DNA of 57,682 nucleotides from Desulfocapsaceae bacterium (GTDB lineage: Bacteria > Desulfobacterota > Desulfobulbia > Desulfobulbales > Desulfocapsaceae). Below are positions 1 through 57,682 of this stretch, one piece after another. A program made the position numbers and the translations under genes. The stretch's first letter is position 1, and each line of letters starts with the position of its first letter. The stretch covers positions 1-57,682 of the forward strand of contig JAUSAB010000079.1 in assembly GCA_030653035.1 (NCBI GenBank), read 5' to 3'. Below the pieces are notes generated by a model. It worked only from the letters and a program-made list of their open reading frames with translations, was not told where the DNA came from and did no database searches.

Positions 1-214
1 CCATGTGCAAACTCTCGACCCGGCAGACAAGGGGATCGCCACGCAAATCCGCCATGAAAACCGGCGTAACGCCTATCTGTTCAAGGCCACTCTGGGCTGG
101 ATTCGCGAGACCATGGAATTTTTTGGCAAACGAACCGTCACCTCTACCTATTCCGCAAACGCCGGAACCGTTTCCGCTTGCGTAAACGGCAGACTTCTTT
201 CCGGAAGGATTTGA
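1..214 (+). CDS. C-terminal end of probable FlgN-type flagellar chaperone (partial)
   Basis: An open frame enters from the left edge (codons in phase with base 2) and stops at 212-214, giving about 70 residues. It contains ENRRNAYLFKATLGWIRETMEFF, broken here as ENRRNAYLFKATL and GWIRETMEFF, followed by TYSANAGTVSA. This resembles the C-terminal helix and tyrosine-glycine tail of FlgN, the export chaperone of the hook-junction proteins FlgK and FlgL. flgK and flgL lie 5.4 kb downstream on the same strand, which supports the call, although flgN normally sits next to flgK. The N-terminal part is outside the window, so the identification rests on a short, weakly conserved segment plus context. 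Confidence 0.5.
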   Translation, partial: HVQTLDPADKGIATQIRHENRRNAYLFKATLGWIRETMEFFGKRTVTSTYSANAGTVSACVNGRLLSGRI

Positions 215-600
215 ATCCCCGGTCATGAGAACCGGTTTCATTAATAAAAAAACTGCACAGCCATAGCGAGTATTTTATCGACGACTAGCCACACACGCCT
301 ACTACGTGGTTGCTATTTCGTTCTGCTCCCCCGCACAGGCCATCAGGATCGTGAGGCCTTTATTTTCCAGCCCTTTACCACCTTCAGCCATTCTTTGAAG
401 ATTCTCAGTTTGGCGACAAACATCTTGCGGGAATAACCCGCTTCATCCTCCGTACCGTTCCGGCATGTACCGAGATAGTCGATAAGGCCACAGGAATCAG
501 AATCTCAATTCCCCATCTTTTTATGGCATTCTTGATTATGAGAATAGTCTTGCATGGCATCTCACTGATTAATCAAGAAAAAACACATCATTCATCCCCA
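215..600. other. Intergenic stretch without an intact gene
   Basis: No frame with a credible start, ribosome-binding site and length is visible. A 5-bp stem (CCGGT at 219-223, ACCGG at 231-235) follows the FlgN-like stop and could be a weak terminator. Short minus-strand frames around 333-500 look like decayed coding sequence, but I cannot assign them to a family. Confidence 0.4.
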
Positions 601-640
601 CTTGTATTCAAGCCGACAAAGATGCCGGTTTGAATACAAG
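601..640. repeat. Perfect-like hairpin carrying a 13-base motif repeated at 1979
   Basis: Bases 601-615 (CTTGTATTCAAGCCG) pair with 626-640 (CGGTTTGAATACAAG), with a single G-T wobble and a 10-base loop. The 13-base core TTGTATTCAAGCC (602-614) recurs in direct orientation at 1979-1991, so the motif flanks the outer-membrane protein gene between them. It may be a recombination scar or a mobile palindrome. Nothing in the sequence identifies a mobilising enzyme. Confidence 0.6.
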
Positions 641-647
641 CTGGAAT

Positions 648-692
648 TAAAAAATGTCCGGTTAAATGCTGTGCAATTTTCTAGTCGGACAT
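648..692 (-). terminator. Rho-independent terminator of the DUF3034-like gene
   Basis: Read on the minus strand, ATGTCCG (692-686) pairs with CGGACAT (660-654) and is followed at once by six T residues (complement of 649-654). The loop is long, about 25 bases. It lies just after the stop of the minus-strand gene ending at 699. Confidence 0.55.
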
Positions 693-698
693 CACTGA

Positions 699-1574
699 TT
701 AAAACTGATATTGCATGGAGAGACACCAGCCGTCACCAAATTTAGTAGGAAGGCCACCATGTCCGGTGGCAAAATCACGGACTTCATCCGAACCTGAATC
801 AACGTATGCAGCAATCAGTGTTAATTCTTTGTACATCCATGCCACATGGGCGTTCCAAACAGCATGCGTATCCAGATCAGTTCCGACTGTTGTCCCGTCA
901 AGATAATCTATACCGACAATAAGCCCTTTGAGAATCTCTGGGCAACCATCCATTTTTTTGGTGGGCAGGATTTCGAAGTTACCAAAGAACGCTTCATCCC
1001 TATCGTCACCGAAGCCAAGGACGCCTCGAACATATCCTTTGGTGGAAACAACACCGGCACTCAGGACGATCGGCATTGGAAGATCCATTAAATGTTTGGA
1101 GGCTACAGCATAATAATCATAGTCACTGTCATCAGTTGTGACGGTGAAGTTTGTATCTTTGTATATGGCACCAACGGCAAGAGCTGGATACCAATCACCC
1201 TCTTTCAGGAAGTTCACTTTCGCCGAGAAGTTGTTTTTCTCAACATTGGTCACATCATCAATGCTGACAAATTCATGTCCGTATCCAATCTCAAGCACGT
1301 TCCAGAAACTCATGTTGGCCCCGACGGCCTCCCAGTTAATATCTGAATCGCCCAATCCGATATGCCAATAGCCAATATTGGGCTTGGAAACAACAGTGCT
1401 GCCAAATAATCCTGTCCCATCCGCTTTAATACCGTTTGCGACGAAGGCCAATGGATTTAAGGCCACTCCACCAACACCTTCAATATTGGTGAACGGGGGA
1501 CCGGCGACCGCTGGCAAGGCACTCATACCCATGAACGAAACAGCAATACCCAAGGAACACATGATTTTTTTCAT
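699..1574 (-). CDS. DUF3034-like outer-membrane beta-barrel protein
   Basis: The 291-residue product starts with a clear Sec signal peptide (MKKIMCSLGIAVSF, cleavage after the AVAG region). The mature part opens with IEGVGGVALNPLAF, like the glycine-rich start of DUF3034 proteins. Alternating hydrophobic and polar strands and a C-terminal aromatic (QYQF) are typical of an outer-membrane barrel, so the protein is expected in the outer membrane. A purine-rich GGGAGAG lies a few bases upstream of the ATG. It stands alone, with its own terminator, and is flanked by a 13-base direct repeat (602-614, 1979-1991). Substrate and role are unknown. The DUF3034 assignment comes from recall of the family pattern, not a search. 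Confidence 0.65.
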   Translation of the reverse strand: MKKIMCSLGIAVSFMGMSALPAVAGPPFTNIEGVGGVALNPLAFVANGIKADGTGLFGSTVVSKPNIGYWHIGLGDSDINWEAVGANMSFWNVLEIGYGHEFVSIDDVTNVEKNNFSAKVNFLKEGDWYPALAVGAIYKDTNFTVTTDDSDYDYYAVASKHLMDLPMPIVLSAGVVSTKGYVRGVLGFGDDRDEAFFGNFEILPTKKMDGCPEILKGLIVGIDYLDGTTVGTDLDTHAVWNAHVAWMYKELTLIAAYVDSGSDEVRDFATGHGGLPTKFGDGWCLSMQYQF

Positions 1575-2049
1575 CTAACGTCTCTCCCTTCAATTAAATT
1601 AATGGCTTTCACCAATTGTTGCGTCCTATGAACACAACGCCTCCCCAAAATTGCTCTTTGCAAAATACCAACAGTGTCTTTCCATCCCACATATTTGTTC
1701 CGCGGTTAATGTTAGATGGATTTTTTACAATTACCTGTGCCATCATGTATATATCTGAATCTGATATGCTACACGGCACATGCGCAACACACGAAACATA
1801 CCACACCATAATTACAAAAAAGAGGTGGCAAATTGTCGCACCAGATGAGTTATGTCAAGGATTTGACAGACTGAAGTGAAGCAAGAGAGGCAGGCACAGA
1901 GGGATCAGAAACAATAGATTGGCAAAAACTCTATCTACTGGACAGCCGCATTTACATGGGTAATCAGGCTCATTTAATTTGTATTCAAGCCTGCACCTTC
2001 CTCGACTGAAGTATGCGGTTTTTCGATATCAACAAGAATACTCTTGGGA
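1575..2049. other. Intergenic stretch between two minus-strand genes
   Basis: This holds the promoter region of the minus-strand outer-membrane protein gene, but I could not pick a convincing -10/-35 pair. The only other recognisable item is the second copy of TTGTATTCAAGCC at 1979-1991. Short frames here lack start signals and resemble no family. Confidence 0.4.
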
Positions 2050-2084
2050 ATAAAAAATACTGGCGTATCATGCTCGTCAGTATT
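2050..2084 (-). terminator. Rho-independent terminator after the RegA-type regulator
   Basis: On the minus strand AATACTGACG (2084-2075) faces CGCCAGTATT (2065-2056), a 10-bp stem with one mismatch. It is followed by a run of T residues (complement of the A-tract at 2052-2057). It lies about 50 bases after the stop of the response-regulator gene and would end the kinase-regulator transcript. Confidence 0.7.
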
Positions 2085-2130
2085 TGGGGTAAATCTCACC
2101 TATGTAAGTTGAGCAACCTCTGCCCAGCTG

Positions 2131-2661
2131 TTATTTGGGGGCGTATTTGTAAAGTTTTCTCTGCAGGGTTCTTCGGTGAATACCCAGTTTTTCGGCAGCG
2201 CAGCTGATATTGTCGTCGCAGTCTGTGAGGACCCGTTGGATATGTTCCCACTCCACTCTGGCTAGCGATGGTGGCAGAATTTCCTCACCGGGGTCTTCCT
2301 GTTGCAGACTGTTATTGCAAAAGGCCTTGAGAATTTCGTCTATGTCAGCGGGCTTGGCCAGATATGAAATTGCCCCCAGTCGGATGGCCTCAGTGGCGGT
2401 GGCAATGGAGCCGTAGCCGGTGAGCACGACAATCCGCAGTGTCGGGGCAATGGCCAGGGCATCTTTGACCAGGAGCAGGCCGCTTTTCCCCGGCATCTTC
2501 AAGTCAATTACGGCCATGGCAGGCTGTTCTTCCTGAATAATAGCCATTGCTTCGTCGTAACAACATGCAGTACAGGTAGTGTGACCCCTGCGGATAAAGG
2601 CTCGATTCAGGCGTTCCCGGAAAAAGTCCTCGTCATCAACCAATAAAATTTTTTCCATCAA
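2131..2661 (-). CDS. RegA/PrrA/ActR-type response regulator
   Basis: The 176-residue protein has a receiver domain (about residues 4-120) with the acidic pair D9-D10 and phosphoacceptor D53 (in VIDLKMPG), the switch T in VLTGYG and the K in YLAKPAD. A short linker leads to a Fis-type helix-turn-helix at the C terminus with HRRTLQRKLYKYAPK, the recognition-helix signature of the RegA/PrrA/ActR family. These regulators lack an AAA domain and act as global redox-responsive transcription factors. The gene lies 13 bases downstream of its kinase partner in the same operon and has its own terminator. Family assignment is strong. Its target genes here are inferred only. Confidence 0.85.
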   Translation of the reverse strand: MMEKILLVDDEDFFRERLNRAFIRRGHTTCTACCYDEAMAIIQEEQPAMAVIDLKMPGKSGLLLVKDALAIAPTLRIVVLTGYGSIATATEAIRLGAISYLAKPADIDEILKAFCNNSLQQEDPGEEILPPSLARVEWEHIQRVLTDCDDNISCAAEKLGIHRRTLQRKLYKYAPK

Positions 2662-2674
2662 ATCACCCAGCTAC

Positions 2675-4081
2675 TTATTTGATATTGCTGTGTCTTTGAG
2701 CCATATTCAAGGCAAGGGTCAGCGTTACCCGAGTTCCCTGCTCTGTCTGGGACTCAATGACAAGGCCGCCACCGAATTGTTCAGCCATGCTCTTAGCGAG
2801 GAAAAGACCGAGACCAAGACCGGAGTCCTTGGTGCTGAAGAATGGCTCACTTACCTGGGCCTCCATCTGTTTTTCAATTCCTGTCCCCCTATCCTGCACC
2901 TCGACTCCCAAATATTTTGATGTTGTAAACCAACGAATGACTACCTCCTCGTGGCGGGGAGAAGCCTCGAGCCCGTTTTTCACCAATCCTTTGATCGTCC
3001 GGCACAGTGAACGGAATGGCATGGTGAGCCTCAAGTTTTTTGGCTCTATACATACCCGGACCCGCGAACGTTCTTCTTCTCGGATCTCAAGCAGGATCTG
3101 GTCCACCACCTGCTGAATCGAAAATTCCCTCATTTCTTCGCCCAGATGCTCGCCGGCACCGGCTGTCATTTGATAAAGGATTTCTTTGCATTCAGCCACT
3201 TGCCCTCTGATTAAACGGGCATCATCCAGGAGGTCTCCATTCCCTCCCTGTTTTTCAAGGGTATGGATCATTTCACAGGAGACCACGGCTACTGTGCTGA
3301 GAGGAGTCGCGAGTTCATGGGCAGCCCCGGCCGCAAAGGTGGCCAGAGTTGCCATTCGCTCATTGCGTTCCCATTTTTTTTCCAAAGACTGGATCTTGAG
3401 TCGATGTTCAGTGAGGGCTTTCTGGGTTTTACTGACAAAAAAAACCACGAACAAAGAAGTGACGATAAAGGCCGCCCCCATCCCCTTCAGGTGTAGTTGG
3501 AAAGAGCCCGTAAGGCAGTCGATCCGCTGCAGTTCCGTAGAACCTTTCAAGGCTTCCGACTTAGAAAGTGCGGAAATAAAGGCAGGCGGAAAATAAAAAA
3601 GCAGACTGTAGCAGATTAAGGTGATAGCGGTGATCAGCCAGGAACACTTTTCCCTGAGAATGATGGCTCCGCTGACAAGATGAATCAAGTAGAGAAAAAC
3701 AAAGGGGTTCATGGCCCCACCGGTGATATGCAGGAGCTCGGTGAGGAAAACGGTATCCATCAGGAGAATAAGCAGAATCGTCTGGTTGGAAACCGGGGTG
3801 TTGCGTCGGTGCCTGAGGTGGAGGTAAAGATTAATGGCCACTTCAAAGATGATGATGGTGGCGACCGGCAGGAGGGGTATCTCGATATGCATCACCAGCC
3901 AAACCGAGAAAATGAGGACGATTTGGCAGAGCACCCCACCCCAGCGCAGGGCCAGGAGCCAGGGAAGGGCCACGTTGATCTGTTCTTCTTGGACTCCACG
4001 GATAATGGATTTAATATGGAAGAACATAGGGAACCTTAGATACCACTTTAAAAGAGCTGGGGCTGTTAGCCAAGAAAACAT
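2675..4081 (-). CDS. RegB/PrrB/ActS-type membrane redox histidine kinase
   Basis: The 468-residue protein begins with about six hydrophobic segments (residues 25-240) and contains GGAMNPF, matching the GGxxNPF quinone-interaction motif of RegB. The H-box is AAGAAHELATPLSTV. Forty-three residues after the H-box histidine comes QVAECKEIL, in the place of the redox-active cysteine of RegB (40 residues away there). The ATP-binding domain ends with GLGLGLFLAKSMAEQFGG. It should sense quinone or redox state in the cytoplasmic membrane and phosphorylate the RegA-type regulator that follows. An alternative start at 4027 (MFFHIKS) has a better-placed AAGG. It is divergent from a Tat-exported cytochrome-like gene. 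Confidence 0.85.
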   Translation of the reverse strand: MFSWLTAPALLKWYLRFPMFFHIKSIIRGVQEEQINVALPWLLALRWGGVLCQIVLIFSVWLVMHIEIPLLPVATIIIFEVAINLYLHLRHRRNTPVSNQTILLILLMDTVFLTELLHITGGAMNPFVFLYLIHLVSGAIILREKCSWLITAITLICYSLLFYFPPAFISALSKSEALKGSTELQRIDCLTGSFQLHLKGMGAAFIVTSLFVVFFVSKTQKALTEHRLKIQSLEKKWERNERMATLATFAAGAAHELATPLSTVAVVSCEMIHTLEKQGGNGDLLDDARLIRGQVAECKEILYQMTAGAGEHLGEEMREFSIQQVVDQILLEIREEERSRVRVCIEPKNLRLTMPFRSLCRTIKGLVKNGLEASPRHEEVVIRWFTTSKYLGVEVQDRGTGIEKQMEAQVSEPFFSTKDSGLGLGLFLAKSMAEQFGGGLVIESQTEQGTRVTLTLALNMAQRHSNIK

Positions 4082-4258
4082 GAAAGGCCGGCACTCACCT
4101 TTATCGGTAGTAGTGACATCCTGCGCATGTGGTTATTTTTAATATTCAATCGTATTTCAAGATGTGTTTTCCGAAGAGAGAATAAAATCTACCAGTTGTC
4201 ATCTTCGTATAGGGAGTTGTCAATAAGGATTGATAGTATAAAACATTTCTTTGAAAGA

Positions 4259-4274
4259 TGCGACAATCTGCCAC
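4259..4274. promoter_or_regulatory. Possible RegA-type binding site in the divergent promoter region
   Basis: TGCGACAATCTGCCAC resembles the loosely palindromic GCGRC-spacer-GYCGC sites described for RegA/PrrA. It sits between the RegB-type kinase gene and the cytochrome-like gene. The match is partial and such sites are degenerate, so this is only a candidate. Confidence 0.25.
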
Positions 4275-4352
4275 ATTGAGGTACTCACTGCTTTCGGTTA
4301 CCGTACAATTGTCAACGAGGTTGTATTGAGGCGGCCGAACCAAATTCGTTGG

Positions 4353-4364
4353 TATTGGCCAATA
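4353..4364. promoter_or_regulatory. Perfect 12-bp palindrome, possible operator
   Basis: TATTGGCCAATA is a perfect inverted repeat, extending imperfectly to 17 bases (GGTATTGGCCAATAACC). It lies 32 bases upstream of the cytochrome-like start codon, a suitable place for a dimeric repressor or activator. The regulator is unknown. Confidence 0.4.
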
Positions 4365-4372
4365 ACCGTATT

Positions 4373-4386
4373 AACAGCATACAGAG
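4373..4386. repeat. 14-base direct repeat, copy 1 (copy 2 at 5604-5617)
   Basis: AACAGCATACAGAG occurs here in the leader of the cytochrome-like gene and again at 5604-5617 in the flgK leader. In both places it follows a GCC-AATA or GCC-GATA element. The two leaders look related by duplication, which fits insertion of the kinase/cytochrome block upstream of flgK. Confidence 0.55.
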
Positions 4387-4396
4387 GACAGACATT

Positions 4397-5209
4397 ATGG
4401 AAAAATCGGAAAAAACCTGTCATAGCCCATCACGCCGCCAGATGATGATCGGCACCGCAGGGGTACTCGCCGCAGGAACCGTTCTTACCCAATTGGGAGG
4501 GTTGCTGAATTCTGCCCACGCTGTGGGTGGATCAACAGAAAAATGGCCATGGCGCTATGAAAAACTCGATCCTGCCAAGACCGCAGAGATTGCTTATGAA
4601 GAATGGTATCGTGTTTTCTGTGGTGCTGCGGTAATCAACAGCATTTTCAGCCAATTGCGGGAAAAGGTCGGTGAGCCTTATACTTCTTTTCCCTCGGATT
4701 CCTTTGTCTTTCTTGAAGGCGGGATGGTGGGATGGGGTATGACATGCGGCTCTAATGCCGGTGCGGCTATCGTTGCTAACACCATCATCGGCCCGAGAAT
4801 ACAACCTGAGATTGCCGGAAAAAAAGTTACTGAGGGCCATGAAATCACGGAGGATATTTTCCAGTGGTATTCCGAAGCATCCATGCCTATTTTTGTTCCG
4901 AAAACTCCCAAAGTCACCACCGAACTTGTCAAGACCAAAGCCGAATCGCCTCTGTGTCACGTCTCTGTTGGTAAGTGGATGAAAGCGTCTGGTTTTCCTA
5001 TCGGCAGCCCGGAGCGGAAAGACAGATGTGCACGGGTTGCAGCCAGTGTCGCCTACCATCTTGTTGAACTGCTTAACGACTGGAAAGACGGTAAGTACAA
5101 ACCCACAGCCACGCATAAACCGGTCAAGGAGTTCGGTATTACCGCCCAGATGAACTGTATGGAATGCCACGGCGACAATGTTCCCTCTGCACCCATGGCC
5201 AAGAAATAA
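4397..5209 (+). CDS. Tat-exported C_GCAxxG_C_C-like / split-Soret-like cytochrome c
   Basis: The start at 4397 is chosen because GAGGA lies 8 bases upstream and it gives a proper twin-arginine signal: SRRQMM at residues 12-17, then a hydrophobic stretch ending near AHA at residue 42. The 270-residue product carries cysteines in FCGAAV, GMTCGSN, PLCHVS and DRCARV. It ends with one heme-c site, CMECH (residues 254-258). The layout recalls the C_GCAxxG_C_C redox family, which includes split-Soret cytochrome c of sulfate reducers. Export folded through Tat suggests a cofactor inserted in the cytoplasm. Its divergent neighbour is a RegB-type kinase, so redox control is likely. The precise family is uncertain. 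Confidence 0.6.
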   Translation: MEKSEKTCHSPSRRQMMIGTAGVLAAGTVLTQLGGLLNSAHAVGGSTEKWPWRYEKLDPAKTAEIAYEEWYRVFCGAAVINSIFSQLREKVGEPYTSFPSDSFVFLEGGMVGWGMTCGSNAGAAIVANTIIGPRIQPEIAGKKVTEGHEITEDIFQWYSEASMPIFVPKTPKVTTELVKTKAESPLCHVSVGKWMKASGFPIGSPERKDRCARVAASVAYHLVELLNDWKDGKYKPTATHKPVKEFGITAQMNCMECHGDNVPSAPMAKK

Positions 5210-5275
5210 AAGTAGTGTATCCAAATTGCCAGAGCAAAACACCCGAAGTTTCGCTTTGCATTCTATAGTTTGACG

Positions 5276-5303
5276 CCGCCACGGCAGATATTTGCCGTGG
5301 CGG
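5276..5303 (+). terminator. Terminator hairpin after the cytochrome-like gene
   Basis: CCGCCACGGCA (5276-5286) pairs perfectly with TGCCGTGGCGG (5293-5303) around a 6-base loop. The following T-tract is weak (TGTATTCTGAGTTTTCT), but stem stability and position favour termination. Confidence 0.65.
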
Positions 5304-5574
5304 TGTATTCTGAGTTTTCTCTGTCACCCAAAATAAATCCCTCTTTCCACCATCCCACATTCCTTGCCAAGGATTTTTCCCCCAATTCCAATCTGTTTTA
5401 TTGCAACCTGTGAATCTTCGGGGTTAAAATGAAGTGAACGGAAAGTGATATAGGCCGAAACTCCAAAATCCAAATCAAAGAGCTGTAGTAAAAAGAAACA
5501 CTCCGGTCTTCAAGATTAGGGCCAAGGCCCGGCCGCTTAATACCGGCAACTCACAAAACTACAGACCGTCCCCC

Positions 5575-5602
5575 TAAACAATCCCCCTCCTCCTGCCGAT
5601 AT
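5575..5602 (+). promoter_or_regulatory. Sigma-28 (FliA) type promoter of flgK
   Basis: TAAACAAT (5575-5582), a 12-base spacer, then GCCGATAT (5595-5602) match the flagellar sigma-28 consensus TAAAGTTT / GCCGATAA. The same 12-base spacing is seen before both flagellin genes. The predicted start of transcription is about 60 bases before flgK. Because it lies downstream of the cytochrome gene, flgK is independent of that block. Confidence 0.75.
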
Positions 5603-5603
5603 A

Positions 5604-5617
5604 AACAGCATACAGAG
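5604..5617. repeat. 14-base direct repeat, copy 2 (copy 1 at 4373-4386)
   Basis: AACAGCATACAGAG directly follows the sigma-28 -10 element of flgK. Its twin is in the leader of the cytochrome-like gene. Confidence 0.55.
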
Positions 5618-5671
5618 CACAATGGCCACCATAAAAAGATGGCAGTTTTTTCCAACTGAGGATCAAGCACT

Positions 5672-7090
5672 ATGTCTGGATTATTCACCGCACTCAATGC
5701 CGGCAAGACAGCCCTTGAAGTCAATCAGAAATCCATCGAGATTATCGGCAATAACATCTCCAACGTCAACACCGAAGGATATTCCCGACAAAGCGCCGTC
5801 CTCTCTCCCTACCCCTCCATGAATTTCGGTGGATTCTTTATTGGCCAAGGAGTTGTCGTCTCCAATGTTCAGCGCGACCACGACTCCTTTGTCACGAACC
5901 AGCTCCAGGAAAAGTCCATTGAATTTGGCCTCCAGAACGGACAGGCAAATCCTCTTGCCGAACTCGAACGCATCTTCAATATTACCGACAACAACCTCGC
6001 CACTGAAATCGACAGTTTTTTTGATTCCTGGCAGAAACTTTCCGCCAACCCCAGCGGTCTGGTTGAGCGGGATATCGTCATTCAACGCGGCCAACTGCTG
6101 TCAGAAAATTTCCATACTATTACCAATGACTTAAACACTATCCAGCTGAACATCAACGATTCCATTGTCTCTAAGGTTGATGACGTCAATTCCAAGATCA
6201 CGGAAATCGCCGAACTCAATGCCCGTATCTTTACTATTGAGATTCAAGGCCAGACGGCAAACAGCGCCCGGGATCGTCGTGATATGCTGGCCAAGGATCT
6301 GGCCTCAAGTCTTGGCGCACAGACATACACTGATTCCAAAGGGATGATGGCGATTCAGCTCCCAGGCGGCCTGCCGCTGGTCCAGGGCACAGAAGCCATG
6401 ACTATCGAGGCCGTTCCAAGCGGCACGAATCTCAATCTGAAACTCCATACTGGCGGAACCACCAGAGACATTGGTCTCAATAATCTTGGCGGCGAATTTT
6501 TTGGTCTGGTCAATATTCGTGATACCGTCATCCCTGGACTGGGTGACAATCTGGACCGATTAGCCTACGAGATCACCCAGGCGGTCAACACTGCTCATGC
6601 GGCTGGGGCAGGGTTGGATTCGGTAACCGGCAGGAATTTCTTCAACCCCAATCCGGTTCCCCCTCCCCCCGCAAACCTGTGGCAGGATGCGGCACGGAAC
6701 ATCTCCGTGGCCCTCACCGACTCAACCCAGGTAGCGGCCGCAGATGCGCCGACTCCACCGGCAACCGCCGCCTCCGGGGACAACCGGAACGCCCTGATCA
6801 TTGCCAAGCTAGGCACAACTATTCTCATTAATGGTTCTGATAATTTTGATGCCTATTATGGCAAAATGACCTCAACCGTCGGCATCATGGCCAACCAGAA
6901 TACGCTCTCTCTGGGAGGAGCCAAGGACGCCATGGTGCAATTACAAAACCTGCGGGATGGCTTGGCCGGAGTCTCGCTCGATGAAGAGATGATAAACCTT
7001 ATTCAGTTCCAGCGCGGCTTTGAGTCTTCCGCTAAATTCCTAGCCACTGTAGATGAAATGATGGCTAAACTTATGGATTTAAAACGATAA
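5672..7090 (+). CDS. flgK: Flagellar hook-filament junction protein FlgK (HAP1)
   Basis: The 472-residue protein begins MSGLFTALNAGKTALEVNQK and continues with IIGNNISNVNTEGYSRQ, the classic N-terminal rod/hook/HAP signature. It ends with EEMINLIQFQRGFESSAKF, the C-terminal coiled-coil signature. The middle holds a proline-rich loop near residues 325-335 (NPNPVPPPPAN). FlgK forms the first junction ring between hook and filament and is exported through the flagellar type III apparatus with an FlgN chaperone. GAGGA lies about 9 bases before the ATG. It is followed 17 bases later by flgL, and expression is predicted from the sigma-28 promoter at 5575. Confidence 0.95.
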   Translation: MSGLFTALNAGKTALEVNQKSIEIIGNNISNVNTEGYSRQSAVLSPYPSMNFGGFFIGQGVVVSNVQRDHDSFVTNQLQEKSIEFGLQNGQANPLAELERIFNITDNNLATEIDSFFDSWQKLSANPSGLVERDIVIQRGQLLSENFHTITNDLNTIQLNINDSIVSKVDDVNSKITEIAELNARIFTIEIQGQTANSARDRRDMLAKDLASSLGAQTYTDSKGMMAIQLPGGLPLVQGTEAMTIEAVPSGTNLNLKLHTGGTTRDIGLNNLGGEFFGLVNIRDTVIPGLGDNLDRLAYEITQAVNTAHAAGAGLDSVTGRNFFNPNPVPPPPANLWQDAARNISVALTDSTQVAAADAPTPPATAASGDNRNALIIAKLGTTILINGSDNFDAYYGKMTSTVGIMANQNTLSLGGAKDAMVQLQNLRDGLAGVSLDEEMINLIQFQRGFESSAKFLATVDEMMAKLMDLKR

Positions 7091-7107
7091 TAACTTGGTA
7101 AACAACA

Positions 7108-8148
7108 ATGAAAGTAACCGATGGCACCACCTACCGTATGCTCCAGTCCAATCTGGGCAAGATCAGCACCAGGCTTGAAGATCTGCGCAATCAAGGGGCT
7201 ACCGGCATCAAACTGAACAAACCATCAGATGATCCGGCCTCAATCCGGCCGGTTCTCACCACCCGGACCCAGATCTCAACCACCGAACGATATCTTGAGA
7301 CTATGGGGGTCACACAAGACAAAATGGAGGCTACCGACGGCCATCTTGAGCATGTGGAAAATATCCTGCAACGGGTCAAGGAACTTACCATCAACTCCAT
7401 CAACGGCGCCATGTCCACGGCCGACATGACCGTTTTTGCCGATGAAGTGAAGCACCTGCGGCAGGAACTTCTGGATGCAGGCAACGGCATGGTCGATGGC
7501 AAATATATCTTTGGCGGATATCAGGAAAACATCAAGCCCTTTATTCCCAACCCCAATTACAACCCCAATCCACCAACCGATCCCCTCAACCCTAATCCCC
7601 CCTACGATCCGGCAGATTCAACCACCTGGCCCTATATCTACCAGGGAGACGCCCATCCCACCGAACTGGAAATCACTCCAGGTGAATACCTGCAGACGAA
7701 TCTCACAGGCAATGATCTTTTTATGGGGATCAGCAACAGCGTTATGCAGGCAGGGGGACCGACGCCTCCAGCCGTTTATGCCTCTGACACTGGAAGAATT
7801 GATATCCTCAGCGTTCTCACCCGGGTGGAAGAGGCCCTGCGCGCCGGCAATATCAATGACCCGGCAGGCGCAGGCGGTGGCCTGCAACAACAGATGACCA
7901 ACCTGGACACCGCGGCCGATCAAAGCCGCCGCCTGCGCAGTCAGCTTGGCAACAGGGCAAGCCGTGTTGACACCGCGATGATGCATCAGGAAGCTGTGCG
8001 CATTGACCTGAACCAGATCCTCTCCCGTTACCAGGACGCGGATGCCATTGAGACCTTCGCTGAAATCAGCAAACAGGAGACCGCTCTCCAGGCAGCGCTT
8101 TCCATTACCTCCAAGGTATCCCAAATCTCTATCCTTGATTATTTCTAA
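7108..8148 (+). CDS. flgL: Flagellar hook-filament junction protein FlgL (HAP3)
   Basis: The 346-residue protein opens with VTDGTTYRMLQSNLGKIS and LNKPSDDPAS, a flagellin-like N terminus typical of FlgL. It ends with an ETALQAALSITSKVSQISILDYF-type helix (shown here as QAALSITSKVSQISILDYF). FlgL is the second junction protein and the platform on which flagellin polymerises beneath the FliD cap. A proline/asparagine-rich insertion (around residues 145-170, NPNYNPNPPTD and NPNPPYDPAD) is unusual and probably forms a surface loop. It is co-transcribed with flgK and followed by a strong hairpin at 8174. Confidence 0.92.
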   Translation: MKVTDGTTYRMLQSNLGKISTRLEDLRNQGATGIKLNKPSDDPASIRPVLTTRTQISTTERYLETMGVTQDKMEATDGHLEHVENILQRVKELTINSINGAMSTADMTVFADEVKHLRQELLDAGNGMVDGKYIFGGYQENIKPFIPNPNYNPNPPTDPLNPNPPYDPADSTTWPYIYQGDAHPTELEITPGEYLQTNLTGNDLFMGISNSVMQAGGPTPPAVYASDTGRIDILSVLTRVEEALRAGNINDPAGAGGGLQQQMTNLDTAADQSRRLRSQLGNRASRVDTAMMHQEAVRIDLNQILSRYQDADAIETFAEISKQETALQAALSITSKVSQISILDYF

Positions 8149-8173
8149 CAGATGGCATAAATATGGTGTTGAG

Positions 8174-8203
8174 GTAGTTGTCGGGATTCACCCCGACAAC
8201 TAC
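8174..8203 (+). terminator. Hairpin after flgL
   Basis: GTAGTTGTCGG (8174-8184) pairs with CCGACAACTAC (8193-8203), an 11-bp perfect stem with an 8-base loop. It is followed by a short T-containing tract. It separates flgKL from csrA-fliW and could be a terminator or an mRNA-stabilising stem. Confidence 0.6.
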
Positions 8204-8296
8204 TTATTCCGGCGGCAAGCGCTCTTGTGCATTTGATTTTATTTTTTTATTATATGACCATTTTCTGGTCTTCTTTCATTTTTATGGAGCTCAACC

Positions 8297-8539
8297 ATGC
8301 TGGTTCTTACCAGAAAACCCGGCGAAGGATTTGTCATCGGCGACGATATAACAATCAAGATTGTTGAGATGAAAAGCGGTGGCGTTCGTATCGGCATCGA
8401 AGCGCCTCAAAACAAAAAGATCTACCGACAGGAAATCTATGACCGTATCACCATGGAGAACAAAGCCGCGACACAATGGAATATGACCGATCTTGATACC
8501 CTCAGCGATAACCTTTCAGCGGAAATAAAGAAAAAATGA
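8297..8539 (+). CDS. csrA: Translational regulator CsrA
   Basis: The 80-residue protein begins MLVLTRKPGEGFVIGDDITI, continues with GGVRIGIEAPQNKKIYRQEIY and has a somewhat extended C-terminal tail, as in the CsrA/RsmA family. CsrA dimers bind GGA motifs in mRNA leaders and block or stabilise translation. Its start is the only ATG giving the canonical N terminus; GGAG lies just upstream. The last four bases overlap fliW, so the two are translationally coupled. In this arrangement FliW antagonises CsrA, and the expected target is flagellin mRNA, whose genes follow. Confidence 0.95.
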   Translation: MLVLTRKPGEGFVIGDDITIKIVEMKSGGVRIGIEAPQNKKIYRQEIYDRITMENKAATQWNMTDLDTLSDNLSAEIKKK

Positions 8540-8955
8540 CAACAATACTGACACGCTTCGGCGAAGTTGAATACGATCCCGAAAACCTGCTCATCTTTCC
8601 GGCCGGCCTGATCGGATTCCCCACTCTGCACTCTTTCATCGTCATGCCCAACAGAAAAGAAGGCCCTCTCTTCTGGATTCAAAGTGTCGATGACCCGGAC
8701 ATCGCTTTTGTCCTCACCGACCCGACCAATTTTTTCCCGAGTTACGAGGTAATACCTGATAATGCAGAAAGAAGCTCATTACAGATAAATCAGGAAGATG
8801 AATGTTACATCCTAGTCGTGGTTACCGTGCCGCCAGATCAAAAAATCACCCTGAATCTGGCCGCCCCAATCATGTTTACCCCCAAGACTAACCGGGCCAT
8901 TCAGGTTATTCTTGAAAACACAGAATACCAGTCACGGACACCACTCCCCGCCTGA
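8536..8955 (+). CDS. fliW: Flagellar assembly factor FliW (CsrA antagonist)
   Basis: The 139-residue protein contains FGEVEYDPENLLIFPAG (residues 7-23), FFWIQSVDDPDIAFVL-like text (LFWIQSVDDPDIAFVL) and a compact beta-rich fold typical of FliW. FliW binds either flagellin or CsrA. When flagellin has been exported, free FliW sequesters CsrA and relieves repression of flagellin translation. The start overlaps the csrA stop as ATGA, and the operon ends at a strong terminator at 8979. Confidence 0.95.
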   Translation: MTTILTRFGEVEYDPENLLIFPAGLIGFPTLHSFIVMPNRKEGPLFWIQSVDDPDIAFVLTDPTNFFPSYEVIPDNAERSSLQINQEDECYILVVVTVPPDQKITLNLAAPIMFTPKTNRAIQVILENTEYQSRTPLPA

Positions 8956-8978
8956 TTCTGTCCCTTTTTTATTGCACC

Positions 8979-9016
8979 AGCCCGACCTCTTCATACAAGA
9001 GGCCGGGCTTTTTTTA
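8979..9016 (+). terminator. Rho-independent terminator of csrA-fliW
   Basis: AGCCCGACCTCTT pairs with AAGAGGCCGGGCT (one mismatch) around a 5-base loop, followed by seven or more T residues. A textbook terminator. Confidence 0.9.
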
Positions 9017-9071
9017 TTTTATCTGAAAAATACTGCTTATTTCATAATGGAAACTTTTAGGATATCAACCT

Positions 9072-9242
9072 TGTGTGATATCTGCAAAACGCCACTCCAA
9101 GAAACAGCCGGTAAAAAATTGGCTGTTTCTTGGAAGCGGCATAAGGTGCCGGTCGCTCCTGCACCGTCCATGGTGCTCACGACACTCGGCCGTCCCTGGC
9201 CTGCGTAATAAAATAAGCAAAAAAGCTCTGCTTATTTCATAA
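9072..9242. repeat. Tandem hairpin-bearing repeat, copy 1 (171 bp)
   Basis: The unit starts TGTGTGATATCTGCAA and ends CTTATTTCATAAC. It holds a 13-bp perfect stem (CCAAGAAACAGCC ... GGCTGTTTCTTGG, loop 11) and a 9-bp perfect stem (AAATAAGCA ... TGCTTATTT). Copy 1 differs from copy 2 mainly by an extra segment of about 54 bases (around 9151-9204). No coding capacity is evident. It lies between fliW and the first flagellin gene. Confidence 0.85.
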
Positions 9243-9249
9243 CAAGCAC

Positions 9250-9366
9250 TGTGTGATATCTGCAAGACGCCACTCCAAGAAACAGCCGGTAAAAAATTGG
9301 CTGTTTCTTGGAAGCGGCATAAGGTGCCGTAATAAAATAAGCAAAAAAGCTCTGCTTATTTCATAA
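9250..9366. repeat. Tandem hairpin-bearing repeat, copy 2 (117 bp)
   Basis: Nearly identical to copy 1 without the 54-base segment. Its right half forms a larger imperfect palindrome: GGTGCCGTAATAAAATAAGCA faces TGCTTATTTCATAACGGCACC with two mismatches in 21. Outside the pair, GGAAACTTTTAGG (9049-9061) and CCTAAAGTTTTCC (9372-9384) are near-inverted copies, resembling terminal inverted repeats of a small non-autonomous element. Confidence 0.8.
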
Positions 9367-9373
9367 CGGCACC

Positions 9374-9401
9374 TAAAGTTTTCCGGCCACCCTGACGAAA
9401 A
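9374..9401 (+). promoter_or_regulatory. Sigma-28 type promoter of the first flagellin gene
   Basis: TAAAGTTT (9374-9381) is an exact -35 match. After 12 bases comes GACGAAAA (9394-9401), six of eight matches to GCCGATAA. Spacing equals that of the flgK and second flagellin promoters. The -35 element lies within the right end of the hairpin repeat element. The leader to the ATG would be about 108 bases. Confidence 0.65.
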
Positions 9402-9516
9402 GTGAGTTACCTGCGAGGTACGAAATACAAGCTGTACAGAAATACAAGGCCTGAGAGACCGACATTACGTTTGTAAAGATTACGACGCCAAGCTACCCTT
9501 TCAAGGAGGATCGACC

Positions 9517-11040
9517 ATGGCACTCACAATCAATACAAACGTTCCATCATTAAACGCTCAACGCAATCTTGGTAAATCACAGAATGATCTTTCCCGCTCC
9601 ATGCAGCGGCTTTCTTCCGGCCTGAGAATCAACTCGTCCAAAGACGACGCCGCCGGTCTTGCCATTTCCGACCGGATGACATCCCAGATTCGGGGACTCA
9701 ACCAGGCCTCACGAAACTCCAACGACGGTATCTCCATGGCCCAGACGGCGGAAGGGGCGCTCCAGGAGACCACGAATATCCTCCAGCGTATGCGCGAGCT
9801 GGCCATCCAGTCAGCCAATGATACCAATAGCGCCTCTGACCGCGCCTCCCTTCAGGCTGAGGTTAACCAGCTTCAGCAGGAAATGACCCGAATTGCCGGC
9901 AGCACCTCTTTTAACGGCAGAAACATCCTCGACGGCTCCCTGAACAATGCCCAGTTTCAAGTAGGCGCCAATGCCAATGAGACAATTTCCTTCTCTATCC
10001 CTTCTGCCAAGGCAGCAGAACTTGGGAACCACACACTAGAATCAACCAATGCTACCGCTACCAGCATTGAAGCAGCGTCTGCTGCTGCTGCCGACACAAG
10101 CGCCGGTAACAATGTGACGGCCCAAATCCTCAGTATATTTGGCCCTGAGAGTGCTGCCGTATCGACTGTTTCAATTGCTCTCGATGACAGTGCCAGACAA
10201 ATTGCCGATAAAGTCAATATCGCATCCATAGACACCGGCGTAACCGCCGAGGCCAGAACTACAGCCACTATCTCCGGGATTGGCACCGCCGGAATTGTAT
10301 CTTTCAAACTGGCTGGGACCAACACCGGTGCAGGCCAGGAGATCCCGGTCAGCGCCCTGGTGGGAGCCGGCGACCTGACCGCCTTGTCCAACGCCATCAA
10401 TGATCAGGCCGGTAATACCGGAATCATGGCCACACTGAGCGGCGACAAAACAGAGATCGTCTTGACGCAGGCATCAGGATACGATATTAAAATCAGTGAT
10501 TATACGCACAGTGTCGCTGCTGACACCATGATCGTCGAAGGCAATGAAGCTGCCACCCCAACAGCAATCACGCTGACAAGCGGCACGGCAACCGACTCCA
10601 CCACCATTGGTGGCAAGGTTTCCTTCTACAGCCATGGCTCCTTTAATATAAGCAGCGATGTTGCCGCCGCCGGCGGTTCGCTTTTCAGCACCCTTGCCGC
10701 TGCCGCCAACGGCAGCACCCTCTATTCCATTGATGACGTGGACATCAGCACAGTTCAAGGCGCTTCTGATGCCATCAGATCCATTGATGGGGCCGTAAGC
10801 CAGATTGACACCATGCGCGGTGATCTTGGTGCCCTGCAGAACCGCTTTGAATCCACCATCGCCAATCTGCAGAATGTCTCTGAAAATCTTTCCGCCGCCC
10901 GCAGCCGGATTCTTGATGCCGACATCGCCCAGGAGACCTCGGCCATGACCAAGAACAACATCCTGCAACAGGCAGGGGTTGCCATCCTGGCCCAGGCCAA
11001 CCAGACGCCACAACTGGCATTGAAGTTACTGCAAGGTTAA
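9517..11040 (+). CDS. fliC: Flagellin (first copy)
   Basis: The 507-residue protein has conserved flagellin D0/D1 ends: [18 protein letters not shown] and [20 protein letters not shown] at the N terminus, and [18 protein letters not shown] with [15 protein letters not shown] at the C terminus. A Ser/Thr-rich central region (about residues 175-400) should be surface exposed in the filament and is a plausible site of O-glycosylation. The SD AAGGAGG sits 7 bases before the ATG and itself contains GGA triplets that CsrA could cover. It directly precedes the giant TPR-glycosyltransferase gene. A second flagellin (29444) shares the ends and has a related but diverged middle. Confidence 0.97.
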
Positions 11041-11055
11041 TCACCATAATCCGGA

Positions 11056-11085
11056 GAGAATGGTTACAGATTAGTAACCATTCTC
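11056..11085 (+). terminator. Hairpin after the first flagellin gene
   Basis: GAGAATGGTTAC (11056-11067) and GTAACCATTCTC (11074-11085) form a perfect 12-bp stem with a 6-base loop. No clear T-tract follows, so it may stabilise the abundant flagellin mRNA or attenuate read-through into the giant gene. Confidence 0.55.
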
Positions 11086-11266
11086 GCCAGCCCTGTTCTC
11101 TCGATCAGTCAACCAACCTCGGATACCATCCTTACCAACTGGCATGAATATATTCCTCTGTCTTTTCAATAATATTCTGCCTTTAGATATAACTTGACAA
11201 AACACGCCTCAACATGCTGAATATATACATTGTGATAAAAATCAGGATGTATCTCTAACCGTTTCC

Positions 11267-14200
11267 GTGAAATTTGAATCATCAAACATTCCTTTCATGA
11301 CTCTGCCCCCCCATTCAGACCAATCTTCTCAGATACTGCTCGATCAAGCCTGGCAAAGGGCATTGATATACAGTCAAAACGGTCAGATTCAAGAGGCGGA
11401 AAATCAATATCAGACTATTCTCAAAATCCAGGCCGATCATCCTGAGGCAAATTACTCCTTAGGTCTTCTCGCACTCCAGAGAAATCAACCCTTAGAAAGC
11501 CTGCCCTATTTTGAAGCTGCTGTGGACAAACGGCCGGAACACGGCCCATACTGGCTGGCATATATAGACGCTCTGGATCAGACCGGGCAATCAGATATCG
11601 CCCGGCAGATATTTGAAATGGCACAACATTCCGGACTTGAAGGCGAAGAGGTGAACGCCCTTGCGACCCGACTCGGTCTTCGGCAAGAGATACCAGCCGA
11701 ACGACCTGCCACCTCCGTCCTGCCTGAATCACCACAGATTAACCCAGCAAACAATGCGACACCAAACCAGGAAGAGATCGACACCCTTCTCTCATTATAC
11801 CAACAAGGAAGAATCACCGACTGCGAGAATCTTGCCCATTCGATTCTGAACCGTTTTCCCAACCATGGTTTTTCCTGGAAGATCCTCGGGGCGCTCCTTA
11901 AACAGCAGAACCGGCTGGATGAGGCGATATTGGCCATGAGACAGGCTGCACTCCTGCTACCACAAGACCCGGAAGCCCTGAACAATCTTGGTTTGACACT
12001 CAAGAACACTGGAAATCTTGCCGAATCAGAATCAATCCTGCGCCTTGCCCTTGACCTCAACGGCGATTTTGCTGAGGCCTATAATAATCTTGGCGTAACC
12101 CTCATGGCACAAGGCCGTTTAACCGAATCGGAAGAATGCTTTCGCCAGGCATTGCACATTCAACCGGAATATGCCGAGGCCTATTGCAACCTCGGCACCA
12201 ACCTGAAGGATCAAGGACAATTTGCTGATTCTGAATCAAATTTCCAACATGCCCTGAGACTCAGGCCTTCTTCTGCGGAGGCCTACAACAATCTGGGAAA
12301 CCTCCTTCAAGGTCAAGGAAGACTCTCTGAGGCAGAAGCAAATCTACACAAGGCACTGGAACTCAAACCAGAATTTGCCGTAGCCTATAACAATCTTGCA
12401 AACACCCTCCATTGTCAGGGGCATCTTGAGGATTCAGAATTCTGTTATCGCAAGGCTATGGAACTCAAACCAGACTTTACCGAGGCATATGATGGCCTGC
12501 TCTTTGTGTCAAACTATGATCCCGACAAAAGTGCAGATGAGCTTTTTGAACTCTATCGTGAATACGATGCACGATTTGGCCACCCACATCAAAACCAATG
12601 GAAGCCACATACCAACAATCGTGATGCTGATCGTTGCCTGAAGGTCGGATATGTATCCCCCTCTTTTTACAGCCATCCGGTATTCCATTTTCTCGAACCA
12701 TTACTTGCCCATCATGACAAAAGCCGTTTTGAAATTTTCGCCTATTCTGAGACAATCCGCGAAGATCCAATCACGACTTGCTATAAGCAGCACGTAGATC
12801 ACTGGATATCTTCTATTGGTCTCTCTGATGACGAACTGGCCGAACGTATCCGCAGCGACGAGATTGATATCCTTATTGATCTCGCTGGGCACACCGGCCG
12901 CAACCGACTGCCGGTCTTTTCCCGCAAACCGGCCCCTGTATCCTTACACTGGCTTGACTTCGGCTACACGACAGGGCTCTCGGCCATTGATTACTACCTG
13001 ACAGACATTGCCAGTGCGCCAATAGGAAGCGAGAATCTGTTTTCAGAACAACTATGGCGGTTATCGACCCCAGCCCTCGCCTATCGCCCGGCAACAGGCA
13101 TGGGTCAGGTGAGCCCATTGCCTGCTGTGCAGCACGGACACATCACCTTCGGAACCCTGACCCGGGCGATCCGCATCAACCATCGAACAATCCGGGTATG
13201 GTCTGAGATCCTCCATCAAATTAAAGGCTCACGACTGGTAATTGATAGCGGCAGTTTCAAGGATCCATCGGCAGTTAAAATACTGATAGAAAAATTTGTC
13301 GCCCACGACATCGGCAAAGACCGTTTGGATATCGGCTACCACAGTCCTCCCTGGGATGTGTTAAGGAATATCGACATAGGTCTGGACTGCTTTCCCCATA
13401 ACTCCGGAACAACACTGTTTGAGAACCTGTATATGGGGGTACCCTTTATCACCTTGGCAGACAAACCAGGCATCGGGAGGTTGGGGTGTTCCCTTCTAGA
13501 GGGAGTAGGTCATCCGGAGTGGATAACCCGCAGCGAAAATGAATATATAGAAAAAGCGATTGCCCTTGCCTCAGATCTTCCGGGGCTGACAGCTGTTCGT
13601 GCTGGTTTGCGCGAGGAAATGCAGCAATCGCCCTTAATGGATGAGAAGGGTTTTACGGAAAGAGTCGAGGGTGCATATCGGAAGATGTTCAAGAAATGGT
13701 GCACAAAAACACTCCTGATAGCCAGCCAGTCCGGGAATATCGCCAAAACAGTCAACGAAACGCCACCAGACATAAGTGAAGACGCTATTGCCCTCTATAA
13801 TTCCGGCGTCGATTCTCAACAGCATAATCGGCTTAATGACGCAAAAAATCAGTACATACAGACCGTCAACATTCGTCACGACTTTGCCGAGGCCTACAAT
13901 AATTTGGGTGTCGTTTTTCAACAGGAAGGACTATTGATCGACGCAGAAGCGAGCTTTCTCCGAGCTCTTGCGATCAAACCGAATTACGCAGACGCCTATT
14001 ACAACTTGGCAAACACCTACAAACTGCAACAGAAATTTTTTGAGGCTGAAACAAATTATCGAAAAGTTATCGCAATCCTGCCGGACTATACCAATGCCCA
14101 TTACTATCTGGGCAATATTCTTCAGGAACAGGGACGGCCAAATGAAGCCGAGACCTGTCTCCGCCAAGCGTTATCACTCAACCCGAACCATATCAACGCC

Positions 14201-17200
14201 TTCAGCACACTGCTTTTCGCCTTGAACTACCACCCGGCAAAAAGTTCGGAAGAAATCTTTCAAGTATATCAGGAATTCAATGCGAGATTCTACCTGCCCC
14301 TCAAAGAGAGCTGGTTACCACATGCCAATAATCGTGAACAATATCGCCGTTTGAAGGTTGGTTATGTAGCGCCGGATTACCGTAAACATCCAGCACGCTA
14401 TTTTCTCGAGCCCTTACTTGCCCATCACGATAAACGTTTGGTTGAGACCTATGCCTATATTGAACTCTCTCAGGACGACGCCGCAACCGATCTGTTTCAT
14501 GGCTATGTGGAGCATTGGCTGTCCACAGCAGGGTTGACGGATGATCAATTGAGTGAGCGTATCCGGGATGATGCCATAGATATTCTCGTCGATCTGGCCG
14601 GTCATACCGCAGGGAATCGACTGGGAGTCTTTGCCAGAAAACCAGCTCCGGTCTCACTGCACTGGCTGGACTTCGGCTACACGACAGGATTGACCGCAAT
14701 CGATTATTATCTGACTGACAACCCTACCATTCCTCCAGGGAACGAACATTTTTTCTCGGAAACTCCTTGGCGTCTCGAAACGCCAGCCCTGGCCTATCGT
14801 CCTCCTAACGGAACAGGTCCTGTAAACACACTCCCGGCACAAAAAAACGGACATATTACCTTCGGGACCCTGACCAGGGCTGTACGCATCAACCACCGGA
14901 CAATTCGAGTGTGGTCCGAGATACTAAAAAGGTGTGAAGGATCCCGCCTCATCATCAATAGCGGCAGTTTCAGGGAAGCTGCCATGCAGGAGGCCTTGGC
15001 TGACCAGTTCAGCGTGCATGGAATCGAGCGAGAGAGGCTCGACATCGGCTGCCAGAGTCCGCCATGGGATGTCCTGCGAAAGATCGATATCGGGCTTGAC
15101 TGTTTTCCCCATAACTCCGGCACAACACTGATCGAAAGCCTCTACATGGGAGTCCCTTACATCACCCTGGCTGACCGCCCAAGTGTCGGCCGGCTGGGAA
15201 GTTCGATTCTTGAAGGTATCGGCCATCCTGAGTGGATAGCCGGGACGGAAGATGAATATACCCTGAAGGCTGTAGCGCTTGCAGCTGATTTACCGAAACT
15301 GGCCGCAATCCGTATGCGTCTGCGTGAAGACATGAAAAAAAGTCCCTTGATGGACGAACCAGGTTTTGCCAGAAAAGTCGAAACTGCCTATCAGGAGATG
15401 TTCAAACGCTGGTGCGATTCGGAACAGATGACAGCAATGACGATTGATAAAAAAATGCCCAGTCAAACAATACACAAACAGAAAAAGCATATGCCTAAAA
15501 ATAGAAATATCAAAGGACCGCATCCGGCATCCCCATCCAACACCGAGATCCACAGGCTCACCCGTTTGTTCGATCAGGGACTCCATGCTGAAGCCATTGA
15601 ACTTGCCAGATCATTGACAACCCGATTTCCACACCACGGATTCGGCTGGAAAGTGCTGGGCCCGCTTCTTCACCAGCAGGGATTGCACGAAGAAGCGATC
15701 CTGGCCATGAAACAGGCAGCAATCTACCTACCTCACGATCCCGACGCACAATATAATCTCGGAATTGCCCAGCAACATTCTGGTCTTCTGGAAGAAGCCG
15801 AACACAGCTATCGCTTGGCTCTACAGCTCAACAAAAATTATATCCAGGCACAGTATAACCTCGGAAACATCCTGAAAGAAAAAGGCCGTCCGGCAGAAGC
15901 AGAAAGCTGCTATCGTCACATCCTGAGACTCAAACCGGATTTTTTTGAAGTACACTGTAACTTGGGGAACATATTAAGAGCGCAAGGAAGGTTCAGTGAA
16001 TCAGTTGACAGCTATCGATCGGCTTTAAGAATCAGACCTGATTCTGCCGAGCTTTACAATAATCTCAGTCTCACCCTCAAAGAACAAGGCCTGCTTGCCG
16101 AAGCGGAAACTGCATGCAAGCAGGCGCTCAAGCTCAAACCGGATTTCCCTGAGGCCCACAACAACCTTGGACTCATTTACCATGAGCAGAAACGACTCAC
16201 AAAAGCTGAAGTAAGTTACAGACAAGCGTTAGTACTTACCCCCAATTATGCCATCGCATTAAACAACTTGGGACTCAACCTCCAGGAACAAGGGCGACTA
16301 ACTGAATCCGAAAACTATTATCAACAGGCGCTGACAATTTCTCCGGATTTCAATGAGGCGTACAGAAACCGTGGGATACTGTATCAGAAACTGGGCAGAC
16401 TTGCTGAGTCCGAAAACAGTTACAGACAGGCCCTGGCGCTCAAAGCTGATGACATCAAAACGCTGAATAATCTCGCTGTCACGCTCTACAAACAAGGGCG
16501 GAATTCTGAGGCAGAAACAACCTGCAGGATGGCGCTTGAACTTGACCCAAATTATGTAACGGCACATAACAGTTTAGGTAATATTCTTATCAATCAGGGC
16601 CAACTTACCGAAGCTGAAAAGTGTCTGCGTCATGTACTCGAAATTACACCCGATTATGCTGAAGCCCGCAGCAATCTGCTCTTTGTTTTGAATTATCACC
16701 CTGACATGAGCGGCGAGGACATCTTCAAAGAATACAAGATGTTCAATACTATCTTCGGTATCCCCTGGCAACAGGAATGGCAGCCGCATACCAACAACCG
16801 CATTCCCAACCGTCGTTTAAAGGTGGGTTATGTGGCGCCTCAACTTCGTCGCCATTCGGCCCGTCATTTTCTCGAACCTTTGCTTGCCCATCATGACAAA
16901 GAAAAATTCGAAGTGTATGCCTATGCCGAGCTGTTCAACGAAGATGACCAGACACTCCGTTACAAGACCTTCGTAGATCACTGGATTACAACAACCGGCA
17001 TGAGCGATGCCGCGGTGGCAGCCAAAATCCGTGAGGATGACATAGATATCCTTGTTGATCTGGCAGGCCATACCGACGGAAACCGTCTGGAGGTTTTTGC
17101 CCGCAAACCTGCTCCGGTTTCACTGCACTGGCTTGATTTCGGCTATACCACTGGTCTGACGGCAATAGATTATTATCTCACCGACAAGGCAACTGTTCCC

Positions 17201-20200
17201 AAAGGAAGTGAAGCTCTCTTTTCAGAAACCCCTTGGCGGATAGAGACACCCTGCCTTGCTTATCGGCCGGCAGAAGGTATGGGAGATATCAATCCCCTGC
17301 CGGTAGCGACCCGTGGCTACGTTACCTTCGGCACACTCACAAGGGCTGCCCGGATCAATCACCGGACAATCCGAGTCTGGTCGGAGATCCTGAAACAGGT
17401 TGCAGGCTCACATCTGGTGATTGACAGTGGCGACTTCAAAGACCCAAACCTGCAAGAAGCTCTTGCAAACAAGTTTATTGCCCACGGAATAGAGCGAGAA
17501 CGACTGGAAATCGGCTTTCACAGCCCGCCATGGGATGTCCTGCGCGGCCTGGATATCGGGTTCGACTGTTTTCCCCACAACTCGGGAACCACCCTGTTTG
17601 AGACCCTTTACATGGGTGTGCCGTTCATCACCTTAGCCGGCCGCCCCAGTGTCGGACGGCTCGGATGCTCAATCCTTGAAGGGATTGGACATCCTGAATG
17701 GATTGCTTGTACCGAAGAGGAATACATAGAGTTGGCGGTGGCCCTCGCTGCTGACCAGCACCATCTGGCGTCTGTCCGTGCCGGATTGCGCCAAGAGATG
17801 GAACAGAGTCCATTAATGGATGAACCTGTTTTCACCCATAAAGTGGAGCAAGCATACCAAGAGATGTTTGCTAAATGGTGCGAGAATAAACAATCGGTAC
17901 TGCCACAAACAGAAGACAAAAAAGACGATAAAAAGGCCACCGCATCTTCTCTTCAGGCTGTTCTGAATGAAGCAGAAAACTTTTACCGGCAACGTCAATT
18001 TCCGGACGCTAAGGATGGATATCAAAAGGTGTTGGCCCAAAATCCAGAAGTACCAGAATTGCATTACGCGTTAGCTAACACCCTGGTTGAGCTGGGTCAA
18101 CTTGAAGAAGCTGAGGCCAGTTACAGAAAGGCACTGGAGCTAAAACCGGATTTTGCCGAGGCCTTGGGTAATCTCGGCAACACTCTGCAGAGACAATGCC
18201 GAATTCTCGATGCCGAGACCTGTTATCAACACGCCCTGGAAATAAAACCTGATTTTGCCGAAGGATATTTCAATCTCGGCAATCTGCTCCGAGAACAAAA
18301 TCGACTTGCTGAATCACAGACCGCGTATCAAAAAGCGATCCAAATCAAGCCGGACTACATTAAGGCATACAGCAATCTTGGCGTTACCCTCCAGATGCAG
18401 GGACAACTCGCAGAAGCGGAAAACAATTATCGGAAGGCGATCAAGATTCAGCCGGACTTTATTGAAGGGTATATCAATTTAGGGGCCTGCCTCAAAGAAC
18501 GTGGCCTCTATCGAGAGGCGGAAAAATACTATAAAAATGCATTGACTATAAATCCTGATTTTGCTCTCTGCTACAGTAATTTAGGATCCGTCCTTAAAGA
18601 ACATGGCCAGCTTTCTGAAGCTGAAAGATGCCTACGCCGAGCCTTGGAGCTCAACCCGGACTACCCCGAGGCGCACAGCAATCTGCTTTTTCTCCTGAAT
18701 TACCATCCTGACAGGAGTGCTGAAGAAATATATGAGGAATACAAAACCTTTAACGCTCGATTTAGCCTCCCGTTGCAAACAACATGGCAACCCCATGCTA
18801 ACAACCGCCAAACTGACCGCCGTTTGAAGATCGGTTATGTATCGCCGCAATTCCGACTGCACTCGATACGTCATTTTTTCGAACCACTGCTGGCTCACCA
18901 TGACAAACAACGTGTTGAGATCTTCGCCTATGCTGAAAACTCGACAGAAGATGCCCTGACGGATCGATACAAATCCTATACAGATCACTGGAGAGTTGTT
19001 GCGGGTCTCAGTAATGCTGTACTGGCAGAAAAAATCCGCACGGATGGTATCGATATCCTTATAGATCTGGCAGGGCACACCGCAAATAACAGGCTCCTGA
19101 TGTTTGCGCTGAAGCCGGCTCCGGTTTCCCTGCACTGGCTTGATTTCGGCTACACCACAGGGCTCACGGCAATCGATTATTACCTGACTGACAAGGCAAC
19201 TGTTCCCGAAGGAAGCGAAGGGCTTTTTTCTGAAAAACCCTGGCGGATAGAGACACCTTCCTTTGCCTACCGACCGGCAGAAGGCATGGGAGATGTCAGT
19301 CTTCTGCCGGCCTTAACCCGTGGCTATGTCACCTTCGGCACATTGACCAGGGCTGTCCGCATTAATCACCGGACAATACTGGTTTGGGCGGAGATACTGA
19401 AACAGGTCGAAGGCTCACATCTGGTTATCGACAGCAGCAATTTCAGAGATACGTCGATGCAGGAAGAACTGGCAGACAAGTTCATCGCCCATGGAATTGA
19501 TCGGGAACGACTGGAAATTGGTTATCACAGTCCACCGTGGGATGTCCTGCGCGGCCTGGACATCAGTCTCGACTGTTTCCCCCACAACTCCGGCACCACC
19601 CTGTTTGAAACCCTTTATATGGGAGTGCCGTTCATTACCCTGGCTGACCGGCCAAGTGTCGGCCGCCTCGGCTGTTCGATTCTGGAAGGGCTGGGCCATC
19701 CAGAGTGGATCGCAAGGACAGAGGAAGAGTATGTGCAACTGGCGGTAGCACTTGCCGTTAATCTGCCCAAACTGGCAACGATCAGATCCGAACTGCGGCA
19801 AGAGATGCAGGACAGTCAGTTAATGAATGAACCGGCCTTTGCCTGCAGAATGGAAACTGCCTACAGGGAGATGTTTGCGAAGTGGTGCGAAGACCAGCAA
19901 CCGATACTGCTGAAAATTGAGGACAATGGAGTGACCGCCGAATCTCTTCTGGAAATTCTGCACCAAGCAGATACCCTTTACCAGTCAGGTCAGCTCCTGG
20001 AGGCCAAAGCCGTGTACCATTCTCTTCTCGAGATCGAGCCACAACATCCTGAAGCGAATTACCGACTAGGATGCATAGCAGTTGCGTTGCAGCAACCATC
20101 TGCCGCCCTGCCCTACTTTGAGACGGCAATTGATGTCCGTCCTGAACACGGGCCATACTGGCTGGCGTATATCGATGCCCTCGACAAGGCCGGTCAGTCT

Positions 20201-22759
20201 GAATCGGCTCGCCAGCTTCTGGAAATGGCAATTCACTCCGGTTTGAACGGTGATGAAGTGGAGATATTGAAAATCCGTTTAGCAACACTCCCGATAGAAT
20301 CCCCTATCGAAAATGCAAAAAGAACAAAGCCGACCAAAGCAATCAAAAAAAACAAATCAAACCGACAACGAAATGCCGGAAAAAATAGTGCCAATCCGCA
20401 ACCTGATGAAACAAACAGCCTAGTGTCTCTCTTCCAACAGGGTAACCTTGTTGAAGCTGAAGCAGCCGCCTTCTCTCTGATTGAACGTTTTCCAAGAAAC
20501 AATCTCGCCTGGAAAGTTTTAGGGGCAATCCGCAGACAACAAGGGTTATTTGATGAAGCGTTATCCGCCATGGAAAAAGCCATTGCGATCATGCCGAAAG
20601 ATTATATCTGCCTGCGTAATATCGCCGTTCTTCTCTGTGATTTGGGAAAGAATGCCGAAGCTGAAAGCTACTGTCGCAGGGCCTTGGCGATGAGGCCGGA
20701 TTACGCCGATGCTCACAATACACTGAGCATTGCCCTCCGGTCGCAAAAAAAACTGCCTGAAGCTGAACACAGTTGTAGGAGGGCACTGAGACTGAAGCCC
20801 GATTGTGCAGAAACATTTGTTAACCTTGGCCTTATTTTAAATGAAGAAAATGAATTTGCTGAAGCTGAGGCATGTTATCGTAAGGCGTTGGAGCTGAATC
20901 CCAATTTTGCGGAGGCATATTGCGGCCTCAGCATCACTCTCCAGGCAGCAGACAGGATCGCCGAAGCTGAATCAGCCTGCCGTCAGGCACTTATCTTGAA
21001 ACCGGACTATGCTGCGGCATATAATAGTTTAGGGGGGATTCTCAACGAACAAGAGAAATATGATGAGGCAGAAACTGTCTATCGACAGGCCCTGAAGCTC
21101 AAGCCCTCCTCTCTTGAGACATTGCAGAATCTTGCAAAAACGCTTTACAATCAAAACAAGTTTACAGAAAGTGAATCCTGCTGCAGGCAGGTTCTGGAAA
21201 TCAAACCAGACAATGCCGAGGTCTGTTACAATTTAGGAAACGCCTTGGCCGGGCAAGAAAAGCACGGAGAGGCCGAAGCCAGTTTTAAGGCGGCACTGAA
21301 GATCAGCCTGGATTATCCCGAGGCTTCTATCAACCTGGGAAACAGCTTGCGGGCGCAGGGCTGGATTACCGAGGCTGAAAAAAACTATCGATCCGTTCTG
21401 CAAATGCATCCGGATAACAAGAAGGCTTACAATAACCTGGGGAACATCCTTCAGGAGCAGGGCCGTCTTGACGAATCGGAGATTATTTTTCGCTCCGTCT
21501 TGGAATCCAATCCAGATTTTGCCGGCGCCTTCGGCAATCTCCTATTTCTCCTGAATTACCATCCCGACAAAAGTGGAGAGGAGATATACCAGGAATATAT
21601 CAGGTTCAATGAACGATTTGGTCTCCCCCTTCGTGAAGAATGGAAGCCGCATGCGAACAGCCGGACAACGAACCGCCGCCTGAAGGTAGGATATGTCTCG
21701 CCCCAGTTCTGTCAGCACCCGGTCTGCAATTTCCTTGAACCGCTGATGGCAAATCACAACAAGGATATTGTTGAGCTCTACGCCTACGCGGAAAGCTATA
21801 AAGAAGATGACACGACAGACCGATACCGATCATATGTGGACCATTGGATACCGACAAAGGGTTTGACTGATACCGACATGGCCGAACGTATCCGTAGTGA
21901 TGGTATTGACATCCTGGTCGATCTGGCTGGACATACGGGACAAAACCGACTGTTGGTGTTCGCCCGCAAACCAGCACCGATTTCCCTGCACTGGCTGGAT
22001 TTTGGTTACACCACAGGGTTGCCGGCGATTGACTATTATCTTGCCGACAGCGCCAGTGTCCCCGAGGGAAGCGAAGGATTGTTTGCAGAGACCCCATGGA
22101 AGCTTGCGACACCTTGTCTTGCCTACCGGCCCAATAAAGGCATGGGCGAGGTGAACGCCTTGCCGGCACACGAGCGAGGCTATATTACTTTTGGGAGTTT
22201 GAGCCGGGCGGTGCGCATCAACCACCGAACAATCCGGGTCTGGTCGGAAATACTCAAACAGGTAAAAGGTTCGCACCTCGTTATAAACAGTGGTAACTTC
22301 AAAGATCCTGCCATGCAAAATGTATTGGCGGAAAAGTTTGTCGCCCATGGTATTGACCGTGATCGCCTGGAAATCGGCTGCAACAGTCCACCATGGGATG
22401 TGCTGCGAAGCCTGGATATAGGTTTCGACTGCTTTCCCCATAACTCGGGGACCACCCTGTTTGAGACACTCTATATGGGGATTCCCTTTATTACACTCGC
22501 CGGCCGGGCCAGTGTCGGCCGGCTCGGCTGTTCTGTTCTTGAAGGACTTGGGCATCCGGAATGGATCGCCAACTCAGAAGAAGAGTATATTGAACGGGCA
22601 GTAGCGCTCGCCGTCGATTTGCCAAGACTGACGACTCTGCGCGCCGGCCTGCGACAAGAAATGGAGCAAAGTCCCTTAATGGATGAGCCGGCCTTTACCC
22701 GCAAGGTGGAGGCAGCATATAACGAGATGTTTATGAAATGGTGCGAGGAACAACGATGA
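11267..22759 (+). CDS. Giant five-module TPR / GT41 (SPINDLY/OGT-like) glycosyltransferase
   Basis: A single 3830-residue frame alternates TPR arrays with five GT41 catalytic domains at residues 458-812, 1029-1383, 1851-2205, 2520-2874 and 3472-3826. Each is exactly 355 residues from LK(V/I)GYV to WC. The TPR segments between them are 457, 216, 467, 314 and 597 residues, about 50 TPRs in all. Every module keeps the His of the OGT His498 position, D before I-D-I-L, FGYTTGL, PPWDVLR and NSGTT. The OGT uridine-nucleotide lysine is replaced by Arg (RINHRT) in all five. GT41 enzymes O-glycosylate Ser/Thr in the cytoplasm; flagellin is the likely substrate because two flagellin genes flank the island. 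The start is a GTG with a poor SD, and TTGACA at 11194 may belong to a weak promoter. The stop overlaps the next gene as ATGA. Confidence 0.92.
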   Translation: MKFESSNIPFMTLPPHSDQSSQILLDQAWQRALIYSQNGQIQEAENQYQTILKIQADHPEANYSLGLLALQRNQPLESLPYFEAAVDKRPEHGPYWLAYIDALDQTGQSDIARQIFEMAQHSGLEGEEVNALATRLGLRQEIPAERPATSVLPESPQINPANNATPNQEEIDTLLSLYQQGRITDCENLAHSILNRFPNHGFSWKILGALLKQQNRLDEAILAMRQAALLLPQDPEALNNLGLTLKNTGNLAESESILRLALDLNGDFAEAYNNLGVTLMAQGRLTESEECFRQALHIQPEYAEAYCNLGTNLKDQGQFADSESNFQHALRLRPSSAEAYNNLGNLLQGQGRLSEAEANLHKALELKPEFAVAYNNLANTLHCQGHLEDSEFCYRKAMELKPDFTEAYDGLLFVSNYDPDKSADELFELYREYDARFGHPHQNQWKPHTNNRDADRCLKVGYVSPSFYSHPVFHFLEPLLAHHDKSRFEIFAYSETIREDPITTCYKQHVDHWISSIGLSDDELAERIRSDEIDILIDLAGHTGRNRLPVFSRKPAPVSLHWLDFGYTTGLSAIDYYLTDIASAPIGSENLFSEQLWRLSTPALAYRPATGMGQVSPLPAVQHGHITFGTLTRAIRINHRTIRVWSEILHQIKGSRLVIDSGSFKDPSAVKILIEKFVAHDIGKDRLDIGYHSPPWDVLRNIDIGLDCFPHNSGTTLFENLYMGVPFITLADKPGIGRLGCSLLEGVGHPEWITRSENEYIEKAIALASDLPGLTAVRAGLREEMQQSPLMDEKGFTERVEGAYRKMFKKWCTKTLLIASQSGNIAKTVNETPPDISEDAIALYNSGVDSQQHNRLNDAKNQYIQTVNIRHDFAEAYNNLGVVFQQEGLLIDAEASFLRALAIKPNYADAYYNLANTYKLQQKFFEAETNYRKVIAILPDYTNAHYYLGNILQEQGRPNEAETCLRQALSLNPNHINAFSTLLFALNYHPAKSSEEIFQVYQEFNARFYLPLKESWLPHANNREQYRRLKVGYVAPDYRKHPARYFLEPLLAHHDKRLVETYAYIELSQDDAATDLFHGYVEHWLSTAGLTDDQLSERIRDDAIDILVDLAGHTAGNRLGVFARKPAPVSLHWLDFGYTTGLTAIDYYLTDNPTIPPGNEHFFSETPWRLETPALAYRPPNGTGPVNTLPAQKNGHITFGTLTRAVRINHRTIRVWSEILKRCEGSRLIINSGSFREAAMQEALADQFSVHGIERERLDIGCQSPPWDVLRKIDIGLDCFPHNSGTTLIESLYMGVPYITLADRPSVGRLGSSILEGIGHPEWIAGTEDEYTLKAVALAADLPKLAAIRMRLREDMKKSPLMDEPGFARKVETAYQEMFKRWCDSEQMTAMTIDKKMPSQTIHKQKKHMPKNRNIKGPHPASPSNTEIHRLTRLFDQGLHAEAIELARSLTTRFPHHGFGWKVLGPLLHQQGLHEEAILAMKQAAIYLPHDPDAQYNLGIAQQHSGLLEEAEHSYRLALQLNKNYIQAQYNLGNILKEKGRPAEAESCYRHILRLKPDFFEVHCNLGNILRAQGRFSESVDSYRSALRIRPDSAELYNNLSLTLKEQGLLAEAETACKQALKLKPDFPEAHNNLGLIYHEQKRLTKAEVSYRQALVLTPNYAIALNNLGLNLQEQGRLTESENYYQQALTISPDFNEAYRNRGILYQKLGRLAESENSYRQALALKADDIKTLNNLAVTLYKQGRNSEAETTCRMALELDPNYVTAHNSLGNILINQGQLTEAEKCLRHVLEITPDYAEARSNLLFVLNYHPDMSGEDIFKEYKMFNTIFGIPWQQEWQPHTNNRIPNRRLKVGYVAPQLRRHSARHFLEPLLAHHDKEKFEVYAYAELFNEDDQTLRYKTFVDHWITTTGMSDAAVAAKIREDDIDILVDLAGHTDGNRLEVFARKPAPVSLHWLDFGYTTGLTAIDYYLTDKATVPKGSEALFSETPWRIETPCLAYRPAEGMGDINPLPVATRGYVTFGTLTRAARINHRTIRVWSEILKQVAGSHLVIDSGDFKDPNLQEALANKFIAHGIERERLEIGFHSPPWDVLRGLDIGFDCFPHNSGTTLFETLYMGVPFITLAGRPSVGRLGCSILEGIGHPEWIACTEEEYIELAVALAADQHHLASVRAGLRQEMEQSPLMDEPVFTHKVEQAYQEMFAKWCENKQSVLPQTEDKKDDKKATASSLQAVLNEAENFYRQRQFPDAKDGYQKVLAQNPEVPELHYALANTLVELGQLEEAEASYRKALELKPDFAEALGNLGNTLQRQCRILDAETCYQHALEIKPDFAEGYFNLGNLLREQNRLAESQTAYQKAIQIKPDYIKAYSNLGVTLQMQGQLAEAENNYRKAIKIQPDFIEGYINLGACLKERGLYREAEKYYKNALTINPDFALCYSNLGSVLKEHGQLSEAERCLRRALELNPDYPEAHSNLLFLLNYHPDRSAEEIYEEYKTFNARFSLPLQTTWQPHANNRQTDRRLKIGYVSPQFRLHSIRHFFEPLLAHHDKQRVEIFAYAENSTEDALTDRYKSYTDHWRVVAGLSNAVLAEKIRTDGIDILIDLAGHTANNRLLMFALKPAPVSLHWLDFGYTTGLTAIDYYLTDKATVPEGSEGLFSEKPWRIETPSFAYRPAEGMGDVSLLPALTRGYVTFGTLTRAVRINHRTILVWAEILKQVEGSHLVIDSSNFRDTSMQEELADKFIAHGIDRERLEIGYHSPPWDVLRGLDISLDCFPHNSGTTLFETLYMGVPFITLADRPSVGRLGCSILEGLGHPEWIARTEEEYVQLAVALAVNLPKLATIRSELRQEMQDSQLMNEPAFACRMETAYREMFAKWCEDQQPILLKIEDNGVTAESLLEILHQADTLYQSGQLLEAKAVYHSLLEIEPQHPEANYRLGCIAVALQQPSAALPYFETAIDVRPEHGPYWLAYIDALDKAGQSESARQLLEMAIHSGLNGDEVEILKIRLATLPIESPIENAKRTKPTKAIKKNKSNRQRNAGKNSANPQPDETNSLVSLFQQGNLVEAEAAAFSLIERFPRNNLAWKVLGAIRRQQGLFDEALSAMEKAIAIMPKDYICLRNIAVLLCDLGKNAEAESYCRRALAMRPDYADAHNTLSIALRSQKKLPEAEHSCRRALRLKPDCAETFVNLGLILNEENEFAEAEACYRKALELNPNFAEAYCGLSITLQAADRIAEAESACRQALILKPDYAAAYNSLGGILNEQEKYDEAETVYRQALKLKPSSLETLQNLAKTLYNQNKFTESESCCRQVLEIKPDNAEVCYNLGNALAGQEKHGEAEASFKAALKISLDYPEASINLGNSLRAQGWITEAEKNYRSVLQMHPDNKKAYNNLGNILQEQGRLDESEIIFRSVLESNPDFAGAFGNLLFLLNYHPDKSGEEIYQEYIRFNERFGLPLREEWKPHANSRTTNRRLKVGYVSPQFCQHPVCNFLEPLMANHNKDIVELYAYAESYKEDDTTDRYRSYVDHWIPTKGLTDTDMAERIRSDGIDILVDLAGHTGQNRLLVFARKPAPISLHWLDFGYTTGLPAIDYYLADSASVPEGSEGLFAETPWKLATPCLAYRPNKGMGEVNALPAHERGYITFGSLSRAVRINHRTIRVWSEILKQVKGSHLVINSGNFKDPAMQNVLAEKFVAHGIDRDRLEIGCNSPPWDVLRSLDIGFDCFPHNSGTTLFETLYMGIPFITLAGRASVGRLGCSVLEGLGHPEWIANSEEEYIERAVALAVDLPRLTTLRAGLRQEMEQSPLMDEPAFTRKVEAAYNEMFMKWCEEQR
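12638..13702 (+). repeat. GT41 catalytic module 1 of the giant protein
   Basis: Residues 458-812. Contains VGYVSPSFYSHPVFHFLEP, IDILIDLAGHTGRNR, FGTLTRAIRINHRTIRVW and FPHNSGTTLFENLYMGVP. It is preceded by about 11 TPRs, including an N-terminal block with PEHGPYWLAYIDALD (residue 90 onward) that recurs only before module 5. Confidence 0.85.
14351..15415 (+). repeat. GT41 catalytic module 2
   Basis: Residues 1029-1383. Contains VGYVAPDYRKHPARYFLEP, FGTLTRAVRINHRTIRVW and FPHNSGTTLIESLYMGVP. It has the shortest TPR array, about 5 repeats. Confidence 0.85.
16817..17881 (+). repeat. GT41 catalytic module 3
   Basis: Residues 1851-2205. Contains VGYVAPQLRRHSARHFLEP, FGTLTRAARINHRTIRVW and FPHNSGTTLFETLYMGVP. 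About 12 TPRs precede it. Confidence 0.85.
18824..19888 (+). repeat. GT41 catalytic module 4
   Basis: Residues 2520-2874. Contains IGYVSPQFRLHSIRHFFEP, FGTLTRAVRINHRTILVW and FPHNSGTTLFETLYMGVP. About 8 TPRs precede it. Its catalytic domain looks closest to module 3 by eye. Confidence 0.85.
21680..22744 (+). repeat. GT41 catalytic module 5
   Basis: Residues 3472-3826. Contains VGYVSPQFCQHPVCNFLEP, FGSLSRAVRINHRTIRVW and FPHNSGTTLFETLYMGIP. It has the longest array, about 15 TPRs, starting with a PEHGPYWLAYIDALD block (residue 2959 onward) like that of module 1, then a lysine-rich linker. Confidence 0.85.
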
Positions 22760-23526
22760 AGGCAGTTATTCTGGCAGGGGGATTAGGTACCCGAATCAGT
22801 GAGGAAACCCATCTCAAACCCAAACCCATGATCGAGATCGGCGGCAAGCCCATTCTCTGGCATATCATGAAGATGTATTCGGCGCACAAAGTGAATGACT
22901 TTGTGATCTGCTGCGGCTACAAAGGGTACGTCATCAAGGAATACTTTGCCAATTACTTCCTGCACATGTCTGATGTCACCTTTGATATGGCCCAAAATAC
23001 CATGGAAGTCCATCAGCGGCACGCAGAGCCATGGAGGGTGACCCTGGTAGACACCGGAGAAGAGACCATGACCGGCGGCCGGTTGAAACGGGTGGCTGAA
23101 TATGTAAAGGACGAAGAAGCCTTCTGTTTTACCTACGGGGACGGTGTGGCGGATGTTGATATTTCGGCTGCCATCACCTTTCATACATCCCATGGAAAAC
23201 TGGCCACCGTGACAGCAGTCCAGCCTCCCGGACGCTATGGGGCTCTTACCATCGTGGGAGACAAGGTACAGGGATTCACTGAGAAACCACGTGGCGACGG
23301 TGGTCTGATCAACGGTGGTTTCTTTGTCCTTTCCCCCAGATGCATAGATCGAATCGCGGGTGATGCCACCAGTTGGGAACTCGACCCTCTGGCAACCCTT
23401 GCCGCTGACAATCAATTGATGGCCTTTGAGCACGATGGGTTCTGGCAGCCAATGGATACCCTGCGCGAGAAGACCCTGCTGGAGGATCTGTGGCAATCAG
23501 GCCTTGCCCCGTGGAAGGTATGGTAA
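22756..23526 (+). CDS. rfbF: Glucose-1-phosphate cytidylyltransferase
   Basis: The 256-residue protein starts MKAVILAGGLGTRISEET, the nucleotidyltransferase signature GGLGTR with KPKPMIEIGGKPILWHIM. It continues with CCGYKGYVIKEYF and FTYGDGVADVDI, typical of RfbF/DdhA. It converts glucose 1-phosphate and CTP to CDP-glucose in the cytoplasm, the first step of CDP-deoxysugar synthesis. The start at 22756 is chosen over an upstream in-frame ATG because it gives the canonical N terminus, has GAGGA upstream and overlaps the giant-gene stop as ATGA. This implies translational coupling with the glycosyltransferase. Confidence 0.95.
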   Translation: MKAVILAGGLGTRISEETHLKPKPMIEIGGKPILWHIMKMYSAHKVNDFVICCGYKGYVIKEYFANYFLHMSDVTFDMAQNTMEVHQRHAEPWRVTLVDTGEETMTGGRLKRVAEYVKDEEAFCFTYGDGVADVDISAAITFHTSHGKLATVTAVQPPGRYGALTIVGDKVQGFTEKPRGDGGLINGGFFVLSPRCIDRIAGDATSWELDPLATLAADNQLMAFEHDGFWQPMDTLREKTLLEDLWQSGLAPWKVW

Positions 23527-24584
23527 TGAAACCGGAAAGATCCTTCTGGTCAGGAAAACGAGTCCTGCTCACCGGTCACACCGGATTCAAGGGCAGTTGG
23601 CTGGCCTTGTGGCTCTCCCGTCTTGGCGCCAAAGTAACAGGTGTGTCTCTTCCGCCTGCAACCGCTCCCAACCTGTTTACTCTGGCTAGGCTAAACGAAC
23701 TGATTGACAGTCGATACGCTGATATCAGAGACACGGACCAGCTTTCACGGATTGTACAAGAGGCCGCACCGAACATCGTCTTTCATCTTGCCGCCCAAGC
23801 CCTGGTTCGGGCCAGTTATCACCAACCGCTGGAGACATTTGCCACCAACGTCATGGGTACTGCCCACCTGCTTGAGTCACTGCGCGGGCTCGCTGGTGTC
23901 AAGGTGGCAGTGCTGGTCACCACCGACAAGGTCTATAAAAATCAGGAATGGCCCTACCCCTACCGGGAGGATGACACCCTGGGTGGTCACGATCCCTACA
24001 GCGCCAGCAAGGCCGCCTCGGAGATCGTAGCAGCCAGCTACCGTGATGCCTTCCTTGCTGCACAGGGAGTGGCCATGGCCACGGCTAGGGCAGGCAATGT
24101 CATCGGCGGCGGCGACTGGTCGGAAGACCGCCTGATCCCTGATGCCGTACGGGCCTGGGAAGCAGACAAGCCCCTGGAGGTCCGGCGTCCCCAGGCAATC
24201 CGTCCCTGGCAGCATGTGCTGGAACCGCTGGCAGGGTATATGCGACTTGCCGAACGACTCTGGCACGAACCTGATCTAGCCGGGGCTTATAATTTTGGGC
24301 CGGAAACAGGGGCAGCTGCAACAGTCCGAGAAGTCATCACCCAGGCAAGTAAAAACTACGGCCATGGCGAGGTAATCTGGGGAGACGGCAGTGAGGGCCC
24401 GCATGAGGCTGGCTGGCTGGCCCTCGAGATTGCCAAGGCCAGGGTGACCCTGGGTGTTACGCCTCAGTGGTCTCTGTTTGAGGCAATCAACCGGACGATG
24501 AGATGGTACCGCCGGCAGGCAGAGGGGGCCGACGCCTGCGAGCTCTGCCTGTCTGAAATTGCCGATTTTGAGGCCCTGCCATGA
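23526..24584 (+). CDS. rfbG: CDP-glucose 4,6-dehydratase
   Basis: An extended SDR of 352 residues with the Rossmann motif VLLTGHTGFKGSWLALWL, TTDKVYKNQEW, and the catalytic Tyr-Lys in DPYSASKAASEI. It forms CDP-4-dehydro-6-deoxyglucose from CDP-glucose. The ATG at 23526 shares one base with the rfbF stop and is preceded by GGAAGG at a good distance. The cluster contains no RfbH-like 3-dehydratase, so the product is probably not channelled to 3,6-dideoxyhexoses. Confidence 0.95.
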   Translation: MKPERSFWSGKRVLLTGHTGFKGSWLALWLSRLGAKVTGVSLPPATAPNLFTLARLNELIDSRYADIRDTDQLSRIVQEAAPNIVFHLAAQALVRASYHQPLETFATNVMGTAHLLESLRGLAGVKVAVLVTTDKVYKNQEWPYPYREDDTLGGHDPYSASKAASEIVAASYRDAFLAAQGVAMATARAGNVIGGGDWSEDRLIPDAVRAWEADKPLEVRRPQAIRPWQHVLEPLAGYMRLAERLWHEPDLAGAYNFGPETGAAATVREVITQASKNYGHGEVIWGDGSEGPHEAGWLALEIAKARVTLGVTPQWSLFEAINRTMRWYRRQAEGADACELCLSEIADFEALP

Positions 24585-25141
24585 GTCGATTCATAATCTC
24601 CGACACGCCCCTGCCCGGCCTGAAATTAATTGAACGCCAACAACTAGTTGACGCCAGGGGGTTTCTTGCCCGCATTTTCTGCGCCGACGAATTTGCCGCC
24701 ATCGGCTGGCACCGGCCCATTGTCCAGATCAATCATACCTCCACCGCGCGCCAGGGTACAGTACGGGGTATGCATTTTCAGCACCCACCCCATGCCGAGA
24801 TGAAACTGGTTAGCTGCCTGCGGGGTGAGGTCTGGGATGTAGCTGTTGATATCAGACTCGGTTCACCGACCTTTCTGTACTGGTATGGGGCAGTCCTGTC
24901 CGCCGAAAACTGTCGGGCCCTGTTGATCCCTGAAGGCTTCGCCCACGGATTTCAGACACTGAGCGATGCCGTCGAACTGCTCTATTGCCACTCGGCAGCC
25001 TATTTGGCCGAGGCGGAAGAAGGGCTAAATCCCCAGGATCCTGAACTGGCCATTGACTGGCCCCTGCCGGTAACAGAGATATCGGATCGTGACAGATCGC
25101 ACCCATTCATTCACAATGGTTTCAAAGGAGTCTGTCCATGA
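24581..25141 (+). CDS. dTDP-4-dehydrorhamnose 3,5-epimerase family protein (RfbC-like cupin)
   Basis: The 186-residue cupin has DARGFLARIF, VRGMHFQHPPHAEMKLVSC (the His in RGMHFQ being the family base), GEVWDVAVDIR and IPEGFAHGFQTLSD. Family members epimerise C3 and/or C5 of 4-keto-6-deoxyhexose nucleotides. Here the substrate is probably CDP-4-keto-6-deoxyglucose or its methylated derivative, as the upstream genes make CDP sugars. The start overlaps the rfbG stop as ATGA. Some cupins paired with C-methyltransferases act as mono-epimerases; the sequence alone does not distinguish them. Confidence 0.85.
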   Translation: MSRFIISDTPLPGLKLIERQQLVDARGFLARIFCADEFAAIGWHRPIVQINHTSTARQGTVRGMHFQHPPHAEMKLVSCLRGEVWDVAVDIRLGSPTFLYWYGAVLSAENCRALLIPEGFAHGFQTLSDAVELLYCHSAAYLAEAEEGLNPQDPELAIDWPLPVTEISDRDRSHPFIHNGFKGVCP

Positions 25142-26364
25142 ACTGTCGCCATTGCGGAGCCACACTCCAACTCCCTTTCCTCGATCTCGGCTCCGCGCCG
25201 CCCTCAAATGCCTATCTCACCAGCGAGAGCCTGCAGGCGCCGGAACTATGGTTTCCATTGCGAGTGATGGTGTGCGAGCAATGCTGGCTGGTGCAGACCG
25301 AAGATTTCTCCCGAGCGGATGCCCTCTTTGCCGCAGATTATGCCTATTTCAGTTCCTTTTCCGATACTTGGCTGGAACATGCCAGGCAATATGTCCAGAC
25401 AATGATCAGCCGCTTTACCCTGAACACTCACAGTAAGGTGATAGAGGTCGCGGCCAACGACGGCTATCTCCTGCAGTACGTGCAACAGGCCGGTATCCCC
25501 TGCCTCGGCATTGAACCCACCTCAGGCACAGCCCAGGCGGCCAGGGCAAAGGGGTTGACCATCATCGAAGAATTTTTTGGTGAACAGCTGGCGCAGACCC
25601 TGGCGGCTGATGGCCAGAGCGTCGATCTGATGACAGCCAACAATGTCCTGGCCCATGTCCCTGAAATTAATGATTTTGTCAAAGGATTTACCACCCTGCT
25701 GAAACCCCAGGGAGTTGCCACCTTTGAATTCCCACACTTGTTGCGACTGGTCCAGGAGAATCAGTTCGATACCGTCTATCACGAACACTACTCCTATCTG
25801 TCACTGCTGACGGTTGAGGCCATCTTCTCCAGCCAAGGGTTGCATATCTTTGATGTGGAGCAACTGCCCACTCATGGCGGCAGCTTGAGGGTCTATGCCC
25901 AGCGGGCAGACCTCGGGAGGCACGAACGCACGAAGCGGGTTGCAAAAGTTCTTACCGAAGAGATGACCGCAGGCATGACAGGTACGGCGTTTTATACCGG
26001 CCTGCAAGGCAGGGCCGAGCAGGTCAAAAATGACCTGCTCCTCTTTCTTCTTGAGGCTAAACAGCAAGGACTCGCCGTTGCCGCCTACGGAGCGGCTGCC
26101 AAAGGCAATACCCTGCTCAATTTTGCCGGAGTCAGGCCTGATCTGTTGCCTTATGTGGTGGATCGCAATCCCGCCAAGCAGGGCAAGTTTATGCCCGGCA
26201 GCCGGATTCCGATTGTTGACGAAGCGCATCTGCAACGCAACCGACCGGACCGGATCCTGATCCTGCCTTGGAATCTAGGTGATGAAGTGATGAAACAACT
26301 GGAGTATATCCGGGAATGGGGCGGACAATTTGTGACGGCAGTTCCCGGACTTGAGATCCATTAA
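25138..26364 (+). CDS. NovU/TylC3-type sugar C-methyltransferase
   Basis: The 408-residue protein has the three-part layout of sugar C-methyltransferases. An N-terminal zinc-binding region has CRHCG near residue 3 and CEQC near residue 46. A SAM-binding domain follows (VIEVAANDGYLLQYV, LGIEPT). A C-terminal domain ends in the NLGDEVMKQL region. DTVYHEHYSYLSL is the signature segment with catalytic His/Tyr. These enzymes add a methyl branch to C3 or C5 next to a 4-keto group, so the cluster should make a branched CDP-deoxyhexose. The start overlaps the preceding stop as ATGA. The methylated carbon cannot be read from sequence. Confidence 0.9.
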   Translation: MNCRHCGATLQLPFLDLGSAPPSNAYLTSESLQAPELWFPLRVMVCEQCWLVQTEDFSRADALFAADYAYFSSFSDTWLEHARQYVQTMISRFTLNTHSKVIEVAANDGYLLQYVQQAGIPCLGIEPTSGTAQAARAKGLTIIEEFFGEQLAQTLAADGQSVDLMTANNVLAHVPEINDFVKGFTTLLKPQGVATFEFPHLLRLVQENQFDTVYHEHYSYLSLLTVEAIFSSQGLHIFDVEQLPTHGGSLRVYAQRADLGRHERTKRVAKVLTEEMTAGMTGTAFYTGLQGRAEQVKNDLLLFLLEAKQQGLAVAAYGAAAKGNTLLNFAGVRPDLLPYVVDRNPAKQGKFMPGSRIPIVDEAHLQRNRPDRILILPWNLGDEVMKQLEYIREWGGQFVTAVPGLEIH

Positions 26365-26468
26365 GACATGGCCAAAGCGGCAGCAGAAGCCGGAACAAAA
26401 TGGTCACGAATGTAATGGGTATCTGGTAACGGCCTCTAAAAATTCTGACGAACAGGAAAGGTGAAAAT

Positions 26469-27539
26469 ATGGCAAATGATCCTCGTGATATGGATGGAAA
26501 AGGTCTGCAAAGGGCCTTGTATCTGCTGGGCCGGAATGGTTCTCTCCGCGGGCAGCTCATGGAATTCCTCAAGAATGCTGAAAAAGAACTGAAGATCGAT
26601 GGTTCAGTGCGCGATGAAATCACCGGCCCCATTGTTGATGCCCTGCACGATGAAAAAGATGTCTATGAAAAGTCACTTGCCGACGGCACCCACTTCAAGT
26701 TTCTCTTTCGCACAAAAATTGCCCGGGATTTTTTGATGTCCACCAAGGAGCATCCATCACATGTCTGGGAGCCACAGACAACCAAGCTGCTGTTGGGACT
26801 GACCTCAGGAATCAAAGGCGATGTGATCGTCGGCGGGGCCTACTTCGGCGACCAGGCAGTTCTGGTGGCCAAGAACATCAGGAGTTCAGGGAAATCCATC
26901 CACTGTTTTGAACCCAATCTCGATCAGGCCGCGATGTTGACAGAAAATTTCCGGATCAACAATCTTGACAATGTGCGCATCAACACTCTGGGATTATGGT
27001 CGGAAAGCAGTGTCCGTCTGAGACTTGATGGCTTCGACTCCTTCGCCAACGCAGTCAAGGCGAACGCCGATGAGGAAGGGTTCGAAACCATTTCCATTGA
27101 CGACTATCAACATCAATTCAACCTTAAAATCGGACTGATCCAGCTCGATATCGAAGGGGCGGAACTGGGAACGCTGCAAGGGGCCTCAAAAACGATAGCC
27201 GCATTTAAGCCGCATATCGTCTTCGAGGTTCACAGAGACTATGTCGACTGGTCCCACGGCATGGAAAATACAGCAATCTGCCGACTGCTCTCCGAGGCGG
27301 GCTACACTGTTTTCGCCATCCGAGACTTCAACTCCCATTACGAGATGAACGGTAAACCCGTAGAACTGATACCCACAGACAAGGTCTATCTTGAGGGACC
27401 GCCCCATGGCTTCAATATGGTGGCGGTGCAGGATGCCGCTATTTTTGCCGGCCCGGGATATAAAATTGTCGAGAACGTCAGTCCCAAACTGCTCCTGCAT
27501 AAGGATCCAACCCTACATCACCCCACGGACGGTCTTTAA
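26469..27539 (+). CDS. FkbM family methyltransferase
   Basis: The 356-residue protein has a helical N-terminal extension (about 110 residues) and then an FkbM-type Rossmann domain: GDVIVGGAYFGDQAVLVAK, IHCFEPNLDQAAMLTENF, ETISIDDY and IQLDIEGAELGTLQGA. FkbM proteins transfer a methyl group from SAM, usually to a hydroxyl of a sugar or polyketide. AGGAAAGG precedes the ATG. A gap of 104 bases separates it from the C-methyltransferase gene. In this context O-methylation of the flagellin glycan is the likely role. Confidence 0.85.
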   Translation: MANDPRDMDGKGLQRALYLLGRNGSLRGQLMEFLKNAEKELKIDGSVRDEITGPIVDALHDEKDVYEKSLADGTHFKFLFRTKIARDFLMSTKEHPSHVWEPQTTKLLLGLTSGIKGDVIVGGAYFGDQAVLVAKNIRSSGKSIHCFEPNLDQAAMLTENFRINNLDNVRINTLGLWSESSVRLRLDGFDSFANAVKANADEEGFETISIDDYQHQFNLKIGLIQLDIEGAELGTLQGASKTIAAFKPHIVFEVHRDYVDWSHGMENTAICRLLSEAGYTVFAIRDFNSHYEMNGKPVELIPTDKVYLEGPPHGFNMVAVQDAAIFAGPGYKIVENVSPKLLLHKDPTLHHPTDGL

Positions 27540-27545
27540 TCCCCC

Positions 27546-28388
27546 ATGGCCGGAAAGATAATGCAGAAACCAAGGGCGACCATCATTGGCGGCAAGGGCT
27601 TCATCGGGCGTCATCTTGCCGCCCGCCTGCTGGCCACAGGATGGGATTGCCATCTTCCCGATCGTCACGCGCCCCTGGACGGAGAGGAGGATATGGGCCA
27701 TCTCTTTTACTGCGCAGGGCTGACGGCCGACTATCTCCAACGCCCCTTTGACACCATCGAGGCGCATGTATCCCAGTTGAGCAGAATCCTGCAGACCGGC
27801 CGCTTCACATCGCTGACCTATCTTTCCTCGACCCGTCTCTACGACAGTCAGCCGGGGACAGAGGGAAGCGAAGAGCTGCCACTGCTCCTGAACCCGACAA
27901 ACCCCCGGCACATCTATGATCTGTCCAAGGCACTCGGCGAGTCGCTCTGTCAGGTAACGGGTAAAGGACGGGCCCGTGTCGCCCGTCTCTCCTGTGTCTA
28001 TAATGATCACACCGATGAAGATGGCTTTCTCCCCGGATTGTTACGACAGCTCATCAAGGATAGTCCCTCACTGCTGGAGGTTGATTCTTCACCGGCTTTC
28101 GCTCGGGATTATATCCATCTGGAGGATGTACTTGATGCCCTGATCCTGATCGCCACCCAGGGAAATGAAGGGATATACAACGTTGCCAGCGGTGAAAATA
28201 TCGGCAACAAGACCCTGTTCGCTGCCCTCTCCCAGGTAAGCGGCTGCAAGATCATCCCGCTGCGCAACGATGACTCTCCAGCACCGGCCAGGATCAGTAT
28301 CAACAAGATGCAGAAGGAATTCGACTGGCAACCCATTCCGGTACTGGAAAAAATAACCTCGCTCATTGAGGAGAACCGGCAATGCTGA
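27546..28388 (+). CDS. NAD-dependent epimerase/dehydratase (extended SDR)
   Basis: The 280-residue protein has the glycine motif IIGGKGFIGRHLAARLL at the N terminus and YDLSKALGE with the catalytic Tyr and Lys; SSTRLYDSQ supplies the upstream Ser/Thr. RDYIHLEDVLDALILIA is typical of nucleotide-sugar epimerases/reductases. It is shorter than most 4,6-dehydratases and may be the 4-ketoreductase that completes the CDP-sugar, which would otherwise be missing. An alternative start at 27561 (MQKPRATIIGG) has a GGAAAG upstream and may be the true one. Confidence 0.82.
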   Translation: MAGKIMQKPRATIIGGKGFIGRHLAARLLATGWDCHLPDRHAPLDGEEDMGHLFYCAGLTADYLQRPFDTIEAHVSQLSRILQTGRFTSLTYLSSTRLYDSQPGTEGSEELPLLLNPTNPRHIYDLSKALGESLCQVTGKGRARVARLSCVYNDHTDEDGFLPGLLRQLIKDSPSLLEVDSSPAFARDYIHLEDVLDALILIATQGNEGIYNVASGENIGNKTLFAALSQVSGCKIIPLRNDDSPAPARISINKMQKEFDWQPIPVLEKITSLIEENRQC

Positions 28389-29032
28389 AATTACTGCACT
28401 CCAGTCGTGAAGGCCTGCTGAATTATGTGACGACACAGTTGGAACGATTTTTTCCTGACGAACAGACCGGAACGAAACAGGTCCTCAATGGTTGCCTGGA
28501 CGAGGCGCTCGACCGGCTTCAAAATTGCATTAATGCGGTACGAATGTGGCGCTCAGGTGAGTTTGATTATCTCCATTCATCGCAATATGCGATCTTTCTC
28601 TATTTTCTCGCCAATACTCTCTGGCGACACAAAGGCCAGCAGAGAATCTGTACCAAGCTCTTTTTCCTCAACAAATCACTGAACGGCATCGACTGTTTTT
28701 ATGAAATCGAGATGCCGGAAATCTTTTTTATCGGCCACTCAGTGGGCATTGTGCTGGCCAAGGCGACGTATGGCAATTATCTTGTCCTCTATCAAAATTC
28801 CACCGTCGGCAAGAATCATGGCATTGCCCCGGCTATAGGCGATGGTGTCATCATGTACCCGAATACCGCCATCATCGGCGCCAGTCATGTCCGCAGCGGC
28901 TCGGTGCTCTCGCAGGGGGTGAGTGTCATCAATCGTGAAACCCCGGGTGATTGTCTGGTCTATCAGGGAAATGGTGGCAATCTGGTTTTTCGACCACGGC
29001 GGAACTCAGCCGATGAGTACTTCCGTCAGTAA
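28382..29032 (+). CDS. Serine-acetyltransferase-like hexapeptide (left-handed beta-helix) acyltransferase
   Basis: The 216-residue protein has a helical N-terminal half and a C-terminal hexapeptide region with IGHSVGIVLAKATYGNYLV, STVGKNHGIAPAIGDGV and NTAIIGASHV. It resembles the fold of serine acetyltransferase (CysE) and sugar acyltransferases. The His in IGHSVGIVL sits where CysE has its catalytic His. It overlaps the SDR stop by 7 bases, so the two are coupled. Placement in the sugar cluster favours acetylation of a sugar or of its precursor over cysteine synthesis. Confidence 0.75.
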   Translation: MLKLLHSSREGLLNYVTTQLERFFPDEQTGTKQVLNGCLDEALDRLQNCINAVRMWRSGEFDYLHSSQYAIFLYFLANTLWRHKGQQRICTKLFFLNKSLNGIDCFYEIEMPEIFFIGHSVGIVLAKATYGNYLVLYQNSTVGKNHGIAPAIGDGVIMYPNTAIIGASHVRSGSVLSQGVSVINRETPGDCLVYQGNGGNLVFRPRRNSADEYFRQ

Positions 29033-29197
29033 AGCAAACAGATAGTTGGCAGGCACAGTGTAATCTGTTTCCCATGTGTCCCACAGAAAATACTCTTTCG
29101 GTGCTCCGCACGGGGATCGAGTCTTAACTGCGGCACAGTCCAAACCAGATATTGAGTCAACTGAATTTTATCCTTCATAATTTTTTCACATCACAGC
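29033..29197. other. Intergenic stretch before the second flagellin promoter
   Basis: No gene and no convincing terminator is seen between the acyltransferase stop and the sigma-28 promoter at 29198. Confidence 0.4.
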
Positions 29198-29225
29198 TAA
29201 AGCTTTATCATCGAGGTGCCGATAG
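29198..29225 (+). promoter_or_regulatory. Sigma-28 type promoter of the second flagellin gene
   Basis: TAAAGCTT (29198-29205), 12 bases, GCCGATAG (29218-29225): a near-consensus FliA promoter with the same spacing as at 5575 and 9374. The predicted leader is about 210 bases. Confidence 0.85.
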
Positions 29226-29233
29226 ATATTTTA

Positions 29234-29443
29234 AGGGAAAAAATTCTTTTTTAACTTTTCCCCTAAAGTCTTTCCCAAAAATGACCGATATAAAATTAAA
29301 GAAATAAAAAACCACTGACCAAGGAGGTGCCACGACACGAAAAACATCCAGCACGACCCCGAGCAGTAACTAAGCAGTAAATCGTTTCAACCGGGCAAGG
29401 ACGCCCATCTGTACCCCATACACCATATTCAAGGAGGAATATC
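29234..29443 (+). promoter_or_regulatory. Long 5' leader of the second flagellin mRNA with two Shine-Dalgarno-like sites
   Basis: The leader starts with an A/T-rich hairpin (AGGGAAAA at 29234-29241 with TTTTCCCCT at 29256-29264). It carries two AAGGAGG blocks, one near 29321 with no start codon at usable distance and one near 29430 serving the ATG. Paired GGA motifs are the usual arrangement for CsrA binding to flagellin leaders, and csrA-fliW is in the same locus. CsrA binding is an inference. Confidence 0.4.
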
Positions 29444-30961
29444 ATGGGACTCACAATTAACACAAACGTAATGTCTCTCAACGCCCAACGTAACTTGGGT
29501 ACATCTCAATCAGCGCTGGCAAAATCCATGCAGCGTTTGTCGTCTGGTCTTCGCATCAACTCCGCCAAGGATGATGCCGCCGGACTGTCTATTTCAGATC
29601 GTATGACCTCGCAGATCCGCGGTCTGAATCAGGCAGCTCGTAACTCTAACGATGGTATCTCTCTGGCCCAGACGGCTGAGGGTGCCTTACAGGAAACAAC
29701 AAACATCCTTCAGCGTATGCGTGAGCTGGCCGTTCAGTCAGCAAACGATACCAACAGCTCCTCTGATCGTTCTTCCCTGCAGTCTGAGGTAAATCAGCTT
29801 AAACAAGAAATGACCAGGATTGCTGACACTACTGAATTCAACGGCAAAAAGCTTCTTGACGGAACTATGACTTCGGCCCAGTTCCAGGTGGGAGCCAATG
29901 CAAACCAGACCATTTCCTTTGGAATTAGCTCAGCCAAGGCCGCAAGTCTTGGTAATAATTCCTTGGCTACCAGCAACACCACGGCCAACTACAGCATTGA
30001 AGGAGCAACCTCAGCAGCTACGGGCAGTTCAGCCAATGATGTACTGGCTCAGACCCTGACTGTTGTCGGTAAGGAAGGTTCACAAACTACCTCTGTTGCT
30101 GCTGGCGCTACGGCTGCCGTTATTGCTGCCAGCATCAATGCCATTGCTGCAGATACCGGCGTAACGGCCACTGCCGCAACAACGGCTACGATAGGCGGCC
30201 TTACTGCCAATGGCAGTATCACATTTAGTCTTCAAGGTTCCAACACCACAGCACTTTCGATTAATGCAACCGTGCTTTCCGATGACCTGACCAACCTGGT
30301 CACTGCCATTAGCGAGCAGGCAGGGAATACCGGCATTACCGCCACACTGAGTTCTGACAAGAAAAGTCTCACCCTTAGTCAAGCGGCAGGATATGATATC
30401 AAGGTCGCTGACTTTGCCCACAGCGCTACCGGCGCTGCAGATTCAGTTATGACATTGCAAGGTAGCACCCCTACGGTCGTCACTCTTACAGATAGTACAA
30501 CCGCAGCCTCCAAACTCGATTCTTCCACCGTTGGTGGCGAGATCACTTTCAATGGTTCGGCTGGCTTCAACGTAACAAGCAGTATTGCCGCCAGTACCGG
30601 TTCACTCTTCTCAACCGCCGCTAATGGTGCCAACGTCAGTACCTTGAGTTCCATCGACAACGTGGATATTACCACAGTCACAGGTGCTGCTGATGCCATC
30701 AAGGCTGTTGACGGGGCTTTAACACAGATTGACAATATGCGTGGTGATCTTGGTGCGGTCCAGAACCGTTTTGAGTCCACCATCTCCAATCTGGCTAACG
30801 TCTCCGAGAATCTCTCTGCTGCCCGCAGCCGGATTCTGGATGCGGACATTGCTCAGGAAACCTCAGCAATGACCAAGAACAACATCCTGCAACAGGCCGG
30901 TGTCTCCATTCTGGCCCAGGCAAACCAGGCTCCACAGTTGGCATTGTCCTTGTTGAAGTAA
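29444..30961 (+). CDS. fliC: Flagellin (second copy)
   Basis: The 505-residue protein begins [18 protein letters not shown] and [20 protein letters not shown], and ends with [18 protein letters not shown] and [14 protein letters not shown]. The D0/D1 ends are nearly the same as in the first flagellin. The Ser/Thr/Ala-rich middle (roughly 175-400) is homologous but diverged. AAGGAGG precedes the ATG at 7-8 bases. With a near-consensus sigma-28 promoter it is probably the more strongly expressed copy. A filament of two flagellins, or differential use, is possible. Confidence 0.97.
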
Positions 30962-31021
30962 GAAAGAATGAAGGTAACAAAGCCGCAGTCTGAAGATTAA
31001 AGACTGAAGGCTGACAAACAA

Positions 31022-31051
31022 AGAGGGGCCGGCTTTACGGCCGGTCCCTCT
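31022..31051 (+). terminator. Terminator/attenuator after the second flagellin gene
   Basis: AGAGGGGCCGGC pairs with GCCGGTCCCTCT (one mismatch) around a small loop, followed by TTCCCTTT. It lies 60 bases after the flagellin stop and should limit read-through into flaG. Confidence 0.75.
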
Positions 31052-31079
31052 TCCCTTTGCAAAAAGGGAGGAGCGAACC

Positions 31080-31430
31080 ATGAATATAGATATCACTGCC
31101 AGTGTGGGTGGAGCCGTTCAACAGAAGCCCCAGGCCCCAGAACAGATAGACGCACAACGGAAGAACAAAGAAAAGGTTGCGGATACTCCGCAGGCCGCGC
31201 CCGCCGAAAAAGGTGTCCAGTCGGAAGAACTGCTCAGCCAAATCAAGGCAGTTACCGAAAATGGTGTTTACAGCGTCCGTTTTGAGCAGAATGACAACAA
31301 GGAATTCGTCGTCAAGATCTACGACCAGAAGACCAACGAAGTCGTACGCCAGATTCCGGCGGAAGAGATGCTCAAGCTTAAGGCTGCATTGAATGATCTA
31401 ACTGGAAATATTGTAGATACCAAGGCGTAA
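31080..31430 (+). CDS. flaG: FlaG family flagellar protein
   Basis: The 116-residue protein has a variable Gln/Lys-rich N-terminal half and the conserved FlaG core FVVKIYDQKTNEVVRQIP followed by AEEMLKLKAAL. FlaG proteins influence filament length and commonly sit between flagellin and fliD genes, as here. AGGGAGGAG precedes the ATG. Confidence 0.88.
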   Translation: MNIDITASVGGAVQQKPQAPEQIDAQRKNKEKVADTPQAAPAEKGVQSEELLSQIKAVTENGVYSVRFEQNDNKEFVVKIYDQKTNEVVRQIPAEEMLKLKAALNDLTGNIVDTKA

Positions 31431-31533
31431 GAAAAGATGACATGTCGGGCTTCAGCCTGACATGATCGTGTCGGACAAAAAGGGGCTTTTCACTGCAAGC
31501 AGGGAAGGTGTATTTTCTCGGAGGGAAACAGTA

Positions 31534-32997
31534 ATGTCAACTACATCAGCCACATCGACCTCAACAACCACCTTCAGCGGCCTTGCCACCGGTCTCGACA
31601 CCGACTCAATCGTCACCAAGCTGATGAAAATCGAACGAATGCCGATTACCCGGCTGGAAGCAAAAAAAACAGCCGAAGCCGATCGCCTTGCCGCCTATGC
31701 CCAGTTCAAAGGTACCATTGACAATCTGAAAAGCGCGGTCAGCGCCATGACCCTCACCAGTCAGGTCAAATCGACCAGTGTCTCTGTAAGCGCTGGCGCC
31801 CCATTTACCGCCACCAGCACCAATGCCAGCAGCGGTAGCTATAACATCGCCGTCAAACAACTGGCTCAAGTGCAAAAGGACATCAGCGCAGGCTGGGCAT
31901 CACCAACAGATGCCGTGCTCGGCACAGGCACCTTTACCCTGACCAACGGTACAACAAATACCGTTATTTCTGTTACCTCAGCCAACAACTCCCTGAACGG
32001 TCTGGCTGCGGCCATCAATGAAAAATCCACCACCACCGGGATCAGGGCCACTATCATTAATGATGGCACGAACAGCGCAACCGCCTACCACATGGTCTTC
32101 ACCGGCGCCGATGCCAGCACCGCCTTTAGCGTGACAAGCGACCTGAAGGCCGCCGACGGAATCACTGTCATTCCCTTTACCACCACTTCGGCACAAATTG
32201 CCCAGCAGGCCAAAGTTCTTATAGATGGCACGGAGGTGGTCAGTAACAGCAACACTCTCAGCGGAACCATCAGCGGTGTCACCCTCAATCTCAACGCAGT
32301 CAGTGCGGCAGCTCCTACCCAGGTTCCACCGTACGCAACATCCCTGCTGGAGATTAAACCAGACACCAGCGCCTTGAAGGAAAAATTAACCACCTTTGTA
32401 ACCAGCTACAACAAGGCCATTGAGTGGATACTCTCCGGCTATGACGAATTTAAGGGAAGCGCCCCCAAGACAACAGATCCAGAGACCCCGGACCTTCTCG
32501 GCTCAGTGCTTCGGGGTGACGCCTCGATCAACAGTGTCAAACGCGGGTTGCAATCTATTCTGAGCTCGGTAACCAAGACCAGTGGTTCACTCAGCGTCTT
32601 GTCCCAACTCGGCATTACCACAAACCTGGATGGAACCCTGACCCAGAACAACACCAAAATGGATGCAGCCCTCCAGAACAACTTTGATGGCGTCGTCAGC
32701 CTGCTGGCCGGTGAAGGCAGCGTTGACGGGGTTATGAAAAAAATGAACTACTACCTGCTGGACGTTACTAATGGATCAACAGGGATGTATGCAGGCAAAA
32801 AGAAAAGTTACAACCAGACTGCTGCCCGCATCGATGACCAGATCCTGAATATGGAACCACGAATGGTCAAAAAAGAGGCCACACTCCGGGCCCAATATAC
32901 CGCGATGGAAAAACTCGTCAGCGGTCTGAATGCCCAGTCGAGCTTTCTCACTCAACAAATGGACATGTTGAGCAACATGCTTAAGGGAAATAATTAA
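31534..32997 (+). CDS. fliD: Flagellar filament cap protein FliD (HAP2)
   Basis: The ATG at 31534 is chosen because GGAGGG lies 9 bases upstream and the product (487 residues) then starts with the usual Ser/Thr-rich tail followed by FSGLATGLDTDSIVTKLMKI. An upstream in-frame ATG at 31462 lacks an SD. The C terminus carries the coiled-coil pattern LRAQYTAMEKLVSGLNAQ and SSFLTQQMDMLSNM of FliD. It forms the cap under which flagellin folds at the filament tip. fliS follows after two bases. Confidence 0.95.
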   Translation: MSTTSATSTSTTTFSGLATGLDTDSIVTKLMKIERMPITRLEAKKTAEADRLAAYAQFKGTIDNLKSAVSAMTLTSQVKSTSVSVSAGAPFTATSTNASSGSYNIAVKQLAQVQKDISAGWASPTDAVLGTGTFTLTNGTTNTVISVTSANNSLNGLAAAINEKSTTTGIRATIINDGTNSATAYHMVFTGADASTAFSVTSDLKAADGITVIPFTTTSAQIAQQAKVLIDGTEVVSNSNTLSGTISGVTLNLNAVSAAAPTQVPPYATSLLEIKPDTSALKEKLTTFVTSYNKAIEWILSGYDEFKGSAPKTTDPETPDLLGSVLRGDASINSVKRGLQSILSSVTKTSGSLSVLSQLGITTNLDGTLTQNNTKMDAALQNNFDGVVSLLAGEGSVDGVMKKMNYYLLDVTNGSTGMYAGKKKSYNQTAARIDDQILNMEPRMVKKEATLRAQYTAMEKLVSGLNAQSSFLTQQMDMLSNMLKGNN

Positions 32998-32999
32998 CG

Positions 33000-33458
33000 A
33001 TGAATGCCTACCTGGATCAATACAAGCAGAATCATATCTATACGGCAACTCCTGAGCAGATCCTGATCATGCTCTACGATGGCGCGATCCGTTTTACCCG
33101 CCAGGCGATGATAGCGGAAGAACAGGGCCAGCAGGTGCACAAGCTGGAGCGAATCAGCAAGACCATGGCCATCATTGTCGAGTTCTCCAATACCCTGAAC
33201 CATGAGATCGGCGGCAAGATTGCCGCTGATCTCGATGGACTCTATCAGTTCATGATTCGGGAGCTGAATGCTGCCCGTAAAGATACCACCGGGGAAAAAC
33301 TGAAAACCGTTGAAGGTCTTCTGGTTGATCTCCGTGAGACCTGGGGCCAGGCCATTGACATCAACCATCAGCAACAGGAAGAAACGACGGCACCACCTGA
33401 ACACGAACAAAGCAATCAGCCCAAAAAGATGTATGTGGCCCTCAACGCTGCGGGATAA
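33000..33458 (+). CDS. fliS: Flagellin export chaperone FliS
   Basis: The 152-residue helical protein has YKQNHIYTATPEQILIMLYD and GAIRFTRQAM near the N terminus and LKTVEGLLVDLRETW further on, both typical of FliS. FliS binds the flagellin C terminus in the cytoplasm and prevents premature polymerisation. If flagellin is glycosylated before export, FliS and the giant transferase would act on the same pool. The Gln/Glu-rich tail (about residues 122-145) is longer than usual. Confidence 0.95.
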   Translation: MNAYLDQYKQNHIYTATPEQILIMLYDGAIRFTRQAMIAEEQGQQVHKLERISKTMAIIVEFSNTLNHEIGGKIAADLDGLYQFMIRELNAARKDTTGEKLKTVEGLLVDLRETWGQAIDINHQQQEETTAPPEHEQSNQPKKMYVALNAAG

Positions 33459-33494
33459 CAACACAGTATCAACACAACTTAAAACGTGACGAAT

Positions 33495-33941
33495 ATGCCT
33501 GACCCTGCTCCTCAACAGCAAACCAGGGAAGAGATCGACACCCTGCTCCAGCGTTCAATCAAACGTTATGAGAATATTCTCACCCTGTTTACAGCCATCA
33601 ACAGTGAGACCGGTGACAATAACCCGGCTACCCTTCACGCCAGAGGAATGGAGATCTTGCAATTACAAGAGCAAGCAGCTCTTGCTGATCACACCCTGAT
33701 TATGACGATGCAAGAAACGAATCCTGCCTGGCTCAATCATTTTTCTTTACTCTCCAAACGTCAAGATATCATGCACCAAATCTTGATCCATACCCATTCA
33801 CTGCTTTCAACTACAAACAATATCAAATCCCTGCTGGCCCATGAGATTAAAGAGATTCAGGGCGGACGCGCTGCCCTGAACGGATACCAGCGCCAGGCAA
33901 CACCTTCTCAGAACGGCGGAATCCTTAATGATTCCCGATAA
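33495..33941 (+). CDS. Probable flagellar chaperone-like helical protein (FliT/FlgN-like)
   Basis: About 148 residues (ATG at 33495; a GTG at 33486 is also possible, and neither has an SD). The sequence is all-helical with LLQRSIKRYENILTLFTAI at the start. It ends in KSLLAHEIKEIQGGRAALNGYQ (given here as HEIKEIQGGRAALNGYQ), which recalls the C-terminal helix and Gly-x-x-Ala-x-x-x-Tyr tail of FlgN-type chaperones. FliT normally follows fliS. The function as a FliD or late-substrate chaperone is inferred from position and helical character. Confidence 0.6.
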   Translation: MPDPAPQQQTREEIDTLLQRSIKRYENILTLFTAINSETGDNNPATLHARGMEILQLQEQAALADHTLIMTMQETNPAWLNHFSLLSKRQDIMHQILIHTHSLLSTTNNIKSLLAHEIKEIQGGRAALNGYQRQATPSQNGGILNDSR

Positions 33942-33980
33942 GATCCATATTCCCCCTGCTATTATTTCGGTCTGTTTCTA

Positions 33981-34376
33981 ATGCCAGGCCGCCTCACTCC
34001 GTCTTCCCATCACGCCATAATCGATGTCGAGCAAGCCTTCCACAACGCCATAAAACGATACACCATCCTGGAACAAGCAGCAGCATCTCTAATAATCAAC
34101 TTTGCCACCTTATCCCCCCAACAGATTCTTCTACGAAGCGCTCAACTTGCAAAAATGCAACGGGAGTTGGCACAACAAGATGAACAACTCATAGCCATCA
34201 TGTCTCTTGCCGGCCCGGAGATCGTCAATGCCGATTTTATCAAGACGTATCAAGATATCATTATCAAAGTTATCCTCATCTGTGACCGAATATGGGGACA
34301 GGTATCCCTGGTTAAAAAAAAATTACTGAACGAAGCGGCAACACACAGAAATCTTGATAGTTCTTTGCAAGACTGA
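33981..34376 (+). CDS. Small helical protein related to the preceding chaperone-like protein
   Basis: The 131-residue protein has a similar start (VEQAFHNAIKRYTILEQAAA) to its neighbour (LQRSIKRYENILTLF) and a comparable spacing of helices, suggesting an old duplication. It has no cysteine-rich or catalytic motif. Likely a second FliT/FlgN-like flagellar chaperone or an adaptor. I recognise no named family. Confidence 0.5.
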   Translation: MPGRLTPSSHHAIIDVEQAFHNAIKRYTILEQAAASLIINFATLSPQQILLRSAQLAKMQRELAQQDEQLIAIMSLAGPEIVNADFIKTYQDIIIKVILICDRIWGQVSLVKKKLLNEAATHRNLDSSLQD

Positions 34377-34448
34377 TAGTATAAAAAAAGTTATCGGAGA
34401 CAAAAAGGGTGTTGTCGGGCTAAACTCCAACCTGCGATTACTTACTTG

Positions 34449-35210
34449 ATGGGTAAATTGGTAGAGATATCATTGTTCATTAGTAACGGCCTCAACTATC
34501 AGAGATTGCTTATCGTGACCACACAAACTGATTTCATTGCTGACATTCCCGACACCAAGCCGGTGCGAATTTTTTTGCCGATCCAGGGAACAGATAAACG
34601 ACACAGGGAACGATGTATCTTTCAAAAAACAACCGCCCCCCATTTTAATCTCCTGTTTGAACCGGGCACCCTGCCGGCTGACATCATTGACACCAAAACG
34701 CCCTGCATCATCAGCCTGGACATGGCTGGTCACAGTGTTTCGATTGAGGCCATGATCACGAAAGTAGTCAATAGCCAGGTTATCGAGTTGATCGTCCGCA
34801 AGGCCATCACCCATGAACAGATGCGCGAATACTTCCGGGTTGATTACACCATACCGATTATCGCCAGCTCCCGGCATGCTGAAGAAGATCTTGATGCGCC
34901 AGAAGAATACTGGCAGGTATCAGGTACAATCATTGATCTCAGTGGCAGCGGCCTTCTGGCAATTTTTCATGAAGAACTGCCTGCCGACAAACTGGTCAGG
35001 ATCCAACTGTCCCTGCACGACAATCGAAGCCATACTCTCTCCTTCCTGGCTCGTCCAGTGAGGATATCAGAGGTGGAGAAAAATAGATATGTTATCGCTT
35101 ATCACTTCGAAGAAATCACCGACGAAGACCGGGACAAAATCATTGGTCAATGCCTGATCACTCAACGCCGGTTGCTTCGCCTCAATGTCCAGGTCAAAAA
35201 TCTATCATAA
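34449..35210 (+). CDS. PilZ domain protein (c-di-GMP effector), first of two
   Basis: The ATG at 34449 gives 253 residues. An N-terminal YcgR-like beta domain (about 1-115) is followed by a PilZ domain with the c-di-GMP-binding RxxxR (REYFR) and DLSGSG (DxSxxG). YcgR-type proteins slow or bias the flagellar motor when c-di-GMP is bound. The position after flagellar chaperones and before a FliK-like gene supports a flagellar role. No clear SD is visible. Confidence 0.8.
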   Translation: MGKLVEISLFISNGLNYQRLLIVTTQTDFIADIPDTKPVRIFLPIQGTDKRHRERCIFQKTTAPHFNLLFEPGTLPADIIDTKTPCIISLDMAGHSVSIEAMITKVVNSQVIELIVRKAITHEQMREYFRVDYTIPIIASSRHAEEDLDAPEEYWQVSGTIIDLSGSGLLAIFHEELPADKLVRIQLSLHDNRSHTLSFLARPVRISEVEKNRYVIAYHFEEITDEDRDKIIGQCLITQRRLLRLNVQVKNLS

Positions 35211-35264
35211 TGGCCCGTAGGAAAACAACATTTCTTCTTCCAGCCATCATACTTTATTATTCCG

Positions 35265-35936
35265 ATGCCTTCTTCTCTTGTTGATATCATAAAAAAGATT
35301 CAGGACAGTCAGGCTGCTGAAATCAAACTGCAGCTTCTGAACGGAAGCTCCGAGCAACTCAAATGCATCTACAAGGAGTCCCTTGCCCCGAATTTCTTCC
35401 TGGTCTTTCCCCCAAAACAACTTCCGACAAACATCGACACCAACTTAAGTTGCCTCGTAGTCGTCAAGAATGAAGAAAGATCCGTTACTTTCCAGGCAGG
35501 AATAGAAACAATCAAAGGGGATCGGATTCTGGAAATGTTTGCCCAGAAGCCCATTGACCCAACCGAAATGCGCAATTTTTACCGTGCCGACATGCGCACC
35601 AATATTACCGCCAGTTACGAACCTGGCCCTGAGGAAAGGGCCCATGCCTGGACTTTTACCGGCGAGACCATTGATCTTTCCGGAGGTGGGGCTTTGGCAC
35701 TTTTTCCCGCAGAGTTTCCAAACAAACAACGCATCGTTGTTCATATCAATCTCCCCCGTACCGACAAGAACATACACTGCGCAGCCCACGTAATCCGCAT
35801 GATTAGACTGCGCAAAGAACGCTGGCAAATAGCATTACAATTCGACGACCTTTCCCAGAAAGAAAAAGACTTCATCGTCTCCTGTTGTCTCAGCGAACAA
35901 CGCCGACAACTCCGCGAGAGGATACAGACTGCGTAA
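35265..35936 (+). CDS. PilZ domain protein (c-di-GMP effector), second of two
   Basis: The 223-residue protein has the same two-domain plan as its neighbour. The PilZ motifs are RNFYR (RxxxR) and DLSGGG (DxSxxG), both intact. It ends with a similar helix (SEQRRQLRERIQ versus TQRRLLRLNVQ), so the pair is a tandem duplication that has diverged strongly. It probably links c-di-GMP level to motility; a diguanylate cyclase gene lies at 50134. Confidence 0.8.
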   Translation: MPSSLVDIIKKIQDSQAAEIKLQLLNGSSEQLKCIYKESLAPNFFLVFPPKQLPTNIDTNLSCLVVVKNEERSVTFQAGIETIKGDRILEMFAQKPIDPTEMRNFYRADMRTNITASYEPGPEERAHAWTFTGETIDLSGGGALALFPAEFPNKQRIVVHINLPRTDKNIHCAAHVIRMIRLRKERWQIALQFDDLSQKEKDFIVSCCLSEQRRQLRERIQTA

Positions 35937-36041
35937 AAGCAGTTGGCAACTATCCAATAATTTAAGCCCTGCACTCCTGGCGGCTGATCTGAAAAATAAC
36001 CTGAAAATTAAGTTTTTTTCATTTCCGGTCGAAAGAAACGT

Positions 36042-37088
36042 ATGGAACCAATCGCCGCCCTCTCATCGTCTCCTGTTCTCGGCTCATCAACTTCCGGAGC
36101 AGGCGGACAGCAATATCATTCGCCGCAGATGCTGGAAGGCCAGACCATGCATGCCCTCGTGGTCAAGGCGGCCGGTGAAAATAAATTCATTCTCGATATT
36201 GGCACCAACCGTATTCTGGCCCAAAGTGACTCTGTAAACCTGACCCCAGGCCAATCTCTGCAGCTCCAGGTTACCGCGACTACGCCCCTTCTGGAATTCA
36301 AGATCATCGCCGCCCCCTTCCAGCAACATCTGGGACAATCGCTGACCTTTATCGGTCAGAACCTCGATTTAAGCTCATTGCTCCAAACACTTCAGCAGCC
36401 GCCAAATCCAGGGATAGAGACCTTAACAACCGCCAATCGTCAGCTATTGGAGAATTTTTTTGCCCTGCAACAGAAGCCGTTAAGTGGCAAAGAGGGGGGA
36501 GAAGTCTTGCGACAGATGATTGATACCCTTGGCCTGCAGATGGAAGCAAGGTTAGGCAAAGGCCTCAAAGATGAAGGGACGAGCTCTCTCAAATCAGCAC
36601 TCCTGGAGGTCATTCATCTTTTTAAAGAATCAGAAAGAATTGAAGGGACAGCAAAGACCCTTCTCTCCACCATCGAGAGCTTCCAATTAAGCCAACTGCG
36701 GCTGGACCAGGACAAGACCGTGATCATCCCCTTGCCCTTCCCTTTTCTGGATCAGGGTTATCTTCTTATCGATCAGAAACAGGAGCAGGAAACAGAAGAC
36801 CACAAAAGGAAGAAACAACTGCATTTTTCCCTGCATCTCGCCTTAAGCGGACTGGGCAACATCCAGATCGAATTTGTCCAGACAGATGAAGGATTATGGA
36901 TGCGGTTCAACTGTGATTCCCAGGAAAAGGCTGATTTTGTAGGGCAGTTCAGTGACGATCTCAGGCAGCAACTGGCAGACCCCCCACTCCAGGGGCTTTC
37001 CTTCTCAGGAACGGCAAACGCCCCTGACTCTGACCTGGTCAGACGGTTGGTGCCGGCCGGAAAATCATTCCTGGATACAAAGGCATGA
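36042..37088 (+). CDS. FliK-like hook-length control family protein
   Basis: The 348-residue protein has a low-complexity Ser/Gly N terminus, a beta-rich middle and a C-terminal domain with LHLALSGLGNIQIEF, EGLWMRFNCDSQEKADF and FSDDLRQQL. This is the flagellar hook-length control (Flg_hook) fold found in FliK. FliK measures the hook and switches export specificity by acting on FlhB. The next gene encodes an isolated FlhB C-terminal domain, so the two may act as a pair. It is shorter than many FliK proteins and may be a second FliK-like paralogue. Confidence 0.75.
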   Translation: MEPIAALSSSPVLGSSTSGAGGQQYHSPQMLEGQTMHALVVKAAGENKFILDIGTNRILAQSDSVNLTPGQSLQLQVTATTPLLEFKIIAAPFQQHLGQSLTFIGQNLDLSSLLQTLQQPPNPGIETLTTANRQLLENFFALQQKPLSGKEGGEVLRQMIDTLGLQMEARLGKGLKDEGTSSLKSALLEVIHLFKESERIEGTAKTLLSTIESFQLSQLRLDQDKTVIIPLPFPFLDQGYLLIDQKQEQETEDHKRKKQLHFSLHLALSGLGNIQIEFVQTDEGLWMRFNCDSQEKADFVGQFSDDLRQQLADPPLQGLSFSGTANAPDSDLVRRLVPAGKSFLDTKA

Positions 37089-37089
37089 G

Positions 37090-37377
37090 ATGAACGAGCA
37101 GCACACAACAGACAAGGCCGTTGCCATCATTTACGACGCGGAGAAAAGCAGCGCGCCCAGAGTCGTAGCCAGTGGTAAAGGAGAGATTGCCAGAAAAATC
37201 ATCGAAACCGCCAGAGCGGCCGGGGTATACATCCAGGAAGACCCTGATCTTGTTGAGCTGCTGGCCAAGATTCCCCTGGGTCAGGAAATCCCTGCCGAAC
37301 TCTATCGCACCGTGGCCGAGGTCCTGGCCTTCGTCTATAAAGTCAACGAACAATTCAAAAACAAGCTCAAGGGCTGA
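37090..37377 (+). CDS. Stand-alone FlhB C-terminal-domain protein (FhlB/YlqH type)
   Basis: The 95-residue product, starting two bases after the FliK-like stop, has AVAIIYDAEKSSAPRVVASGKG, split here as AVAIIYDAEKSSAP and RVVASGKG, then AGVYIQEDPDLVELLAKI and IPAELYRTVAEVLAFVY. This matches the cytoplasmic domain of FlhB downstream of its NPTH cleavage site, without membrane segments or NPTH. Such proteins can replace the cleaved FlhB domain in export switching. Longer in-frame starts upstream overlap the FliK-like gene and are rejected. Confidence 0.85.
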   Translation: MNEQHTTDKAVAIIYDAEKSSAPRVVASGKGEIARKIIETARAAGVYIQEDPDLVELLAKIPLGQEIPAELYRTVAEVLAFVYKVNEQFKNKLKG

Positions 37378-37394
37378 GACCCAAAAACTGCCAC

Positions 37395-38591
37395 TCAGCT
37401 GAGTCTACTAGCCTCCTGGACAATGTCCAGCATATCACGAACTGCCTGGTCGAGTCCGACAAAGGCGGCCCTGGCGATGATGGCATGGCCAATGGACAAC
37501 TCTTCAATGGTATCAAGGGCGGCGATACGGGCGGTGGTCTGGTAATTCAGGCCATGTCCGGCATAGACCCGCAGGCCGATCTGATAAGCCTCTTCGGCCA
37601 TCGCAGCGATGGTCTGGAATTCCTGCTCACGGATCTTTTCACTTGCGGCATCACAATAGCGGCCCGTATGGATCTCGACAAAGGTGGCCCCAATCTCCTG
37701 AGCAGCCTTGATCTGCCGGGAATCAGGGTCGACAAAAAGAGAGACAGGAATCCCGGCCTTGCTCATCTTGTCGATTGTTTTGGCCAGCATCTTTTTCTGG
37801 GCCGCCACATCAAGGCCGCCTTCAGTCGTCAATTCCTGCCGCTTTTCCGGGACCAGGGTCACCATGTCCGGCTTGAGGGCCAAGGCGATACCGATGATCT
37901 CCTTGTTGGCACCCATCTCCAGATTGAGTTTTGTCTTGACCGTTTCCCTGAGCACCATGATATCCCGATCCTGGATATGTCGCCGGTCTTCCCGAAGATG
38001 CACGACAATACCTGCGGCCCCGGCCATTTCGCAGATGGCGGCGGCCGCAACCGGATCAGGCTCAACGCCCCCTCTGGCCTGACGGATGGTGGCAATGTGA
38101 TCAACGTTGATGGCAAGATGGGTCATAGCGGTGCTCCTGGAGTGTTGTAATCTGCTGAGTAGTTCCTGTTCCTTGTCCTGCATAAGAATGGCATCTGCCT
38201 CTGACCGCTCATGGTCGTAACCAAGCAGATGCAGGAGGCCGTGGGTGATGAGCCAAGTAAGCCGGTCATGCAGGGATTGTTTGTATTCATTGGCCTCACG
38301 GCATGCGGTGTCGACCGAGATGATGATATCGCCCAACTCCTTAACCGGCACCAGGGCAAGCGAACTGTCTGCCCCGTCGGCAAAGGGGAAGGACAGAACA
38401 TTGGTCGGCCCGCTCTTGTGCCGGTAATGGTCGTTGAGCCAGCTTATTTCCTGATCATCGACCAGCAGGATGCTCAGGCCATAGCCGGAAACCCGGCATT
38501 CTCTCAGGAGCGCTCCAGCCCGGCGTTGCAGGAGCCGGCTGTTGATGCGGCAGTCCGGGCAGTTGGCATGAAAAGAGAGATCAATGAGCAT
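37395..38591 (-). CDS. ybeY-pdxJ: Fusion of YbeY endoribonuclease and pyridoxine 5'-phosphate synthase PdxJ
   Basis: One 398-residue frame joins two normally separate enzymes. Residues 1-150 are YbeY, with HGLLHLLGYDHE supplying the three metal-binding histidines. Residues about 155-398 are complete PdxJ, starting MTHLAINVDHIATIRQARGG with an internal Met where a free PdxJ would begin, then HLREDRRHIQDRD, EMGANKEI and YAGHGLNYQT. YbeY matures 16S rRNA; PdxJ makes pyridoxine 5'-phosphate. The short linker (LLSRLQHSRSTA) and single frame show a true fusion, though internal initiation at the PdxJ Met could also yield free PdxJ. It lies downstream of phoH, the usual ybeY neighbour. Confidence 0.92.
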   Translation of the reverse strand: MLIDLSFHANCPDCRINSRLLQRRAGALLRECRVSGYGLSILLVDDQEISWLNDHYRHKSGPTNVLSFPFADGADSSLALVPVKELGDIIISVDTACREANEYKQSLHDRLTWLITHGLLHLLGYDHERSEADAILMQDKEQELLSRLQHSRSTAMTHLAINVDHIATIRQARGGVEPDPVAAAAICEMAGAAGIVVHLREDRRHIQDRDIMVLRETVKTKLNLEMGANKEIIGIALALKPDMVTLVPEKRQELTTEGGLDVAAQKKMLAKTIDKMSKAGIPVSLFVDPDSRQIKAAQEIGATFVEIHTGRYCDAASEKIREQEFQTIAAMAEEAYQIGLRVYAGHGLNYQTTARIAALDTIEELSIGHAIIARAAFVGLDQAVRDMLDIVQEASRLS

Positions 38592-38624
38592 AGCGGCGGC
38601 TGGGGGATGGATTGTGGAGACGAG

Positions 38625-39680
38625 TTACGCAGATTTTTTTATGATCTTGCTGATTGTCGCAGTTGGCTCACTGGCCATAACACCATTCTCCTGCTTTTTT
38701 TCATAGGCAGTGATGATCTTCTGAACCAAGGGATGACGCACCACATCGGCCTGGGTAAAGGGGCAGAAGGCAATCCCTTCCAGAGATTGAAGAAGCTGTC
38801 TGGCCTCAAGAAGTCCTGACTGTTTAGGAATCGGCAGATCCACCTGGGTGACATCACCGGTAATAACGGCCTGAGAGTCAAAGCCGATACGGGTCAGAAA
38901 CATCTTCATCTGTTCGCGGGTAGTATTCTGGGCCTCATCAAGAATGATAAAGGCGTTACTCAGGGTACGACCACGCATAAAGGCCAGAGGGGCAATCTCA
39001 ATAATGCCTTGTTCAATCAGGGCCGCACTTTTTTCCGGACCCAGCATGTCACTCAAGGCATCATGCAAGGGTCGGAGATAGGGGTTGACCTTCTGGGCCA
39101 GATCACCGGGCAAAAAACCGAGTTTTTCCCCAGCCTCAACTGCCGGCCGGGCCAAGATAATGGAGCGCACCTGACCATTAGTCAAAGCGGAAACCGCCAT
39201 GGCCACCGCCAGATAGGTCTTGCCGGTGCCGGCCGGACCGATACCAAAGACGATATCATTGTTGCGGATGGCATCGATATAGGTCTTCTGGTTGCCGGTT
39301 TTGGGCGAAACAATCCGGTTTTTGGTGGTAATAAAAACCTTATCCAGAAAGATCTTGTCCAACCGGGCATGGGGGGTTGACTCAAGGACCCGCAGACCAA
39401 AGGCAAAATCAGAGGGAAAGACCTTCAATCCTTTGCGGATCAGACCATAAAACTGTTCCAGCAGTTCCGCGGCCAGCTCCACCTCATGCCCAAGGCCGGT
39501 GATATGAACCCCCTTGCCTCGGACATGTATTGTGACCCCGCAGCATTGTTCCACAATCTGCAGATTTTTATTCAGATCACCGAACAGGATCGCGGTCAGC
39601 GCGTTGTCCGAAAAATCAAGATCACGACTCAGCGGTTGAAGGACCGTATTATTTTTTTTCTGTCTTGCCAAGGGCCGCAT
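38625..39680 (-). CDS. phoH: PhoH family ATPase (YbeZ type)
   Basis: The 351-residue protein has an N-terminal KH-like region and a P-loop ATPase with Walker A GPAGTGKT, Walker B FIILDEAQN and DVVRHPLVQKII near the end. YbeZ/PhoH works with YbeY in RNA processing, and the YbeY fusion gene is 33 bases downstream. The annotated start overlaps the preceding dsbA-like gene by 32 bases and has no clear SD, so translation may be coupled or begin slightly later. Confidence 0.93.
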   Translation of the reverse strand: MRPLARQKKNNTVLQPLSRDLDFSDNALTAILFGDLNKNLQIVEQCCGVTIHVRGKGVHITGLGHEVELAAELLEQFYGLIRKGLKVFPSDFAFGLRVLESTPHARLDKIFLDKVFITTKNRIVSPKTGNQKTYIDAIRNNDIVFGIGPAGTGKTYLAVAMAVSALTNGQVRSIILARPAVEAGEKLGFLPGDLAQKVNPYLRPLHDALSDMLGPEKSAALIEQGIIEIAPLAFMRGRTLSNAFIILDEAQNTTREQMKMFLTRIGFDSQAVITGDVTQVDLPIPKQSGLLEARQLLQSLEGIAFCPFTQADVVRHPLVQKIITAYEKKQENGVMASEPTATISKIIKKSA

Positions 39681-40533
39681 CTATTTTTTTCTGAAAGTCT
39701 TCAACAGTGCGTTCCCGCAGAGGATGACCATCAACAAAGATTGAGGGGGTTCCGGTTATCCCTGCTTTCTGGGCATCCATGATATCCTGATCAAGCTTTT
39801 GTCTGATCTTGGGCGAGGCCATGTCACTCTTAAACTGCTCCATCTTAAGGCCAAGTTTAACGGCAATATCTTCAATAGCCTTTTCACTGAGGGCTATATT
39901 TTGAGCCGGTAAAGCGAAAAGGGCGTTATGGAATTCCCAGAATTTACCCTGTTCACCGGCAGCAAGTGCGGCGCGGGCAGCAGGATCGGCAAATTGATGC
40001 ATCCCCAACGGCAGGTTCTTCAGGACAACTTTGACGGTGTCAGGATTTTTTGCAAGCACCTGCTCGAGAAGCGGCGATATCTTGCTGCAGTAAGGGCATT
40101 CAAAATCCGTAAAGAGGACGATGGTAACCGGGGCCTTGGCTACACCGAGAAAGGGTGATCCAACGATATTGATGTCGGCGACAAAGTCAATGGTAAGATC
40201 GGTGAAGGCCTTGGTCTCCTGATTGATGAGAAAGAGCCGTTCTCCGCGTGGCGCGATATCGATAGCCGAAACCCCTTTATCCACCGGGATTGAGCCGGCC
40301 AGCTCTCCCATATTATCATAAACCAGCACCGTATGCTGGTCGGTCAGGATGAAGACCCGCTTCCCATCGAGAGAATAAACAATATCCAGTGGCTTTGCCG
40401 GAAGTTTCCAGCTCTTTTCCACATTCCAGTCTATCTTGGATGGCGTCGGTGTGTTTGTCGTGGCAAAGGCCTGACCGGCAAAAATGGATGCCAGAAGGAG
40501 AGTGCAGCCCATTACTTTCTGTTGGTAATTCAT
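39649..40533 (-). CDS. Periplasmic DsbA-like thioredoxin-fold protein with N-terminal propeller-like region
   Basis: The 294-residue protein has a signal peptide (cleavage near AFA at residue 24). A region of about 90 residues follows with YVTN-like repeats (IVYSLDGKRVFILTDQ, IDIAPRGERLFLINQ). The C-terminal DsbA/thioredoxin domain has the redox pair C146-P-Y-C149 and a cis-proline loop GITGTPSIFVDG. It should oxidise or reduce thiols in the periplasm, possibly during cytochrome or outer-membrane protein maturation. The short propeller-like N-terminal part is unusual for DsbA. The gene begins the dsbA-phoH-ybeY/pdxJ operon. Confidence 0.82.
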   Translation of the reverse strand: MNYQQKVMGCTLLLASIFAGQAFATTNTPTPSKIDWNVEKSWKLPAKPLDIVYSLDGKRVFILTDQHTVLVYDNMGELAGSIPVDKGVSAIDIAPRGERLFLINQETKAFTDLTIDFVADINIVGSPFLGVAKAPVTIVLFTDFECPYCSKISPLLEQVLAKNPDTVKVVLKNLPLGMHQFADPAARAALAAGEQGKFWEFHNALFALPAQNIALSEKAIEDIAVKLGLKMEQFKSDMASPKIRQKLDQDIMDAQKAGITGTPSIFVDGHPLRERTVEDFQKKIDAALGKTEKK

Positions 40534-40711
40534 AGAGTTCCTCCGAAGTTACATGATGTCAAAAAGGAAACTGCAACGTTTCTATTGGTAAACATACTGA
40601 TAAAAAAGAAATAATAGCCGCAGTTACTGGATTTGGCAAGAAGTGAATCTGCAAGGCTAGAGTAAATGCTTTATCAAGCCTTGCAGGACAGAGTGGAGGA
40701 GGTATTTTTGC

Positions 40712-40765
40712 ATGAAACACACTCAACACACTCATTTGGCTTGTTTCCAGTTGAATCTTTCTTGA
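40712..40765 (+). CDS. Possible 17-residue small ORF with a strong ribosome-binding site
   Basis: GGAGGAGGT lies about 8 bases before an ATG that opens MKHTQHTHLACFQLNLS and a stop. The histidine- and threonine-rich peptide has no recognised family. It lies in the 324-base gap upstream of tRNA-Leu, with no downstream protein gene close enough for a classic leader peptide. It may be chance; conservation would decide. Confidence 0.25.
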   Translation: MKHTQHTHLACFQLNLS

Positions 40766-40857
40766 CTGCCAGAAAGATGTGAATTATTAGATAACACATC
40801 GAACTGAAGGTTGAATGCGAAATTTGTATTTTGTCGTTTCAGCTTGTTGAAAATATT

Positions 40858-40941
40858 GCGAGGGTGGCGGAATTGGTAGACGCACTGGTCTTAGGAACCA
40901 GCGCCTTGTGCATGGGGGTTCGAGTCCCCCCTCTCGCACCA
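40858..40941 (+). tRNA. tRNA-Leu (anticodon UAG)
   Basis: An 84-base cloverleaf including an encoded CCA. The acceptor GCGAGGG pairs with CTCTCGC (one G-T). The anticodon loop CTTAGGA lies in stem CTGGT/ACCAG, giving UAG. A long variable arm is present, and the T-arm is GGGGG-TTCGAGT-CCCCC. The class II variable arm fits leucine. Confidence 0.95.
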
Positions 40942-41041
40942 TTTGTGTTAAAAAATTGAGCAAGAATAATTTGGATCCCCATTAGACTCGCCATGTTTTT
41001 TTAACGCCTTGGGAATAATCTCTATTGAAAGGATGTTAACG

Positions 41042-42355
41042 ATGGATGTTGTTGTTGAAAAACTCACTGATCTTACAAGAAAACTTACCATCACCTTGCC
41101 AGAAAGTGATGTGCAGAAAGAACTGAAAAACGGCTATGACAAGGTACAGAAGGATGTGAAACTAAAAGGATTCAGACGTGGCAAGGTGCCTCGCTCTGTT
41201 GTCCTGAAGAGTTTCAAACCGCAGGTTGAGGCCGAGGTTGCAGAAAAGCTGGTTCAGGATACTTATTTTGCCGCCATTGAGCAGGAAAAAATTGATCCCA
41301 TCGTGCATCCCGAGATCAGTGAACCACGGTTTAATGATGACGGCACCTTCAGCTATGTGGCCATGATCGACACCAAGCCCGAATTTGAGATTGAAGGCTA
41401 CAAAGGACTGGAGATCGAGAAACCCGTTGTCACGGTAAGCGATGAGGAGGTCGCAACGGAAATGGAATCCCTGCGGGTTGAAATGGCCCCTCTGCGTTCT
41501 GTGGGTGATCGGGCTGTGGCAAAGGGAGATATCGCCGTTGTCGACTTCCAAGGGTTTCATAACGATAAGCCCATGAAGGAAGTAAAAAACGATAATTTCT
41601 CCGTAGATGTTGGTTCCGGTCGCATCAGTCCTGAGTTTGAGGAAAAACTTGTTGGGATGCGGAATGGAGAAGAGGCCAGCCATGAAGTGGAATTTCCAGC
41701 CAAATATCCCAATCCGGTGCTTGCCGGAAAAAAGGTGACTTTCAAGGTCAAGGTCAAAGAGGTGAAAGAGCGTATTCTCCCTGAGCTCGACGATGAATTT
41801 GCCAAAGATGTGGGCAGTGAATATACGACTCTGGCGGAATTGAAAACCGCTATCCATGACCGCCTGCTCAGACAAAAAGAAGATAAGGCGGATGGTGATC
41901 TGACTGACCGGATCATGCACAAACTTCTTGACCTGCATAGCTTTCCTGTTCCTATCCGTCTGGTACGCTACGAAGTGGAAGAGATGATCAAGGCCACGGT
42001 AAAATCTCTGGAGGAGAATGGCCTGGATCTGGAGTCTGCCGGCATCAACCGTGAAGAGTTGGCCGAGCGTAACCGGCCGATAGCAGAAAAACGGGTCCGT
42101 GGCGACTTCATCCTGAAGAAGATCGCAGAAGTCGAGGCGATCAAAGTCAATGATGAGGATATGGATCGCGGGTTTAAACGTATCGGCGCCCAGTACAATA
42201 TGCCGGTGGCGCAAGTGAAGCAATATTTCGGTGGCAGCCGCGATGATTTGCTTCCCTTCGTCAATGAACTGCTGAATGAAAAGATCCTCGCATTTCTACG
42301 GGCTGAGGCGAAACTTGTCGACGCCCTTGTTTCTTCGGAAAATGCCGGCGCTTGA
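41042..42355 (+). CDS. tig: Trigger factor, ribosome-associated chaperone and prolyl isomerase
   Basis: The 437-residue protein starts MDVVVEKLTDLTRKLTI and carries the ribosome-docking signature GFRRGKVPRSVV. A FKBP-like PPIase domain begins near GDIAVVDFQGF, and there is a helical C-terminal substrate-binding region. ATG 41042 is preferred to 41009 because AAAGGA lies upstream and it gives the family N terminus. It heads the tig-clpP-clpX-lon protein-quality-control cluster found in many bacteria. Confidence 0.95.
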   Translation: MDVVVEKLTDLTRKLTITLPESDVQKELKNGYDKVQKDVKLKGFRRGKVPRSVVLKSFKPQVEAEVAEKLVQDTYFAAIEQEKIDPIVHPEISEPRFNDDGTFSYVAMIDTKPEFEIEGYKGLEIEKPVVTVSDEEVATEMESLRVEMAPLRSVGDRAVAKGDIAVVDFQGFHNDKPMKEVKNDNFSVDVGSGRISPEFEEKLVGMRNGEEASHEVEFPAKYPNPVLAGKKVTFKVKVKEVKERILPELDDEFAKDVGSEYTTLAELKTAIHDRLLRQKEDKADGDLTDRIMHKLLDLHSFPVPIRLVRYEVEEMIKATVKSLEENGLDLESAGINREELAERNRPIAEKRVRGDFILKKIAEVEAIKVNDEDMDRGFKRIGAQYNMPVAQVKQYFGGSRDDLLPFVNELLNEKILAFLRAEAKLVDALVSSENAGA

Positions 42356-42406
42356 GGTTGCAGTCAAAAGAATAAAGAAGAGTAATAAATCATTGAATGC
42401 GTTCTT

Positions 42407-42448
42407 TTCGACTGCAGATGGCCAGCTTATATGACCGCTGCAGTCGAA
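42407..42448 (+). terminator. Inverted repeat between tig and clpP
   Basis: TTCGACTGCAG (42407-42417) and CTGCAGTCGAA (42438-42448) form a perfect 11-bp stem around a 20-base loop, followed by CTGTTTT and then the clpP SD (AAGGAG). It could attenuate read-through from tig or act as an operator or processing site for clpP. Confidence 0.5.
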
Positions 42449-42469
42449 CTGTTTTAAGGAGAGTATGAC

Positions 42470-43084
42470 ATGAATCTGGTACCTATGGTTGTCGAACAAA
42501 GCCCCAGGGGTGAGCGGGCTTTTGATATTTATTCCCGCCTGCTCAGAGAGCGGATTATTTTTCTGGGAACATCTGTAGGCGATGAAGTCGCCAGTTCTAT
42601 TGTCGCCCAGATTCTTTTTCTGGAGGCCGATGATCCCGACAAGGATATAACCTTTTATATCAACTCTCCTGGTGGATCAGTTACGGCCGGCATGGCTATT
42701 TATGATACCATGCAATATGTGAAGTGCGATATCGCCACCTTGTGTATGGGGCAAGCAGCCTCAATGGGCGCCTTGTTGCTTGCCGCCGGTACCAAAGGAA
42801 AGCGGTACGCCTTGCCAAATTCCCGGATCATGATCCATCAACCCATGGGCGGATTTCAGGGACAGGCCACCGAGATTGATATCCATGCCCGGGAGATCCT
42901 GCGGATGCGGGATGATTTGAACCGGATTCTGGCCCATCATACCGGCCATCCGATCAAAAAAATCAAACAAGATACGGATCGCGACAATTTTATGAGTCCG
43001 GCAGAGGCCAGGCAGTACGGCATCATAGACGAGGTGCTGTTGAAACGAAAAGCTTCGGATGAGGAACAGGAAGATGGCCGATAA
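42470..43084 (+). CDS. clpP: ATP-dependent Clp protease proteolytic subunit
   Basis: The 204-residue protein has the catalytic Ser98 (GQAASMG), His123 (MIHQPMGG) and Asp172 (DRDNFM), with [20 protein letters not shown], split as FYINSPGGS and [11 protein letters not shown]. It forms the tetradecameric protease that degrades substrates delivered by ClpX. AAGGAG precedes the ATG. The 3' end overlaps clpX by 11 bases. Confidence 0.97.
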
Positions 43085-44342
43085 GAAAAAAAAGGAAATC
43101 CAGTCCAACTGTTCATTTTGTGGAAAAAGTCAGGATGAAGTTGCCAAGTTGATTGCCGGCCCTGATGTCTATATCTGCGATGAGTGTATCGCCTTGTGCA
43201 ACGAGATCGTCCACGATGACGACCGGGCTGTAAGTGCCCAGGCGGATGGACAAAGACCCGCATCCCTGAAACCGATGCAGATCAACGACCACCTGAACGA
43301 GTATGTCATCGGCCAGGAATTTGCCAAAAAAGTTCTCTCTGTTGCTGTTCATAATCACTATAAACGGATAGAAGCCCCTAACGATGATGGTCAGGTGGAA
43401 TTGCAAAAGTCCAATATCATCCTGATCGGACCAACAGGCAGCGGCAAGACTCTGGTGGCCCAAACCCTGGCTCGGACCTTGAACGTCCCTTTCTGTATGG
43501 CCGATGCCACAACCTTGACTGAGGCTGGATATGTCGGTGATGATGTCGAGAATATCCTGGTCAACCTCCTGCAAGCGGCTGATTTTGATATTGAACGGGC
43601 GGAAAAGGGAATAATTTATATCGATGAGATTGACAAGATTGCCAGAAAATCAGACAGTCCGTCGCTGACTCGTGATGTCTCCGGAGAAGGGGTGCAACAG
43701 GCCTTACTGAAAATTATTGAAGGGACTGTGGCCTCTATTCCACCCAAAGGCGGGAGAAAGCATCCACAACAGGAACTGGTTAAGATCGATACCACCAACA
43801 TCCTTTTTATCTGTGGCGGCGCCTTCGTCGGCCTGGACACGGTGGTAAAACGGCGTGGCGGCAGAAAATCCATCGGTTTTGGCGCCAAGGTGACCAGCGA
43901 AAGCAAGAAGAATATCGGCGAACTCCTGGCTGGCGTCCAACCCGAAGATCTGTTGAAATTTGGCCTGATTCCTGAGCTTGTCGGCCGCCTGCCGGTCATT
44001 GCCACTATGCAAGAATTGGTAGAGGAAGACCTGATCCGAATCCTGCGTGAGCCCAAAAATGCCTTGATCAAACAATATCAGCGCCTGTTTGAATTGGAGG
44101 GAATCAAACTCTCTTTTACCGAAGGCGCCTTGACTGCCATTGCCCAGAAGGCCCTCAAACGCAAGTCCGGGGCCAGAGGGTTGCGCTCAGTGCTCGAAGC
44201 AGCCATGCTGGATGTGATGTATGAGCTGCCCTCAAAAGAGAACGTCGAGGAATGTGTGATCAGTGAACAGGTGATCACCGACGGGGACTATCCGGTAATT
44301 CTTTATGGCAATAATGCGGATCAAAAATTGCAAAACGGCTGA
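43074..44342 (+). CDS. clpX: ATP-dependent Clp protease ATP-binding subunit ClpX
   Basis: The 422-residue AAA+ unfoldase has an N-terminal C4 zinc domain (CSFCG and CDEC), Walker A GPTGSGKT, Walker [10 protein letters not shown] and the sensor segment [13 protein letters not shown]. It unfolds tagged substrates for ClpP. The start at 43074 (MADKKKKEI) is chosen for its upstream AGGAA; a frame start at 43059 lies deeper in clpP. Confidence 0.97.
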
Positions 44343-44395
44343 TTACTGAAGAGCGTTTTTTACCCTCCGGTTTAATAACCGGTTCAGGATAAGAT

Positions 44396-46801
44396 ATGAA
44401 AGAAATAGAGACAAAACTGTATCCACTCATGCCTCTGCGTGACATTGTCATCTTCCCCCACATGGTTGCTCCTTTAGTGGTGGGAAGAACGCGGTCAATC
44501 GAGGCATTGGAAGATGCCATGGAAAAGAGAACCGAGATCTTCTTAGTGACTCAAAAGGACTCAAAGGTCGATGATCCAACCGAGAAAGAGATAAATACAG
44601 TTGGAACTTTGGCGGTAGTGATGCAGCTTCTGCGCCTGCCGGATGGGACTATCAAGGCCCTGGTGGAAGGAAAACAACGAGCGAAAATCGTTTCTTTTGT
44701 CGCCAGCACAGCCTTTTCACAGGTAGAGGTACAGGAATTGCCGGAGACGGAAGAGACTAGCGGCCAGATCCTTGCCTATGACCGGGAATTGCGCAAGATC
44801 TTTGCTGAGTTCTGTGAAACGACCAAAAAGCTCCCCAAGGAAGTGGTAAAATCTGTCAATAATATCGAGAAATCCAGTAAACTTGTTGATGTAATCTGTG
44901 CCCATTTGCCGCTGAAGACTGAAGAAAAACAAGCGATTCTGGAGTGTGATTCGCTGGCGCTACGAATGGAGAAGGTCATGGAGTTTATCCAGCGGGAGAT
45001 TGAAGTCTCTGAGCTGGAAAGGGATATCAATGAAAAGGTAAAAAAACGCATGGGCAAGATCCAGCGTAATTATTATCTTGGCGAGAAGGCCCGGGTGATT
45101 CAGCGGGAGATGGGGCAGAATGAAGACGGTCTCGATGAGATTGCCGAGCTTGAGGAGACCGTTAAAAAGAAAGATCTGCCTGCTGTTGCCCGGGACAAGG
45201 CAGTAAAGGAACTAAAAAAACTCAGAAGCATGCCGCCGATGTCAGCTGAGACCACCGTCGTCAGGAATTACATCGATTGTATCGTCAGCTTGCCTTGGAA
45301 GAAGAAAACCAAGACTGCCATCGATATTAATAAGGCCGAGGTGATCCTCAATGAGGACCACTATGGGCTGGAAAAACCGAAAGAGCGAATTCTGGAGTAT
45401 CTTGCGGTTCAGGCCCAGGTGAAAAAGATCAGAGGGCCGATTCTCTGTCTGGTTGGGCCTCCTGGCGTTGGCAAGACCTCTATCTGTAAATCCATTGCCA
45501 GGGCCATGGGCCGCAAGTTTGTCCGGCTTTCCCTTGGCGGGGTGCGTGATGAGGCCGAGATACGTGGGCACCGGCGTACCTATATCGGCGCCATGCCGGG
45601 AAAGATCATCCAGTCCATGCAGAAGGCTGAGGTGGCCAATCCCGTGTTTTGTCTTGATGAGGTAGACAAGATGAGCACCGATTTCCGGGGCGATCCCTCT
45701 TCCGCGCTGCTGGAGGTCCTTGACCCCGAACAGAACAATACCTTTAACGACCATTATCTGGATCTTGATTATGATCTCTCTGAGGTTTTTTTTATCACCA
45801 CGGCCAACAATCTGCATGGCATTCCTGTGCCTTTGCAAGACAGGATGGAGATTATCCGCCTGAACGGCTATACCGAGGGCGAAAAGCAGAAGATCGCCGA
45901 AGGGTATCTGATTCCTAAACAGCTTGAGGCCAATGGCTTTAAACCCGGTGATATCCAGATTACTGATGGCGGGATCCTCGAGTTGATCCGACGTTATACC
46001 AGAGAGGCCGGGGTCAGGAGTCTGGAGCGGAATCTTGCCTCTCTCTGCCGGAAGATTGCCCGGGATCGGTTGAAGAAAAAACTGAAAGACAAACATTACC
46101 GAATTACTGCCCAGTCTGTCCTGAAATATCTGGGAACTCCAGTGTATCGATTTGGTCTAGCGGAAGAGCGTGATGAAATAGGACTTACCACTGGACTGGC
46201 CTGGACCGAAGTGGGTGGAGAGTTATTGCAGATTGAGGCCACCCTGATGCCGGGAACCGGTAAGCTGACCATCACCGGCAAGCTGGGTGATGTGATGCAG
46301 GAATCTGCCCAGGCGGCCTTGAGTTATGTACGTTCCCGGGCCCTGCGTTTAGGACTGGAAACAGATTTTTATCAGAAGTTGGACATTCATATCCATGTCC
46401 CGGAAGGGGCTATCCCTAAAGATGGACCATCGGCCGGGATCACTATTGCCACCACCCTGGTATCGGCATTGCTCAAGGCCCCGGTGCGCCATGAAATTGC
46501 CATGACCGGTGAGATTACCCTCAGGGGGCGGATTCTGCCCATCGGGGGCTTAACGGAAAAACTGCTGGCCGCCAAACGGGGCAATATCACCCATGTCCTG
46601 ATCCCCAAGGATAATGAGCGGAATCTGGCAGATGTCCCGGCCAATATCAGAAAGAGCCTGGTGATCGAGTGTATGGAGCATGTAGATGATGTCCTGGAGC
46701 GGGCCATTGTCCTCAAGGAGGGAGAAACGCTTTTCAAAGACCTTCCGGTTCCAGTTGTCTATGGCGAGATAGCGTTACCTGTAGATAATAGCCACCATTG
46801 A
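44396..46801 (+). CDS. lon: ATP-dependent protease Lon (LonA)
   Basis: The 801-residue protein has the N-terminal LON substrate domain (LYPLMPLRDIVIFPHMVAPL), a coiled-coil, AAA+ module with Walker A GPPGVGKT near residue 352, and the C-terminal protease with Ser in PKDGPSAGITIA (about 677) and Lys near 720. It degrades misfolded and regulatory proteins. It is the last protein gene of the tig-clp-lon cluster. Confidence 0.97.
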   Translation: MKEIETKLYPLMPLRDIVIFPHMVAPLVVGRTRSIEALEDAMEKRTEIFLVTQKDSKVDDPTEKEINTVGTLAVVMQLLRLPDGTIKALVEGKQRAKIVSFVASTAFSQVEVQELPETEETSGQILAYDRELRKIFAEFCETTKKLPKEVVKSVNNIEKSSKLVDVICAHLPLKTEEKQAILECDSLALRMEKVMEFIQREIEVSELERDINEKVKKRMGKIQRNYYLGEKARVIQREMGQNEDGLDEIAELEETVKKKDLPAVARDKAVKELKKLRSMPPMSAETTVVRNYIDCIVSLPWKKKTKTAIDINKAEVILNEDHYGLEKPKERILEYLAVQAQVKKIRGPILCLVGPPGVGKTSICKSIARAMGRKFVRLSLGGVRDEAEIRGHRRTYIGAMPGKIIQSMQKAEVANPVFCLDEVDKMSTDFRGDPSSALLEVLDPEQNNTFNDHYLDLDYDLSEVFFITTANNLHGIPVPLQDRMEIIRLNGYTEGEKQKIAEGYLIPKQLEANGFKPGDIQITDGGILELIRRYTREAGVRSLERNLASLCRKIARDRLKKKLKDKHYRITAQSVLKYLGTPVYRFGLAEERDEIGLTTGLAWTEVGGELLQIEATLMPGTGKLTITGKLGDVMQESAQAALSYVRSRALRLGLETDFYQKLDIHIHVPEGAIPKDGPSAGITIATTLVSALLKAPVRHEIAMTGEITLRGRILPIGGLTEKLLAAKRGNITHVLIPKDNERNLADVPANIRKSLVIECMEHVDDVLERAIVLKEGETLFKDLPVPVVYGEIALPVDNSHH

Positions 46802-46858
46802 TTTTTTTCTTGACGCCAGCCGGGGTTCTTGTTAAAAGATCTCCACGATTGATTGCGG

Positions 46859-46934
46859 GGGCGGTTAGCTCAGCTGGGAGAGCATCGGCCTTACAAGCCG
46901 AGGGTCACAGGTTCGATCCCTGTACCGCCCACCA
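46859..46934 (+). tRNA. tRNA-Val (anticodon UAC)
   Basis: A 76-base cloverleaf with encoded CCA. The acceptor GGGCGGT pairs with ACCGCCC. Anticodon stem TCGGC/GCCGA with loop CTTACAA gives UAC. The T-arm contains GGTTCGATCCC. Confidence 0.96.
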
Positions 46935-46963
46935 CTCAATTTTTAGTTTTTTTTCAGTGTTAT

Positions 46964-47040
46964 GGAGTGGTAGTTCAGTTGGTTAGAATGCCGGCCTGTC
47001 ACGCCGGAGGTCGCGGGTTCGAGCCCCGTCCGCTCCGCCA
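46964..47040 (+). tRNA. tRNA-Asp (anticodon GUC)
   Basis: A 77-base cloverleaf with encoded CCA. The acceptor GGAGTGG pairs with CCGCTCC. Anticodon stem CCGGC/GCCGG with loop CTGTCAC gives GUC. An integrase remnant begins about 180 bases downstream, so the 3' end of this tRNA was probably an attachment site. Confidence 0.96.
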
Positions 47041-47075
47041 ATTCGTTGTCCAAGCAAGTCAAAATACGTCTTAAG

Positions 47076-47109
47076 ACCCGCTCACCTACAAGGTTTGCGG
47101 GTTTTTTTA
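47076..47109 (+). terminator. Rho-independent terminator after the tRNA pair
   Basis: ACCCGC (47076-47081) pairs with GCGGGT (47097-47102), followed by seven T residues. It lies 36 bases after tRNA-Asp and ends the tRNA-Val/tRNA-Asp transcript. Confidence 0.75.
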
Positions 47110-47223
47110 TGTCCAGCACCGTCCAATAAAATCCATTGCAAATCAATTCTTATCAGGGAAGGATTATGGGTAAAAGCAATATCCGCAAGAACCTCTACCC
47201 ACATAGGTACCAACATGCCGTAA

Positions 47224-47505
47224 GTATGGAAAAATCTTCCATCTAAACTTGCTGTCAAGAATGCAAAGCCAAAAGACAAGGCTTACAAGCTGCGAGACGG
47301 CGAAGGACTTTTTCTCGTTGTTGAGGTTGCAGGAAAGAAGTGGTGGAAGCTTAGGGGTACATTCGCACCAAAAGAAACATCCTTTTCTTTTGGTGAATAC
47401 TCCGTCCGTTACCCTCGCACAAGTACTGGTAAAACGAAATAAGGTAAACAGTCGCATCGCAAACCATATAAACCCTGATGCGATGCCGAAATCTGACCTT
47501 ACCTT
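47224..47505 (+). pseudogene. Remnant of a P4-type tyrosine recombinase (integrase) N terminus
   Basis: In one frame (from 47224) the sequence reads KLAVKNAKPKDKAYKLRDGE, then GLFLVVEVAGKKWWKLRGTF and SFSFGEY. This is the arm-binding N-terminal domain of P4-like integrases, whose consensus runs NAKPKDKPYKLSDGGGL. After GEY one extra T (near 47402) shifts the frame, and the +2 frame continues PSVTLAQVLVKRNKVNSRIA with HINPDA, the expected continuation. There is no start codon, and the catalytic domain is absent. These integrases insert at tRNA 3' ends, and tRNA-Asp lies just upstream. A clear relic of a lost or decayed genomic island. Confidence 0.75.
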
Positions 47506-47668
47506 GTCTTCCGGGGAAAGGATTTTTCCTCTAAGCCCGTCCGACTTTCACATTTTTTCATTATTCCAGCAGGCAGATTAACCAGACAACATTGATTAAT
47601 CCAAAAACGGCAGTTGGATAGAATGATTTTGCAATAACTTCTTACATGGCCAGATTTTCCCCTCTCCC

Positions 47669-47762
47669 CACCCTCTCCCAAAAGGAGAGGGTGATTTCAC
47701 CCTTGTCCCTAAGGGACAAGGGCTGGAGATGAGGGGGAGCGGCAGTTACTAAGTAACTGCCG
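47669..47762. repeat. Cluster of three palindromes
   Basis: Three hairpins lie in tandem: CACCCTCTCC/GGAGAGGGTG (47669-47693), CCCTTGTCCC/GGGACAAGGG (47700-47722) and CGGCAGTTACT/AGTAACTGCCG (47740-47762). The first two resemble dispersed intergenic palindromic repeats seen in many genomes. The third is followed by TTTT on the plus strand and might terminate transcription. It lies between the integrase relic and the minus-strand secreted-protein genes. Confidence 0.65.
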
Positions 47763-47797
47763 TTTTCAAGTTAATAGTTGTTGGACGGCAGTGTATG

Positions 47798-48187
47798 TCA
47801 ATCATCGCCTTCGTCATCGTCATCGTCATCGTGATCGTCATCATCGTTAGTGACAGTGTAAGTGGTGTCGCAGTAATTCTTCAGGTTTACTTTCGAATTC
47901 CAGTAGACCCCTGTCGCGTATTTTGGTGCAATCCAGGTGTATGTGACTTTCGTTGTGCTGTTTTTCGGCAAATAGACATCTTTCTTGCACAGATTAGCAA
48001 TTTTGGTGCCGGCCTGGTTATAAGCCCTTAACGTTACAGCTGCCTTACTGGTTGTACTTGTTTTATTTTGCACTGAAGCGGAAACGGTGGTGCTGGTGTT
48101 CGCCTTAATGGTACCTGCGGCCAAAGCCATGCCGGTTGCGGTGAAAACCAGGAGAAGAGCTAATGGGATAATTTTTGCCAGTTTCAT
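47798..48187 (-). CDS. Small secreted protein with Asp-rich C-terminal tail
   Basis: The 129-residue protein has a clear signal peptide (MKLAKIIPLALLLVF, cleavage after LAA near residue 24). A Thr/Ser/Val-rich, immunoglobulin-like beta domain follows (about 25-112, with two cysteines at CKK and YCDT). The tail is almost pure Asp with one His (DDDDHDDDDDDEGDD). The tail could bind calcium or other divalent cations, or be a low-complexity spacer. GGAGGA precedes the ATG. It is 69 bases downstream of a larger secreted protein gene on the same strand, probably one operon. No known family recognised. Confidence 0.75.
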   Translation of the reverse strand: MKLAKIIPLALLLVFTATGMALAAGTIKANTSTTVSASVQNKTSTTSKAAVTLRAYNQAGTKIANLCKKDVYLPKNSTTKVTYTWIAPKYATGVYWNSKVNLKNYCDTTYTVTNDDDDHDDDDDDEGDD

Positions 48188-48256
48188 GTTATATCCTCCG
48201 ATATAGAAAAAATATTTTCAGTTGTTGATTGCGATTGATTAGTTATCCACCTGAAA

Positions 48257-49723
48257 TCATAGGACAACCGTGTTAGGAGCCGTGATGGTAACAACAAAGT
48301 CTGTGGGTGAAGCTGTTCCGGGTTCCGTGGCGGCCGCGGTTGCGTCAAAGGTCGGGGTAAGGCGCAGGGTGAAATTGCTTCTAGCCACGGCGCCGATATT
48401 AAGGAAGGCATTGATATTGACGTTGGCAAAGTCATCAATCTCAGCTGGCAACCAGGCCGGATTGGCCTTGATAGCGGCAAGCTCGGTGGTGGTCAGGGCA
48501 ACGGGTTTGCGGATGTCGGTGCCGACCACGGCAGGGATATTCCAGGTGCCGTCGGCATTGGCGGTGATATTGACGGACTGTCTGTAGGTGACCCACGGGG
48601 CGTCACAGCCCAAGTTGTCCACACAGGCCTGGTTGCATGTGGCGGAAACAACTTTGGTCTGTCCGGCTGCTTCGTCAAAGTTGCCGGTACAGTTGGCCAT
48701 GAGGATGTTGTCGGTATAGACAATGTTATCAGAGTCAAAGTAGAGAGCGCCTTTCAAATGATTGGAAGGCAGCCATTCGCCCACGAGGTCCTTATGCACG
48801 GCAGACATATTTGAGGCAACGATGTGGGTCTGGTTAGCTGTCATCAGGAAGGTGGCGCGGACGTACGGGTTAAAATAACCGGAGGCAGTGTGATGTTTGT
48901 CAGGGGCACCGAAAAGTCCGTGGGCTATCAGGGCATCGAGCTCACCCTGTTTCAGGATGTCGCTGGTGACAGGCACGGTGTAGTTATAAGGCACGCCGCT
49001 GCGGGGGGCAAAGGCAAGCCCGTCATTGGCACCGGCCTCGGTGAAATTGCCGTTGGCGTCAAGGAACCCGATCTGCATTTTGAAGCCGGTTACCCGGGAG
49101 CCTGTCTGGTTGCCGTATTTCATGAGCAGCCTGTAAACTGTATTTGCACCGTTATCCTGAACATTGAAGGTCAGGTCAACCGGGGTGTCAAGCTTGTAGC
49201 TGACCACCTTGAAGCGCTTGCTGGACTGGAAGGGGTCGGAGCACTGTTTCTTGTCAATGCCCCACCAGTCGTTCATCTCGGTGATGTCATTGCCGGAGGC
49301 ATCAAGCACCACCGTTGAATCGGGGTTCCAGCCAGCGGACATGATACAGTTGTCTTGAGTAATGTCATCGCCGTTGACGATGGAAAGCCCGGGGCCCTGG
49401 GTGTCTCTCTCTTTCCAGGTCATGGCGCCGACCAGTGTGCCGGCTTGATTGTAAATTCCGCCTGATCCACCGGCATATTTGGCCCAGCCGCTCGGCATGA
49501 AGCCGCCAATGGAAACGGCGCCGGTGTTGGGATCGGTCAGATACCCAGGTGTGACATAGTTGTACTGGTCAAAAACAAAGCCCGGATCGGTGAGATAGGT
49601 AGGCGTGCGGGGCACGACATTGCTCTGGTCCCACCCGGTAATCAGTCCTGCCTCGGCTACACTGAATGTTGCCAGTGCACCCAGGGCAATTGCTGTAGAA
49701 ATCAGTTTCTTTGATGTCTTCAT
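48257..49723 (-). CDS. Secreted beta-rich protein, possibly choice-of-anchor F family
   Basis: The 488-residue protein has a signal peptide (MKTSKKLISTAIALGALATF, cleavage near AEA). The mature start is GLITGWDQSNVVPRTPTYL, and the protein is Gly/Asn/Thr-rich and beta-rich with several cysteines (DNCIMS, KQCSD, NCTGNF, CNQACVDNLGC). The GWDxSNV opening resembles choice-of-anchor F extracellular proteins from memory, but the C terminus shows no PEP-CTERM or LPXTG-like anchor. GGAGGA precedes the ATG. It is likely co-expressed with the Asp-rich protein gene downstream. The function is unknown; a surface or matrix role is plausible. Confidence 0.7.
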   Translation of the reverse strand: MKTSKKLISTAIALGALATFSVAEAGLITGWDQSNVVPRTPTYLTDPGFVFDQYNYVTPGYLTDPNTGAVSIGGFMPSGWAKYAGGSGGIYNQAGTLVGAMTWKERDTQGPGLSIVNGDDITQDNCIMSAGWNPDSTVVLDASGNDITEMNDWWGIDKKQCSDPFQSSKRFKVVSYKLDTPVDLTFNVQDNGANTVYRLLMKYGNQTGSRVTGFKMQIGFLDANGNFTEAGANDGLAFAPRSGVPYNYTVPVTSDILKQGELDALIAHGLFGAPDKHHTASGYFNPYVRATFLMTANQTHIVASNMSAVHKDLVGEWLPSNHLKGALYFDSDNIVYTDNILMANCTGNFDEAAGQTKVVSATCNQACVDNLGCDAPWVTYRQSVNITANADGTWNIPAVVGTDIRKPVALTTTELAAIKANPAWLPAEIDDFANVNINAFLNIGAVARSNFTLRLTPTFDATAAATEPGTASPTDFVVTITAPNTVVL

Positions 49724-50133
49724 TTTTCAATCCTCCGTCTTCCTTGATTAATCTTGAATGGCCCCACCCGATGAGACTATTCGTTGCGTAATTCTGTGCG
49801 GTTTCTTGATCCTTGGTAGTGCAGGAAAAGTGCCATAAAACGCAGAGAAAGACATTCGGCAGCAAAAGGCTGTCAACTCCATGTAATAACAGTGCTATTT
49901 TTTTAAATAATGTGGTTACCAGAAAATAAAATGGCGGGGAAAATTTCGATTGTCAGAAGCTGTTCACCAACTCACTATAATCTGGGGATCGATTTTCAAA
50001 AGAAAACGAGTTCGGAAATCAAGTTTGTGCGATGGGAATTCTGGATGGAGAAGATAGAGAGGGAGGGAAAGTAAAAGCTCTTTGTAGCAAAAATGAAAAG
50101 TCCTGCGTGGAAGGCTGTTACCAGATTGAGAGT
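49724..50133. other. Intergenic stretch of 410 bases
   Basis: It contains the upstream region of the minus-strand secreted-protein operon and the 3' flank of the diguanylate cyclase gene. I see no gene, strong hairpin or repeat here. Confidence 0.4.
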
Positions 50134-51807
50134 TTACACTTGATCTGGAGACGAAAAGATAAAGCGGTTACCGCCCTGAGCCTTGGCGGCGTACATGGCC
50201 ATGTCGGCATTTTTTATCAGATCGTCCGCACTGGTAATCCAAGGAGAGGAAAGACAGATACCGATACTGATCCCCAGGATGCTCTGGTTTCCCTGGATAA
50301 GGAATGGCTTGCCCATAATATCGAGAATCTTGGTGGCCACCATTGTGGCTTCACCGGCATCTTGAATCCTGCTCAGCAGGATGGCGAACTCGTCACCACC
50401 AAGCCTGGACACAGTGTCAGAGTCACGCACCGTCTCCTTCAGACGTCTTGCCACCTCTTGCAGGGCACAGTCTCCGGCCCCATGACCATACTTGTCATTG
50501 AGGGGTTTGAAGTTGTCGAGATCAAGATACAACAGGGCAAAGCGATGGCCATAACGCCTGGCCTCAGTTACGGTCACGGTCAGGCGGTCAAAAAAGAGAT
50601 TACTGTTGGGCAGACCGGTGAGTTTATCAAAGTTGGCCAGAAATTCCAGATTATCACGTTGTTTTTTTAGTTCGCTGATATCACGGGCCATACAGGAAAT
50701 ACCCTGCAGGGTGCCGTCGGGAAGATAGAGAGGGCTGGCTGAAAAAAACACCGGGACAGGCAGTTCATCATAGCCAATATAAAGGGCCTCAATATTAGCA
50801 ACGACTTTGCCCTCGAGAAACCCATAAAAGAGTGAATCGACAAGGGCCTTCTCCTGATGGCTGAAAATAGTCCGGAAGGAACGGCCTTCCAATTCTTCCT
50901 CCGAGAAATGCAGGAGACTTAGTGTCGCATGGTTGGCGGTTTTAATAGTCAGGTCGGAGTTTAAGATAATAAGCGAATCTGACATATTGTTGATGATATT
51001 ATCTACATAATTCCGAGAGACGGTTATGAGCTGAAGATCGTAAGTCATCTGCCAGAAGGATCTTGCCAGCCCCTGAATTTCATCTCCTCCTCGACTGCTC
51101 TGCGGTTTTTCGATAGTTCTGCCGCGACCAAAATCATCAATCATCATTTTTATTTTCCCAAGAGGGACAATGATTTCCCTATTGGCGAGCCAGTTAGCTA
51201 CCAGAACAGCTATCAGGAGAGACATGATAAAAACGATGGTGAGGAGCCGGGTGTGATAATCAATACGCTGCTTATTTTTCTCCAGATCCTCATTGATCAT
51301 CTCCTCCAGACTCCCGGCAACCTCTTTGAAATCGTTAGTAAGGCTGGCTTGTAGTTTTCCAAGCTGATGAATCTCGTTACGAAAGGCAAAGATATCAATC
51401 TGTTGCACCGCTTCTAAGTAATATTGAGAGGCCATGACGAAATAATTATTGTATTCATCCCGCAAGGAAAGGATCCGAGGACGGAGATCATTATGGTTGA
51501 CATCACCCAATTGTACCAGCCCATCCAGCAAGGGAGCTATCTGGCTATGAAGCAAATTGGCCTGGTGAACCTCTCCCTGCTCACCGGCGAGGAGGCCGTT
51601 TTCATACTCTTGACTCTGGGCGTTAAAGAGATTGTAAGCAAGAACCCCTTTGGAAAAGAGAGGCAAGTCGATCCTTTGTGTGTGAGTGATGAAGCTTGTA
51701 GTCTCGCTATTCACCCAGGTAGTAGCCAGAGTGGCAGCAAGATAACTCAGGAGGGCCACACTGCCACAAGCCCAAATTTTACAGCGAATATTGCAGAGGA
51801 TATTCAT
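50134..51807 (-). CDS. Membrane diguanylate cyclase (periplasmic sensor, HAMP, PAS, GGDEF)
   Basis: The 557-residue protein has a first transmembrane helix near residue 20, a helical periplasmic part to about 185 and a second transmembrane helix (IVFIMSLLIAVLVANWLA). A HAMP-like linker, a PAS domain (about 270-385) and a GGDEF domain follow. The active site RLGGDEFAILL is intact and is preceded by RDSD, the RxxD inhibitory site, so the enzyme should make c-di-GMP with product feedback. It is the last gene of a five-gene minus-strand operon, after a periplasmic binding-like protein that may feed it a signal. The PilZ proteins at 34449 and 35265 are possible readers. Confidence 0.9.
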   Translation of the reverse strand: MNILCNIRCKIWACGSVALLSYLAATLATTWVNSETTSFITHTQRIDLPLFSKGVLAYNLFNAQSQEYENGLLAGEQGEVHQANLLHSQIAPLLDGLVQLGDVNHNDLRPRILSLRDEYNNYFVMASQYYLEAVQQIDIFAFRNEIHQLGKLQASLTNDFKEVAGSLEEMINEDLEKNKQRIDYHTRLLTIVFIMSLLIAVLVANWLANREIIVPLGKIKMMIDDFGRGRTIEKPQSSRGGDEIQGLARSFWQMTYDLQLITVSRNYVDNIINNMSDSLIILNSDLTIKTANHATLSLLHFSEEELEGRSFRTIFSHQEKALVDSLFYGFLEGKVVANIEALYIGYDELPVPVFFSASPLYLPDGTLQGISCMARDISELKKQRDNLEFLANFDKLTGLPNSNLFFDRLTVTVTEARRYGHRFALLYLDLDNFKPLNDKYGHGAGDCALQEVARRLKETVRDSDTVSRLGGDEFAILLSRIQDAGEATMVATKILDIMGKPFLIQGNQSILGISIGICLSSPWITSADDLIKNADMAMYAAKAQGGNRFIFSSPDQV

Positions 51808-51815
51808 GCCAAGAC

Positions 51816-52262
51816 CTACTGGAGAATTGAGACTACCTTTACTGCCAGGGTTACCGCATCAGGACTGACATAGCTGATACTGCCGACATGCTCGCCCACA
51901 AACGCAACAACATCTTTGTCCGTTTTGAATGTGGGGGGCGGAATACCCTGGCCACGAAATAACATTCGCTTGCGGAAGACTAAAAACTGCTGTGACGATC
52001 GTCTCAGGACGATATGGCTGAAAGAGTCATAAATCTTTGGATTTTCGTTAATCACCACACTAATATTTTTTCCATCAGGCCAGCTTCGTTGTTTATTCAA
52101 GAAGATGAGTTCTGCATCTTTGCGGCTGATGGTGGTCACATCATTACCAGCATTGACCACCAGTACAAAATTACCAGGTGGCTCTCCCCCCCCTGCCCCT
52201 ACGGCAAAGAGCCATAGAGCCATAATAAGGCAACCTGTTCTCTTTTTCAACATCATCGCCAT
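51816..52262 (-). CDS. Periplasmic phosphate-binding-like (PstS-like) small protein
   Basis: The 148-residue protein has a signal peptide (hydrophobic core CLIMALWLFAVGAGG). The mature part has FVLVVNAGNDVTTISRKDAE, LIFLNKQRSWPDGK and GSISYVSPDAV. This is the short PBP-like fold found next to sensor proteins rather than full PstS. It ends 9 bases before the diguanylate cyclase. It may bind a small anion and pass a signal to the cyclase or kinase. The ligand is unproven. Confidence 0.75.
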   Translation of the reverse strand: MAMMLKKRTGCLIMALWLFAVGAGGGEPPGNFVLVVNAGNDVTTISRKDAELIFLNKQRSWPDGKNISVVINENPKIYDSFSHIVLRRSSQQFLVFRKRMLFRGQGIPPPTFKTDKDVVAFVGEHVGSISYVSPDAVTLAVKVVSILQ

Positions 52263-52264
52263 GT

Positions 52265-53479
52265 TTAAAAGTTAAAAGAGAGTTTCAGAGCACCATACTG
52301 CCAGTAACGCTCAGTGCCCTGCGGATTGAAATATCCCGAGTAGAGAGCCGTACCGTCTACGGTGTGCCATTCGGCCTTAAAGGTCCAATTCTCAGCAATC
52401 TCATAGCGCAGAGATGCTGCCAGGTCCTTACGCCAAGGGTAGAGGTTCTGGGAGCCTGCGGATTCATGGTGATTGTTTTTAAGTCGATAATACTCATCAT
52501 AGAGCAGGGAAAAGGTCAATGCCTCAATGGGGGAGTAACTCAGGAGCATATACCAGGCCTGGGAAGGGCCATCCAATGTTGTGACCTGGAACTGCTCCTG
52601 CCTGCGGTCAGTCTCACTATATTCGGCAGTCCAACTAAATTCTTTCCAGGAATATTCAAGAGAGGCGACAACCTTGCTTTTTATTCGCAGACTGCTCACC
52701 TGGTATTCATTGAGCCACGATTCGTCATCCAGTACCAATAAAGTCATGGCCCCGCGCAGTCCTTTGAGGGTGGGGTTAAAAAACAGGGCAGCACCATAGG
52801 CATAATTATTCTGTCGATCCAGATCCTCGGTGCTGAGAAACAACGAATATAGCTTATTGTAACGATTGACAAACTCGGTGGAAGCAAGGGTAGCCAAAGC
52901 ATCATCTTCATACTGAATGCGACCGCCAAAGAGCTGGTAATCGATGTCCCCCCATTTACTCAGGAGCAGATTGCCATACATATCACCGCCCCAAAGGGCT
53001 TGCCAGGAATCACGAAATGTCTCGTCATAAATGGATTGAGGAAGAAAGATGAGAGGACGCAGGAAGTCACAATCACGCTCCATATTATAAAGGCCCATGG
53101 GCATCTTCACCTTGCCCAGCCGCACCCCAAAGGGGTCGGAAAAATGATAATCAGCCACCAGCCAATCGGCGCGGACTGTACCTGTGCTTGCTGCCGGCAA
53201 ATTACAATAAAGGGCCTGCCCGCCCAAACGCAACTTATCCGTAAGGTTGGCATTGATATTGATGCCTATTTCAGTGAGGCGAAAGGTGCCATCCATGGTA
53301 TCCCCGAGAAAATTATTGTTTACACTCTCCATGTATCCCTGGGTCAAAAAGCCGTGCAACTGTACCTTGTCACCTGCTAAATCAATGGCTCGGAGTGATG
53401 TCGGCAACAGTAGACAGAAAAGGGTCGCAAGGAATAAAACCTGTGCCCTTACAGATGGAAAAGAGGAAGAAGACATCAA
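52265..53479 (-). CDS. Outer-membrane porin-like beta-barrel protein
   Basis: The 404-residue protein has a signal peptide and a mature start (IDLAGDKVQLHGFLTQGYME) typical of porins with an early beta strand. It has many aromatic-girdled strands and the terminal LKLSFNF. It could be an anion or substrate-specific channel. The start overlaps the upstream regulator stop by 4 bases, and the binding-protein gene follows after 2 bases, so channel and binding protein are tightly coupled. Confidence 0.82.
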   Translation of the reverse strand: MMSSSSFPSVRAQVLFLATLFCLLLPTSLRAIDLAGDKVQLHGFLTQGYMESVNNNFLGDTMDGTFRLTEIGININANLTDKLRLGGQALYCNLPAASTGTVRADWLVADYHFSDPFGVRLGKVKMPMGLYNMERDCDFLRPLIFLPQSIYDETFRDSWQALWGGDMYGNLLLSKWGDIDYQLFGGRIQYEDDALATLASTEFVNRYNKLYSLFLSTEDLDRQNNYAYGAALFFNPTLKGLRGAMTLLVLDDESWLNEYQVSSLRIKSKVVASLEYSWKEFSWTAEYSETDRRQEQFQVTTLDGPSQAWYMLLSYSPIEALTFSLLYDEYYRLKNNHHESAGSQNLYPWRKDLAASLRYEIAENWTFKAEWHTVDGTALYSGYFNPQGTERYWQYGALKLSFNF

Positions 53480-54822
53480 GATTCAGCTCGCTTTAGGTGA
53501 TAATCAGTGATTTTTTTACGGAGAGTGGTGGGTGAGACATCCAGGGTGAGAGCGGTATGGGTAATATTCCAGTTATGCTCGGCAAGTGCCTGGCTTATAT
53601 ACATTCTTTCAGTGGCTGCAAGAGTGCCGGTTACAGGACGGGCGGCCTGCCCCTGATTGTCATCCTGCTGCATGACAAGGTCATCGACATCGATCTCCTT
53701 GCCGTGAGCCAGAACCATGGCCCGAGTCAGGGTATTTTCGAGTTCACGGACGTTGCCGGGCCAATTGCCAGCCCGCAGTTTCAGACGACCGGCAGTGCTG
53801 AGTCGCAATGGCGGACGCCTCATCTTAAAAGCAATTTTGGCAAGAAGATACTCGGCAAGACGGTCAATGTCGCCCCGTCGCTCGCGTAGGGGGGGGACTT
53901 CAATGCTTACCACATTAAGCCGGTAAAAGAGATCCTGGCGGAAGGTCCCTTTACCAACCATCTCCTGGAGATTACGGTGGGTTGCCGCCACAATCCGGGC
54001 CTCAAAGATCCTGTTCTTAAGCCCTCCCACCCGGACAAATTCATCCTCCTGGAGGACCCGCAGCAGTTTACTCTGCAGATCCAGAGACATGTCGCCAATC
54101 TCATCGAGAAAAACCGTGCCCTTACCAGCAAATTCCAGTTTCCCTTTTCTGACCTGATCCGCACCGGTAAAGGCCCCCTTTTCATAACCGAAAAGCTCGC
54201 TTTCAAGGAGAGTGGAGACAAAGGCGGAACAGTTGATGGCCACAAACGGCTGATCCGGGGCCGAGGCTTCATGGAGAATACTAGCCACCAACTCTTTACC
54301 GGTGCCGGACTCTCCGGTAACAAGTACCGTTACCCTGCTGCGAGCCAGAAGACCGAGCTGCTTGTGGATATCAATAATTTTTCGATCAGAACCAATCATT
54401 TGCACAGGGAATGTTTTGGGAAAAGACATTTCCTCGACAGTATCACCGGAAACATTCCTCTTGTTTAACGATTCCACCTTGACGGCCATCTGCAAAAGTT
54501 CATCAAGATCCAGTGGCTTTCGCAGATAGTCAAAGGCACCGTCACGCATGGCATCAACTGCTTCACTGTTTTCCGTATTGCCTGTCATGATAACCACTGT
54601 CACTCCGGGCAGATTGGTAAAAATAGCCGGCAACGCTTTCAGACCGTGCTCATCAGGAAGATTAAGATCCAATAATACCAGGTCGGGGATCAACTCTCCC
54701 AGAGCCGTCATGCCGTCCGAGACATTATGGGCAACAACGACCCGATGACCTTCCGACTTGAGGTGAATTTCCAGAGATCTGGCCAAGGCCAGATCATCAT
54801 CGATGATAAGAATTTTAATCAT
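53476..54822 (-). CDS. NtrC-family sigma-54 response regulator
   Basis: The 448-residue protein has a receiver (phosphoacceptor D52 in LLDLNLPDEHG), an AAA+ sigma-54 activation domain with GESGTGKE, ESELFGYEKGAFTGAD (the GAFTGA loop that contacts sigma-54) and LFYRLNV. The C-terminal Fis-like helix-turn-helix is VSPTTLRKKITDYHLK. It is paired with the kinase gene 6 bases upstream. It should activate sigma-54 promoters; none was convincingly located in this window. Confidence 0.93.
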   Translation of the reverse strand: MIKILIIDDDLALARSLEIHLKSEGHRVVVAHNVSDGMTALGELIPDLVLLDLNLPDEHGLKALPAIFTNLPGVTVVIMTGNTENSEAVDAMRDGAFDYLRKPLDLDELLQMAVKVESLNKRNVSGDTVEEMSFPKTFPVQMIGSDRKIIDIHKQLGLLARSRVTVLVTGESGTGKELVASILHEASAPDQPFVAINCSAFVSTLLESELFGYEKGAFTGADQVRKGKLEFAGKGTVFLDEIGDMSLDLQSKLLRVLQEDEFVRVGGLKNRIFEARIVAATHRNLQEMVGKGTFRQDLFYRLNVVSIEVPPLRERRGDIDRLAEYLLAKIAFKMRRPPLRLSTAGRLKLRAGNWPGNVRELENTLTRAMVLAHGKEIDVDDLVMQQDDNQGQAARPVTGTLAATERMYISQALAEHNWNITHTALTLDVSPTTLRKKITDYHLKRAES

Positions 54823-54828
54823 TATCCC

Positions 54829-56586
54829 TTAATCCTTAAAAATAAGTGAAAAGCTTGCCCCCCCATTGGGGTTATTTGTAGCAAGAACCGATCCACCCTG
54901 GTAGTCCATTACTTTTTTCACATTTGCCAGCCCAAGACCTGTACCCAATGGACGGGTAGTGAAAAAGGGCTGAAACACCCTTTCCATCTGTTCCGGTCGC
55001 AAACCAGGCCCAGTATCTGCTACTCGAATCACAGCCACCCCTTCGTTTCCAGCAGGACGCCTGCCGCTTATGGTGACGACGCTGCCGGGTTCAGACCACT
55101 GGATGGCATTGCCCACCAGATTAATCAAGGCCCGGCAGGTGCTTTCCTTATCAGCCCGGAAGAGGAAATCCTGGAGATCGTCCTTCACTCGAAGATCTAC
55201 ATTCTTCTTTTGTGCCTCAGGCAATAAAGTGGTCAACACCTCATCCACCAACTCAGCAAAAGTGATTGGTTCCATGTGAATTTCAATAGGCTTGCTGAAC
55301 TGGAGCAGATCCTCAAACATTCCTTCAAGGCGACTGACCTGTACAAGTGAAATAGTTGCCATCTCGCTATAATCTTTGTCATCCCTGAGCTTCCTGGCCA
55401 TAGCCTGGAGGTTGATCTTGATGGATGAGAGAGGGTTGCGCATCTCATGCACCAGGCTTGAACTCATCTTGCCTATCATGCTGAGGGTAGTGCTTTGGAT
55501 GATGGATTGCTGCTGTTTCTCCAAGGCATCCATCATAGCATTAAAGGCCACGCCCACCTCTTGGGCATATTCTTCTTTAAAAAGATGCAGCCGCTCATTG
55601 TGCTGGCCGACGCTAATTTGTCGGGCAACCTTGGTGAGTTCATCAAGAGGGGCAGAGAGACGTTTTGCAAGTTTTTGGGATAGAACCACAAGTATTATGA
55701 AGGTGAGGCCGGCCGTGACTAAACCATAAAGGATATACTTCTCAAATTGTTGAAGAGCACTACCGGTTTCGAACTGACTAATGAGCAGCCATTTAAATTC
55801 TGGAATGGGAGCAGTGATGAAGTAGTTCTCAGTTCCACAATTCAGGATTTCATGTACTTCCCTGGGAGGACTGGTCAGTACCAGCGAGGGGACAATATCC
55901 GAGACACACTGTTCAGACTGGGATCTCTTCTGATCAGATACCGATGAGTTATAGAGGATTTCACCTTTATCAGAGGCAAGAATATAGCTGCCTCCGGAGT
56001 TGAGATCAGAGGTGTCAGCGAGAATGGGCCCCAAAGAACGGCTCAGATTGATTTCGGCAACCAAAAACGCGCCAATCTTGCCATCCTGGTTCAGCATTCC
56101 CTGGCCCACCGGTAGGATGATATCCTTGCCGATATTGTGATAATCCTCATCCATAACAAATAGCGATCCAGGGGTCTGGAGTTTTGCACGATACGTTTTC
56201 GAAGGAGATTGGACCTCCTCATTGAAATCTTCGGGATAGCGAATGAGCAATGACCAGTCGGGTCGATAGAGACTAATGGAGCGATAGCTGAGATGTCCCT
56301 TGAAAAGCTTCCGGGCCGATTGAAGAAAAATCTCTTCGTCGCTGAGCTCTTTCTTGTCATCATTATTAAAAGCCAGGTGATAAAAATCCCGCCTGGTATG
56401 ATTTACCCAGGTTCGCAGCCAGAGTTCGCGGGAGCGCAGAGAAAAAGCGAGATGTTCTTTTTCAACATTCTCGATGACCTGCCGGGCAAAATAGTTGTTT
56501 TGAAAGGCCATAACCAATAGAGGGAAAAGACCGGCAACGGCCATGGCCAGAAAGATCTGCTTATTAAGTCCTGATGTTATTTTCAT
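54829..56586 (-). CDS. Sensor histidine kinase with periplasmic Cache-like domain
   Basis: The 585-residue protein has a transmembrane helix at the N terminus (IFLAMAVAGLFPLLVMAF). A large periplasmic part of about 250 residues follows with a Cache-like pattern (YRSISLYRPDWSLLIRYP, LNQDGKIGAFLVAEI). A second transmembrane helix (LYGLVTAGLTFIILVVL), HAMP, H-box (LVHEMRNPLSSI near residue 380) and ATPase core (NLVGNAIQWSE, DTGPGL, GTGLGLANVKK) complete it. It senses an extracellular small ligand and phosphorylates the sigma-54 activator that follows. It is the first gene of the five-gene operon. Confidence 0.92.
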   Translation of the reverse strand: MKITSGLNKQIFLAMAVAGLFPLLVMAFQNNYFARQVIENVEKEHLAFSLRSRELWLRTWVNHTRRDFYHLAFNNDDKKELSDEEIFLQSARKLFKGHLSYRSISLYRPDWSLLIRYPEDFNEEVQSPSKTYRAKLQTPGSLFVMDEDYHNIGKDIILPVGQGMLNQDGKIGAFLVAEINLSRSLGPILADTSDLNSGGSYILASDKGEILYNSSVSDQKRSQSEQCVSDIVPSLVLTSPPREVHEILNCGTENYFITAPIPEFKWLLISQFETGSALQQFEKYILYGLVTAGLTFIILVVLSQKLAKRLSAPLDELTKVARQISVGQHNERLHLFKEEYAQEVGVAFNAMMDALEKQQQSIIQSTTLSMIGKMSSSLVHEMRNPLSSIKINLQAMARKLRDDKDYSEMATISLVQVSRLEGMFEDLLQFSKPIEIHMEPITFAELVDEVLTTLLPEAQKKNVDLRVKDDLQDFLFRADKESTCRALINLVGNAIQWSEPGSVVTISGRRPAGNEGVAVIRVADTGPGLRPEQMERVFQPFFTTRPLGTGLGLANVKKVMDYQGGSVLATNNPNGGASFSLIFKD

Positions 56587-56708
56587 AACAGTCTAAAAAT
56601 CTTTTTACCTGAATTCAACTTGTAAGTGCAACTCTTCCATGTCGGCAAAAGAAGTAAACGGTGATAGTATTATGGCATTTCTCACCGACCAAAGCAAGAG
56701 GAGCATAC

Positions 56709-56797
56709 ATGAGAGGCTACACACAGCTCACTAAACAGTGAACGAGACCAGACTTACGCGCTCATGCAAGCAGGCCACAGTAAAACCAAGATTTTGA
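56709..56797 (+). mobile_element. Remnant of an IS30-type transposase N terminus
   Basis: From an ATG at 56709 the sequence reads MRGYTQLTKQ, then after a frame change ERDQTYALMQAGHSKTKIL. Together these match the N-terminal pattern of IS30 transposases (YTQLTQEQRYQIYALMKAG followed by HSKTEIA). The remnant is cut off at about 56804, where an IS3-like end begins. Confidence 0.6.
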
Positions 56798-56804
56798 GGT
56801 AGGT

Positions 56805-56975
56805 TGTCAATAGTGGACACCAAATCCGTCATGCTGCTTTTTGCATTTTGTAAAATTGACGTTCAAAAGCCACAGAAGAGAGATATCTGAGCTTCTTCCG
56901 TATTCTCTGACGGTTGTAGAAAATTTCAATGTATTCTGTAATTGTTTGAATCGCTTCCTGTCGAGACTGGCAGTG
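56805..56975 (-). mobile_element. 3' end of an IS3-family (IS150-like) transposase
   Basis: On the minus strand the frame ending at 56829 reads SRQEAIQTITEYIEIFYNRQ, then RIRKKLRYLSSVAFERQFYK. This is the C terminus of IS3/IS150 OrfB, downstream of its DDE domain. The end sequence TGTCAATAGTGGACACC (56805-56821) looks like an IS terminal repeat. The rest of the element is missing; another transposase fragment on the opposite strand starts at the junction near 56970. Confidence 0.7.
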
Positions 56976-57413
56976 GATTTCTCGTACCTCAATATCCGTG
57001 GCACCTTCAATTACCTGAGCAGCTTTTTGGATGGATGCAGTCGCTTTATCATCCCTTGGGAGATCAGAGAGCAGATGACAGAGCGTGACGTGGAAATCAT
57101 CCTTGAACGGGCCAGGGGAAAATACCCGGAAGCCAGGCCTCGGATCATTTCCGACAACTGCCCCCCAGTTCGTTGCCAAGGATTTAAAAGAATTCATTCG
57201 GATCTCAGGGATGGACCCATGTATGGACGTCGCCTTATTATCCGCAGTCAAACGGCAAGCTGGAGCGATTCCATAAAACCATCAAGACTGAATGCATCCG
57301 TCCCGGTGTCCCACTTTCCCTTGACGATGCCCGCAGAATACCAGGAAAGCACATTGATCATTATAATACCGTCAGGCAACACAGTGCCATTGGCTACGTT
57401 ACCCCAGCTTGTT
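56970..57413 (+). pseudogene. Frameshifted IS3-type transposase fragment
   Basis: Plus-strand reading gives VDFSYLNIRGTFNYLSSFLD with GCSRFIIPWEIREQMTERD, then after a shift PQFVAKDLKEFIRISGM, then after another shift SPYYPQSNGKLERFHKTIKT with HYNTVRQHSAIGYVTPAC and a stop. This is the integrase-core part of an IS3-group OrfB broken by two frameshifts and lacking its N terminus. It faces the IS3 fragment on the other strand, so the region is a chimera of two elements. Confidence 0.75.
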
Positions 57414-57517
57414 GATCAGCGTGGAATAATGACCCCTCTATAGCAAGAAACAGCGTCGAAAATTGACCCCACTATGTTATCCCCTTCGTGACCATGTAAT
57501 CACGGAGGTAATGGAGG

Positions 57518-57682
57518 ATGTTGATAGTGGAGACAATAGCGAAGATACGTCGTTATCATTTTGTAGATGGTGAAGGAATTAAAGAGATCAGCCGTAAGCT
57601 GAGTTTATCGAGGAATACGGTCAGGAAGGTGATCCGCAGTGGAACGACCAGCCATCAATACCAGCGGGATATCCAGCCATTG
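57518..57682 (+). mobile_element. istA: Start of an IS21-family istA transposase (partial)
   Basis: An open frame from ATG 57518 runs off the window: MLIVETIAKIRRYHFVDGEG, then IKEISRKLSLSRNTVRKVIR. This is the N-terminal helix-turn-helix of IS21-type IstA. GGAGG precedes the ATG. It appears intact up to the edge, so a functional IS21 element may continue beyond the window. Confidence 0.75.

Follow-up and report, generated by a model that had tools for sequence, protein, structure and literature searches.

Organization of the fliW–Flagellin Gap

The window analyzed here is a stretch of 57,682 nucleotides (contig JAUSAB010000079.1 of assembly GCA_030653035.1, from a Desulfocapsaceae bacterium), in which the gap between fliW and a flagellin gene holds a lone hairpin arm, two units of a hairpin element and the boxes of a sigma-28-type promoter (Table 1). 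An 80-nt core occurs twice in this gap (99% identical, at a spacing of 178) and a 40-nt right part is also found twice (100% identical, at a spacing of 124). Each unit is built of two hairpins, of which H1 is perfect over 14 bp and H2 has arms of 22 nt that are 91% complementary; folded as single-stranded DNA, unit 2 reaches -34.4 kcal/mol (z = -8.35) and none of 200 shuffled sequences was equally stable. Repeat identity, fold and the Pfam assignments of the neighbouring genes thus confirm the two-copy hairpin element that a first-pass annotation of this DNA had placed between fliW and the flagellin gene.

Table 1. Positions in the window of the hairpin units, promoters and genes discussed in the text.
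Feature	Position	Strand	Remarks
csrA	8297–8539		Listed alongside fliW
fliW	8536–8955	+	Pfam PF02623 and PF02599, both cited for this gene
Remnant H2 right arm (CTGCTTATTTCATAA)	9033–9047	+	Read from the sequence; a like remnant at the same place in G004
Unit 1	9070–9249	+	Left end, H1 and interrupted H2
H1 of unit 1	9096–9109/9121–9134	+	Perfect arms
Extra module (~53 nt)	9152–9204	+	Within the H2 stem of unit 1
Unit 2	9250–9377	+	Complete element; covariance model match 9259–9377
H1 of unit 2	9274–9287/9299–9312	+	Arms
H2 of unit 2	9322–9343/9353–9374	+	Arms
CTAA	9373–9376	+	Right end, presumed to be the target word (opposite strand: TTAG); 103/110 copies
Sigma-28-type -35 (TAAAG)	9374–9378	+	Ancestral
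Sigma-28-type -10 (GACGAAAA)	9394–9401	+	20 nt past the start of the -35
Flagellin gene	9517–11040	+	3' of the promoter; Pfam PF00669 and PF00700
Sigma-28-type promoter of flgK	5574–5602	+	Empty in the window; occupied in G016 and G011

That annotation gave the units a length of 117–171 bp; there are indeed two of them, but the greater length of the first is due to a separate module of ~53 nt. Unit 2 ends in GGCACCTAAA, the right end of unit 1 is decayed (AAGCAC where GGCACCTAA is expected), and the arm at 9033–9047 is probably the leftover of an older unit. The near-inverted outer ends that had been taken for terminal repeats are of another nature, the left one being absent from the aligned copies of the family and the right one consisting of the end of the element together with adjoining promoter sequence of the host.

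The ~53-nt module, with loops GTCCATGG and GTCCCTGG or near variants of them, is also present elsewhere in the genome and sits at the same point of the H2 stem in several elements (it is seen in L034, L037, L038, L042, L044 and L047 besides the window); the modules of L038 and L044 stand without H2 and may lie inside coding sequence. A different repeat-like sequence (CCACCCCCAACCCCCTCC...) was observed in the fliW–flagellin gap of L070, L075 and L077, and this second repeat type in relatives suggests that the gap may be a repeat hot spot. Directly after the flagellin gene, positions 11267–22759 encode a 3830-aa TPR-repeat protein with Glyco_transf_41 matches, possibly a giant flagellin glycosyltransferase.

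A Family of Interspersed Palindromic Repeats

The family unit is ~118 nt long (118 model positions) and consists of the two hairpins and a CTAA right end. A BLAST search with the region gave 46 matches in the window's own genome and found matches in 22 of 58 relatives' genomes, belonging to 6 of 36 genera and including all 17 genomes of the genus (G000–G016). A covariance model was then built on 37 of 40 extracted copies (L015, a copy without H1 at L024:1630, and L056, a duplicate of L076, were dropped before alignment); with a ceiling of 150 scored candidates per genome, it detected the family in 17 of 17 genomes of the genus, each of which gave between 19 and 143 rows. The own genome has 103 model rows at E <= 0.01, a set that includes opposite-strand and half matches, and 37 rows of at least 79 bits; most of its weaker rows that were inspected belong to sister subfamilies, whose stems differ while the plan and, in most cases, the end are shared. 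The search of the genome and its relatives that the first-pass annotation had proposed thus returned many copies, and the unit is not unique to this site.

Under a stricter filter, the model matched 33 of 93 genomes and 4 of 18 genera of the taxonomic family, and at E <= 1e-5, also under a stricter filter, 67 of 257 genomes and 19 of 69 genera of the order, mostly weakly outside the genus. Repeated weak matches were observed in other genera of the order (g55 and g32 among them), which are perhaps sister palindrome families, and a genome from another family holds a strong match (G190:C52:2175-2292, 112 bits), to be read as either a transfer or a misbinned contig. The named public assemblies with matches come mostly from Desulfobulbaceae and Desulfocapsaceae. 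A plasmid and phage search gave no match to the unit and none to the ~53-nt module, and no prior description of this family was found among titles and abstract openings of the open-access literature. For the loci named below, L069 corresponds to G004, L071 to G016, L075 to G003, L076 to G009, L077 to G011 and L090 to G012.

Right End, Stop Codons and Mobility

The right end reads CTAA in 103 of 110 copies, a set composed of 50 copies from G000 (1 of its 51 rows was left out for lack of flank) and 60 of the best-scoring ones from G015, G008, G004 and G014. When the 7 copies without CTAA are set aside, CTA is the TAG stop of an opposite-strand gene in 56 of 103 copies, while 32 are intergenic and 15 fall in called frames, the genes having been called by an ORF rule of our own and not taken from an annotation. 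Such stops are found at only 12 of 312 control CTAA sites, from which sites resembling element ends had been excluded (p = 6e-29), and at 1 of 404 CTAA sites in a second control, drawn from loci selected without regard to the element. With a simpler open-frame test, the counts were 62 of 103 copies versus 74 of 1120. The 56 stop-codon copies adjoin 32 distinct neighbour genes, and the listed C-termini look complete to us, one of them resembling what we take to be the end of a formyltetrahydrofolate ligase.

The earlier proposal that the element moved in is supported by its repeated, mobile-looking nature and by filled and empty states at orthologous sites. An intergenic locus (C117) comparable in 13 of the 17 genomes (among the others, 3 had no match and G013 could not be assessed) is filled in six (G000, G008, G006, G016, G015 and G014), contains a remnant in one (G002) and is empty in six (G004, G011, G009, G003, G007 and G001). 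At fliC, two units are present in G000 versus one in its near relative G004. In a tree built on the region that ends with fliW, the filled L076 and the empty L075 are sisters (100/100), and the same tree is compatible with separate gains at fliC as well as with one gain followed by losses. No target-site duplication was seen at fliC or C117, where left flanks are poorly alignable to empty sites; the left ends of the element could not be aligned to them. In the six empty C117 genomes the neighbour gene stops, in our reading, with TGA or TAA and not with TAG, so that CTAA is not a visible pre-existing target there and the element may supply it.

In the ten tandem arrays that were inspected, the full end is kept by the last unit alone. 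The arrays of L009, L010 and the window have their junction near the element end, as re-entry at CTAA would give, whereas those of L024, L298, L301, L259 and L279 break off at different positions within the right arm of H2 and have flank sequence repeated along with the unit, for which duplication or template switching would fit better than re-entry at an intact CTAA.

Proposed Mechanism and Comparison with Known Elements

The feature is an interspersed palindromic repeat family of the REP-like kind, and the two units and the remnant of the window are probably copies of a non-autonomous DNA repeat that works like a hairpin element of the REP/IS200 type. We infer that a unit would enter immediately 5' of CTAA (3' of TTAG on the other strand) and leave these four bases intact, so that words starting with CTAA, such as the sigma-28 -35 and opposite-strand TAG stops, would survive; a further unit may then enter at the kept CTAA, which could explain some of the tandem arrays. 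The element would be moved in trans by an HUH-type single-strand nuclease, the weakest step of the scheme. For the flagellin gene, the likely outcome would be an altered upstream region with an unaltered core promoter. Several observations weigh against this explanation: no transposase is linked to the element, the stops of the empty C117 sites do not display the CTAA target, several array junctions inside the H2 right arm are a poor fit to re-entry, left ends do not align to empty sites, the use of the promoters is deduced from sequence, and the copies outside G000 are the best-scoring ones, with sites of related genomes that are not independent. Its interest is that a mobile palindrome can adjoin essential words without harm to them by keeping four edge bases with which, as it happens, a TAG stop codon or a sigma-28 -35 begins.

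IS200/IS605-derived elements have hairpins at their ends, retain a tetranucleotide at one flank and are cleaved 3' of it as single-stranded DNA, REPINs are dispersed short mobile palindromes composed of two inverted copies of one hairpin, and MITEs are short, non-autonomous, dispersed elements with terminal inverted repeats. The family shares with MITEs its short, non-autonomous and dispersed nature, but inspection revealed no terminal inverted repeats (left ends are like CTTGTATGTTATC, right ends are GGCACCTAA) and no target duplication was recognised, left flanks aligning poorly to empty sites. It has in common with REPINs the dispersed short palindromes, and its sister subfamilies partly resemble two inverted hairpins, whereas the main subfamily contains two different hairpins and not one inverted pair. 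With the IS200/IS605-derived non-autonomous elements (PMC6006769) it shares hairpins at the ends and a tetranucleotide kept at one flank, together with the absence of an evident target duplication; it differs from them in stems that vary freely in sequence and in ends that are not shared with Y1 genes (0 of 35 loci examined out of 75 rows).

GTAG REPs of the REP/RAYT system, given as 20-40 bp in PMC3733652 and as 21-65 nt in PMC6006769, are likewise extragenic palindromes present in many copies, one end of which is marked by a fixed tetranucleotide, and the former source states that their termini "often provide" a TAG stop codon to flanking ORFs, a feature also shared by the present family (56/103 versus 12/312 controls). 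They differ from it in the GTAG/GTGG foot of their hairpin (CTAA/TTAG here, in 103/110 copies), in being short palindromes (two unlike hairpins over ~118 nt here) and in their RAYT neighbours (0/35 Y1 loci of 75 here), and the stems of this family show strong paired turnover. REP-like non-autonomous repeats are the closest known kind.

A true REP/REPIN family moved by the genome's own RAYT (TnpA-REP) would be in line with the terminal TAG word, which gives stop codons as described for GTAG REPs (PMC3733652), and with the presence of Y1 proteins throughout the genus (17 of 17 genomes, 75 Y1 rows). Nevertheless, this alternative is rather unlikely, given a TTAG instead of a GTAG word, a length of 118 nt instead of 20-40 bp, and no model match (E <= 1) in the 35 Y1_Tnp loci examined of the 75 rows, on which count RAYT linkage was rejected. 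G015 has 143 model rows yet a single Y1 fragment.

Occupancy of Sigma-28 Promoters

Sigma-28 promoters are made up of TAAA and GCCGATAA-like boxes. Downstream of the element lies CTAAAG-N15-GACGAAAA, corresponding to the boxes of the flagellin promoter, at a spacing that is presumably one base longer than that of the E. coli sigma-28 consensus. Conserved boxes before fliC, the flgM operon and flgK, in a genome that encodes FliA (above its cut-off), identify these sites as putative sigma-28 promoters. A whole-genome scan with the sigma-28 pattern gave 4 matches versus 19 for a reversed control pattern; the pattern alone therefore proves nothing, and the comparison was restricted to sites preceding flagellar genes, each judged by the orthologous downstream gene.

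Twenty-two sigma-28 promoters were judged in nine genomes, of which 12 are occupied by a copy whose terminal CTAA is exactly that of the -35 and 10 are empty, with the promoter intact and CTAAA retained. The fliC promoter is filled in four genomes (G000, G004, G009 and G012) and empty in three (G016, G011 and G003), the count omitting G013 and G001, whose contigs end inside the element after fliW. That of the flgM operon is filled in six (G000, G009, G003, G012, G013 and G016, the last with a weak copy of 25.5 bits) and empty in two (G011 and G002). That of flgK is filled in G016 (92 bits) and G011 (48 bits) and empty in five (G000, G009, G003, G004 and G002), G012 and G013 being omitted since the pattern recognised no promoter in them. 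Variant -10 boxes (GTCGATAT and ACCGATA) at flgM of G012 and at the two filled flgK sites fall outside the pattern and were judged individually; the empty promoters were found by a pattern demanding [CT]TAAA, so that empty sites without it would be missed.

Among other intergenic CTAA sites, only 1 of 134 is occupied, versus 12 of 22 at sigma-28 promoters (p = 3e-11, genomes treated as independent). These control sites come from sequences selected independently of the element, namely the window, the 35 Y1 loci and two loci of the FliA family, and the sole occupied one is a decayed copy (window 26361–26440, 22 bits) that lies between genes and ends in CTAAA. Tandem units are found at 7 of the 12 occupied sigma-28 sites versus 11 of 107 other copies (p = 0.0003, genomes again treated as independent). 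Because the sigma-28 sites are partly shared by descent, both tests overstate significance. What is new here is the presence of copies at late flagellar promoters, with ends that match the CTAA of the -35, a taste that can be called unusual.

Both excesses would be expected if the units at sigma-28 promoters had been recruited, as read-through insulators or as supercoiling-sensitive upstream elements, and were kept by selection. We hold this to be unlikely, since congeners lack the element at the same promoters, occupancy could equally reflect a target preference, shared descent inflates the significance, and the control set is small, with some overlap among its loci and many transposases. It is similarly doubtful that the repeat, with its end word overlapping the -35, has moved into late flagellar promoters of the genus on repeated occasions, and that the tandem arrays built there are now a selected upstream part of the flagellin, flgM and flgK promoters, acting as an insulator or topology sensor. 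In any case, filled and empty fliC, flgM and flgK promoters in close relatives constitute a natural experiment on promoter-adjacent hairpin arrays.

A Probable DNA Palindrome Rather than a One-Strand RNA

Covariation was analyzed on 107 aligned matches, of which 106 are distinct; the alignment follows the model and is thereby biased toward pairing. The stems are paired in 97.1% of 3153 cells, and double changes affect 25 of 30 pairs (336 cells, against an average of 70 in shuffled columns; 0 of 500 shuffles were as high). The flgM copies of G009 and G003, for instance, differ in stem sequence and are each self-complementary. If the unit were an RNA of one strand, G·U pairs would be tolerated on that strand and G·T cells would outnumber A·C cells. 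Mismatches of the two kinds are equally rare (35 G·T and 40 A·C cells; binomial p = 0.64), so that neither strand is favoured, which suggests that the unit is a DNA palindrome rather than a one-strand RNA. In our reading, the palindrome may be kept at the DNA level by selection for the hairpin or by correction of one arm to the other, and such paired stem turnover without an excess of G·T over A·C would be a clear case of DNA-level palindrome maintenance.

The first-pass annotation had also considered a regulatory RNA structure. That the units are a structured RNA selected for its fold (a 3'-UTR stabiliser, a small RNA or a regulatory leader) would agree with the strong, conserved two-hairpin fold and with the many copies whose first position coincides with a stop codon, where a 3'-UTR hairpin would also be expected to start. 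It is quite improbable, however, because the mismatch counts favour no strand, no Rfam model reached its gathering score within the element (only three tRNAs did across the window) and a search for terminator-like sites found none on the units. At E <= 5, Rfam gave sub-gathering matches only, the best being to a miRNA hairpin model (4.5e-6). The family thus differs from structured RNA families in having no curated match and no one-strand wobble tolerance.

Age of the Flagellin Promoter

An exact -35 had been noted at the right end of the element, together with the idea that the element had supplied it. TAAAG is present there and is followed 15 nt later by GACGA, but the element did not make it: when empty sites upstream of fliC are compared, as the first-pass annotation had advised, they already have the promoter. 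Element-free fliC loci keep CTAAAG-N15-GACGA within the genus (L071, L075 and L077) and outside it (L078, L079, L086, L092 and L096, with TTAAAG in L084). The covariance model detected no unit at these nine sites, the sole matches in those loci being located ~3.7 kb upstream, at flgK, in L071 and L077. The same -35 and -10 at the same spacing in element-free relatives imply that the flagellin promoter is older than the insertion, and the occurrence of CTAA with and without the element shows the same for the other putative sigma-28 promoters judged. It is hence hardly credible that the element moved in and created the -35 with its right end, rewiring flagellin transcription, for although this end coincides with the -35, the same boxes with a start-to-start distance of 20 nt stand at element-free fliC inside and outside the genus, and also at empty flgM and flgK promoters. 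A donated -35 was ruled out by the element-free flagellin loci with TAAAG and GACGA. Elsewhere in the window, a sigma-28-like promoter at 29197, a site without a model match, accompanies a second flagellin-like gene (29444–30961) that is 84% identical across the first 140 aa.
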